Assembly: GCA_000310025.1 (NCBI GenBank)
Contig: FN649751.1
Coordinates: 6,730,698 to 6,794,697 of the forward strand
Length of the DNA stretch: 64,000 nucleotides
From: Ectocarpus siliculosus
Lineage: Eukaryota > Sar > Phaeophyceae > Ectocarpales > Ectocarpaceae
Direction: 5' to 3'
Shown: positions 1-64,000 of the stretch, one piece after another
Numbering within the stretch: position 1 is the stretch's first letter
Layout: each line of letters opens with the position of its first letter
Program-made: the position numbers and the translations under genes
The notes under the pieces: model-generated
The model's input: the letters and a program-made list of their open reading frames with translations, nothing else
What the model was told of the DNA's origin: nothing
Database searches by the model: none

Positions 1-167
1 GTTGACAAAATCAACAATGGGGTACAGAATAAAACAATCAGATTAATACAACCAAGGAGCGCCTGAATCGGGTGTCTGTCCTAGCTGTCTGTTACCTTAT
101 TGTTTTTCAATTGCGCGCGTTGCACACGCGCGCTCATGCCCGACCACATCAACCCAACAAACTGAAG

Positions 168-3100
168 CTGGACCTGCTCGAGCGAGAAAAACACGATTTG
201 GTGCTCGACGTGCAAGAACGAGTGAGGGTGCACAAGGTACGTTGGAGTTTTCGAGGAAATTTCGGGAGGTTGACGAAGGAGGAATTACACCAGCAAATAC
301 ACCACTGCCGTCGGAGGAGGAGCCCTTGCCTCCATCTGTAGGTCGATTCGGATGTCATTGAACTCTTTAGGCATGTTCGGTCCTCCCCCTCAACGCTCCC
401 CAATGGTATCGACCGAGACGGGAGTTTTTCAACAACGTGTCTGTACGTTGGTACAGGACACGAGGCATGCCAGAGCAATTGCTACCGTTCCTGAGTCTCG
501 TTCTTGTCTCTCCCAAAACGATACACCCGGACGTTGTCCCCAAACCACTGCAGGAAGCGACAGCAGATGCTGAACGGTATAGGGAGCGGCTCGAACAAGC
601 AGAAAACAGGTTGAAGGAAGGAGAGTCCGCCACACTGGCCGCCGAGTTGAGCAGGAAGAAGGTGCGTTGCTTTGAACGTGGATGAAATTGGTCTCCAAAA
701 GCCTTGCCAATCTGAGCATCACGAAAGTGGTTTTCGAGGGGCGTGGACGTTGATTCCGAGGTCAACGCGTCCTCAATACGGCGGGAGTACGGGCAGAGGA
801 TGCTACGAGATCATGTCCTTTAGTCGCCCACCCGCTGTCGATTCCGAAGATAAATATGGTCATTCGATGTTGGTCGAGTGGGGTGTCTCGGACCGCCGTG
901 CTGGAGTTTGATGCTATCCCTGCTGTTGGCTTGCTAAAATGTCTTTCTAGCCTGTTACGACTGGTATGTTTGAAGCTCGTGCTGCTAGTCGCGCATCTAC
1001 ACCGCATGACGTAGACTCGTTATTCACTGGCGATGGCACAGGAAAACAATTGACGTACCTGCTGACATGTCGAACAATTCCTACAATACCAGACGCTGGA
1101 CGAACTTGGAGAGGCTAGACGTGGGACAGTTATGCAGGACGAGCGGATCGAGGCGTTAAGGTGCAGTTTTCTTTCTTTCCATGGTGACCAAGTACGCGTG
1201 GACATTAGGATCTCATTTAGTCCGGTTGTACCACCTCATGACCGGGGTTGAACAATATCATTTTCCGGGAGCAACCGTCCTTATGCATCAAGATCTGTTC
1301 CGTTTGTGCGAAGCCTGTCAATATATGGCATTTCGTCTGTCCAGCAGCTTTCGTTGTGGCACATGACAGGCTCCCAGGCATTGGTAGTCTGTGACAAAAG
1401 TTGTAACTACTGGTGGACGATGTCAACGGGGCTGCCCGTCGTCCTACGAGAACAGACTATATTACATCGGGTGACCTGCTGGGATATAAGACGTGGATTA
1501 AACCATGCATACGCTACATATACCTCGGGGCCCCTGAACCCTTTGATTTCTTAAACTCGATCATTCTTTCGGGTTAACTTGTGACAACTGAACTTCTGTT
1601 CTTTGCCATGAAACTTTGGGGGAGAGAATGCGCAATATTAACAATTTAACCACAACGACGACTTGTACTGGTATCCCCTCGCCCGCTCGGCCTTGTCGGC
1701 ATGGAAAAGGTCGGAGCTGACCACCTTACGGCGTACTTTGGAACAGACGACAGAGGCAGCAAAGGCCAGAGATAGGGAAAGCGCGCAGGTTAGAGTGTGC
1801 CTATTGTGTGGCGGGCATGCTTAAAGTACAGTACTTGGCCATGCCGAGTTTTTCTTGCATGCGTCCATTCTAGAATCAAGGTAGAATCCTGGTACGCAAC
1901 GGTTTTCCTGACTGCGTGTGCACAGGTGGTACGGTCATTGTTTCAAGCGAAACAGTCGACAAGTATTCTCCGCGAACTATGAAAGTAACGTCACGTATCC
2001 TGTTCGTGCTTGTGAACGAACGTATTGTTGTGCTCCGGCCGCGCTAAAGTACCGTCTGCGCAGAACACCTTCTCCGGGAAACAACAACCCGGCGTTGTAT
2101 CGCGGCCCTCATGGCGTGCATTTGCTCGTTTTCATTTCTTAGGGGCAAGTGAGAGAACGGCTACTCTTCATTTCTCCCCTTCGGCCCTCTCATAGGAGGT
2201 CACATCGTTCTTCCCCTGCTAAATATTGTGCTACCGCCTGCTCCCAAAATCCCTGTCGTTCTACGCGACGCAGCGACTGGTACAGCTGAGCCAAGCAAAC
2301 GCAAAGCTGTCGAGTGAATCAACGAGCGCTCGAGCCCGAGTGATCGACGCCGAGGAGGCGGTAGAGAAGGCAGGACAAGACGCCCAGGTAAGGAGGGGGG
2401 GATACAGGAAACACTTTTCGAAGAACGCATGTTCAGCGCCGACTCAGACGACTTCGCTTGCCTCGTCTTTGTCAAGGGGACGGCGTGACTTGTCGTCTTT
2501 GAGGTATGGTGGTACTGGTAGATCTTCAAGACGCTGATGATGCTCCCTACGTGGCTCGAGTTAGTTTTTAGACGTTTCAGTATACAACCCCCAGGCCTGA
2601 AACCAAAGATTCAGCCTAGAAGCTCTCGGACAGGCCTGCGATACGCGTAGTGACATAAACGCGCGTGTATCTTTCCGCTCTCTCATGTTTGCTGGCATCA
2701 ATAACTGCACCTGGCTAGCGTGTGTTCCAAGCAAGCCCCACAAACTGGTGGAAAAACAATAAACTTTCATACTAAATGCCCTTTTCTCCCCGACGAACCT
2801 TCCGACGCACATTCCGTAGGAAGCCGCCAAGGCACAGGCAAAGTTGGAAGATGACGGTCGGAGGGCAGCGGATAGTGTTCAACGGTTGGAGGAGGAGCTA
2901 GAGATTGCCAACGCGAGGTGGAAAGCAGCGCAGGGGCAGCTCGTGGCCGCTAATCGCCGGGAGAAAGAGTGAGTCTGCAGGATATAGCACTGCTGTGTCT
3001 TGGTTGGTCAGAACAGAGAGCCGTTCACGGAACAAGACCAACGAAGGTAATCAAAATCGTAATCGCTTGAGGACCACAACAGAAGAAACACGTCCTTGCA

Positions 3101-6100
3101 CCGCATTGGCCGAAAAAGCACGTCAACCACAAACAAGGGACGATCATCATCGTGAAAGCATGCGGGAACGTAGGAGGTTTAGATGCCGAAACGTATGTAT
3201 TGTGTGTGGTTAGGGGTGCCGACATGATGTAGATATATCACATACTGTAGCTTCGAAGCTGCTCACAGGCGATCTGGCTTGAAGGGGGAGGACTCTTATT
3301 GGTTGGTATGGATTCAAAGATTTGAGATGGAGAACTGACCCAACGTGATGTACGGAGAGCGCTGTCAGCGACACACTGCATTGCCAAGGACACTGTTCCG
3401 ATCAGAGTCGTTTTGTTTCAGCAAACTACTTCATGCGCTGTATCACAACCTATTGACCTTGTCACAATCTCCCACACTACTGACAGTTTTGCTAAACCGC
3501 CCATGGGACACCCATGGGTCACCCATTGGTCACTCATGGGCCGGCCATGGGCACTTCATGGGCCGGCCATGGGTCGGCCATGGGCTGCCCATGGGCGGCC
3601 CATGAAGGCCCCCCCGTGGGCACTTCAACCTAGAACTTCGCCGCCGGCACATCAACCTAGATCTTAGCCACCATGGCCAACCTAGAACGTGTCTTGTGGG
3701 CTTGGGATTGGGGTTAGGGTTAGCGTTCAGGTTATTAGCCGCTATAGCGCCCGTTCCAACGCGGATAATTTATTGTTTAGGAGTACACTAGTTCGGTTGA
3801 AGGGCTCTCATTGGCCGCCCATGGGCTTTCCATGGGCTTCCCATGGGTCGCCTATGGGTCGTTTGGGAAAACTGTAGAAAGTGTGGGAGACTCCCTTGGC
3901 ATGCCAATTGTACCGACCAGTCGTTTTGATTCGTTGGCCTCTTTTTCAGATTTTTCTTGAGGAAGTTGTGCGTCGGTCTATTCCAAGCAAGGTATCTGTA
4001 AGAAACCCATCCTGTCCATGCGCGGGTTAATTCGGAACCTCGAGGTACGTTTAACGGTTGTCTACGGTCTGCGAATCGCAGGTTTGCCGAAGAGGCGAGG
4101 CGACGGATGCGGGAAGCCCTGGAGTCAAAGGACAAGGAAAAGGTCACCGCTCTGAGAGAGATGGAGGTACAGTAAACGCGCATTTTCCCTTCTTCAGTGA
4201 ATGGTCAACGGTTGAGCCATGCGGCCCGCACTGACCTAGAAGTGGCGTGAACTCCGTTCGTTCGAATGTAACGGTTCGAATGATATTACTTAGCGACACA
4301 TGGATACAATCTTCATGTATTAGCCGGTATTTCGTAGGGATCAGTTGCATCGAGTGGTTTAGTATATGGAATTGTGTTGCTAATCTCATACTCCTCTTAC
4401 TCCACGGCAGACGCACGCCGACCGACGGTTCATGGAAGCCGAGGCCAGTCACCGGGCAGTGGAAAGGAACCACGACAGAGCTCTGGTCGCTATACGAGAA
4501 GAGGCAAAGAAAAAGGTGACATTCTATCGGATTCCACGAAGCCCCCCTCGGGTGTGGTAGTTCTTATAGATGTCCCACAGGCCATGCACCTTCCTCTACG
4601 AAACGAAACTCCATCATCAAACCTCGAGACAGGGAGTTGGTCCCAATGCCATCGGTGTTCAATCCACCGTCTTGGCGTACGCTCATAACGCTTGCGACGG
4701 CCGCCGCTGATATCATCATTGCTTCCTTGAGATATTTTCGATTTCTCAAAGAGAGAAATAATGCAGGTTTCGAACACTTCTCCAACATTTGTTCGCGATG
4801 CATTCGATCGAGCTGCGTTGTGGTGCACCAAACCATGTTGAAGACATTTCTCCTTACATCAGCCATTGTGACCGAATTTTTTCTTTTTGTACATGACTCT
4901 GACCCCCGTTCGAAACCTTACACACCACTCGATCGGTTCCTTGTCCCACCTCCGGACTAAACGCTCGATCTCGATTCCGATTTGGTGGCCTACTATATAC
5001 AACGATAGCTCCTGGAAGAAGAGGCCAGACGAGTGCGCGAAGTGTCTGATGCCAGAAAAAAGTCTAAGGCGGTAGTCGAAGCACTCCAGGTGAGAACAGG
5101 GTACCGCAGCTGACTCTAACATTGTAGCAGCATCGCACAACCTTGTCGGCCTGATCAAGGATATCGCGCAGTTTAAGAAGACCAACGAGAGCACAAACGT
5201 TGGACTACAGTCGATTGTTGGTGAACAATGGGATAGCCTTGGTACGTGGAACGCCTTACTTTGCTGCCTCCCCTGCAAGGTTTGCCCGGTTAAGATAGCC
5301 TCCATTTGTACCAAGAGTTCGTTGGTAGCCCCCTGATTTCCTACACGAAAGCTTACCGTACTCATCGGACATGACGTCGGACCTCACTTGCTTCCAAGTC
5401 AACTTGAAAGCCGATCTTGGTACGTACCGTGGTCAAGATTGTGAAGCATAATTCAACCGGTTTCGAGTTCGAGACTCGAATTCCGAGTGGGGGTACGCGC
5501 GGGAGAACCAGCTCTACAGTGGACCCTGTACGTGTTGGTTGTGTTATCCTCACGTACAGCCTTCACGGCGGATTGCAACGTTTCTCGGGATTATTCACCA
5601 GACTTTGCAGGGCGAACTAACGCAGTCCGAGGCCAAAGGTTCTGGCCTGGAGAGGCAAGTCTCGCAGCTTTCCGCGCGCATGAGCAGAGCCGGTTCGTCA
5701 AGCGTAGCCCCTGCTGGCGGTAATGGAGGCGATGGTAGCAGTGCGTCGGGCAATGGCGGCGTCGGTATGGAACGCGACGGTAGAGGCAGCAGCGGCGCGA
5801 GGGGGTCCGAAGTAACCGAGGCGGAGATGACATCTCTCCGCCGGCAGATGAAGGCCGCCACCGAGGTTAGCCTTGCCTTTCATTGTCGGGCCTCTGGTTT
5901 CGTTGTCAGGCGGAGTTTTGGCTGCATTTCGGAATCGCTTCCATAGCGATTTTGCAATCTCCGGTGATTAGCACCGCGAGAGATTGAGCAACACTGGGTT
6001 GTTCAGTCGCACTAGGGGGTTGGTCACGTATTCGGAAGAACGAGGCACTGCACACGAAAAGAACCAACAAAGGTTTGCCGACGTCAGTCGTTTATCATGT

Positions 6101-9094
6101 GCTATTGGCCCGCATCCTCCGAACGAGGGCTCACTGCCGCTGTTCCCCTCCCATCTACTTGGCATGTTACGTTCGGTCGAACTGCAGGCGAAAGAAACAG
6201 CACAGCGGAGCGCTTTGGAGGCGCGATTGCGTGCGGACGAAGAAACCAAGAAGCGGAGGTCTGTCAGTTCCCACGTTCAATCTGAACTACAAATTTAGGA
6301 AGGTTTCCCGGGATAGTAGAATGAACGAGGGATACAAAGTGACTGATGGGAAACGTAAAAACTATCGCTGGAAGAGCGAGGGTTCACTCACTACGCGTGA
6401 AGGTCTTTGTGCAAGTGGTATTTCTGGGAGTCCAGATCTGGGTTCTGACTGCACGTTGGAATTGTTTTCTCGTACGATCTTCTTGCCGCAGCTCTTTGGA
6501 GGAGTCACTATGTCGAAAGGAGAGCGATATGCTGGCGGCGCTCGAAAGGCTCAACCAGCTCAAGATTCGGCAGAAGGTAATAGGGTCTACAAATGCATTT
6601 TCTCCCAATTCTATCCATTCTCATCCACTTACGACTGTGGCATCCTTTCCTGAAGAGGTCGGCCAGGGGTACGACAGAGGGGGGTAGACCGAAGCGCGAC
6701 AAAAGACGGCACATATGCGAACGAAAGCAAGTATCAGCAATAATTACAGGTCGGAGACTATGATGTACGGTACATTTGTGGGCATCAACTCGGGAAGAAC
6801 CTGGCTATGTGCTGTTTCATTCGGTGCCTCTAAAATGCGCTGACAATTCAACGTAGGAAGTGGAAGAGCATGCCCGAGAAGGCGAGGAGGATCTGAGGAG
6901 TCTCGTGCGGCAACGAGAGTCGGAAATCGAGAGCCTCACCCGGAGGTTTGTAACGTCAATGACCCCCAGGGTTTCAAACAAAGCAAACGTTGAATAAGCA
7001 GAGGATGATTGAGACTACTTTGCAACACCCAACCTCCTAACGTGCCACAGTGAGCAGCTCTAAGAGGGATTGTTTCACGAAAACTCTTGACTCCTACATC
7101 CGCTGGATTCACCTTGCAGACAATGTACAGTCCATATGCCATACAAGACCCACTTGCCATCGTGCATCACCCTCCAAACCCTCGTCACATGAACATACTA
7201 CTTCCATTCTCCATCCCCCCCTTCTTGTTTTTCCAGACTGGCATGACTACATACATCGGTATGTTGTTTACGAGCGCTGTCACAACTTGGTGCCAAGGCT
7301 GATCGTTGAGCAGCTTTGGTTCCTGTTTGTATAGGAAAAGCCTACTTCATGGACACTGTTTTCCTCTGAGCCTATGCAACTGTTTGCGTTATTGTCCATG
7401 CAGGAATCAAATCCTCAACGAAGCCTTGTCACGCCTGACGTCGGCGGACTCTTACCCAGCCGATGTCACTACGGCGGGGAGCTTGTCAGCCGTATCGACA
7501 GTATCAGCAGGCGTTAGGGCAGAGGGATTCCCAGCAATCCCAAAACTAGTGGACAGGGGGCGAGAACTCGCGGCATCCCTCCGAGGTATGCTGGCTGTGC
7601 TGACGCGAGCGTGTGATGTTGATGAAGTTGTTGATGTTGTGGTATTGAGCGCTATCGCCAATGATGAACCGTTGGTGGTGCTCCGTAGTGCTTCTTTGCA
7701 TGCATTGAGAAGCCTTGGTGTAGTTGGTACAGGGTCGGCGTAGTGAGTGAGAGTGCTAGTTTCGAAGGGTCCCGTATGTCGATGAAAGTGTTGGTCAGCT
7801 GGCAGGCGAAGTATTCGTTTTTCGTTTCGTTTACTCTTTCTTGTCTAGCTATACCAGCACGGATATGGCTTCATTCAACGTCCTCTTAGCAATTTGGTGA
7901 TAGCCTTTGTGGAAATGACGAGGTCTACAGTAGTTCTTGCTGCACATGGGAAGAAGCGTCACAATGGGTGTTGACGTTCAATATTGCGAAAGAGATACGT
8001 GCGTTGACAAAAAACGCAGGGAGCCAACACGAATCATTGACTGAGGGAGGGTCATTACTGTTCTTGTCCATCACTACTCGTACTCGATTCCATTTGGACC
8101 AACAGATAGCTGGCAAACCGGGTCCGCCTCTTCCTTCTCTCCAACACTTCATGAGGGTGCTGGAAACTCCCTCCTAGGGTTGGAGGCATCCCTGAGTGTC
8201 CTTGCCAATGAGAGTACAGGGTTTGAGCCGCCTGCACCCCCAACGGTAGAATCCGACGTTGGCTATTCGCGCCAAGACCATCGCGCCAAAGGCCGGGGAA
8301 CAGAGGTAAGAATGGACGGCAGCAGCAACCTCAATGACGGCGACCACGACCAAGCAGGTACCAGTGTGGAAGATGAACGGAACGGACGTGACAATGGCAC
8401 ATCAACAAGAGGGGGAGGAGTGCCCCCCACCCAAGAACCACCAGGAGGGAACATGGCTGGCGAAGGGGCAGAGCACCGCCACCATGGGAACGCGATCGCC
8501 ACCTCTTCCGCTAAAAACAATCGTTCCACGTACGAGTACCCTGCTGCTGCCGCTAAGGCGGTAGAAGTTAGGCCCAGGGCGGAAATCACGTCGATCGAGC
8601 GCGGTAGCAACGGAGGAGTGGGAGTGCTCCACGGGGTTTCCGCTGCAATGGCGTCTGGAGCACTAGCACTGCCTACAGCTGCAGTCCCGGCGCCAGCCTT
8701 AAAACGAGACAGGTTAGGCTCAGGCAGCAGTCACAAAGATGATACCGGCGACGGCCATCGGGCACCATCTGACTACCTCCCCCATTTGTCAGGCGGTGGC
8801 ACTAGGGATGGTGGGGAGCGGCGGAAAAACGACGGCTCGCATAGCACGTCGCACACTGGCAGTGGCGCCCACGACCGCGGGAACATCAGCGACGTGAGAA
8901 GCAGAGCGGTCGCAGACGGAAGAGTGGATGGCAATGATGGCGCTGTTGGTGATAGCGCTGGTCAGGACCAGGCAGAAAAAAGGAATGCAGACGACGGGGG
9001 TGAACAAGCGCGGCGACACATTGATGAGGCGCTACGGAACCGGGCCCTTCGTAGGAGAAAAAGGTCTAGTGGCGAAAAATGTCTTGGGTTGTAA
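168..9094 (+). CDS. Long coiled-coil protein, 3' part of gene (15 exons seen)
   Basis: Not recognised as a named family. Exons that join in phase: 168-236, 554-661, 1093-1160, 1710-1788, 2274-2387, 2820-2968, 4082-4166, 4411-4515, 5009-5089, 5611-5865, 6188-6258, 6492-6576, 6857-6945, 7404-7717 and 8106-9094. Every donor is GT and every acceptor AG. Exons 1-14 encode almost continuous Glu/Lys/Arg/Ala/Leu-rich heptad sequence, for example LLEEEARRVREVSDARKK and SLEESLCRKESDMLAALER, broken by a Gly/Ser-rich stretch in the 5611-5865 exon. Exon 14 ends in a helical non-coiled segment. The last exon (about 330 residues) is Gly/Ser/Asp/Arg-rich and probably disordered, ending RRRKRSSGEKCLGL. The start codon lies upstream of the window. 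The join of the last two exons is the least certain: if it is wrong, the protein ends at the TAG at 7741-7743. A structural or scaffold role is likely from the coiled coils, but the partner is unknown. Confidence 0.72.
3468..3890. mobile_element. Fold-back/MITE-like element with CCATGG palindrome arrays
   Basis: Ends are inverted repeats of about 35 bases: TCTCCCACACT..CAGTTTT..AAAC at 3468-3503 and its imperfect complement at 3854-3890. Inside each end lie runs of CCATGGG-type palindromes, spaced about 11 bases at 3500-3610 and again at 3812-3862. The middle holds a short telomere-like GGGTTAGGGTTAG at about 3713-3725. There is no coding capacity. No clear target-site duplication flanks it. 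It sits in the 2969-4081 intron of the coiled-coil gene. Confidence 0.7.
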
Positions 9095-9220
9095 GGTTCT
9101 AGGCATCGTCTGGACCCTCCCCACCCCCCGACAACGAGCGCTTCACAAAATGAAGCTGTTGTTGTGTGTGTTTTTTTTTTACACCTACCTGTAGCACCCC
9201 CTATTAATTGTTCACATTTT

Positions 9221-9565
9221 TCAAATGCGGGACATTTGAACATACTGCGAACACATCTCTGTGGAGGTATCTTTGAATTTCGTATCACGGAGTAACCCCA
9301 ATACTTCCTCATGAACGCCGAGGCCCTTGAACATATCGTCCTCAGGCTCCTCCGAATTTTCAATAAGGGCAGCGGAATACCCAAGCATATCAATCGGCAG
9401 AACACCGACGATATCATGAAATACAGGGATGGAGTCCTACGGCTTGTACCCCTTGCCGAAACACGGCCTTATCTCTGCCTGTGCTAATGATGAGACGTCA
9501 TCATCGCAACGTCTAGCATCTCGCAAACAAGAGAGAACATCATCGTGAAGTCGAGGTTTTTGCAT
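9221..9565 (-). pseudogene. Small coding-like frame broken by one stop
   Basis: On the minus strand an ATG at 9565 opens 42 codons (beginning MQKPRLHDDVLSCLRDARRC), stops at TAG 9437-9439, and continues in the same frame for 71 codons to TGA 9221-9223. The second part includes PVFHDIVGVLPIDMLGYSAA and an acidic EEPEDD patch. Composition looks protein-like on both sides of the stop. I do not recognise the family. It may be a decayed gene or transposon remnant, an exon pair with an unseen intron over the stop, or chance. Confidence 0.35.
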
Positions 9566-10027
9566 TGGCAGAACCGCCGGGTCCCCGGGTGGCGCTTAGA
9601 TCGCCGTCAAGTCTCAAAGAAACGCGCCTGTCTTTGCCACGTCTGCCCCCGGCTCCCGAATACGTTCTTCAGTGACGAAGAAACGCCGGAGCACCCTGAA
9701 AATCAAGAGCTTTCGTCAAGGAGAGCAAGATCTGGCCACCACGGATGTAGGTGGCGATCTCTGCTGCCGTACTGCTGTTATGACGGCTGTCTGGGCTGTC
9801 TGGCAGTTCCCAGAACCGTTTCGTTTTACCATGCTGTTGGGCCAATTGTGCTATGTAGTTGTCCTGCTTCATCCGGAACCCGCCCGCGATTGGGTTTGAG
9901 CTCTCTCTCCCAAGGTCATCATCGTTGTTCGTTGCTCGTTACTCATTTTCTTCCCCCAGCAACAACCGCAGTCGCCAATTTCGAGTTCCCAGCTTCGGTG
10001 CGATCGGAGTTCCGAGAAAGTGCTGGC

Positions 10028-10416
10028 ATGACCAACAGCAGCAGCAGCAATACAGTCGGCTACGGCGGGGAAGCAGCCCGATTCATCAACCTCGATTCAA
10101 TGGCACAACGTGCAACCGGGGGGTGAGTTGTATCTGTGCGATTTCTGGAAACGAGCTTTGCAGGTTTCGAGATGACAACTGCTGCCGCCGAGTCTCACCA
10201 GGACGGGTACACCAGCTTCGGTTCACGACTTCCTCCGCATACCCGGGTGATGTGTACAGGTCAAAACAAGGTCTTCCGGGACGAGGAGGCGGTGTCCGGG
10301 TGACTCGAGCGCGATCGATCGGTTCCACACCCAACGGCACCATTGTTGCCACCGGGGGGGTCAAGAGAAACTCTTCCTCGTCACGGGTCTATGGCATGCC
10401 ACAGAACAGTAGATGA
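10028..10416 (+). CDS. Possible small two-exon gene, unknown function
   Basis: Exon 10028-10122 (starting MTNSSSSNTVGYGGEAARF) ends at a consensus GTGAGT donor, and a TTTGCAG acceptor opens exon 10164-10416, which stays in phase to a TGA. This gives 115 aa, rich in Ser, Gly and Arg with no known domain. The intron would be only 41 bases, far shorter than its neighbours, which is the main reason for doubt. The first exon could also extend upstream to a CAG acceptor near 9960. Confidence 0.28.
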
Positions 10417-10518
10417 CCCTTGGGTTCGCTAGGGGCGTGAGAGAATGAGCGCGTCAGATTTGGTAGGGCCCCGCTCACGCACGCAGCCGTATCTTGAGCG
10501 AGGCTCACTATCAACACG

Positions 10519-10598
10519 TTTCTTTGTTTGATGTTGGAACCCCAAGGCCTTCCTGAACACATTCCTTTGTTGTTTGATGTTGGAAACCTAAGGCCTTC
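10519..10598. repeat. Two-copy direct repeat, about 42-base spacing
   Basis: TTTGTTTGATGTTGGAA followed by CCTAAGGCCTTC-type sequence occurs at 10523-10552 and again at 10568-10598. No gene is evident in 10417-11274 apart from this repeat. Confidence 0.7.
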
Positions 10599-11274
10599 GG
10601 GAAGACAATCCCCGGAAGGCAAGCCTACGAAGGCGTGCCCTCAGGAGGCCTGCACTTGGGGTTGTCGTTCCTCTTAACTTTGAGGCAAGGAGCGGTGTCC
10701 CGGTGCTTCTTTGCGTGTGACACGAGCATGTCGTGACAAGCTGTCAGTCTGCAGCCACGAACACAAACTATGTACTTGGTCAAATATCAAGCCAACAAGA
10801 CAAACAAACATAATGAAAAAGAAGACTAAAATAAGTAGGCAATAGGCCTTAGCTGTGCGAACTTCCCACCCCAACGAACCGTATTCGCATCCTGCCATTC
10901 GTCATTCGACGTGATTGCTGCTGCTACACCGATACTTGGACGGAACCCCCTGTTGTACTACTTGACGGCAGACACATTCGTATGCACACCGCCAACAGTG
11001 CAAAAAAACTGCCCCCTGTTGAACGCCCTTTGTCAGGAGGTTCACTTCCATCAAACCGGCAGGACGTCGAACGTTTGCCTTCGAGACCTTTTGTGATGCT
11101 CATGTTGAGCCAGCAGTCTCCGACGCCGTTGTCATTGATGAGTCGACCATGTGCGACTTGACAACGAAATATTGTCGACCTATTCTTGCTCGTTCCCACC
11201 CGTTTTCTGCGGTTCAAGCATCTAGGCGTATATTCGTGGCCCCACCAAGTAGCATCAGATAAGCGGAGCACCGA

Positions 11275-14165
11275 CTAGCGGTCAGCGGAGACGCAGGAGC
11301 AACACGATGGGGGGATGGTTCCCTCGTATGCTCCGCTGTCACCCTTGCTTCCTCCAACAATATGTGGTAAGTGGGAACCCCCTGCCTGCTCGCCACCTTC
11401 GAGCGCCGAACCCGTGACGCTTGGTGCTTCCGCTCCTCGTCCTCCCGCGGATCCATCATCAGCGGAAGGGGCTTTCTTCGGGCGCCGCTTTGCAAACACG
11501 AGGAACATGTTGAGCGCCTTAGGAACAACCATGATGTAGCCCTTGAACTCGCTCGTGAGCATCGGCTGCCAGCAGACCTCGTCGAAAGCCGCCGGTGCGG
11601 ATGTCAAGATTCTGATAGTCGCAGCCAGTCGCCCATCAATATCGTGCACCTCTAGCGCGATCTGCGACAAGCGGCGAAGGGCCAAAACCGGAAAGGTTCC
11701 CATCAATCGAAGAGCATTGCGTATGGACTCCGACGAAGTACGCTTCGAGTAGGCCAACCCGGTGCCGTGGCCGCGGGCGAGGCCAGAAAATAAGACACGG
11801 TGAAGCAACCGAAGAGTTGGAGATGAAGGGAGTGTGGAGAACGGATCTTGACCGCCATTTCTTCTTTGCCAATATACTCGTTGATTGGCCAACACATGTC
11901 TTTGGAAACAGGGAAAGGAGCAGTCAAAGAACTTGATAGCAAACCAGGTCTTGATGACCGCTGACAAATGCAAGCCGTGCGATCCATTGGCCAACTTGAC
12001 TTTACAGCATTGAGAACTTCCTATGCAAGCGACGTCGAGAAAAATCTAGCACCCTTGCCCTGACAATCCAATCTCGCCTGGCGAATCTTCGGCCAGTCGT
12101 CGTCATCGATGCCATGAAGTACCGCAAGCTCGTCACCTTCCACATCCACTTTCAACAAGTCCACGCTAGCTACCCCCAGCTGATGCAGAGCGAGTGACAA
12201 TGGCACCACACTACACACTGAAGGCTCGCCCCCTTCCCCTTCCGGCTTATTTTCACAGACACCATTGTGAGCTCCTGCTACATCTTCGCCACCTGGATGT
12301 TTCCCTTCTTCAACAACTCGTCGCCAAGATGCGGCGTCTACGTCCGCCTCTAAAGCTTGCTGCTGCTCCCCACGCTCTCCTCGATGCCTTTAGAAACAGA
12401 AAGTACAATCCATAGTACGGTCAGCCGGGGCAACATACTCTCCGGTGTTAGTACTATCATACAACACGGGCTGCAAACCTAGAAACCAGCCCGTGGGGTC
12501 CAGTGGCGACAGCGGAAATGACAACATCTGAGTTCTCCTGCTGAAGGGCGTTCCAGCGGCAGAGCTACCAGCGTATGAATGTTCCATGTGACAAACCTGC
12601 TTCATTCATTTTTACCTTTGCTTGCAAGTTTCTAGCATCTTGGCTTTGGCTCAGCTTGCGAGAATCATATAGTTCGAGCGGTGTAGGCTTGGTCCTCACC
12701 TGGTGCTCTCTCCCGGGTTGTCTCGGAAAAAATAGAACTCCTCTTCAGCCTGTTCGGCCCCTAGAGCTACACGAAGGGCGACGGGCTTCGGACAGGTTCC
12801 CTCCTTGACGGGACCCGAGGAGGCGTTGAACAGGTTGCGGACTAGAACGTCGTAAATCACCGGGATCGGCTCAAAGGCAAACACCTGGTTCGATAGGCGT
12901 TGTTGTATGTCGATGACGGGTATGGTTGACTCCTGATTGTTTGGCAATATTAATATTCATGAATCGTGCCAAACCTGGCCCACAACGACGCTTTAGCAAG
13001 CAAGATTTCCTCTCAATATAGCTAGGAATTGCGCAAGGGGGGGCCTCCCCAGACTGAGGACGCCAAAAGAAAAATCTGTACGTTACTGGTACGTGGTGCC
13101 AACGGCATGAACCTCCTTGCCGTCAGAATGCCCTCTCGAAGCTTGCGATGACATGTTGTTCTCCGATTCGAATATTGAAGCAACAATGGTGTTCATAGAA
13201 CCTCGTGACATTGATCACGGCGGAAGGGTTTCGCCAACATGACGCTTTTGTACCTTTTCGAAGTCTTGTCGGGCGGTTATCAAGTATGGAAATACAAAGA
13301 AGGCAACACACATAACAACTCGAACAAAACCTTGCCAGGTAACAAAAAGAGAAGAAACATTGCACCTGGCCAAAAAAAGGGACAGTGTGATGCCAGAAAG
13401 CAACCAAAGGGCCAGCAGGAAATAGGGAAGAGTCGTGCCGAGAGACACGAACAGAGAAAATGAGCGACCAAATACTGACGCCAACATTTCATCGAGAGGA
13501 GGCAGCAGACGCCAGGCAAAAAAAAGAGGAAACCATAGGCGAACGGTGCGGGAACGGCAAAACGTCAATGCGGTTGCTCCTGATATTGCATGAGCTTACG
13601 CGTGAGGCAAAAAAACGACGACTTATGAATCCACACAATACAACCAGAGGGATTCGGCAACAACTGCCGTGAGCATAATTCACAGCTGTGCCTTTGAACG
13701 AGTAAAGGGAAACAAGGTTGACCTACCGAGAAAATATACCTGTACGTGGTGAAAAGGGATGCCGTGGTGGAGATGGGGAAACAGGTGAAAATGACAAACG
13801 GAAAATGGCATACGCAGGTTTAGCGCCAAAGGTCGTGTAAACTAGGAAGAAACCGTGGCCACGTGCAGTTGAAGAGGAAAGTGCTGGTATGGTGAATACT
13901 TTCGCGAGATGCTCCCACAGTCTCTCTATCTTGATTGTGACCGACGGTGTGTCGTTGAAATCGGAAACCTAGGGCAAGCGAGTACCTGCACCCCTTTTGC
14001 CTCTCTGAGACATTGCAGCGAGAATAGCCCAATGTTTGCACCAGCGTCGACAACAACGGCACCTTCCTCGACACGGATGCCATGCTGAAAATAACAGCGT
14101 CGCACAAACACTTCCTGAGATGCGACGAAGGGGTTAACAACGGCAAACGTCGACGTGAACCGCAT
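11275..14165 (-). CDS. FkbM-family SAM-dependent methyltransferase
   Basis: Four exons read leftwards: 14165-13986, 12884-12700, 12387-12078 and 11661-11275. All phases close, giving 353 aa. Exon 1 carries the SAM-binding motif VVVDAGANIGLFSL. Exon 2 has FAFEPIPVIYDVLVRNL and ends in FFRDNPGEST. Exon 3 has VDLLKVDVEGDELAVLHGI followed by WPKIRQ, the typical FkbM central motif. Exon 4 opens LEVHDIDGRLA and ends in a low-complexity Ser/Gly tail. FkbM proteins are usually O-methyltransferases acting on sugars or polyketide-like products; the substrate here cannot be told. The ATG at 14165 follows an in-frame stop, so it is the likely start. The intron between exons 3 and 4 uses a GC donor (CAG|GCGAGA). 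No signal peptide is evident. Confidence 0.88.
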
Positions 14166-14844
14166 AGGCAACGATTAAAGCAAGAACGAAAATCGACAGG
14201 CTGAAGTCAGGACGCCAAGTATTCTGTGTGCACTCTGCAATACCTCAAGCAGCCTGCACGACAAAAATACCTCCAGTGCTCCCTGCGCATGTCGGGGTCG
14301 ACAAAGTCACGCGCACTCTGTGGTCTGCCGATTCACTCAGGATGTCTCCGACATATCAGCGGCATGGGGATTCACCGGAAGCACCCTTGCACTGGCAATA
14401 AGCATAGGCATCAGGTGAGCATCAAAACCTCCAACTAGAGTGAAAGGGTGATCGCCCGCCCAGAGGGCCAAGCCTCCACAACACCCTATTTTCTCAGAGC
14501 AACGCGAGCATGACCGTACGACACAATACTGACGGAAGGACAACGAGGCAACCCTAAGGATATGCGTTTATGCATAATCGAATGAGATTGTGAGGCGTTG
14601 CGAGATATATGTGTGACAAAGTACACCTTCGCGCACGTCGCTCGTGCTGGCTGGCTGCCTGCGGAAGGTAAAAGTCACAGGCAGGGGCACCATGTGTTGT
14701 AGAATGACTCGAACCGGGGGCGGGCAAACGTACTTGGCAGTAGACGAAAGAAAACGTATCGTGTCTCGAAATATGAACACAACAATTGAAATGCTTGAAC
14801 GTAGGAGTTGATAGATCCTACAAACAGCATTTTGGTTTTCTAAA
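14166..14844. other. Non-coding stretch upstream of the methyltransferase
   Basis: I see no gene here. It holds the 5' flank of the minus-strand methyltransferase and the left target flank of the retrotransposon, whose A1 repeat starts at 14845. Confidence 0.5.
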
Positions 14845-15138
14845 GGGGAGATTTGTTGTAGGAGCAGACGGAAACAAATCAAGGTTTATTGAAAGTAGTC
14901 GAATTTGTAACGTCGTTGTTAGGGTATGCATAAATTGCTACGGAAATACGGGGTCCCCTCCCAAGCGGGAGCAGGGGAGTAGCCACCACCTCGGCACTCT
15001 ATCGAAGCTAGGTGTTCACACAAAGTCTTACGAGGACTAGTCTAGAGAGAGCAACGCAGAGACAAGGAGCGAGGTGGACACTGTGAGGGCTTCGAGTGGT
15101 TTGCCAGCTGGAGGAGCGGCAAACAAGTTTGGTCTTTC
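14845..15138 (+). repeat. Retrotransposon split repeat A1
   Basis: 294 bases beginning GGGGAGATTTGTTGTAGG and ending GGTCTTTC. The same sequence recurs at 23876-24169, with a T/C difference in GGAAA(T/C)ACGGGG. It is preceded by TAAA, which also precedes A2 and ends B1 and B2. Confidence 0.95.
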
Positions 15139-16149
15139 AATCAGCGAGCCGTGGGGACCCGAGAGGGCCGCCCAACAGCAGCAGCAGTTGTACGAGGGAG
15201 AGCGCTGCTCCATCGCGGTGCTAGAGGAACGCCGGGAGTACCGACGCGTGTGCACACCACTGAACGGTACGAGTGGGTCGATATGTGTGGGTCGATAGGA
15301 TCCGATGCACGTTGGGTGTAATACTGGTAGCGATCCAGTCGCGATTGTTCCACCTCTGCCGTTGGGTTGCTGGGGTGATCGCAGGCGGCGGGAATTTTAA
15401 TTTGAGCATGGGTGCATACATGGAGGCACACGCCAATTCGCCAGCTGACGTACAAAACGCGACCGGTGTCCTCGCAGGCACGTAGCCATTACGGCGCAGA
15501 GATGGTCGCGGATACACGGCACAGTGCATGCAAGCTGAGATGGATGTCAATTACGAGGGCAACACACCGAAATATCACGAGGCAACACATGGAAACAATT
15601 TTTTTTTGGTTGTTTACTTGTTCAAAGTACGCTACTGTATCACCAGGGTCCTTGGTTCGGTGCGGCATGCTGGATGATGGGCTGCTGTGTACTGATACCA
15701 TGCCGAGACATATCAGCTGAGATATACGGATCATCTGGCATACGACATAATTGCATGCATGAAATGATCACAGCCCAGCAGCGCACGTATACAAACCAAT
15801 TGCTGTTTGGTAAAACCAATTGATGGTCGTTGTGGATGTGCATACAATATGCATATGCATTATGCTGGAAGTCATGAATCCGACTCACAGAGGCTCTGAG
15901 TAGCAGTACAATGCGTAACATGGAATCATCTGGTTCACATTTGGTCTCAGATACGCGCCGCTTACCAGGGTTGTCGTCTAGCGCAATTCACGCAGATACA
16001 AATCTGCCGGAACCAAAACACATAAAAAGTGTTTGGCGGCGGTGGTAAGGGAGGGGGGGAGCGATTGTCAACAGTGATACATACCTAGTAAGGGATGTTA
16101 AACTCGGGCAATTACCCTACGCTCCACAGGCATTACGAAATAGAGTTAC
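15139..16149. other. Retrotransposon 5' internal region without a gene
   Basis: Between A1 and the tandem array I see no convincing coding frame. Short local repeats occur (GTGGGTCGAT twice near 15270-15297). This may be the promoter and leader region of the element. Confidence 0.4.
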
Positions 16150-18620
16150 AGCAATGCAGGGTCCACACACACAAATAGTGCGCGGCGGCTGTGATGGTGG
16201 AAACGTTTGATTATCAATAGTGCCACATATAATTCACGACACCGAGATCCATGCCGGAACCACACGCATACATAGGGTGTGGCGCGTACATACAGAGTGC
16301 ACATACTGTACCGGATCCACACACATCCAGAGTGGTGGCGGCCGTGGGTGGCAGGCTTGTTTGTTAAACATCGCTACTTACCAGGGTTGTTGCTCAAGGA
16401 GCGATTCACGCCTAACAACAGAGTACATACACCGGAACCACACACATAAATAGTGGGTGGCGGCCGTGGGTGGCAGGCTTGTTTGGTAACAGCACTACTT
16501 ATCAAGGTGGTTGCTTGGAAGCGATTCACGCATAAATACAGAGTACATATGCCGGGACCACACACATAAATAGTGTGTGGCGGCCGTGGTGGGTAGACTT
16601 GTTTGTTAAACAGCGCTACTTACCAGGGTTGTTGCTCGAGGAGCGATCCACGCATAAATACAGAGTACATATGCCGGGACCACACACATAAATAGTGTGT
16701 GGCGGCCGTGGTGGGTGGGCTTGTTGTTCCAACAGCACTACTTACCAAGGTTGTTGCTCGAGGAGCGATCCACGCATAAATAGAGAGAGTACGAATGCCG
16801 GGACCACACACATCAATAGTGTGTGGCGGCCGTGGTGGGTAGACTTGTTTGTCAAACAGCGCTACTTACCAAGGTTGTTGCTCGAGGAGCGATTCACGCA
16901 TAAATACAGAGAGTACGAATGCCGGGACCACACACATCAATAGTGTGTGGCGGCCGTGGTGGGTGGGCTTGTTGTTCCAACAGCACTACTTACCAAGGTT
17001 GTTGCTCGAGGAGCGATCCACGCATAAATACAGAAATGCCGGAACCACACACATAGATAGTGTGTGGCGGCCGTGGTTGGTAGGCTTGTTGGTAAACAGC
17101 GCTACTTACCAGGGTTGTTGCTCGAGGAGCAATTCACGCATAAATACAGAGTACATATGCCGGGACCACACACATAAATAGTGTGTGGCGGCCGTGGTGG
17201 GTGACTTGTTTGTTAAACAGCGCTACTTACCAGGGTTGTTGCTCGAGGAGCGATCCACGCATAAATACAGAGTACATATGCCGGGACCACACACATCAAT
17301 AGTGTGTGGCGGCCGTGGTGGGTGGGCTTGTTGTTCCAACAGCGCTACTCACCAAGGTTGTTGCTTGAGAGGCAATTCACGCTTGTGCACAGAGGGTATG
17401 AATGCCGGGACCACACACATCAATAGTGTGTGGCGGCCGTGGTGGGTAGGCTTGTTTGTTAAACAGCGCTACTTACCAAGGTTGTTGCTCGAGGAGCGAT
17501 CCACGCATAAATACAGAGTACACATGCCGGAACCACACACATAAATAGTGTGTGGCGGCCGTGGTGGGTAGGCTTGTTTGTTAAACAGCGCTACTTACCA
17601 AGGTTGTTGCTCGAGGAGCAATTCACGCATAAATACAGAGTACATATGCCGGGACCACACACATACATAGTGGGTGGCGGCCGTGGTGGGTAGACTTGTT
17701 TGTTAAACAGCGCTACTTACCAGGGTTGTTGCTCGAGGAGCGATCCACGAATAAATACAGAGTACATATGCCGGGACCACACACATCAATAGTGTGTGGC
17801 GGCCGTGGTGGGTGGGCTTGTTGTTCCAACAGCGCTACTCACCAAGGTTGTTGCTCGAGAGGCAATTCACGCTTGTGCACAGAGGGCATGAATGCCGGGA
17901 CCACACACATCAATAGTGTGTGGCGGCCGTGGTGGGTAGGCTTGTTTGTTAAACAGCGCTACTTACCAAGGTTGTTGCTCGAGGAGCGATTCACGCATAA
18001 ATACAGAGTACACATGCCGGAACCACACACATAAATAGTGTGTGGCGGCCGTGGTGGGTAGGCTTGTTTGTTAAACAGCGCTACTTACCAAGGTTGTTGC
18101 TCGAGGAGCGATTCACGCATAAATACAGAGTACACATGCCGGAACCACACACATAAATAGTGTGTGGCGGCCGTGGGCGGGGGCTCGTTGTTCCAACTGT
18201 GCCATTTACCGGGGTTGTTGCCTGCGAGGCAATTCACGCTTGTGTAGAGAGGGCATAAATGCCGGGACCACACACATAGATAGTGTGTGGCGGCCGTGGT
18301 GGGTAGGCTTGTTTGTTAAACAGCGCTACTTATCAAGGTTGTTGCTCGAGGAGCGATTCACGCATAAATACAGAGTACCTGTGGCCGGAACCACACACAT
18401 AAATAGTGTGTGTCGCATGTGGTTGGTAGGCTTGTTGTTAACAGCATTACGCACCAGGGTTGTCGCTTGAGGAGCGATCCACGCAGACAGGGTATATGCC
18501 GGAACCACACACATCAATGGTGTGTGACGGACGTGGTTGGGGAGCTTGTTGCCACAACAGCAGTACCCCTCGAGGTGTCGCCTTGGGCGATTCTCGCAGT
18601 CGAGCATGTGTCGAAACAAC
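16150..18620. repeat. Tandem array, about 20 units of about 121 bases
   Basis: Units carry, in order, CAGCGCTACTTACC, TTGTTGCTCGAGGAGCG, ACGCATAAATACAGAGTACA, a short inverted repeat with arms CCACACAC and GTGTGTGG around ATAAATA or ATCAATA, then CGGCCGTGGTGGG. The inverted-repeat core recurs at about 16437, 16558, 16679, 16802, 16927, 17044, 17165, 17286, 17411, 17533, 17655, 17776, 17901, 18023, 18144, 18266, 18391 and 18508; more diverged units lie at both ends. Four-unit blocks about 490 bases apart (near 17200-17650 and 17690-18140) are nearly identical, so the array has higher-order structure. Frames open through it only by chance, because the unit is not a multiple of three. Confidence 0.93.
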
Positions 18621-18713
18621 TGCATGTACACACACGTTCACCAGTCATTTTGTGAGGCAACAAAATGTTGAGCATTCCGAAACCGCGGGTCGTGCATGTT
18701 GTAACCGCTTTAG

Positions 18714-20204
18714 ATGGCTATTGAAACGAGGTCGCGCCAAGGGCGAACGGCAGGAAGAGGGCGGACTGGTGTGCGGGGGGCGGCCAGGTCTGCTGGGCGG
18801 TCTACGTCGAGGGCCGCGGCGGCAGCAAAGTCCAATGGGCGCTCCATGTCACGGCGGCCTTCCCGGGCGGTAGTGCGTACGCCTGAGCGGGGAGCGGGCC
18901 GCCCGTCACGGGCACGGTCGTCCCCCAGAGACGGGGGCGACGGAGGCACTGACCGCGCCACTATGGACGGTTTCCGCCGTGAGTTGGAGGAGCTACGGCG
19001 CCAGACCGCGGAACGCGACGACGTCATCGAACACCTCCAGGAAGTCGTCGCCAGCAGGAACGGCGCGATCCAACAGCTCCAGGCCGAGATCGACGACGTT
19101 GTCCGTCGGGGTCCCGATTCCGATCCGCCGGAGGCGGGCGCCGCGGGAGCGGGAGCTCGCGCGGAGAACGGCGAGGTGGCCATTGTGGGGACGGTTGCGC
19201 CGTCAGCGGGAGCGGGACGAGCGACGGTGACGATGAACGTTTCATCCGGACACATTCAGCAGGTCGCTTTCAAGGAGGACCTGAAAGCGTGGCGCAACCC
19301 CGCCGCCATCAAGCCCTGGCTCATCACCACGGAGCGGCCTCCGTTCGTCGGAATGTCGAAGACGAACATGCAGGCCGCCCTGCGAAGTGTAGCTCACGTG
19401 TCAGCTCCGGTGGTGGAGATGCTGAACAATCTGTCCGACTTCGATATGCGTATGTTTGTGCCGAACGGGGACGACACCAGCGGGGAAGGGATCTCCCTGC
19501 CAGAGCACCTTGAGATTTTGATCGAAGCCATACAGACGATAATATCGAAGGGCGTCATGTCCGACGAGGGCCTCCAACGCGTAGAGGTCCTGGTCAAAGG
19601 CCTGGACCGAGGGCTGAAGATGTTGCGACGGCACTGCAACGAGTTTCGCAGCAAGCTGCGCAGCGCCGAAAACTACGACATGATGGCCGGACTGGTCAAC
19701 GATGACCTCAATTGCTGGGCGGGGGAGCTTTTCGACGCGGCGACGACGTTCGCCAAAATACACGTGTCACCGCCGACCGCCGCCCAATTTCCCGCCGTCG
19801 TCACGCCGGCGTGGCCCGACCTAACGGCATACGTCAACGCTGGCGGCCTCCGCAACTTATCCAACCAGCCACAGCAGCGGCAGTCGTCCACATCAGGTTC
19901 GGGCAAGTCAAAGGCCGCGACAGCCGCGAGGAAGGGCGGGAATCAGTATTGCTTCGCCTTCAACTCGGAGGAAGGATGCCGTCGATCGGCCCGCGATTGC
20001 CGATGGGTCCATGCTATCGATCCTAACACACGCGGTGGCAAACGGGCTGGGGGTCGCGGCAAGGATGCTTACGGCAGTGGCGGGGGGAGCAAAGGGGGCC
20101 GGGGCGACGGCACCAGCGGCAGTAGTACCGATCGCGGGGGAGTCCGCAACAGATCTTCTAACGGTGGCGGCGGCCGCGGTGGAGGCGGAGCCAAGAGCCA
20201 CTAG
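18714..20204 (+). CDS. gag: Retrotransposon Gag-like protein with CCCH zinc finger
   Basis: 496 aa from ATG 18714. The N-terminus is very Arg/Gly/Ala-rich and basic (residues 1-85). Residues about 86-135 form a coiled coil (FRRELEELRRQ, then EHLQEVVASRNGAIQQLQAE). A globular middle follows. C413, C422, C429 and H433 form a CCCH zinc finger (C-x8-C-x6-C-x3-H), and the tail is RGG-like (Gly/Ser/Arg/Lys), both suited to binding RNA. It is the first gene of the element; pol starts 75 bases after its stop in another frame. It presumably packages the element RNA in cytoplasmic particles. The Gag assignment rests on position, coiled coil and zinc finger, not on close homology. Confidence 0.82.
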   Translation: MAIETRSRQGRTAGRGRTGVRGAARSAGRSTSRAAAAAKSNGRSMSRRPSRAVVRTPERGAGRPSRARSSPRDGGDGGTDRATMDGFRRELEELRRQTAERDDVIEHLQEVVASRNGAIQQLQAEIDDVVRRGPDSDPPEAGAAGAGARAENGEVAIVGTVAPSAGAGRATVTMNVSSGHIQQVAFKEDLKAWRNPAAIKPWLITTERPPFVGMSKTNMQAALRSVAHVSAPVVEMLNNLSDFDMRMFVPNGDDTSGEGISLPEHLEILIEAIQTIISKGVMSDEGLQRVEVLVKGLDRGLKMLRRHCNEFRSKLRSAENYDMMAGLVNDDLNCWAGELFDAATTFAKIHVSPPTAAQFPAVVTPAWPDLTAYVNAGGLRNLSNQPQQRQSSTSGSGKSKAATAARKGGNQYCFAFNSEEGCRRSARDCRWVHAIDPNTRGGKRAGGRGKDAYGSGGGSKGGRGDGTSGSSTDRGGVRNRSSNGGGGRGGGGAKSH

Positions 20205-20279
20205 GGACACGGGCTCTGTCATGCGACAGGGCCAACCTCGACGAGCTACCCGCGCGCGCCTTCCGCCGAGGGTGCTGTG

Positions 20280-22629
20280 ATGGAGCCGACGAGGACGGCG
20301 CCGAGGAGACAGCAAGGTGGGATTGAGAGCCTTGATGAATGCGCCGTGGCATTACAGCAGTTAGCACAGGCCACCGACTCTCAATCCATCCGAAGATCAT
20401 TAGGCACTTTAGCAGATTTGAATTTGGAATGGCTTGACAGGAATGATGGCCATTTCGAATGCATGCTTGAAACATTGCGTACACTGCCTTGCCCGCGAGT
20501 TGAAGCCGCACAAGTTCGGCGGTGGTTCGGTACCGTGAAGGAATTTCCAAATATCGATCTGTTGATTCAAATTGTCAGCGAGGGAGCCCCTGTAGCGGTC
20601 ACCGGACAAGGAGAAATGCGGGCTGCCATAGAGTACGGAAACCACAGTTCGACTAGTAGATTCTCGGTGGAGATCAGGAAAAAAATTGTGGAGGACGTTC
20701 TGGCCGGTCGAGCGTTTGTATTNNNNNNNNNNNNNNNNNNNNNNNNNNNNNNNNNNNNNNNNNNNNNNNNNNNNNNNNNNNNNNNNNNNNNNNNNNNNNN
20801 NNNNNNNNNNNNNNNNNNNNNNAGCGTTTGTATTTCCGCGGGAGGCGGCTAGTCGCATTCCGGGCATTCGCGTGTCACCGATAACAGTTGCTGCGTCGGC
20901 GTCGAAGGTCAGAATATGTCACGATTTGACCAACGCTGTCGCCGGGCGAGGCGTCAACGACGACACCGACACGTCAGCAATTCCGGAATGTAAGACCGGA
21001 CATGTCCTTCGGGAGGTCATCTGGCGCATTTTATATTTGCATAAGCTGGGCGTGCGTGATGTTGCGGTTCCTCCCCGCATACTGCTAGCAAAGATGGATA
21101 CTAAGAGTGCATACCGTCAGGTGCCGGTGGAGGTGAAAAAGTCACCGGTTTTCAGTTATATGTTCGAGAACTCTGTAATAATAGATCGATGCCTGCAATT
21201 TGGGTGGACTAGTTCGCCATCGTTGTGGGGTGTATGTGCAGCAGCTGTGGAACACGCACACAACAACACGTCTTTTTCGAGTGCTGAAATCACGCGTGAG
21301 GGACGCGAAGCCACAAGTCATGTACATGTAGTGCCGGCAAGAGAACACGAGGTCCGTGCCAAGTTGCCTCCCGAGTGCGTTTTTCCCCCGGGTTCCGGAG
21401 GGAGGCTCCGGGACAAGTTTTGGGTGAGGACATATGTCGATGACGCGTTATTTGTCGAGTTGGAGAGTTTCCTAGGTGGAAGGCGATGCATTCGAGCGTC
21501 CCAATCGTTCGCATCTGACAGCTTTCGTTTGTTCGGTAACCGTGACTCCGGAGAGCCCCCGCTGTTTGCTCAGGAGAAAACCACCCCATGGGATACGCGC
21601 GTGGAGATGTTGGGCTGGATGATAGACACAGTGGCCATGACTATTTCGGTTCCACTAGCGAAAATAGCACAGCTGCGAGAGCTCCTGGCAGAGTGGCCAA
21701 CAGACCGACAGTCGGCGTCAGTCAAGGATGTACGATCTTTGCTAGGCAAGCTGTTACACTTGTGTGAGGTAATCCGGCCTGGCAAGTTTTTCGTGTGCCG
21801 AATTCTGAACCAGCTGAAGCTAGCGCCACTCACGGCGAAAGACACAACCACGTCAGGGGTTGTTGACCGTCGCACGAAACGGTATGGGCGCGTGGAGTTG
21901 GGTCCGGAGTTCCACGATGATTTAGGTTTTTGGCGACTCGTCGTAGAGATGGCCACGGGAGCCGATGGTGTCACTAGATTGGGAGCTCCCCTGTTCTCTT
22001 GTTTTGTGCAGCCGCCTTCCCTGACTCTAGTAAGTGATGCGAGCGGGGATGGCATGGGAGGATATTGCTTGGAGACGGGCCAATGGTGGCGGGTTGATTA
22101 CGAAGAAGACGTTCGAGTTCGCCTTCGCACCCGCGTGGAATCTAGGGACGATTTGTCGGTGAACGTGTTCGAGCTGCTAGGCATGGTGCTGACGGCGTGG
22201 GCGTTGACTGTTCACGCCGGGACGCGGCCAGAGTACCCGGGGCAGAGTATCTTGATGAGGGGAGATAACATGAGTGCTGTACACTGGGTCAACAAATGCA
22301 GGGGGGCGCAAGAGCCTAGATCGGGAGCACTTATGCGTATGCTAGGGTGCTTAGAGATGCGCAGCGGTTGGCGGTTTCGGGCCAAGCATATCCGAGGCGT
22401 GCATAATACTTTGGCTGACGGTATTTCGAGATGGACGCGTGATGAAATCGCTGTTAACTTGCACGCCTACCGGCCCGATATTCGCTGGCAGGAACAACTC
22501 TTGGGCCAAGAAGCCACGGACATTACTTCCGCGGTCTTGGCCTCAAGCTCATCGGACGATCAGTTGCGAATTCGTCTCAACGCAATTACGCGTCAGGTTT
22601 CCGGTCTTGGTGTGTCTTTCGCAGGATGA
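20280..22629 (+). CDS. pol: Retrotransposon reverse transcriptase / RNase H (interrupted by assembly gap)
   Basis: The ATG at 20280 opens an N-terminal region. The frame then meets 100 Ns at 20723-20822 and resumes as the RT domain. RT motifs seen are MDTKSAYRQVPV, FGWTSSPSLWG and the catalytic YVDD at 21433-21444. RNase H follows, with acidic residues at codons 22036 (SDASGDG), 22171 (NVFELLG), 22264 (MRGDNMSAV) and 22417 (LADGISRW). This RT-RNase H order and the LADGISRW end are typical of DIRS-order elements. The 12 bases before the gap are repeated after it, and dropping the Ns plus one copy makes one open frame of about 745 residues. The stop overlaps the start of the recombinase gene as ATGA. 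Confidence 0.95.
20723..20822. other. Assembly gap (100 N)
   Basis: Exactly 100 Ns, a usual placeholder for a gap of unknown size. AGCGTTTGTATT stands directly on both sides, so the contig ends probably overlap and little or nothing is missing. Confidence 0.97.
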
Positions 22630-23654
22630 TGGGTTACGAAAAGTTCTTGAGCGCAGAGTCACCGCACACAGAGATGGTGTGGGCCTTGATTGACTTTGCG
22701 GCGTGGTGTTTCGAGTCGGAAGGAAACCAGGCCGGGACTATATCGGGGAAGTTGGCAGCGGTGCAGTACCACCACAGGGTGGAAGCACATGTAGAGATAG
22801 TCACGTCGTCGCCGTTGCTGAAGTGTGCACTTCGGGGCATTTCTAGGTCCCACGCGGTCGCCGGGGTACGTCAACGAGTTCGATTGCCGATCACTTGGAG
22901 GATGTTGCGAGGGGGTGAGAGCATGATTCCCACTTGGGGAATAGGAGGACGCGTGATGTGGTTATGTTTGAGCTTAAGCTATTTCTTGATCACTCGGTCG
23001 GACGAAATGTTTGCTGACAGTACCGGGGTCGGGCATCCAGTACATTGTCTCACGAGACGGGATGTTGCGTTTTTCTCTGGGGAGGAACAGTTGGAGTATG
23101 TCCGATGGCGAGAGGCGGATAAGATAGAGGTGCACTTTAGAGGACACAAGGGTGACCAGGACCAGACGGGGTCGGTCAGGGCTCGTACACGGGATGAGAT
23201 TAACGGCCCACAATCGGGGTACAGAGCAGACGGCGGAGCAGTTGCGCTGATGTTGGAGCTGTTGTCATGTCATGCAACGTTACCCGATGATGCGCCGCTA
23301 TCATCATACCGTAGCGGCCGTGCAGTGAAGGTTCTGAAGTATGACCAAGCCCTTCGGGCGTTGAGAGAGATTGTCGAGAAGTCAGGGCGAAATCCAAAAG
23401 ACTTTGCGTTACATTCGCTCCGAATTGGAGGGGCTTCCACCTTGGCGGCTGGAGGCAATGTTTCGGAAAGAGTAATCCAGAGAGCAGGAAGGTGGAAGTC
23501 TGATGCGTACAAACCGTATACAGTAGACAACACGGAAGACTCGCGAATGGTGTCACGTATACTTGGGGACAAGGATAAGGGAGTCGAGCGGCAGCCAGGA
23601 GAAGGCACGGTGTGGGGTAGGCATAAGAGGAGGCTAATATCACCGAACGAGTAG
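22626..23654 (+). CDS. Retrotransposon tyrosine recombinase
   Basis: 342 aa; the start ATG 22626 overlaps the pol stop (ATGA), or ATG 22629 may be used. It carries the tyrosine recombinase catalytic set: Arg124 (FLITRSDEMF), His263-x-x-Arg266 (LHSLRIGGAS), Trp290 (GRWKSDAYKPY) and a nucleophile Tyr298 (Tyr295 is a nearby alternative). The family cuts and joins DNA through a 3'-phosphotyrosine; in Ngaro/DIRS elements it integrates a circular DNA copy without target duplication. A position last in the element and directly before B1 matches this group. The overlap suggests stop-start coupled translation after pol. Confidence 0.95.
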   Translation: MMGYEKFLSAESPHTEMVWALIDFAAWCFESEGNQAGTISGKLAAVQYHHRVEAHVEIVTSSPLLKCALRGISRSHAVAGVRQRVRLPITWRMLRGGESMIPTWGIGGRVMWLCLSLSYFLITRSDEMFADSTGVGHPVHCLTRRDVAFFSGEEQLEYVRWREADKIEVHFRGHKGDQDQTGSVRARTRDEINGPQSGYRADGGAVALMLELLSCHATLPDDAPLSSYRSGRAVKVLKYDQALRALREIVEKSGRNPKDFALHSLRIGGASTLAAGGNVSERVIQRAGRWKSDAYKPYTVDNTEDSRMVSRILGDKDKGVERQPGEGTVWGRHKRRLISPNE

Positions 23655-23675
23655 TAGCAGGATGACCTCGAGGTT

Positions 23676-23875
23676 GGCGAAGAAAATGGTAGGGTACCAT
23701 TTTGGGGACTTGGTCATCTGAGACTACTGCGGGCAGTAAGATTAGCCCCTGCACCGAGAAAAAGAGAATTTGTGGTTGCCGCTCGGAGGAAAGAGAGAGA
23801 AGCAGTTGGCACCTCTCTCTTTCCTTCGGCCGTGGAAAAATAATGATGAAGGCAATTCGAAAGGAAAACAATAAA
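23676..23875 (+). repeat. Retrotransposon split repeat B1
   Basis: 200 bases from GGCGAAGAAAATGGTAGGG to CAATAAA, directly followed by A2. It is repeated as B2 at 24233-24432. It begins 22 bases after the recombinase stop and includes AATAAA near its end, which could serve as a poly(A) signal. Confidence 0.94.
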
Positions 23876-24169
23876 GGGGAGATTTGTTGTAGGAGCAGAC
23901 GGAAACAAATCAAGGTTTATTGAAAGTAGTCGAATTTGTAACGTCGTTGTTAGGGTATGCATAAATTGCTACGGAAACACGGGGTCCCCTCCCAAGCGGG
24001 AGCAGGGGAGTAGCCACCACCTCGGCACTCTATCGAAGCTAGGTGTTCACACAAAGTCTTACGAGGACTAGTCTAGAGAGAGCAACGCAGAGACAAGGAG
24101 CGAGGTGGACACTGTGAGGGCTTCGAGTGGTTTGCCAGCTGGAGGAGCGGCAAACAAGTTTGGTCTTTC
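23876..24169 (+). repeat. Retrotransposon split repeat A2
   Basis: Copy of A1 (14845-15138), same length, about one base different. It abuts B1 without a gap. A 63-base GC-rich spacer (24170-24232) separates it from B2. Confidence 0.95.
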
Positions 24170-24232
24170 CCGCCCACCCACCCCTTTCCTTTCGAAGGTG
24201 GGGGGAGGCAAGGACCGTTGCAGTTGCTAATG

Positions 24233-24432
24233 GGCGAAGAAAATGGTAGGGTACCATTTTGGGGACTTGGTCATCTGAGACTACTGCGGGCAGTAAGATT
24301 AGCCCCTGCACCGAGAAAAAGAGAATTTGTGGTTGCCGCTCGGAGGAAAGAGAGAGAAGCAGTTGGCACCTCTCTCTTTCCTTCGGCCGTGGAAAAATAA
24401 TGATGAAGGCAATTCGAAAGGAAAACAATAAA
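24233..24432 (+). repeat. Retrotransposon split repeat B2, right end of element
   Basis: Copy of B1, ending CAATAAA; flanking DNA (AAGAGAATTTAGCC) follows. This defines the right boundary of the element. Confidence 0.94.
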
Positions 24433-25630
24433 AAGAGAATTTAGCCGCCGAATTATGTGTTGGCACACGGCAAGTATTGAGGCATTCGTAAAAACGCCCA
24501 GATTTTGAGGTTGAAGCGATCAGCCGTGACCAACCAAATCCGTTCGGTGGAGGACACAGCATTGAATGCGTAGTCACGGCACGGCCGTCACACGCCATCC
24601 CGCCAAGAGCACGCTCGGCATCGCAAGGAACGCCAGACGAGCGCGAGGGCGTTTCGAGAAACCAGCTGAGACGATACCGAGAGCGCCGAGGCGCTCGACG
24701 ACGGAATCGGAAAGGCCCACACCACGCAGTGGGGATTGCCTGGGGTGTAGGCTCGAGCGGAGTACCTACTGCGAACGGCGGCTGCCAAACACGGTAGGAT
24801 CCGGTGCAGAAAGTGCGACGAGCAAAATTCGCCGACTTGCAGTTGGCTACGAGTTGGCCATTGGAATCATGTAATACGCGATTGGTTTTGGCATTGGAGG
24901 GAAGAATGGCGGAATGCCTATTTCTTGCTCATGTTGGTGCACTCGATGCCTTTGCAATAGCAATATATGTTAACGTTTCGCACCGAAAAGCGCTTTCGTT
25001 GTGTCGAAGTGAATGGTATTGCTCGTGTTGCGAGATTGCGCAAGTACTCACAAAAAATAACAATTATCGGTGGCTCTACTGTGCAATTGGCGCAGATAGA
25101 GGCCGAAGTACATCCGTGAAATTCAGAGTAACTCTTACATGTGCTTGGCCTACAGCTAAGTGGAGTGGAAAGCACAACGGACACAGATCTTGTAACATCA
25201 CGTCAATAATGCTATCTTAACATCGGGGTTTACAGCAATGGTTCGCACATGCGCGTGGAGCAAGCTTCTGCTGCTCCCGCCTGACAAGCCACCGCTCAGA
25301 GCTGTGCACTTCACCACAGCAGCAGTAGCAACTAACGAATCGCGATGAGACAATTCCTTTCATATGCGTGTTCGAGGTCTTCCAGCGAAGATAAGCAGAA
25401 GGGTTTTGCGCCTAAGAATTGGAACGATATGCGGAAAGACATATCAGTATATATGGCATCATGAAACGTGACCAAGAACCACGGGAGAAAATGAGAAACG
25501 CGCCAACAGGAATGTCTTTGTACCCTGTCGTAAGAGATGTTTGGGCACAATGTACTCCTAGTGCAGCAGTGGGCGTTGTAGTCCAAGGACGTTCGCACGA
25601 AACAGTCGGAGTGGTTTGCAAATATCAATC
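24433..25630. other. Non-coding stretch right of the retrotransposon
   Basis: No exon with credible splice sites was found. Open frames here have no protein-like features that I can support. Confidence 0.4.
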
Positions 25631-25789
25631 ATGCACGACCCTTGGGACGAGGATATGGAATTTTGCGTCCACAAGAACACGGAAGCCGCCAACGACGCGG
25701 GGAAGTCGTCATCGAACGCGCGTGTCGACGGCATCATTTATCTCAACATCAACACCCCTGTTTGCAAAAGTATGGCAATACGGCGCTAA
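25631..25789 (+). CDS. Short frame of 52 codons, doubtful
   Basis: ATG 25631 to TAA 25787-25789. It begins MHDPWDEDMEFCVHKNTE and ends IIYLNINTPVCKSMAIRR. Composition looks protein-like, but no domain is recognised and no neighbouring exon joins convincingly. It could be a small gene, one exon of a larger one, or a remnant. Confidence 0.25.
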   Translation: MHDPWDEDMEFCVHKNTEAANDAGKSSSNARVDGIIYLNINTPVCKSMAIRR

Positions 25790-26186
25790 AACCATGATGT
25801 GAGGAATCGAAAAATCTAAATTTTCGCCACTGCGCCGAGAATCGCACTCTCATGTCCAATTGCCAACAGGTTGCCGGCGGCCGGGCTTTCGGTGCACACC
25901 GTGCATGCGGCATGCTGCAAAATTTAGACATGATTCGCCGCAGCTCTTGTGAAGTGCATGGATCGTCGTCAAGTCGACCCGTACATGACCAAGACTGTTA
26001 TTAAAGACTATTGAGACATGACTGAGTTGGCAGTCATGCTGCACCATGAAGGAAGGTCACGTGCTGTCGCGACAGCTGCGCGAGGGAAAAGACAGACTGG
26101 ACCAACGCGCACAATACCTCTGCGGGCACTGCGCCGGAACCATGACCATCATCCCGCGGACACGCCGAACTGTCGGGTGTTCCGGG

Positions 26187-26559
26187 CTATTGGAGGATAC
26201 ATCCGGTCTTTCCGCCCTTAGCCCTTGTGCCCACCGCAAAATTAGAGTTCTCCCTGCTCACTCTAACGGCGCATCGCATACCGCCCTTTTCATCGCACAC
26301 CAGTACGTCCCCTTGAAACTCACCAAAAATTTCCCTGCTGGGTGTCCGCGTCGCCAAGAAGAGCTGGCGGCTGCCGTCACTGAGCACGTGAAAGCTTGAC
26401 TTCGAGACCCACAACACAGAAGACAGCAACGGACACACAGCTTCATAAACACTGCAAACATCCTCCTCTTACCTCGTACAAGAACTCTGCCTCGTCTTGA
26501 TGCAAGTACTCGAACATCGTTCCTTGAAGGTCCTCCAGAAGCTTTCGTGGATAGGCCAT
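26187..26559 (-). CDS. Hypothetical protein, two exons seen
   Basis: Exon 1, 26559-26473, begins MAYPRKLLEDLQGTMFEYLH, encodes 29 residues and ends at GAG|GTAAGA. Exon 2, from 26399 after a CTCGAAG acceptor, continues in phase with SSFHVLSDGSRQLFLATRT and GEFQGDVLVCDEKGGMRCAV and runs to a TAG at 26187. A further splice within the last 20 codons is possible (GCG|GTGGGC). The two exons together give about 100 residues of ordinary globular composition. I do not recognise the family. Start codon, donor and phase agree, which supports a real gene; the 3' end is uncertain. Confidence 0.5.
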
Positions 26560-27070
26560 AGTGCGTTTCCTTACAATCAGTTGGGGGCTTGGCTGACCTG
26601 CTGGTTGATTCATCAGGGCCGCAAGGTAGTATAGGAAATATTGAGCAGATCCATGAGCGGTTCAGCGCCATAGGAGATGTGCAGATCGGGGTTGGAAACG
26701 GAATCGATCGCGAAGAGCTACTTTGGGCCGTCCTTCAGACGCGGCGGGCGGCCAACCATGTGGCTACCCACGGGGCGCCGTTATCTCTGGCATTGGCAGC
26801 CGACTTTGCAGCGTGTGCCCCCCCCACGAAGGTCGCTTTAATCCCATTGCTGAATATACGAATTTGGGTCACTCAACCAGGCTCCAGGTCAGTGGTCGAG
26901 AAGAAGGCGTGGGAAGGAAAGTATGAGACCACAGGCCGGAGTTGGGGGCCTCATCCAACATCCATACTTACATTAAATGGTCCTAGGCCACGAGCAGTAC
27001 AATGCAACAGGATAGATCTTGTCAGCAAGTTGGGCGTATAGGGGATTTACTCAGCGCGTTCCCTACCTAT

Positions 27071-27112
27071 CTACGCACTGTACCTGGGAAGCTACGCACT
27101 GTACTTGGGAAG
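27071..27112. repeat. Tandem repeat, 2 x 21 bases
   Basis: CTACGCACTGTACCTGGGAAG is followed by a copy with one change (ACC to ACT). Confidence 0.85.
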
Positions 27113-27290
27113 GCGACACATGCCTCTCAGATGTGTGCCTTTCTACAGCTACTGTAGGACTCACCCCCTTCAGTGGGACCGGTGATGGAAGTCTCTCCGT
27201 TGCCGTTTGCTGCGATTCACCAGATCGACAACAAAGTCGATGTCGGGAGGAGACTAGAGCCTATCTCTAGTTCTCCGCCTTGGATCACCA

Positions 27291-27325
27291 GCAGGAGTAG
27301 CAGCAGCAGCAGCAGTAGTAGCCAG
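27291..27325. repeat. AGC/AGT trinucleotide microsatellite
   Basis: A run of AGCAGG AGTAGCAGCAGCAGC AGTAGTAGC type. It would encode poly-Ser if translated in one + frame, but no gene is established here. Confidence 0.8.
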
Positions 27326-30289
27326 CGAACCGGAGATGAATGGGTTTGCGAGGAATCGTACAAGTCAACTGAATGTATAGACGACGTAAGCAACAACAAA
27401 ACTGCTGTGCGTGGCTGTATGTCCTCCGATACAGCTTACAGAACACCTTGAGCACCTGGAAAGCGGATCTAGATTACTCCTGGAGATGCTGCTTCCCTCC
27501 TCTCCATCTACGCCCCCCCCCTCATGCCCTGTGCATATTCCCCTATCACTGCCCTAACAACTCAACCCAACCTGCAACGCGGGACAACAAAAAGTTCCGT
27601 TTTTTTTGTTGCTTTTCGGGAGCAGTTCGGCTCAACCAATTTTCAGTAATGGGTGTGCAGTGTGCAGGGTGCAGAATGAAACATATGCTATGTGTGGAAA
27701 ACGCAATTCTACAGGTACATCATGCATGCGCAGTATATACCATTCGATATGTGCGAGACTTTCTGAGCTGGAGTCACGTGTTTTTTTACCAAAGCCTGAA
27801 GAACCGACTACATGTACTGCTGTGGACTGACAAAGAGAGACAAGCACACAACAGCCCGCATCCGTGCTTGCTTGTACAAACGCGTGCTCAGACTTCGAAG
27901 CAGGCATCACATGATCCGAGGATTTCCGGGGAGTAGAAGAAATTCAACATCCCGGGTGTAAGGGCACAGGTTTCCGACAGAGACAGGAGCCGGTGCCGTT
28001 GCAGTATTCTCCCCCTGCCAAGGGTGGCTATTCCCTTTTCTGAGATGTAACGAGGAGCGAGGTAGAGAACAGTGACCAGCGGAGGGTAAAGTAAGGAGAG
28101 TCGATCCTCCTCTACTCTACTGTAGGTAAGCGGCCAAAGACCAATGGAGAGACAGATCTCAACAATTCTATCCCAAGGGTCGCATATGGTCTGAACCTGT
28201 TGGTATCTTCTGACGGGGTTCTTGTAGCGCGGAGTCCTTCCGAATCCACCTAACGTCAATGCTACGTCCGTGCCGGTGTATTTTCTTGTCGTTCTCCCGA
28301 TGGCAAGATCCCGATGGATTTTATCTTCCAATATTTTTGAAAACGAAAAAAGAGGAATATGTGGGAACGAAGGAACAGTAGGAAGGGTAGGGCAGTTGTA
28401 TCTGCTCGAGATGCTCTACCCAAAGGAGCGTACTGAGAACATTGATTGGTGACAGCAGTGACGTTCACTACTGTTGTGTGGTGGCAAACTTCTTGAATAT
28501 CTCTGTATCGACATGCGACTGATATGAGTACCTCCCGAGGTGTGATCTGGGTGGATCGACTTTCGAATCTTGAATTTTCCACTCTGTGAGGCACCGGTCA
28601 TGCACCTGTGGAGGCAGCGCTCGTGGCCGCCTTGCTGCCCCGTGGACAACAGACACGTCAAAGTTATTCCGGGAGCAAATAGTTACAAGATTAACCCACA
28701 GCCGAACATGGGAGCATGCTCTAAGATAGTTCCTATATATATTTGGACTGCATACAAAGAACTGATAAAGGAAATCTACAGCCAACGTGGCTGTAGTTAG
28801 GGTTAGGGTTACGTATGTCAGTTTGATTTGCCTAGCAGGAAACCAATACTGTTCCTTTTACCCGTTGCTGCAAGAGCAAAGACAGTTGCATCGCGAAGGC
28901 AGGGTTACAACCTTGCTTTCTTTGTGGGCCGAGGCTAGTTGAACGCAGAAGGTATATCAACCCGCACGTCACGCGTCGCGCACTTGACTCTTCACGCGAC
29001 AGAGGTACATTGCGCGTGTCGGTGGTGGCCACTTTGCATGTATGGCTATGGATCTTGATCCCCTTCATGGAAGTGGTTTGTCGTGGGACCGTACACGAAC
29101 AGCTCCAACTGTTCCGATCTTCTACCATCACGACGTTCGACGCTACCCTCACACAGCAGTACATGAATCTTGCATCACATGTATGCTCTAAATTACCCCC
29201 GAGACTCTTACACTATATTTTACCGAAAGCGTCCGTTGTCTTTAGAACGCCTACTGTGCGACGGCTAGGAACAGCTCCATGTCAACAAGTTGACACTGGA
29301 ACAGACGAAAGAAAGAGTTCCACCATTTGCAGATCTGCAAGTAGACCAGCGGACAAGTCCATGAAGACGGGCATGAAAGATATCAGGAGGATTCGGATGG
29401 TTTGGCAGACAGAGATCGGAATTGTTATTAATTGACTGTGATGACTCCGAACACAACTTTGGAAGAAGCTTTTTTTCCATGACTGCGGTGCATCTTCATA
29501 TATGAGCTGCGTGTACCAGGGATCTTTCGGATGGCCTGTCGGCACACGTTGATACCAACAGCGATTCACACCCTTCCACCAGTCCTTCTCCCCCACCACT
29601 CCCAAGCTCTCGCGTAGGCCCCGACGTACACATCTGAGAAAGGTGAGCCGATGTAAGTGGAGGTCCGAGCAACGTACCTGTAACCTATTTGTCACTGACT
29701 GCTGTGGGATCCATCTGGTGAGAGGGCATGACGAGAAGATGACGGCAGTTGACAGACTCCACCTCAACACGACCCTCTGCCCGCTGTAGGCGAACCGAGC
29801 TCACCAGCAATGGTCTATCCTTCATCTAAACCCGAAGCCCGTAGCGCGCCGCCTTGGTGGTAGAGCGGATGTGGCTGTGGAGGTTGATGATGGCAAGCAG
29901 CCACCACTCACCAACTCGCGTCAGTCTCTCAATGTCGACAAGATGTGAAGTGCGTTCAGAAAACCGAAGATCATATGCACACGCAGCAGGCGATGATCTG
30001 GGGTGATCACCGATCGGGTCTTCTGCCGTCGAGCCTGTTTGGTGTAGATAGGCCACGCCTTGCACTGAGATGCTACGTTCGTCGCGATCGCGATACACGT
30101 TGTCGAGTGCCATGGCGCGCTTTTCCCTACAGGAGGTGCTTTCTTTGGGTGTGAGTTCCTCTCCTATCGTTTCACTAGACTAATTTTGTACTCTCATCTG
30201 ACAACAGAGGACTGAGCAACTAAAACGAACGGATGGTAGAGATAGCTTCAGCGTTTATCTCATATGACTTTTAAGAAAAACTAATTACA

Positions 30290-30570
30290 CACACTGAAAG
30301 ACTACCCATTCGAGATATAGCCACAGTCGAATGGGATGTGGTGGAGTCTTTTCAGTGAGTGGAGGAAAACCGGCTGGGTACTGGACTTACTTCGAGTCTT
30401 TTTAAGTCTATACACTGATGATTTATACCAGTGATGCCAGCTGGTGCTAAGTACAAAAACATCTGTATAGGTAACTTACATTTTACAATACATCCCCTGT
30501 AGTTCTCTACTGGGTCAACTACAAAATATCGGGGAGAAACCCTCCGTTGTGTTGTGTATTGTAAAATGCA
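30290..30570. repeat. Cluster of inverted repeats
   Basis: One imperfect hairpin spans 30289-30358: CACTGAAAGACT..CCCATTCGA on the left, TCGAATGGGA..AGTCTTTTCAGTG on the right. A second pair has CATTTTACAATACA at about 30480 and its exact complement at about 30555. TCCCCTGT also recurs inverted (ACAGGGGA), but in swapped order relative to the arms. Confidence 0.65.
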
Positions 30571-31354
30571 ACCTTCACAGGGGACATGGCGCAGTGTCTA
30601 TTGACAAGCTTGCTGGTTTGTTAGATATTAGGAACAATATTGTAAAAATCATGGAAGATGGAACAAAGGCTATACAGCAGTACATCACTCGTTTTTCAAA
30701 TCTACAGATTTTCGAATTTCACGGGCAGCAGTTGTTTCCCGCCGTTTTTTGAATATACAAAACGTAGTTGATCCTTTGGGGTAACGTATCAGTGATGTTT
30801 ACAGTAGACGAGAATGGTACACCTGGTGCATGGTAGGTAGGGCATAGCATTCAGTTTATATCATGTTAGCTTGGTTCTTGTTATGTTTGGTGTTGGGTAT
30901 CGTATGAAACATCGACGTGCCGAGAGTGGTTGGACATCGTTTACGTATTGTTTGACTGCTCGAAGGAACGGAAAAAGCTGCCTGCCATCATCATGACTAT
31001 CGCCAAGAGCATTCATCCGCCCGCTGCACCACGGTGCTCGCGAAGTTGCCTCTTGTGATCAATGTCACCCAAAGAGGTCAAGCTAAATTCTGAATCTCTA
31101 TTGTTTGTCTTGCCGAGTAGGTGGAGAGCGAGCCTCTCCTAGCTTTGACGTGCTTCCGTCTCTTCGGACCCCTCCTTGAGAATGACCACTGTTGCGATTT
31201 CACCGCTGAACGGTTCGATATGAGAACTTGCACCGACATAAGATTATGATTCTACAATTTACACTGCAACATCCGCTAGACGTGCAAACAAGGCAACACA
31301 GAGGTAATAATGCATACAAGGCCAATTGCTATGGCCTTCACACGAGAAACCTGA

Positions 31355-31536
31355 CCTTCCTTTTCTACTGTGAGATTGTGGCCTGAACAATGGATAGTTG
31401 GAACGCCCACGAGCTTTTTTTTGGCGCGTTTGCACCCAACAGGCACCTTCCTTTTCTACTGTGAGATTGTGGCCTGAACAATGGATAGTTGGAACGCCCG
31501 CGAGCTTTCTTTTGGCGCGTTGGCACCCAACAGGCG
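31355..31536. repeat. Tandem duplication, 2 x 91 bases
   Basis: CCTTCCTTTTCTACTGTGAG ... CACCCAACAGGC occurs twice head to tail (31355-31445, 31446-31536) with only a few differences. No coding role is seen. Confidence 0.92.
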
Positions 31537-32239
31537 CGTACACACATGATCACGTAGAAATGCGCAGAACAGAAAATACAAGTAGCACTCTCTAGAGATT
31601 TCGTTTTTCGTTTTTTGAAATTTTGTTCTGAAGCTGTCTCCGACCCAAATTCATATTTTTCACCCACCTCTTCCCATTTCACCACCGTGTACCAAACGCC
31701 GATTTCGACCTATGGCGCACGGCTCTCGACCTCTCGAACACGTCTTGATCGGGCATCCCAAATCATGGCCTCGAGCGAAGCTTTGATCAACTTCCGCGTG
31801 CAGTAGCAAACGTCACAAGTTGGCGGCCATGTGCAACAATGCGCGCTGTGTCTCTCTCGTCATATCAAGTTCGCCGTCTTCCTGTTCTCATCGCTCATTT
31901 TGGAAGATCCGAATCTCATGGTCAGCTTGAAAAATATCAACAGACCGATGTCGACCACGGCGCACGTTTCGCGAAATGTTGAGCATGCCTGGATAGGGCA
32001 TATGGCGAGCCATGCCCCCTCGCCGAAGTTCACCCCCCGTCCGCGCGCAGCAGCAGACACGGCAAGTGTGCGACCGAGCGTTTCCTCGTCTTCACCACTT
32101 CGCCGTCTTGCTGTCACTCTTCATTTGATCGCCTGCAACCATTTCGGAAACATGTGAATATCTACAATATAGTCTTCTCCTATGTTCTGAAAAAAGGAAT
32201 CTATCCAAATAATAGCGGAATATGTGAATGTCAAGTTGG

Positions 32240-32400
32240 TTGGTGGGGATTTCCGGCCCCCTAGCTCAATGCATTTCGGACAAATGAATCTAACTTCTAA
32301 CGTATTTTCGTCGACAGATTTCGGACAAAACGTAATCTCAGGTTGTAGTCTTTCCGCCCCATTCGCTCAATGAATTTCGGAAAAATGAATCTCGCTTCGC
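32240..32400. repeat. Diverged direct repeat pair
   Basis: TTTCCG-CCCC..GCTCAATG-ATTTCGG-AAATGAATCT occurs at about 32248 and about 32357. A partial third TTTCGGACAAA lies between them. Confidence 0.6.
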
Positions 32401-34012
32401 CTATTCAATATTGTCGAATCATTTATCGTAGAAAACCCATGAGGCCCTCGGGAAGAACTTCATGTTTAACGTCGTACTGAACAGGAAAGTAGTCCTTGCT
32501 GTTGGTGTTCTGCTGGTGGTATTGAGTGGTGGTGTGGTGCTGGTACCCTGAGTACTTGGTCTGTGGTCAAGGAATCCGTCTGATAGAAGGTACTTCTTGG
32601 GACGCCCCTTTTGTAGCGTCTGTCCCTTCTCCATGTCCGCCGTCTTTTCCGGGAGGACCCCGCGGCTACCCTCTAAAAATATATAACAACTTCAGACAGG
32701 CAACGCGGACGATACTCGTCGCGTTGATTTATCACGATTACACATACATGTGTTTCGCCAAGTTTCGCCCACATGCAGATGATATAGTGAGCTCTTGAGG
32801 GCGTCCGACCCTCGCACCTAGAGCACACCGCCGTTCTTTGCACCTCTGCAGTACACCTAAGATTCGCTACACCCAGAGAGCTAACTACCACACCAGTGTC
32901 CTGATGACCGGAACCGGCCAGCTGTGGTGTCATATCGCTGTTGTTGCCTTATGCTTGGGGTGATCAAAGAAGAGTTGGTCTGGTTTTTTTCTCGGGTGAA
33001 AGCTCGCATGCCGTGCATGTTGATGGACGCAGCTGTATGTATGTGCGCGGCCTGTATATATGTTCGCGGCTTGTTTATATGTTCGTGGCAACATCCGTAC
33101 CTGAGGCTCGGCGGTCTGTACGGTGTGCACTGCTCTGCACCTCTGCTGACACCGTCATGACATGGCTTGATTGCTGGAAACTACATGTTTCTGCTCGGTG
33201 AGCTGATATTCTTCGTTTGTATTTGAAGCTGACGTCTTCTGCCGGGATGTTGGACGCGACAGGCCCGACAGCCCAAAGAGAATCAGGGCCTGGTCATATG
33301 TCAGAACAATTAAATTCTGGGCAAGGATTCACAAATACGTCTGTACCTAGTCGTATGAGGGATGTCGCGGAGCTCGCTTGTGTGAATACGCTCAATGACA
33401 ATGTCTTGTAATGGACAAGGCGGCATCACCCTCGCTCCCAAGACAAGAGGATCTCGCCAGCGGTGGCCAAAACAACCGTGATCGTCTACAGGTTTCTTCG
33501 TTCCGAGTATTAACTACATGTACGAAGAAACGTATGAAAATATCATTCTCCGAATATCAAAATGGTAGAAGGGCGATCGGTGTCGACGAGTCCTCGTTTG
33601 GTGCAGTTGATGTTGTGCGTAATTAACCCCTATGCCTACATTCGTCGTGCCTTCGGGGGCACCAAGCTCTGTCTTTGCGAGGTTTCACTTCATTTCTCTT
33701 TGCTGAGGTTTTCCCGAAGTACAACGAGCACTGCTATGCAGACAAGACTGTATATAGCATACCCTGACACACAGTTTGAAAGAAAGCCCCAATTCGCAGT
33801 GGGTGGGGACCTCACGGTGCTTGGGGATCCCCCTAAACATGTATTGGTGAAGAGGGGCGGGATATCCGATTTTTGATACATATCTGAAATATTCGAACAA
33901 GCGTGCACACCCACCCGGCGGGCCCATGCCTTGACCTTTGTTCCTCTTCCTTCTGCAGGTGTCAGCAGAGCTCTTAGGGTCCGCCCACGTCCTGTGACTC
34001 TCCGAGCGCAAT

Positions 34013-37000
34013 ATGCGTTTCTTTAAACTGTTTGGATCGGTGCTGCTTTCGATCGGGTTGGTCGGAGGTAGGTGCTGCGTGAAAACATATATTCATGCGG
34101 ATGCTGTAGACAACACAGAATGCAGACGCTGTTCTTCCGACAATATTTTGACTCAACGTGCCCACCGGCATCTCGCTTGTAGGTGGATATTTTCGTCAGC
34201 CTCTTTGTCTGTCCTTTCGTCTCTCGTGCAGTAATGTTTCTGTCTAACATATCCATACTTGTACGATGTCATCGGGTGCAAAAATCATTCTTCTGCACGT
34301 CCGATTCGATGAATACCCCGTAGTCGAGGGACTCGTTGTTTCCATGTGATGATTCAACCAAGCTTTGTCTTACTCTGGCGAATCGTTCCTCGAAAAACCA
34401 GTTGTCCTTGCCTTGCCACAACCGTTTTTTCCCAGCCTCCCTTTATCCAGTCGTAGTAGATTCGACAGTCCGGTTCGTTAGGTGGGTGATGATGAAGCTG
34501 ACCTAAAGAGTATGTATGGAAGACAATCCTAGATTGGTTATGCATGGAGCAACTAGCCTGGGGTCGGACTGTTATCGTTTCCCATAGACACGAACAGTAC
34601 TCCTTCTTCGCACTTTTATCGTGTCGGGGTCGTTGCCTCGACACGAAAGCATGTGTGTGATGATTAGACGAAGGTATTGCAACTGTCTGTGTGAACAAAA
34701 GAACGACACCCATCCCTGCAATATGCACTTTTCTTGTGGACGAACGAGTAGCCAAAAACACGTGCAGCAACGGCCTCATCGGGGTAGAAACTGATGGAAT
34801 CTGCTGCAACGTCGACTGCGGCACGTGCGGCGGGAGCGATTGTCGACACAGAGGAAAAGGCCTCGGAGCCGCCGACTGCTGCAGAAACTATATCAGCAAG
34901 AACGGAGCCCTGTGCTCGGAGAACGCTTCTGCGCCTTGCATCATTGATGACGTGGACGGTGAGTCGGGCCGGTGTAATCGCCTCAGCAGTACATATGTCT
35001 AAGCTAAACTTGACACATAACAGGGGTAATCCGTTCGTGCTTTCACCGTAGACCAATCATCAATAGCACACATTCCTCGAGGAATGTAGTCTACACGTAG
35101 AAGCGGTGACCCAATGACAATGTCCCCCGGCAGCAGCAACGTATGCTCGCTGTGACACACACAGTAGTTGGTACAGGCTTCAAGTCGTTCCCTTCTCCAA
35201 AGTGCTCCTTTCGTATGCATATACAGCCTGAACCCTTCACGTTGTGCGCTGAAAACGGGCTGAATAAATCGTCGTGTGTCGTAATTGTGTATGTTTTTAT
35301 TATTAGCATCGACCGCGCTAACCGGCTGACCAATGAAAAGACGTCAGTCTTAGTGCGGTTGAAAACACAAAACACTTCTATCTGCCATGAACTGGGACCC
35401 CGTGAGGGGGCAGCATGGGGGAGGCTAAACTATCCTTCGGATCAAAGACAGAAACAGCAGCAACAGAAGAAAACTGGACGCGTCTACCAAGGCTATTTCC
35501 TTGTACTCTAGTTCGTTTAGGAGTACTTTCACCATTATCCTCCTTGTTTTCGCTACAATAATTCTGATCCTCATTTTGACAAGAACCTCTGGGCAGCCCT
35601 CCCCCAGCCCTACGTTTCTTGTTTTGGGGAAGGTCATCTGGCTCAAACCCTTTGCTCTCTTCCACTTCTCTATGTTTTCCTCCCTTATCGTCGTCTTCGT
35701 CCTCCTTTCTTCCCTTTCCCTTTCCTTCGTCTCCGTCACTCCCAAAAGAATTACTCTCGTTACTATCGTTGTCGCAGAGATCCCAACCGATTGGTCTTGG
35801 CGGAAGTTGGTCGATCAGTAGTCCATGACGTTTGAACACATCGCGAGTTCTCATCGACAGAAAACGAGCTAGCTCGAAGCTAAACCGTCTCCGAATCCTG
35901 TTAGCATGAAAAGCTTTCAGGCTAACTAAGGCTCTATCGTCGTCAAAATTCCCCCGGCAAAAAGCTTCGTGCGCCAAGTGGTTGGCGATAGCAACGATGA
36001 GTCGATTGGTGCCTTTGCCAAGACCACGTGTGTGTGTGTGTGTGTGTTTTTTTTTTTTTCGTATTTCGGCGGTCATTGCGTGAAGCCCCTGGTGTAATGT
36101 CCAGACGTTCGTGGGCCCTTTCTAAAAATTCTGAAGGTGCACCCGATTTCATAACCTTCCCCGAACAACCTGGTGTACCAGCTCTCGCAACACACCGTAT
36201 TCCTTAAGGTGGCCTTCAGGATCAGACCAAGTGCTCTCCCGTCTGAGCTCTGTACAAAATCCTTAAACATGTAGTGTAGCCCCCTGCGTTTGTGGGGACG
36301 AATGGCATGCGCCACTAGACCGCTCTGCCCTGAAAGCCTCAACACACGACATGCATCTCCTCGCGCCTACGCCGACGTTTCCCTGTTATTTCTCTCACAA
36401 TTGCCACGGTTTCTCTCGGCCGCCACAGACGGGGTGGATGCACCACTCAACACGCCTGTACCGTCAAGTACACTATATTTATCCACGTGAAATACCCCTA
36501 GGTTTGTTGCTTCCTATTGAAGAAAGGCGTGAGCTTGAGAATCCTGAAAAATGCTCTATAAATGCGTGGGGGTGTACATATAAGGAGATGAAGGAAACAA
36601 CTGGAATTGAAACAAATCTCGCCTTTGTTGTCATTGTTGTGCCATCACAACTCCCGCTTTGTTGCGACGAGGTCGTGGAGTGAATTGCAGGACACTTGCA
36701 TGGTTATATTAGAAGATTGGACTTCACTACGACGATTATTTCGAACTACCTGATGTGGGTTTCGAGCAATTTGCACCTCGCTATCGTTGTCGCTGTCGAG
36801 GTACAGCATACGCTTCGCCACTTTCCCTATGAAAAGAAAAACAATTATCAACAAATATATCCCATAATTCATCATCCCGGCCGTATGTTTCATTCAAGAA
36901 ACCTCGGAGGCTGACGACGACGACGCGAAGTGCAGCAACGGCTTTGTCGGGGTACAATCAGAGAACATCTGCTGCCATGTTGACTGCGGTACGTGCGGCG

Positions 37001-40000
37001 GGAGCGAGTGTAGAAGGAGAGGAAAAGGCCTCGGAGCCGCCGACTGCTGCAGAAACTATATCAGCAAGAACGGAGCCCTGTGCTCGGAGAACCTTTCTGC
37101 GCCTTGCATCATGGATGACGTGACCGGTGAGTCGAGCCGGCCGTATGTTTTTGGGTATATTCTTTCTTGCGCAAGTGGGATATTTTTTTCGGCATCTTCG
37201 CTTTTTAGGGGTGCTTGGCCTATGGTCACGGTCTGAAGGTACTGTGGTTGCCTGACTGAGCAGCGACCGGGACGACTATTAGTAGTATTGTTCATAGAAT
37301 AATGAACTGTGATCTGCGAATTTCTTCACCACTACACCGCCCGGCCTGTCGCTTTTTTCGTTTCCGTCCGCCGTCGGGTTGTGATCACCTGGGAACATGC
37401 TACAAGCAGCCAAGTGCAAAACCAACCCGCGAAGAAAAGTCGTCTAAAGACAGGCAACGCCGACGACACTCGTTGCCTTGATTTATCACTACACTACACA
37501 ATACGTTACAGTACAAAATATTTCCAAAATTCGAAAGTACATCTACCGTAACGCTGTGTTTGACGCGCATAAGCTAACCGCATGTAATGTCTAACGTACC
37601 TCATCTCTTGCCGTCCGTCTATATCGGCCTTTGCATTTCAGACACGACCTCGCCTGCACCGGTCGCCACGCCTGCACCGGTGACCGCACTACCACCCATC
37701 GACGCAGGTATCTCGTCCATAAATTCAGCACGATTAACCAACACAGAAGGAAACGACCAACCAAGCGCGCACAAGTAGGTACACGTGTGTGTGAGACTCA
37801 TACGCCAGCCGTATTCCTGGGCTTCATAGTAATTACCAAGTGGTAATCGTTTTTTCTCTGTGTTGGTTGCACACCAGGAACTTGTCGAAGGGTTTTCGCA
37901 CAGCTGGGTACTACTGTACTGTAACTAACGTTGTCGGCAATTTTTGACCTGCCTTTCCGGTCGTCGCCGTTTCCCTATGTCACTGCGCCACGGGCTTGCT
38001 CGCGCGGTGGCTGCACTTGCATCTACATCTGTCCCATGTCGGACGCCGGGCGACCACACCAGGCAACACACCAGGTGTGGCTACCTATTGAACTTTCAAG
38101 ATTTGACACTGAACAACTGTACCCACACGTACCGTAGGATACGGCCGGTTGTCGGAGTTCGGAACGTTTTAGTCATGCCTCGACAATGGGGGGGGATTCG
38201 TCGCGTGCTATAGTAACAGACTGCAGCAGTCAAAACATAACAGCTACCATCAAATTTGGATTCTCAACACCTTGATTGATTGTCCTACAGGCCGTCCCGA
38301 GTTGAAAAAATGCGAGAGAATACCCTAAGCGCGTGCAGATTTCTTGTGAAGAAACATTTTTTTACCATTAGAAATTCAGTGCTATTCGTGTCTGAAAACA
38401 TCCAAAATTACCCTAAGCCTAAAATCATGTACTGTATGTAGACAACATATCGTAGATCGAGCACCGACCCTTTCGCTTTGTTCGACAAACAAGCTGCTGG
38501 CTGCAGGCGATGTCTGTTCGTTCCCAGCGTCTGTAGATACTTGGAGGGGGGGAATCAGCCTCTCCTGGTGGATAGCTGTACCAGCATCCAATGCTACACT
38601 CGGAACACATAGCAAAGTCCCTGTTCAGCAGTGGTTCGAGGCGCTACAGAAGCAGTAAATAGTAGTGTTGGTCAAGAACTGCCATCTTCCTGTTTCGCCA
38701 TAGTCTCGTGCTGCCGACGAAGTCTGAGATCGAAGTTGCAGTGCACCTCTTGAACTAATTTCTATTCTCTTCCGGTCTGTCTCGTTCCCATGTGTGCCAC
38801 AGGTGGAGATATACCTACCACTCTGTCACCCACTCCACTCATGACCATCCCAACCACATGCGCCGCCAGCACCGGCCCACCACCATTCCGCTACGCTGCC
38901 TCCACCGGCGTCAACGGTCGCCTATGTAAGTTATTGGAGAGTTTCACGACTCACCAGCCTCCATCGGAGCGGCCCCAAATTCCCCATCTCCCTGTCTACC
39001 GATAGTAGGGCAATGCCTGCAAGGTTACTCTTCTTTCGTGCACGCCTATTATAGTCTCGGTACATTATTCACGATACACGATGAATAACGCTCAACCCAT
39101 AGACAGCCCCGTACGATACCTTCCTATTATTTTGCTCTCCGCCAATTGGTTTTAAAACACAGACGCCGAGGGAGAAGGGTGCTTCACAATCACCGACCTC
39201 TACAATTTCCGTCTTGAGTCCGACGGCAGTGCAAAGGGGCCCATCTTTAACCTCGACGACAGCTACAATACTGTGCTCAACCCCAAGGTCTTGTCAAACA
39301 AGTGGCTTCTTACCGCCGAGCTACACATTACTGGAGGCGCTGTTTTCTACTGCCGCGGTTCAAGCATCGGGGGAGACTGTGATGAGCTCCGCATCCAGTC
39401 CACTGGACCTACCGACTTCCATGAGGTAGGCCAGAAACTTGTTATGTATGCAATATCCAGCAAATGGCAACCACAGTATTGCGTATATACATGGTCATCG
39501 AATTCTTGATTTCGCTCCTACTTTCCACCCAACCCATTGTTCGTGTGTGCGCAATTTTCAGGTGCGCGCTCATGGCGGGAGCATGTACTTTGAAAGCACA
39601 ATCGTCACGTCATGGGACACGCCCAACAAGACGCCACAGGCGACTTACGTTGGCGGACGGTCCTTCTTGAACTGTGTGTCGGAGAAGCTGACCGGCGAGG
39701 TATGCGTAGGCCAGGCCCAGAATGAGATGGGAGAGTGCCGCATGGACATCATAAACTCGGAGATCGGCTACTTGGGATATTTCGATTCGGAGTCGTACGG
39801 CCTCACCTGGAAGGTGCGCAGTGGGGCAAAAGCGTTGCCCACCTCTCTCCCCCTCGTAATTTTGAACGCTTGACTCCACCCGTTTGCTACCGCTAGACGA
39901 CGCATTCGAGTGGCGTGGAAACCCGCCCCCCCTCCGATTAGCGCATGTCTTTCTTGTTGAAGGCATTACAAGAGTCGTTCACTTTGCAATCTGGATGCTT

Positions 40001-43000
40001 CATTCATCCTTGGGCACCCCACACAGACAATGCGTGCTGTGCGGTATCTAAGTACTTCTGTAGTTTTGGTCTTCTCTCGGCGGGGGCCCACGAAACGGCG
40101 GGGCCTGGGTCTTGCGGCTTTTCGTTGAGGCCTGTGTTTCTGGTAGAGGGAACGCCAACTTTTTGCTTCCCTGAATGATATTCATGGCTCTGGGCAGGTT
40201 CGCGGGTTCTGCAAGGATCTCTCCAACCCGGACGTTTTCGACACAACGAACGTGTATGGAAATCTGATAGGCTCCGACATCCACCACAACTACTACGGCC
40301 AGTACTCATACGGGCACCAGGGTGGGGTGTGGCACAACAACCAGATGCACGACAATCACCAGTATGGTGAGTGAATTGCCTGCACCCTCGACTGGGCCTT
40401 AGCGGTCTCAGCGGTCATTTTGGTCTTGGGGTCTACAGAATGATATCCGCGGAACAACCAACCGCAGATAGCACCCACTTCACGCCTTTCTGTAGTATTC
40501 ACTAATATAGTGGCAATAATAGTGATCATGTGTGGAGGAGACGTTTGTGCCCAGAAATATCCTGGACTGTTGCCACATTGTTTTGGTGTGCTTCAATGTG
40601 TGGTATCCACGCGGGGCATATCCTAAGGCAAATCTTTCTCCTAAACGCTCCTCTCCTTGGCTTCGTTTATCCGCCTATTTGCACCGTGGTCGCTCTCACC
40701 CTCGCAACACGATCAGGCTTCGACCCGCACGATGACTCCGACTACCTCACGAGTAAGTGGTATTCATGAGGAGAACCTTCACTTCGTATTGGGGCATCGA
40801 ATCCTTGCGAAATGACAACCCCGAGTTTACTTATCGACTTCTAGGCTTGTGCATTTGGCACAGCTTCTGAATAGTAAGGCATGGAATTTTGGCGCAGTGA
40901 TTTTAAATTCCAGGCGCGCGTCTTTCTGAATAGCATTCGGCGAGATTTCCGCACCATTTCATGTCGCATATGCATACGTATGCGTGATGAGTGCCATGCC
41001 CGAACAGGTAACTCACATAGGTATATGCTCCCCCCTCTCGCGTCGGCTGTTCGCTCTTACCACTATATAGTCTCCCACAACGAGGTGTACAACAACGTCA
41101 ATCATGGTGAGCTCCGAGAGACGTATTGAGTGTAGGTAAACTCAAGAGATGGGTTTGTGACAGAGTTCTGACGACAACATGGAGGTCGTAACATTCTCCT
41201 GGCGACAGTCGAGGAATCAAACGCCTCACAAAATGGGGCCTTCGCGCTCAACCTTTTTTCGGAACCCAGTATTTCATTTGTTAATCTTTGTTCGAAATGC
41301 CGGTCAGGTTCAGATCCCCCCGGAGTGACAATCGTGTTCGGAATTCTTAGGGGAAGAGTGAATCAACACAGTTAGGGAGGAAAGGGACTACAGAACCTGT
41401 GCCTCGTGTTAACAGCTCAAGACAAGGGTTGCACCAGGAAAGAAAGAGAAAAATATTGTCCCATGCTTACTTTCCACCTTAGTGACCACGGCATTAATCC
41501 CCAATCAAAAGGAGTACACCGGCGCGCCTGGAGTACATAGATGGGAAGAATCAAAACGTACGCACACACTTGAATCCGGCTCCTACGTCTAGCTGCGCAC
41601 CCCTAGTTTGTTATTGGGCACTCAGCAACATTTTGGCCCTTCGTCTTGCCCGCTTTTGGTATTCACCGGCGTTAACCTTTTTTCTGCGACAATATGGTCA
41701 CGTCGCTACAGGTATCATCGCTTCGAAACGCTGCAACAACGTCCAGATCTACAACAACGAAGTCTACGACGGTGGTCCTTTCGCTGCCGGGATTTTCCTC
41801 CACCGCAGCTCGGACTATGCCATTGTTCATGGTGAGGAGGTCTCTTTTCCCCTGACCGATCCTCACTAAAACATCAGAACTCAAGCCTTGTACAGTATCA
41901 GTGTTGATTTGCGATCCCAATACCGAGTCAACCTTCAATCACTCGGCTAGGGGGCACCACTTGCTGTATTTGTACTGTAGCATGTTGACACACAGCCACA
42001 TGCCCAGGGAATTATTCCCTGCATGAGTACATCCTGCCGCAGTCAAGAACAGTAGACTCGACCTGAGGCTACCTTGGACAAAACAAGACGTGCAGGCCTG
42101 CTGTAGACCTCAGCTATCGAGTACCATACGCGGAAGGATCCGACCAATATCCCAGCGCACAAAACATGGAGCCAACAAGGTATGGCGTTGACGCTGGTGG
42201 TGGTCGATAGGGTTGCGGCCCGGGTAGATATGCGCTTGTGCGCTGGTAACCCCGTACTCATACTCTCGTCCACCGCGCCAACAAGCACGTTACTTTAAAA
42301 TTGCCTTCGTGACGGTTATTTGGCAGATAACGTGGTCCACGACATGCAGGACGCAGGCATGGCAATGCTGGAATCGATGAACGCGGACATCTACAACAAC
42401 AGGTTCTCCAGTGTTAAGTTCGGCATCCGCTTGAGCTTGGGCTCATCCGAAAACCACGTGCACGAGAACCTCTTCGAAGACGTATCGACACGTGAGCGCA
42501 AATATCGCTTCGGCATTGTAGGGCTGATTCAAGGTTCAATTGATCAATGACAAGGTACAGGACAGATATACAATAATGACCGAGGAGCACCCGAAACCTC
42601 CATGCCTAAATTCCCAAGCGAAACACCGAATACTTTTCGCTCGTTGAGCTAGTGTCCTTGGAAGTTGAATGTCAAGTGCAGCAGCAGATGGCATGCTTTG
42701 ATATGCATGGGACATAGGGCAAGCCCGAATTACCACGGCATGTCCGCATCTCTTTTCATTCCCTTCGACACACACCTCGGCCGACCTTACCACGACCTTC
42801 CCGCCCTCGTTCTTTTTGCTGTCTCGCTGCGTTCGATTGTGTCCTGCTTGGGTTAGAGGGCCTGTACACGTACCAGGGGTCTGACGAACCGACCGACGGG
42901 GTCAGCGACGGACGCCCTAGCGATAACTTGTTCGAGAACAACAGGATCTTGAACGTAACTAAAGGCGTTAAGATCAAGGAGGGGGATGACACAGTGATCA

Positions 43001-43363
43001 CCGGTGAGAATGCGTAGTTTCACGAAAACGACTGAGAAAACTCTCAACACGCACTTTACACGCATGTGGCGCAAGCATCGCCGTACCGTTGGAACAGTGA
43101 AATGTAGTGGTTCAACCATTTACTTTTGTTTTTCCCTGTTTGTCCATCTGCCGATAAATGTTCTGCATTAACGAACCCGTGAAGATAACGTGTTCACCGG
43201 TACGTCGGAGCTGGAATTCTTCGACGCTCAGAACACCCGGTGGAAAGGAAATACCCTTCCCCAAGGAGTCTGCATCAAAAATATCCACTCCGACGACGGA
43301 ATCGACATTGAACTGAGCACCTTCGATCGGCGCACCGCCGGTCTTCCTACCTTGGAGTGCTAA
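34013..43363 (+). CDS. Secreted mannuronan C5-epimerase with two Cys-rich modules
   Basis: Complete 14-exon model, 681 aa, all phases closing: 34013-34067, 34752-34958, 36899-37126, 37642-37707, 38803-38925, 39163-39425, 39562-39813, 40198-40366, 40717-40752, 41071-41106, 41712-41831, 42327-42491, 42857-43003, 43185-43363. It turns D-mannuronate into L-guluronate in alginate outside the cell. Residues 1-19 are a signal peptide (MRFFKLFGSVLLSIGLVG). Exons 2 and 3 each encode a disulfide-rich module (CSNG, CC, CGTCGG, CC, APC). Exons 4-5 are a Pro/Thr linker. Residues about 227-681 are a parallel beta-helix. The active-site segment YGFDPHDDSDYL spans exons 8-9 and matches the YGFDPH motif of bacterial AlgE epimerases. 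Asn/His-rich helix rungs follow (ASKRCNNVQIYNNEVYDGG). Exons 9 and 10 are only 36 bases each. Confidence 0.93.
35378..36345 (-). CDS. Antisense coding-like region within epimerase intron 2
   Basis: Two minus-strand frames follow each other inside the 34959-36898 intron. The first (36345-36073) includes HYMFKDFVQSSDGRALGLIL and ends RGFTQ. The second (36076-35378, 232 codons) overlaps its stop as ATGA, reads through a CA microsatellite as Lys/His/Thr, then gives LIVAIANHLAHEAFCRGNF and a long acidic/basic tail (EDEDDDKGGKHREVEE). The two are in different frames. It could be a nested gene with an intron, or a gene or transposon remnant frameshifted at the A/CA run (36029-36059 on the + strand). 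I do not recognise the family. Confidence 0.4.
36029..36059. repeat. (TG)n-T(13) microsatellite
   Basis: About nine TG units run straight into thirteen Ts within epimerase intron 2. Confidence 0.95.
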
Positions 43364-45182
43364 GGTGTAGCCTACAGAGCCGGGGTGCGTCAATCGCTTA
43401 GTGATGGTCGCAGGGCCTCTGCAAGAGAACCCTGAACACGTGAAGCATCCATAAACTTGCGTAGCATGGCCCCGAGTCAGTTTCTTGCTCTGTGTACTAA
43501 AGCAAGCCTGGCGCGGCTGGTAGGCTGCTTTGGTACCTGCTTCTGCTAATCCGCCACGACAGCATCCGCCACAAACGTGTGTGCGCGACTAGATTAATAT
43601 ATGGTCGAAATAGTGAGGTCCCATCCAACAAGGGTATCTTGTATTGCTCCCACCAGGATGCCATTGGTACATGTGCTTTTCTTCCCATTTTCACTCCCCA
43701 TGGCCTTTTCCCTGGCTTTTTGGCATAGTCACATCGCGACATGGGCGTGGAAAAATGGAAAATTTGACCGATTTTGTGCTCAAACAGTGTTTCAACCCGA
43801 CATCTTTCACGGAGACGTGGACGCGATTGGTTGCGTGATGGTATTGAGAGCGTTTCTTTCGAAGCGAGAGTGTGTGCTGGTTCTTGTTAAGATTAGAAGT
43901 ATTGCTATTCGAACTATTAGAATGTGCTTCGGTCGATCGTTGACTTTTTTAGGCAGTCTGACTTCGGTGCATGCCATGATTCAAGGGATTTTCGAGATCT
44001 ATGGCGATTTGAAATGTGTGTTGGTGTCAAGATCCAAATGCGGTCTTCGACGTAGTTTTGATACCATTTGTGCGCTGTGCGATAGGTCTTTGTAGCGCAC
44101 GGGCTAACTGGGTCACTTCGGCAGGTAGAGTTATCGTATGGACAAGCCGACGGGGTGTGTGGGGGGTTGGGCTGTTGAAGCTCGTTGCTATTTCGACAAC
44201 CCATCACTCCGGCCCAATTTTGAGGAATATTTTGACTCGTGGTTTATAGGGTTAGTCGTGAGCTGTTTTGGGGGTATTCCACCGAACTGTCGTTTTGTTC
44301 GTTCGTCCCATGATTTCGGGGCTGCAATCCACATTGCTCTTGTAATACCGGGTCTTGACATAATGTGCGGTCGTCGTTGTTGAAGTAGTCGTCCTCAAGT
44401 TCATATTCACACAGGGTTGACAAGATTTCCCTACTATACACACACCGCGTGCGATGAATCCGATATATGGGCCAACATGTCGCTTGTACCGCAGCAACAG
44501 AATCACGACACCACGAGCACAAACACCAACGCACACGCACACACACATCCGCTCGCGAAAGATAGTGCACCGAAACAACAAGTCCGACAGAGGGCTTGGT
44601 TTGGTGGCAGGAATTCTGAATAACGTAAGTGGCCTACGGGGGATTTACCATTTCGCCTGCCAGCCTTCATTGACAGGTACTCGAAGTATTGATAACCCAC
44701 CCGTGTTTCTTAGCGCTTGGTTGTGTTTGTTCGGGCTCGTGGTTTCTTACGCGGTTTCGCAATCTTGCTTCACAATTGGTTGAGTGGATTGGGCGTTCGC
44801 AACCTGATGCGTGGGTTCTCGCGTCTTGCTTGTCCCTACAGAATTTTGCCTACAACTTGCTATTCAAGCCACCTGCCTAATCTGTTCCGCCACATCGACC
44901 GACGTTTCCTACGCTTACATACCCTCTGCTTGCTCAACGCGGCTTCCTTCACCCCACGACACCAAAAAGACAACCCTCCCACACCAATACTTCGTTGTGG
45001 CGAGGGAGGTGTTCAACGTTGAGCTACAGTAGTTTTATGCGGCAAGGAAGCAGCAAAACATTTTCTGGTCGACCGTTGTCTTCCTAAACAACACGCGTGT
45101 GTACCACGTGTGACGCAAAACAAATGTCAGGGTATGGCTTGCGGCACCACCAATCCACCAATTCTAGACCAAGCAGCCGAGA
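43364..45182. other. Intergenic, no gene seen
   Basis: Convergent gap between the plus-strand epimerase and the minus-strand DUF3598-like gene. No exon with credible borders was found on either strand. Confidence 0.45.
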
Positions 45183-47799
45183 TCATTTTAGCCCTGCAGA
45201 CTCTACCGGTGTCAAGCTATGAACAGAAAGTTGAAGGAGCTTAGGGGGAGCGACTCGTACGTTTTCTCCCGCTGCCGACCGTACGGTTTCAACAACTCTG
45301 CTAAGGGCTTCCAACCGTACCTTTGCTTGTACAATACGGTTCGGTGTTGCAGCTTTGCTCTTTCGGCCAATCGCGCAACGTACTGACAACTCCGCCGGCT
45401 TCCCCGCATCCACTATTTTCGGCGCCTCGAGGAGAATTCCACCATCCAGCTCGAAAGAGGCATGCGAGTCATCGTCTTCAATTGCTGCACCTGAGCAGCG
45501 GCACCTACGCAGATGTGTCGGAGGCAGCGCTTTCTCTTTCCACGACAAACCATCGTCCGCATCGCCACCACCGCCATCGAGGACCATCTCGTGGCCACGC
45601 CAAAGGCCAAGCCAGCTCGGTCGATCAAAAGACCAGCACGAAGAAGCCGAAGGCGGAGTCTGCCGTTGTGCTGCAAGAGTTTCTCGAACAACGACTATTC
45701 GCTGCAGCGCGAGCTGTAGGGGTGGTTCGACCCCGTTGGCCTGTGGTCGGTGAGAAACGAGTACCCTAACCCGTCGGTCCTCGTCCAACCTGAACCCCAA
45801 CTCAGTCGTCATGTCCCCTCCTCTAGTGACACCCGGTCCAAACAAATAGCAGCCGGAAGAAGCTCGGTGCCGAAACGTCTCCGTGGTATACTGCCCGGCT
45901 GGAATATCTCGGGTTTCCACACTGTCGTGGCATGTGGAACAGTCAGACCCCACCGAACCCACGAACCTGCCGCATGACACAAAAGTCCGAGTTACCAGCA
46001 GAAACATAGGTGCAATTCTAGGTACGCTTCTATTCGGAAATACACATGACTACAGCAACACCTACCAATAGCAGTACGGTCCTTAGAAATACACTTGTAG
46101 TGAGCCCCAGAGCGCGAAGCGTGGCCGTTTTCCCTTCAGCCCAGGAGGGAAAAAAAATCTTCAAATACCAGCCTGTTCCAACACGATGCAGGGGTTCCAA
46201 ACTTGATTGCCGGGAGGACTAAATAATGCTCCTTTTCGACCAGCCAAGAACCATAACAGAGCGCTGATTGGCAATCTGTTGGATTCTGAGGAGGGAGAAG
46301 AATAGAGCACTCCTCGTCACACCGGTTTGCTTGTGCTCCGACAACAAATGGCCATGCTACATAGGCATCTGCGTCCGAAATTCGTAGGGGATACCTCTCC
46401 CCAACCGCTGGAGTTGTGAGGTAACGGACGCACATGAATATCGGAGATCGCACACGCGCTTGCGTTTCAAACCCGCAGGAGAAGAAACAGAGATGCAACA
46501 CAAGCAAAACACGCATCATCACCGCTGGGACGCAAATCTGAGGCCAGCTATGAATACCAGGAGGGGCCGGGCCAATACCACCTGCTCGTCGTGGGCATAG
46601 TCATGCGTCATGTGTAACCTGGCGGGTGTTTATTGATGTTGAGTGGGTTCATCTGACGGCTCAAACGGCAGAGTGATGAGATGTCACACACACACACACG
46701 TAACATATACACATCTTCTCAAGTCGAGATCACAACTACCACCGATCGAAAAAAACTGGAGGGCGTGAGGTGTGCGTTCTCAGGATGGTTGCACGGGATC
46801 GTTTCAGGTTGAACACTTGCGCCGCGCTACTGACCATTTTCGCAAAGCATTCTACCCTGCGTGCTGTTGCTGCTGCTTGGTCTCTTGGTCTCTCGCGCAA
46901 ATTTCATGCCCATCAATCAACGGCTTTTTGTGATGCATGCAAAGTGCATGTGGTAGTCATGTAGACTGCTTGCTTCTCTACGCGGGAAAGTCGGCAGCTT
47001 TGAGACGATCGAATGTGGCGGGTAAGCTGTGAGCCTGCAACTCTGTCACTATCCTATGTCTAGGTTGCTGCTGGTGCTCTTCGGTGGTGTGATATGGGAT
47101 ACGCTGGCCGCAATGCAGAACGCATGCCTCTTCCCGATGTGCATGTTGGCGTCCGCGAACGGCGGAGAGACTTTATCTTTTGGTTCTTCGTGGTGTGTGG
47201 CATCAACGGAATATATACTACAAATAACATCTCTCTCATGTACATGTGGAAAATTAGAGGGCGGGTGCGAGCGCATACAAGCATTCACACCTGTTTCATG
47301 CCCGTCGCTGGTGCACGTACGTACCTACGCTGTTGTGCGTGGGCATCCGCACGTCAAAAGCATCGCAATTTAGATTACTGCAAGGTATTGAGTCTGCTAC
47401 CTCGCGGCTCACTACCCCGTTCAATCTATCTACTGTAGTACAGCTGTAAAACTGATGGGACGTTTTCGTTCGTGCAATAAGCCTCACGTTCCACAAGGGT
47501 TTGACGAACACAAATCTCGCCGCAAATCCATCTCCCGTGAAGGGCCTGACTCACAGGGTGTTGACATGTGCTACGGTTTTCCCATCGGCCGACAGCGAGA
47601 TCGTGGTGTCCATGCGGTCAGGATCTCCACGTTCCACGCCAGCAGAATCATATGTGGTCCACAAGCCGCGCCACTTCCCCACATGCTGCGCTGTGTAGTC
47701 GTTCCAGTCTCGGCCAGACGGTGACAAGGGCAGGCTGAATGCCAATACCGTAGGAAGGTGTACCAGGGCGGCGGCGCCAAGAACAACGCCTGACAGCTC
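45183..47799 (-). CDS. DUF3598-like protein, probably plastid-targeted; 5' exon not found
   Basis: Two exons join in phase: 47799-47555 and 45966-45183, split by a 1.6-kb intron (CCCT|GTGAGT to GCGGCAG|GTTC). The first begins after a strong TTTTTCTCTTCAG acceptor, so the start codon lies upstream. It opens with a hydrophobic stretch (GVVLGAAALVHLPTVLA) followed by FSLP, like the signal peptide plus A|F cleavage motif of stramenopile plastid presequences. Next come WNDYTAQHVGKWRGLWTTYD, DTTISLSADGKTVAHVNTL, then CSTCHDSVETRDIPAGQYT and GFRLDEDRRVRVLVSH. The W-x-x-Y..GxWxGxWTxYDxxG pattern resembles cyanobacterial and plastid DUF3598 (lipocalin-fold-like) proteins; that link is from memory and needs a profile search. 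Function unknown. The stop is at 45183-45185. Confidence 0.62.
46683..46700. repeat. (CA)n microsatellite
   Basis: A short run of CA units in the large intron of the DUF3598-like gene. Confidence 0.9.
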
Positions 47800-48985
47800 C
47801 TGAAGAGAAAAACAATCATCATGCAACACCGTTGTTGTTCGATCTCGGCGGGGGGTCGTAGTGGTGTATTTGCGGATAGCGGTCAAAGGCGCCAAATTCC
47901 CAGTGTTCTTGAGGGAAGGAGCTGCTGAACACGTTTCGCATTTGAAAATGACGGCGTGCTCTGGAGAGGAACTCTCGCCGGTGACGTACCCTGTCGTAAC
48001 ACCGTGCTCCATACTGAAACACCCGACAATCACTTCTTCGGAATGAATCTGGGGGTTTAAGATGTTGAGAGAAAACCTTGAGAACTTGATCAAAATACCA
48101 AGCGTGCAGTCCGAGTTCTACTGTGGTCCTGTGCTACTGAAAGGGACACATCGGTCTAAGAGAAAATGAGAAATGAGCCTCCAGGTGTTTCAAGGGCTGT
48201 AGACTGTGGACCCAAGCATACGGCAGGAAAACCAACAAACCGCGCATCAAGTTTGCCATTCAAAACGTGCTGCACAAGCTGCCGGTTATAGGGCTACTGC
48301 TGTAGTGATCTTGGAATATTGCGTCATCGAGCCAGCTGATTCCAGCAGTCCCGTCGTCATCTTGTACTTTTCGCGGGACTGTGAACATGCTCAACAAGTG
48401 ACGGTATGATGGACCATGATACGTAGCAACTGCGAACAAGTGCTAAACCACATCTTTCATTAATCCTCGCACAACAAACACTGTTCGGAAAGTGTACAGA
48501 GGATAGGTGGTTGCATCCCACCAAACCATGCCACGAGACCAAGTCTGACGAACTTGACGAACTGCTGAAGTCAACATGTACAGCCTCACCTACCACATCA
48601 ATTTCCCAGCGCACAGACTGTGGACTGCTGTTGTTCCACCACCTCTATTGTAGATATCGATACTAACTCACCATGGCTATTTTACCAGTTCAGTAGCCCA
48701 CGGAACGCAGGCGAGATCTCTGTCTGCTTCAAGCAGCACACAGCACACAGCACAGAGCACTCCACCAAACAGAGAAAACCAGAACCAGGGGGCACCGTGG
48801 ATGCAGATACGTACGGCCCCGAACCAGCTGACTGTGTACTCTTGCGGTTCGCACTGGTTCGCGTTTGTAACCGCCGGTACCTAGCACACCAGCGCGAATA
48901 GCGCGATGCCTGCAAGCGACGGCAACCTGCTTCGTCTCTGAAAAACGATCACAGTTCTCTGGTGCTACTCTATCCTTCGGGTATC
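47800..48985. other. Divergent upstream region
   Basis: Lies between the minus-strand DUF3598-like gene, whose missing first exon should be here, and the plus-strand LC8 start. I could not place that exon or a promoter element with confidence. Confidence 0.45.
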
Positions 48986-50779
48986 ATGTCTGCCAGGCCA
49001 GTTATCAAGACGAGCACAATGGCACCAGATATGCAGGTGACGATCACAACTTATGCACAGCGTAAACAGCTACTTTTTTACTTCAATAGATTTTTTATTC
49101 AAGGTAGGCTTTCTTCAGACGAGAAATTGGGGTGGTGTGGACGTATGCCGATCGACATGAGACTGCGTTGAACCCTTTCCACGTGCACAGGTCGGTGTGG
49201 TGGGTAAAATTGCCTACGTGCACAGGTCGGTGTGGCGGGTCAAATTGCTCATCATACCACTCCCTCGAACTCATCACGCAACACACACTCAAACGGGATC
49301 AATGCCGACAAATCGCCGCTTCCCACCTCGGCAATGGCGCAGCGGTCGGAACGATTGAACGTAGTGGAACATGTGCATAGCTGCTCATACTTGTCAAGGG
49401 TTGTTCTACACCGATACAATTACTGCGACTGTGTACGATTTTATGTATACACTGCGCGTGTGCTGTCCCCCTTTTTCAGCCATTGACAACATTCCCAACG
49501 GCAGACAGTTGCGGCTGTCCGTTGAAGTCCCTAAGCGTCCATGTTCAACCTCCGAGAAGCCACTCCAAGGGAGGGTGCATGGGGTCGCTGATTCCCTACT
49601 AGCGCGAATAATGGCGTATCGCTTGTCTAACCATACGAATCCGCGGTCAAACAGGAGGCTGCGATCCAGGTTGCCCAGGACGCCATTCGCGACAACAATT
49701 TGGAGAAGGACATTGCGAACGCGGTGAAGGCTGCCTTTGAAGGCCTTTATCCCTCTCTGTAAGTACGTGTAGCACACAAGCACGCACCCATTTGCAACAC
49801 GCAAGATCCTGCAAGAATACGGGTATCTTTGGAGGGGACGCCGCGGGTTAAACAGAGAACAGCTTCGTAGAGTGCGTGGCGTTTGCGCAACGAGCAAAGA
49901 AAAACAGGGGTCTGACACATCATGGTCTCCTCAAGGTGTCTACCCCAGCAATTAGGTGGTTGTACTGATCACACGTCTTCGGTACTGTCAAATCCCGTAG
50001 AAACTCGTGTGGATGCGAGCTTACCGGTATCTCGCGCCATCGAGCAATACCGAATGCGCGTGAACGTTGAACAACTTCATTCTCGACGACAGAGTTCCGA
50101 CCCCTCGACTAGAGGCCCCGCAAGTGACGTTTTTTTCGAGGATCATTATTTCAGGAGATTGAGTTCCTGCAAACTGAAAACATGTTCAGTCCACAGGCGG
50201 AGCACATATGCCGGAAAGCCATGCATACATGTAGGAATGAAACCCTTCAATATGCAGTCTATTGGGATGTTTGCAAATTCTCCTCCATGCCTGCAATAGT
50301 CTCGCCTTCGAAGCCGGTCGGATGGTCAAAGTTTCGGGCTCATAGATCGACGTGACGCTGCCTTGAATGGTGATTTCGAAAGGATAGCAAACTCGGCTTC
50401 ATGGCCCGCAAGTAGGGATGGAACAATTACTTCTCACGAGATTTTTAACCACATTGCTCAGAGGAATTGCTCTATGACTTAACGGCCCGTCGCTCCTCAG
50501 TACTTCGAAGTAGTGCCGAATGAAGGATTACACCGTAAGCAACATACAGCACGGCGAAGATAGTTATAGACAGAATTGTAAGACAACTGAAATATGCCAA
50601 CAGTGTGCAAATGTTGCTTCGAGAATTGCCTTTTCACACATACACACACCATATCCATGACCAACAGGTGGCACTGCTTTGTCGGCAGGAATTTTGGATG
50701 CTTCGTCACGCATGAGCACACAAAGTTTGTGTACTTGTACATCGGGCAAATTGGCGTATGCCTTTTCTCCACCGCATGA
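48986..50779 (+). CDS. DYNLL: Dynein light chain LC8 type
   Basis: Three exons, 48986-49036, 49655-49758 and 50668-50779, join in phase to 88 aa, the usual LC8 length. Exon 1 gives MSARPVIKTSTMAPDMQ; exon 2 EAAIQVAQDAIRDNNLEKDI and AFEGLYPSL; exon 3 WHCFVGRNFGCFVTHEHTKF, then VYLYIGQIGVCLFSTA. The WHCIVGRNFGSYVTHE core and the F-I-YFYLGQ-ALLF strand of LC8 are both present. LC8 is a dimeric hub that binds short linear motifs and sits in cytoplasmic and axonemal dynein and in the radial spoke. Donors GTGACG and GTAAGT and acceptors CAG fit. It converges with CFAP52 downstream. Confidence 0.95.
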
Positions 50780-52165
50780 CCACGAGAGGTCGCCATGTCC
50801 CCTCTAGCCGCATCTGGAGTTCTCGCGACCGGTCGTCTGCAGGAAGGTCTCGAGATTTTAAACCATGGGCTAAGGCGAAATTTTGGCAAGCGTTACCACG
50901 TGCTAGTCAAAGGATCGACAAGAAGGAAAAGAGAGGTCTAAGTCAGCGATATCCACAACATTATCGTTGTTGGGAGCTGGTGTTCTGCTCACCGCGCCAA
51001 GAATAGCTCTATCTGTGGGCCACAGTCGTTCAATGGGAATATGTGGGCCAAAACGAGCCCGTACCGTTGCAAGTGTGTTCAACCCTACACGTGCGAGGGA
51101 AGTACGTCGCAGTGTCCCGGGACGTCAACCCCCGAAGCGTGAAGACTGCAGCAACGTAGCCTATGCAACTGACCAGGGTGAAGGCGTACGAACCTGTATT
51201 CGCATGGCTGTCACACTACTGCAGTTCGTGGCAGTTTTGCGCCGAACATGCGTTCACAGACACGGACGTGTGCCGGATATTCCAATTTCTGCTAACCGTA
51301 ATAAACACAGGACTTTAGAAACACGCGTGTTCGATCGTTTTCACGATTATTGAAGGAACCATCTTCAACGATTTCCTTCTGTTCTCGTTGCAGCTGGTAG
51401 ACTGTTCTCAATCGAATCCGTTGATGGAAATAGCTGATGGTTATTCAGCGGTGTTTTCACCGCAAACTTGAGGCGCTCGCTTAATGTCCTCCATCATTCG
51501 GTATGACCTTGTGTAAACGTTTCCCAATTTTTGGAAGGGGTACTACGCACTGCATGATCGTAAAGCATGGAAGGAAGACAAGCCACACTACCCGGCCGCG
51601 GTAGCACTTCTCCCGAAGGGGTCTATTGAGGTCTAACCGCTAGCACCTGGTGGACTAGACTCAACTGATTTGAATTTGGTACGTGAGTTTTGGTACAGCC
51701 TTCACGCCGCGAGCTCGTGCACCAAACATGTATTGTTGTTTTCTTTCAGTTTGTTGCCGTTATCGCCATCTTCGCGCCAAACGTTGTTGTGATATCTGCT
51801 CAAACCCTCCAAGGCCTTACTGATCCATCTCACAAGAGATAGCTTCCATACCCGATACCGATAGTGGTATTGCACCCGCTGAAAGATTGGAAGCCGCACT
51901 GTGCCGAGAGTACTTGATACCAATGACGAACACGGCTACTTTTAATTCTCGCTCTGTTTGCCAGGCTTGAGCCTATTTCGGGCACAAATTACCCTCGAGC
52001 AAGTTGAGTAATATATCCAAATGGCATCGACTCCGCCTGCGTTTGCGTTGTGACACTTCGGGCGAGAAATGCACGAGTCGATGCTTCTCAGTCCCTCTGT
52101 GTCAGAAACGTGATTGCTGTTTTCCACACGGTATTGCGGCAGCAGAGGATGCCCGCTAGGAGTTC
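50780..52165. other. Intergenic, no gene seen
   Basis: Shared 3' region of the convergent LC8 and CFAP52 genes. No exon was supported on either strand. Confidence 0.45.
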
Positions 52166-55100
52166 CTATGGTTTGCGTTGTTCGTCAGGACAACCAGACG
52201 GCGGAGGAGGCGACCCAAAAAAGTTCCAGATGGCTAGGGTGCAATCCTCTGCCGCCGAAATGAGCTGTCGCTCATCCCTTGTCCACTGCACGCTCGTAAT
52301 GGCACCAGCATGAGCTCGTCCGCAAGCCACGGTCTCGCAATTCGTTGCCAGGTCCAGGACCTAGCGGTGAAGTTCACGAGGGGATGTGTTAAGCTAAGAA
52401 TCTGAAGTGTGACGCTTTTCACCCTCAAACAGGGGTTTCGAAAGGTGGCGGCGAGGGCCGAGAGTGGACGTGTCTTGAGTGGACTTTGTTAGAGGTCTGG
52501 TGTTCGGAATTTTTCATTTGGTATCATTGAAACCTAGATCGCTGAAGCGAAATGTTTCCCATGCCTTGATGGAAGTGTCACCTGCTTCTCTCAGCAGGGC
52601 ACCAATAGCTACACGCCTCTATATTCAGCGTGCGTACCCATCGCACGGTCGCCGACAGCTTACAAAGGGAGCTGTTCGCGCTGTCATAACTTCTCGGCAA
52701 AGCGGTCGTCTCTCCTCGATTGGTCCCACTGGGCAAAGGCAAGGTGTCGTGCGCCTGAAGTCAAATTTGCACGGTAGAAACTGCGCTTACCTTGACGAGT
52801 TCATCGTCACCGCCGAGTGCCATGTACCGCCCAGATGGTGACACGCTTACGCAGCTCAAGCGCTGTTTTGAGGGGTCTTGCATGGCCTAGTCGAAATGGA
52901 TCAACCAAAAAACGAGTCGGGCGGTAATAGGTGGAAGGGATACAAAAAGCTCGTCAACCGTCAGCTCCCAATCTATCGGTTATGTGGTGGGCCGGGTGCG
53001 GGCGAAGTACTCCTCTCACTCGGTGGATAAGGGTACATCGTACGGGCCCCATCGTCTGGTGGATACCCAACTACGAGGGACCGAGGCATTAACGGGAAAA
53101 TGAGCGAGTCCCTATCAGCGACCGTTGCGACTCAAGTGTGCATGTGAACCTCCCTGATCGTTGGACATCACCAGGAACTTTCTCTGGTCCCATTCTCCAC
53201 CACCCGTGGTCATTCAGCTCCTTTCCCATGACCCCCCTACCTGACGCATTTTGGTATTTTCCGTACCTGCACTGGGGCTGGGTAGTCACAATCCCATGTC
53301 AGAAGACGACCGTGAATATCGCAAGTGATGAGCTCGTTTTCGGAGTCGATGCGTTGGGTCATGCCCTGGAAGGCTCCGCCGCGCGTCCTGTGTGGGCACG
53401 ACGTGGACGACCCAACGTGTTAGAGCATGAGACGTACGAAAACAACGCAACCTCTTCTTCGGCCAACTATTTTTTCAACACGGTGAAAGTTCATGCGACC
53501 TTTCGTGCCGTTGCAGCGACGTTACCGAATCCTTCCCGTGGCGGGACGATTCTCTGCTAGTTGCTCAGGAGGGCCCTGTTTTGTGGCGGAAATGGCAGGA
53601 ATCGAATCACACGCCCCCACCACCTCCGACAAGGATTGCCCTCCAGCAAATGTAACATATCGGCCTTTGGAGATGGAAGTGTGAGGTGTGAAAACCGTTG
53701 TATAGGTTGCACAACTCACATGTGTGCGACGGTGCGCTTCTCCTTGCGTAGATCGTACGTCAATACCGTGCAGTCCGTCCCCGCGGAGTGCACCAAATTC
53801 GGGGAAGCCACATCCACAAGCACCGTTGTCACCCCCTTCTGATGTTCGGAGAACCGCAACAAAAGCTCTCTGCGCGAATGCACGACACAAGGCATCAGAG
53901 TGGGTACAATCGGGAAGAGATATTTTCCTCGCAGCGATAATCTATCTTTGATGAAGGCGTTAGTTGCCGTACCTTCATATTCCAACACTGCACCGACAAG
54001 CTTTGACTTATCTTCCTGATCCAGGAAGAAACCGGGGTGTTGTTACCTAAGGATTCAAACAACAAAATGCACCCAACTATTGCCCATACATGGTGTGCAT
54101 ATGAAAATTGCACCATGTACACAGTATGGGAGACGGTCTGATGCCTTCCCTCGTCGACGTGCCGCGGTGTTGTCCGCGACAGAGAGGCGTGCCATAGAAC
54201 CCTTGCGTGCAGTGCACGGTGTTTTGCAACGACAGAGTGTCAGACCTTGTTCCTTTTATTGTCTTCCCTGTCGACCCTACTACTCACGTACACCCAAAGG
54301 TAGGACCAGAAAAGGAACACCCATTCGCAGGCACGGCCGACATATCGAGCAAAAAGAACGTGGATCTCGCGAAGACGAAATTCCTGAAATGTTTCGTCTG
54401 ACAGGTGATCTAAAGGTAGGTGTGTGTTGCCTTGCACCGGAGTGCTCCGAAATCGACCTGGCAATGCCAACCAGGAATGCTCATAGACTGGGGCTCCCCA
54501 AAACGCCGACTCACCTGGTGCGGAGGCTCCACACACTAACACTGCCGTCCTCGGCGCCGGTGACCAAAAAGGACGCGGAGGAGTCAAACCGCACGGCACA
54601 GCACGTCACGGCAGCTCGGTGGGCCTTTGGGATTGCCCAGCGCAAGGCACCGGTAGCCGCGTCGTAACACCTAGAGTGGGTGAGCAACTCGGTTTAGACA
54701 TCTGGAGCCATTTCTTGACGGGAGACACTGAAAATGTGTCGGCTTGGGAAGAAACATTTCATACCCCGGTCGGGGCGCGCCTAACATACCTTACGGAGCA
54801 ATCGCTCCAGCCCGTCACCACAGCCTCGTCCCCGAGCCAGCAGAGGAACAGAGCGCGGGCGCTGCCGGCGGATCTCTGGGAACGTTCCGAGGCCTCAGCC
54901 ACAACACCAAAGTCGCACAGTTCCCAGATTCGCACCGCACCGTCTTGGGCACACGTTGCGAACGCGTCGCACCGATCACCGCACGCAACAGACAGCACCG
55001 GGCTTCTTTGAGATGATGACACCTGTTCCATGTTGGCCGGGTACAAGATATTGCAAGCATTATGGGGAACGGTCGCTTTCCGACGGCGGTGTGGTGGTGC

Positions 55101-58100
55101 AGTCGCTACGGCCGGTCGATATCGGAAGGTCACTAAATACAACAACGGAGGCCAATGAGTCGTGAGCTGGGTGTGTGCGTGTAGCAGCATGTTAGAGAAC
55201 GATGCACCGGTCAGGCAGAACCAATCCTTCGTTGGCAGCCGTGTGAAAATTATTTCACACATGCACAGCTCCACTTGACGCAGCAAACATCCGATCGAGC
55301 AGAGGGGGCGCGCAAAAGTGCCGATGCTGCCAGGGTCGTTAGTAGTCGCCGATAGCTTTTCCCGTTGACGCACTCTTTGAGGTGCCCCAAGAAGGCGGGG
55401 TGCCTAGCAATTAGACACCACGCTGAAGTGTCAATGAACCGATCGGGGTCCTGTTTACATTCGTTGATAAGTGGAAGTTTCAAGAATTATTCCTTTCGGT
55501 CGATTGGTACGGGACATTTCAGGATAGCGCTCCATACCTTCGATGCGGAGAGGTCGGCGAGCAGCAGCCTGTACACGGACCCTTCCTGTGTCCCTGCGAG
55601 CAGCTCGCCGCTGCCCGCAACTATGCTCAATGACACGACCCCGCCGTCAAGTCTCGTTTCAAGCTCTTGTTGCCATACCATGTCAGCACCAACGACCTAA
55701 TGACGATGGTAGAGGCGAAAAAAGGGGAGGCGGAGATTTGTTCCACAGCTGCTCAGTGTGCCGACGCTATGTCACTACAGCAGCTGTAATGCTAAGGACT
55801 TTTGGTGGACGTTTAAGGCACCTGAAGAGTGGAATTCGATGAATGGCAATAAAAAATCGAAGGCAAAGTACCGCAGGAGGGGAGGGCAGAGAGGGGCTCT
55901 TCTGTGTGACCACGGGTTGGAGTAAACGGCACTCGTGCTGTGAGCGCTGATTTGAAGTGAAGACAAAAAACAATTGCCTTAACCGTACCGTCTATCCATT
56001 TCCAGACACACGGCTGGACATCGTGATTTCTGTACCTCCTAGTATTTCAGAGCGCCTCGAGGGTAGCTTAATACGTCAAGTCGCCGTCGCCTGGACTAAT
56101 CCAAGCACGCAGGATGGGTTAAGTCAAAATTTCCGCGCTTTTGTCTTATGTTCGCGAAGCTTCTGACGGCAGCCAGCAATTCTTGCAAGTGGGTCCGACC
56201 TTTCGAATGATCCCGTTGCCACCACCGCAGAAGACCGCACCAGTGCTGTGATCGGTGCAGACAGAGAGCATCCCGCCAGAGCAGACAGGAACGCTTGCGC
56301 GGAACACCTTGGCATTCACCCTTTGACCGCGACGAGGCCAAAGAAAAGAAACGAACACGTGCGGTCAAACCAGGCAAACGACAGACATTTAGGCGTGGGA
56401 ACCTGCGTGGGAAAACCAAATGGATTGATACGGTAGGAGAAGGGGGGGCGTGTTCATTCCGCCGTCTTGCCACTCGCAGGCTACAGGTTTTGTAGGACGA
56501 GAATGTTTCGTTGGAGGACGGGACTGTCGTGATACCGACGGCAATATATTCTATCCGAATTGGGTACGTGTCCCTTCATTTCCGAAACGGTTTTGGCTTT
56601 TCTGGGAAGTTCGCCCTCTCTTTCTCGGTGTATTGGTACCTATTCAATGCAAAGACACGAGTTTCCGTGGCCACAAGCTGACCCAGGAACGAACAGAACA
56701 CAATATAGACATCCAGACAAGCGACCATCGCTCGCGGAGACAAAGAGACAAGAAAAAGGGTGATCTAGGATGAAGTTCCAAAGTCGGACGCTACCCCAAG
56801 AAAATCCCCGTCAAGGTGTACCACAACGGTAGGAAGAAGATCGCCCTGAGATTGGCGTCAAAGAAGGTGTGATGACCGCCGTCGTCGCTGAACACCAACC
56901 ACGATAGAAACATGTTTTCTAGAACCAGCTTAATAGACGCGAAAACCGCTGCCCCCCGAACAGAGCACTCGTTCACCATCGATGACCACGGTCTACGGAC
57001 GTTCGTACGCACCCAAACACGACCATGTCGCCCACATCGGTGCCGCATAACAAGAACCCCCCTCCTGGAAGCAGAGCCGAGCACTTATATTGCCGACGAA
57101 GACCTGAACTTGGCGTCGCCATCGGACCTCCTGGACACAGAAGCCCAACGTGCCGACGGGCGAACAGAGAGCAGACAGCGCGATCAGGTACGTGCATGAG
57201 TACTGCTTGGCGGGCGCTTGGCTGGCGGTTTTGCGCATGTGTCGCAACATCCGAACTATCGTGGGCCCGCTATCCCAGAACAAAGGGTCGTTCTGTGTGT
57301 GGTTTGACATTTCATGACCACAGAACAGATTCGTAAGTGACGATTCGTGCGAGTATCGACTATTCCAACGTTTTACGCATGGCTCCGCTTTCTTGGGTAC
57401 TACATGTAGACGACCGTCATACGTATTTAGCAGCTGTGCTTCATTCTCCCCTCGACGTGGCGCTGATACAGTACCAGCAGCAACGGACGGGTTGGCACAC
57501 CACATAAGCCGCGGCCTTCCCACAGGCGTCCGTGTTCGAACTGCTTGAGGACTTCAGTGCCGCTAACGTGATGGTTTTGCACCGAACAAGAAGTCCATGA
57601 TTGAAAAGTAAAGTAGTAACCAACATCTACCTCAGCTGCTTTCCACACCACCGGCGGGAAGAGCGTTTTTGCGGTGATTGGACACGGGGGCGGATACTGT
57701 GTTGTCCCCCTTACCTGAAATCGCCCACTGGCGCCTAGATGGATCGAATCTCAGCTCCAAAGCAAGAACGTCATTCCCGGTGCACAAGCAAATCTGCCAA
57801 CGTTTCGGACAGGCGATAACGACAAGAGTTGTTCACACGAAAAGAGCCTGCCTTGCTGAAAAAATACTTGTCCGGCACGCGTCGAATCAGTATCGGGTCA
57901 GGAGTTTCGTTGTTTTGAGACTGCACGGCGAACAAGGCACCGGACGGGGTCAGATTGTGCCACACGATACGTTGCTGCTCGATCCTAAACTCAAACGAAC
58001 GCGGCATCGACCGCATTTGTATCAACGGTTTCGTTGACGAGAACCTACCGCTTCATTTGTTTGATCAGGTCATTTTGTTCTTATTTTCTCGGTCACTCCA

Positions 58101-61080
58101 TTCGTCGACTTGAGAACAATCTCTGCTCGTCTGCCCAACGATATTTCCACGCAGTAATCGTGGATACACTTCAATTTCGACGCGTAGCTCGTCGCTATCA
58201 TTGGAATGGGGGTCTGTGGTTCCACTGCCTTTGTTGTTGCCCCCATTATCCCTCCTGCACGTACGAAAACCGACCCCCACCCAACGGCCAACCGCCCCAC
58301 CTCATAGACTGGCCTTCTCCCAGCTAAGTTTACCGCAGTCCATTCCCCGAGCGTGGACGGTTCCGCGTACTGCTTCCCTGTCACGAGCTCCCCCGTGCTG
58401 GTGTCCCACACGTACACCAGTCCGTCTCCGCCGCAGCCGAGCAGAAACCTCGCGTCTGGGCTGAAAGAAAGGTGGCAAACGCACTGCATGGTATCGCGCG
58501 ATAATGGCCAGGGCGAGGATTGTGGAGATCGTTTGAGACTTTCGACTACCGCTTAGCTGGATCTGCATCGTGATAGCTTGATGCGTAAACACAGGGATTA
58601 TATACAAGCTGGTCTGACCAAGAAGCTAACTTTCGTTCTTTCATGTCCCACTCTCCTGTTTCAACGAATTTAGACTTCAAATTTGGCGGGTGCTCGTATA
58701 AGACCATAGGGGATTCGCAGGTGCCGGAAATTTTCGGATCTGAGTTGATTTTAGGTATATAACTATCAATTGGCGGCATAGTTGGGATACGTCCTGTACT
58801 GAAATCAGCATAAAAAAAAGCTTCTCAGATCAAGCTGACAATTGCTGTGCATGTACCTGGGAACATCGCGAGAGCAAAGATGGTAGTTTCAAGGCTCACG
58901 GCATCTTCCATCAGAAGTTATGGCCTATTAAAGAATCCGATACAACACGCGAGATACCTGAGGCAACGTAAGGATCTCGCGATTCCTACGCTGTTTTTTC
59001 GAATTAGAAGCTGAAATTTCGACACGGCATCCCCATGAGTACAACAAACAAATAAGCCACTGCGCCATTTGACTTTTTCTTTTTTTATGCGACTTTTTGG
59101 CATAGCAAATATTCCCATGAATACTAATATCAGTCTAACTTACGAAATAAAAAAAAATCCAAATAGCGCAGTGGCCTTTGTGTTTATAGTACTCATGTAG
59201 ATGCCGTGTCCAAATTTCAGGTTCTAACTCCAAAAAACCACGTGGGAAATCCGCTCCAACCTTCAAATTTGCGTCTTGGTCAGACCAGCTTGTATCTAAG
59301 TGCGATAGGTGTTTTCGCCATCCCGTTCATGACAGTATCTAGCAGCTTCCACCGACCGTACGAGGTTGTCTCTACGCGAAGAACTCCCATCCAGGGCCAC
59401 CCCAACGATGTTCCCTGCCGTGCATGCCTCCCTGTGGTAACGCGAGAGCGATTCAGCACTGCCTTCCCTCAGGTACGCCACGCCAAACAAACTACCCACC
59501 TACATTCGAACTGTCAACCTAACGACTAGACCACTCAAGGCAAACCTCCTAGTTCTCACCTCGGTTAAACCTTGATACACAAACAAAGACGTTCGGGTCT
59601 TGTAGTCCCAAAGGAAGACCGGGGCGGGGTAGCCCTTGACTTTCGTAGATCCGCGCTGGCCTGGTTCGAACGCCAAGCGGTGAGCGCCCACAAGGCAATG
59701 AGGAGGGAGTAAATGATGAAATACGTCAGACGGTTGAGGAGACATGGAGGACAAGTTTGGAGATGCTACAGGATGGAGGCAATGTCCTTACCGCGTTAAC
59801 GAGTCACGGAAGTGGACCTTTCACGCTGGACGTATTGGGCCAGGCGGTGAGGCGAGTGTTGTTGTAACGAAACCGCGAGTTCACCCCGCCAATTCTCTCC
59901 TGAGGTTTTACCAGAAAACGCCGTAGCTCCTGACCTTGACCAATTGCATCCCAACAACCGTCCCAGAAACGTTGCAATTTTGAAAAACACTCTTTCGCAC
60001 GGTTTCCCCCGCAGCATATGTGTCGTAGCGAACATGCGTCCATCAATCCACAAAGAAAGTTGCTGACGGAACCAAGCAATGCACCACTTTCAGAGATGCT
60101 TCCCATCTGTCGGAAACTGACTAAGGTTGTCACCTGTGGCTATAAGCGCACCCGACGAAGACACGGTGAGCGCGCTGATCTCCATGTCGTGCCCTCGAAG
60201 TAGGTGTTGTTGGTGAGGATCTGAAATTGACCCTAGACTCGAGGCAACAACCGCAGTATGGAGGCATCCGCGCGGAGTTAATCCAGCATTCTGTACTTCT
60301 GGAATTGTCCGTCCTCTAGAGCGCATCTCCTGTACTCGAGGTTAACGCTTCGAAGACGCGACAAAGGGATCTCGAACAACTACCAACGTGCGCTAGAAAC
60401 CCCCTCTTCGAATTGACTCCCACCGCACAAAAAGCGTGGTGCTACGCGCAGTACGAGCGCTTGACAATTCAGTTCATTGCAATCGATGCGCGCTGTAGTC
60501 GCTGACTTCTTACCAGTCACCAAAAGGGCGCCAACGCTCTTGATCATCACGCCCTTGTCTTCAGGGTGAGCAATGATCGTCTGCGCAAAATGCCCTGTGT
60601 ATCTGGTCAGAGACGTTGAACAGGGCCGGGGAGGACTCGGCATTAGTATCCTCAAGGCCTGGGTTTCTTTCTGGTGCTTGGAAATGGTTTCGAACAGTTT
60701 TCACAGGGAAAATCGGCGTCACGCCAAAAACGGGGGCGCCACACGCCAGACTCTTTGTGGCGACGATGAGGCGATACACCTGTCCGATATCGTTGATTCC
60801 AAAGGGCACTACAAGTATGACGTGTGTGCTGCTAAACACTACCAATGGTGTCTCGCCGTCTGCAAAACACAGCATCCGCCTATTCTAGCTACATGGTCCA
60901 TCCGCCAACAACAGTTGTGGCCACCAGCAGCGCTCACCCAATAATATGTTCAAGCTCGAGCAAATCGCCTCCTCCGCCATCTGGCTCCCCGATGTTACCC
61001 CCGAAGGCATTTTGTTCCCTAGGTTCTTCACTCCTGTGAACACGAATGAGGACGACCACCAGTTTGGGGTCGGAAGGCAT
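52166..61080 (-). CDS. CFAP52: Cilia- and flagella-associated protein 52 (WDR16-like WD40 protein)
   Basis: Fifteen exons, read leftwards with phases closing: 61080-60938, 60602-60514, 60220-60134, 59660-59560, 58483-58334, 57793-57652, 57130-57013, 56320-56200, 55696-55538, 55022-54790, 54670-54515, 53869-53720, 53387-53267, 52886-52791, 52360-52166; about 686 aa. WD40 blades follow the CFAP52 order: LELEHIIGYTGHFAQTIIAHP, LLRGHDMEISALTVSSSGAL, VFLWDYKT, LSFSPDARFLLGCGGDGLV, RLDGGVVSLSIVAGSGELLA, FATCAQDGAVRIWEL, WAIPKAHRAAVTCCAV, SFLVTGAEDGSVSVWSL, VSPSGRYMALGGDDELVK and AITSVQWTRDERQLISAAED before the end. CFAP52 is a microtubule inner/axonemal protein of motile flagella, as on brown algal zoids and gametes. 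Uncertain points: the start (ATG 61080 gives a longer N-terminus than usual), a possible short missing exon in the 58484-59559 intron, and the weak donor AAG|GTCGGA at 56200. Confidence 0.9.
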
Positions 61081-62587
61081 AACCAGGATCGACCGGCGTG
61101 TGAAACAACAGAGTGTCCAGAAGAAGACAAACTCTCCGAGGAGGGACACAAGAGTGCGGCCAAGGCTGACCGGGCCTCAGCTACCCCTCAAGACCATATG
61201 GAGAGTACCGTACCCGATTACGATGTTCGCTCTTGAATGTTGTAACAATTCCACGCCACGACCCCTGCATCATGGAAGTTCGAGAACACAACACAGCTGC
61301 ATAGTAGAACTTTCGCTGGGTAAACCTCAGGCAAGTACATACATAGTCTACAGTAGACGATGACGCACATAGCATGCTCACGTACAGAACGCGCTGCCAG
61401 TTCCGTAAGAACTTGCTGTATGCTTGGCCGAGGATCGGGTCCTTACTTCCTCTGCGGGCTGCTAATAGCCATTACAGTGGTTTTGTGTACCGGTAGACGC
61501 TTTTATCCAGGCATTACATACTCGCATGTACGGGTGCTATGTGATACTTGTGCTGCCGTTGCAGTTGATTTTGACTAGAGCAGTAGACTAGCCCGTTCTG
61601 CACCTGACGGGTTCCCCAGGCCCCTCTTTGCCGGCCGCTGCTCCTCCCTCTCGACTGCTTTGACTCGTAGGTCCAAAATCTTCCCTTCCGGGTGTGATCG
61701 GGTTGCCATTATAAGGCGAGCAGTAGGGGCTGGCCCACGTTCGGGTTTGAAGATTGGGCAAGTAACGGCCAGGAATGAGCGACCAACGGCCACAATAGGG
61801 AGGAATGCGAGTTACAGTACAGCAGAAGCACGTACTGACTGTGGTTTCGTGACAACATCACCCCTCAACCATCATATGTCATTCATGGAGCATTCTCTGT
61901 CAATATTGCTTGTATGGGGCGCAATGATCAAGTACTTAGATATGTAGTATGATCTTTGTTGTGCATGCAACTGTACACTGTACTACTGTAGTCTAGACTA
62001 GCATAGGTTCTCCCTCTCAAGATCAAGATCCAGACCCATTTTTTTTCTGTGGAAGGTCTACTGACAAACACACCGTCGCCTTCCCGGTGACAGCACTCCG
62101 TAGGGTGTAGCAGAGGCACTGCCCGCCACTGCCTCTCCCTGGTGCTGGTGCTGATGCTGTCGTGATATCGCGCGGGGGACGCTGTCTCGTCGAGCATCAT
62201 CTCTGTGTGTCGACTGCAAGTCCGACAGGGTTGAGGGGGCCGTTCTAGCCGACGAGGGATTGCCAAAAATCCCTGCTCGCTCTGAGGCCCCCAGCGGCAC
62301 TCGTGCTCGACCGCTCATCTGCAATCACTCCACCGATGCTACCACGGCAGAAAGATGTGTTTTGATGAGGGAAGGGCGAAGGTGAAGACAAAGTCAGACG
62401 GGAGAGAAAACTCGGGCGACGGTAAAAAAAAAAACTAGTTCGTTACAACCCGCACGCCTTCCGAACCTCGCTCCTCTACGAAACCTTTCGGGAAAAAAAA
62501 AAATAGACGCTTGATCACAGAGCAGGGAATGGCAATGCAGAATCAATCGTGCTGTTGTCGACCGAGACCCCCTCTGAATACAAGCCC
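61081..62587. other. Divergent intergenic region
   Basis: Lies between the CFAP52 start (-) and the DUF4140-like gene start (+). No gene was supported. Poly-A runs at about 62425-62433 and 62492-62503 lie just upstream of the latter. Confidence 0.4.
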
Positions 62588-62755
62588 ATGGCTAACAGCA
62601 CTTCTCCCACCGTGCCCAATGCCTGCTCGGATCCGCAGAAGGTCTCGTTTTCAAGCCTCGACGCACCCGTGAAGAGGGCTACCGTCTACAAGAACAGGGC
62701 CGAAATCACTCGAGTCGTCTCCTTTTCTCCAACCGATCGGGTAGGCCTGCACAAG
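62588..62755 (+). CDS. First exon of a DUF4140/DUF4139-like (mucoidy inhibitor A-like) gene
   Basis: ATG 62588 gives MANSTSPTVPNACSDPQKVS and then SLDAPVKRATVYKNRAEITR and VVSFSPTDRVGLHK, ending at a good donor AAG|GTAAGC. The pattern 'V..ATVY..RAEITR.V.......G.HKV' matches the N-terminal DUF4140 domain that precedes DUF4139; this is a recognition from memory. An in-frame ATG 39 bases upstream (62549) is an alternative start. I could not find the next exon before the window ends, so the gene is only partly seen. Family function is poorly defined. Confidence 0.55.
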
Positions 62756-64000
62756 GTAAGCCTCCCACTGCCGTCGGTCTTGCCGTGTGCTGGTAGGTGA
62801 AGGGTAGGTGGAGGAGTGAGCCCTTTCACGATACTTGCAAAAGAGTATTTCTCCCTATCTCTCTCTGCCCGCGCGTGTTCCACACACAGGCGATCCAACA
62901 CACACGATCATGAATGCATTCCTCCGCATGCATGTGGTCCTACAAGTCGATCTTGATGTTGACCTGAGACAAAGGTTAACAACCTACCGAATTATAAGAT
63001 ACCAGGGAGCAATCACACTAGCTGTATCACAAACACACAAGACACATAATGACTAAGTGGGGTTCGTTGTCATATACAGCAGCAGTTGGGACTTGTCATA
63101 TCGCGCAGTCTACAAGAGCGTTGCAGAACATTTTTTTTGGGTCAGACAAAATGACAAAGAAAGACAGCCGGGCGAACCTAGAGCATAGAAGAGTGTTTTT
63201 CTTCTGTTACTCCGCACGTGTATGCATAGTACTCCGAAGTAGCAGTATTATTCGAGCGAAGCGAAATTTTTAATCTTGCCCGAGGAGACAGCGCAATATA
63301 GGCTCCACCCAGAAAAAAGAATTTGTACAGTCTGTTCGCCTAATCTAGGTTTTATAGTACATGAATTGATTTTAGACTACAGGGGTCAGCAGATGCACTT
63401 TTTTTTTGTCGGAGCACACAGCGGATTGCAGCAGAGAACACACGCACGGCCGACAGCGTACGCACAACAGGCGACACACACGCACAGTGGGCGACACTAT
63501 GTGGGCTCGATGCCGCTGGACTCTCTGCGGTGTGATGAGGCTATGTATTGCTGTCGCGCATGTTTTTTTTTTTACCGCCGCGTTCAACTGCCAGCAATGT
63601 GAGCGCAGCTCCACATTGTTTCTCGAAACCTAGGACGCCGATCGCCATCGCACCTATTCGAGCGTGTGCCCCGTTGTGTCTCTGAGCGTGATAGTTGTGC
63701 TGGGCACGGTTGCTTTATGTGGCGAGAGCATCGTGGCAATGTGAAATCCGGTGTGGCTTTTTCGCCTGGCGATGCGGCCCGATTGCCCACGGGCCAAAAA
63801 AACGATTTGGATTCCACGCCGCCACGAAGTTCAGCACCCATGCCTTACACAACTGTCACGCCCCGAGATATCGTAGTGGAGCACACGCTCGAAGTGGTGC
63901 CATGACGATTGGTGCGCTAGGTGACGAGAACTGACTTGTATCCTACTGTTTCGCTGGCAGTTGGAAAAACACCGAACAAAAAAAAGAGGGAACAGGGGGT
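62756..64000. other. Probable long first intron, no exon assigned
   Basis: Follows the DUF4140-like exon. A plus-strand frame at 63666-63905 looks partly protein-like (VTPRDIVVEHTLEVVP), but it does not match the next part of the family and has no good donor, so it was not included. Confidence 0.4.

Follow-up and report, generated by a model that had tools for sequence, protein, structure and literature searches.

Tandem stem-loop units between A1 and gag in a Ngaro-like retrotransposon of Ectocarpus siliculosus

Packaging signals of retroviruses and LTR elements are stem-loops in the leader near the start of gag, and they are kept in non-autonomous derivatives. Usually they are few and single-copy. 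For tyrosine-recombinase (YR) retrotransposons, we know of no established mechanism by which an element recognizes its own RNA. Ngaro elements, as described in Cafeteria, share the arrangement A1-[ORFs]-B1-A2-B2 and the order gag-RT/RH-YR without a methyltransferase between RH and YR, and tandem repeats are unmentioned in the main text of that paper (PMC8547959). Ectocarpus harbors 15 Ngaro families (PMC12477816). Tandem repeats within retrotransposons are known: short arrays within LTR elements are well documented (PMC7004042), and the 5′UTRs of mouse L1 consist of tandem monomers with promoter activity (PMC9022269). The L1 monomers lie 5′ of the first ORF, vary in number between young copies and are 5′-terminal promoters. 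Plant Ogre/Tat subrepeats are short hypervariable arrays located 3′ of gag-pol, and they seed satellites.

Here we analyzed a stretch of 64 kb of Ectocarpus siliculosus DNA (the window) with an element that has the Ngaro arrangement but carries, in contrast to the Cafeteria Ngaros, a leader of ~3.5 kb with 22 structured units from A1 to gag. As in mouse L1, tandem units precede the first ORF, but here they occupy an internal position and covary in the manner of RNA. It shares with the Ogre/Tat arrays its hypervariability within a retrotransposon but stands before gag. Whereas retroviral and LTR-element signals are usually few single-copy stem-loops, there are about 20 tandem copies here, with a putative recognition by Gag. 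In the literature searched (subscription papers outside its coverage), we met with neither tandem arrays in the leader of a Ngaro element nor a tandem covarying RNA module there.

Host element and extent of the array

The element is Ngaro-like, judging from its order A1-gag-RT/RH-YR-B1-A2-B2, and the surroundings of the array (A1, gag and B1-A2-B2) are as the preliminary description of this DNA had them. All features lie on the + strand. The left split direct repeat A1 (14841-15138, 298 bp) has one mismatch to A2, and is followed by a unique leader from A1 to the array (15169-15859; 95-100% identity in sister copies). A gag-like ORF of 496 aa (18714-20204) yielded no Pfam domain; its translation, read by eye, ends in a C-X8-C-X6-C-X3-H motif and an RG/G-rich tail. 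The putative RT/RNase H ORF (20824-22629) has a YVDD box, again seen by eye, and a weak Pfam match (RVT_1, E 0.015). The tyrosine recombinase-like ORF (22626-23654) was identified from its HSLR ... GRW ... Y motif alone, read by eye; Pfam and PDB sequence searches gave no match, and an AlphaFold model with pLDDT of 30 was set aside. B1 (23676-23875) and B2 (24233-24432) belong to repeat family D7 and A2 (23872-24169) to D6, and together with A1 they form the split direct repeats of the Ngaro/PAT layout. The ORFs follow in the order gag, RT/RNase H, YR. No methyltransferase was found between RH and YR (the RT/RH ORF ends at 22629, YR starts at 22626, no Pfam match), as expected of Ngaro rather than DIRS/PAT types. 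Ahead of RT/RH, a 100-base run of N (20724-20822), flanked by short duplicated AGCGTTTGTATT, is probably an assembly gap rather than biology.

The reported tandem array of about 20 units between A1 and gag is real, with TRF and a covariance model (R1, built from 60 diverse units) in agreement. TRF delimited it to 16317-18550 (period 122, 18.4 copies, score 3093; further periods of 246 and 490 bp), and the covariance model found 22 units at 15860-18605, on the + strand only and with no others in the 64-kb window. Nineteen are well conserved (16306-18605), about 122 bp long and each with three + strand stem-loops (P2, P3, P4), as in the example unit at 17522-17636 (128 bits). Three decayed units at 15860-16001, 16002-16092 and 16152-16275 (E 0.017, 1.9e-5 and 6.9e-5) precede them, so that the location given earlier holds, but the onset lies about 300 bp further 5′. 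Units are spaced at 114-124 bp, most commonly 122, with a mean period of 122 bp. The four-unit, 490-bp higher order that had also been reported is true for some blocks: the segment 17203-17502 recurs at 17693-17992 with 99% identity (repeat family D1), and a shift of 490 gives 99.5% identity over the best 200 bases, compared with 95-96.5% for shifts of 122 and 368. It is partial, with 50% ungapped identity across the whole array. No curated Rfam covariance model matched 14800-24500 at E ≤ 1. A coding function was rejected, because unit lengths are variable and mostly not multiples of 3. Elsewhere in the window, palindromic repeats of the CCCATGGG type form a small array (3497-3604) that has no relation to the element.

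Sister copies and gene-poor derivatives

We searched the genome (189 Mb in 492 contigs); of 267 candidates at first look, the best 40 were scored. Searches with the unit, A and the gag start converged on the same contigs. Every sister copy that is assembled across this stretch carries the array, the opposite of what would have refuted the preliminary description. In the 15 copies that we excised, the array is always flanked by A1 on one side and gag on the other, with the gag start about 0.2 kb downstream where the contig extends there. An origin by chance or as an assembly artefact was rejected, because sister copies on many contigs carry the array: it is not a chance satellite but belongs to the element. 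The array is also found in relatives whose gag identity is 82% (C110), 70% (C74) and 72% (C321). The suggestion that the element had seeded a genomic satellite was unsupported, since element parts adjoin the array at all 26 loci examined (with the best 40 of the 267 candidates scored); none of these is a free-standing array, unlike what is known of Ogre.

Intact sister copies carry 13-24 units each. In the strings of unit types, the edges are mostly constant (SUg at the 5′ side, fPfEA at the 3′ side), and the interior differs by gains and losses of blocks. Close copies differ in the interior of the array despite flanks that are >99% identical, so that the array changes in size at roughly the pace of the element's own copying.

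A second, large family (C95, C176 and others) is non-autonomous, with its own A of 304 bp and its own B of 274 bp. By nucleotide comparison, it has no gag or RT, and its YR is reduced to a 3′ remnant. The long array is kept and even lengthened in this family, and its units resemble those of the window at ~85%. Between the family's A and A1, the match spans 65 bp only, and the array has thus outlived the divergence of the terminal repeats. In a copy of this family, a Copia-like element with 191-bp repeats is inserted in the unit array (L048, L058, L059; C95 stitched 5550-9979, reverse strand).

Folding, covariation and strand of selection

The inverted repeat noted earlier, CCACACAC-ATAAATA-GTGTGTGG, was found in the majority of units. 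Its arms are conserved, and its 7-base loop varies (ATAAATA, ATCAATA, ATAGATA, ATACATA). On folding a single unit in the + strand, this palindrome formed stem P2, and two further stem-loops that had gone unnoticed appeared: P3, a long hairpin of ~20 pairs with several G-U pairs, and P4, of the TTGCC...GGCGA type. Compared with dinucleotide shuffles, the mean folding z, which is inflated by the relatedness of units, was -3.3 for the + strand and -2.2 for the - strand in family 1, and -1.9 and -1.2 in the non-autonomous family; the + strand was lower in every family. Typical units had z of about -3.4 to -3.9, and edge units ~0. With some 20 pairs present 20 times in a row, P3 could make the array a source of hairpin-derived small RNA or a decoy against host silencing; the sRNA levels of Ectocarpus Ngaro elements, low compared with those of PAT-like ones (PMC12477816), speak in favor of this. 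We regard it as highly improbable, since a typical long dsRNA would need longer and better paired units.

Covariation was assessed in the alignment of 60 diverse units, with P2 and P3 counted as given structures. Values of 0.393 for P4 (shuffled 0.297, sd 0.020) and 0.170 for P2 (shuffled 0.081, sd 0.012) were reached by none of 500 shuffles each, and both also exceeded slid-partner controls. Across the same alignment, P3 showed no covariation beyond shuffles. Nor did the closing stem P1, which was dropped as a supported stem. Within family 1 alone and within family 2 alone, P3 and P4 paired above shuffled partners, with z again inflated by relatedness. With the tested columns left out of tree building, the double compensations counted on the tree exceeded the null only for P2 (8 against a null of 1.7, maximum 4) and P4 (5 against 0.5, maximum 2), not for P1 or P3. 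In a scan of all column pairs by APC-corrected mutual information, structure pairs ranked 1, 3 and 15 of 5123 (p 2e-4). RNAalifold recovered P4 alone from a sequence-only alignment.

In + strand RNA, a change from a Watson-Crick pair to G-U is tolerated and a change to A-C breaks the pair; in double-stranded DNA the two changes are equivalent. Counted on the tree, changes to G-U against changes to A-C numbered 120:73 in P3 and 33:13 in P4 (pooled p 1.7e-5), compared with 34:44 in P1 and 26:34 in P2, where there was no G-U excess. In unpaired columns, C>U and G>A rates were equal. The excess in P3 and P4, with unpaired columns unbiased, supports selection on these stems in the single-stranded + strand, as RNA. 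Selection on P2 maintains an inverted repeat; taken alone, this stem would fit a DNA palindrome, because it lacks the asymmetry between G-U and A-C.

The DNA-like symmetry of P2 is one of the points that a promoter or enhancer array, comparable to the mouse L1 monomers, would explain: the palindrome would be a site for a dimer and ATAAATA a TATA-like box, and the variable number of units, upstream of the first ORF, would tune transcription. We regard this as unlikely, since the array is internal, with ~1 kb of A1 and unique leader before it in sister copies, the TATA-like loop is the very part of the palindrome that varies, and P3 and P4 are under + strand RNA-type constraint. Moreover, the ~0.7-kb leader at 15169-15859 is kept along with A1 without having a second copy in the element, which implies that full-length template RNA starts upstream of the array. 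The gain and loss of interior blocks between near-identical copies could instead mean that the units are functionless, hypervariable subrepeats that arise when templates are switched or recombination is unequal, like those in the 3′UTRs of plant Ogre/Tat elements, with pairing as a by-product. The compensatory changes and the bias for G-U over A-C argue against this, as do units kept at ~85% identity in families with largely diverged A repeats and lost genes, and we consider it improbable.

A putative RNA signal in the leader and arrays of other families

The array is best explained, tentatively, as a cis-acting RNA element present in many copies in the long 5′ leader of the genomic RNA, and probably as a Gag avidity platform for packaging or reverse transcription. 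We infer that it is transcribed within the genomic RNA, in the sense strand favored by the pairing bias. Each 122-base unit would be a stem-loop module followed by an A-rich unpaired linker, and about 20 consecutive modules would together offer an avidity platform to the Gag of the same element. By appearance this Gag is RNA-binding, and its cysteine-histidine motif and G/R-rich tail would suit such binding. Recognition by Gag would then destine the RNA to be packaged or reverse-transcribed. Gag as the partner and packaging as the step are guesses; among the functions that the preliminary description had offered, packaging fits best with the evidence for RNA structure. The unit number would shift fast by duplication and deletion of blocks, probably through RT strand transfer or unequal recombination, and the redundancy of many copies would make such change tolerable. 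That derivatives with few genes still carry the array is consistent with a signal acting in cis. An RNA module that is repeated, covaries and is kept in such derivatives offers a concrete candidate for self-RNA recognition. If this is true, selection at the RNA level drives what appears to be satellite DNA, and such arrays deserve a strand-specific pairing test before they are labeled junk or promoter.

Other Ngaro-like families of this genome have arrays of their own, which the covariance model of the unit did not match and which are therefore non-homologous to the unit array. Directly before gag, one further family has 121-bp repeats in 3.5 copies (L069, 4659-5084) and another 260-bp repeats in 2.6 copies (L070, 4664-5351); L068 has weaker repeats there, and L071, from a more distant family, has no array before gag. 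Arrays before gag are common, not universal or obligatory, among the Ngaro-like families of this genome.

The abundant YR relatives are 67% identical to the YR of the window, mostly without a neighboring RT match; judged from sequence, they are an expanded YR-bearing non-autonomous family. The array of this family, studied in two copies (L066 and L067, one of them RT-bearing), is a series of hairpins before gag, CAGYACGGG-(21)-CCCGYGCTG, unrelated to the window unit (L066 3873-5400, L067 3860-4600). Its 30 copies are spaced mostly at 50-99 bp, with alternating spacer types and the near-invariant core ACGCGCCAATGAGTGGAAGCA. L066 has an internal gag-RT deletion: A1, array, YR and A2 are kept, and only fragments of gag and RT/RH are left.

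This unrelated hairpin in a family with a 67% identical YR also bears on whether the array might be a DNA-level or single-stranded DNA recombination site, used for circularization or by the tyrosine recombinase. YR elements require such sites, the inverted repeat of P2 is symmetric, and G-T wobble occurs in single-stranded DNA too; however, the element ends and the B1/A2 junction have their own shared sequence, in which the unit is absent, and with the differing hairpin this makes such a site very unlikely. Extending the leader signal to these families, it is possible, if doubtful, that tandem arrays of RNA stem-loops, specific to each family and unrelated between families, have arisen repeatedly in the leaders of Ngaro-like elements here, as a multivalent packaging code for each Gag that non-autonomous derivatives would exploit.

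Genome-wide, we observed ~60-80 near-identical YR genes (for example, G000:C26:3448471-3449418), mostly with an open frame of 415 aa and almost never with an RT match nearby.
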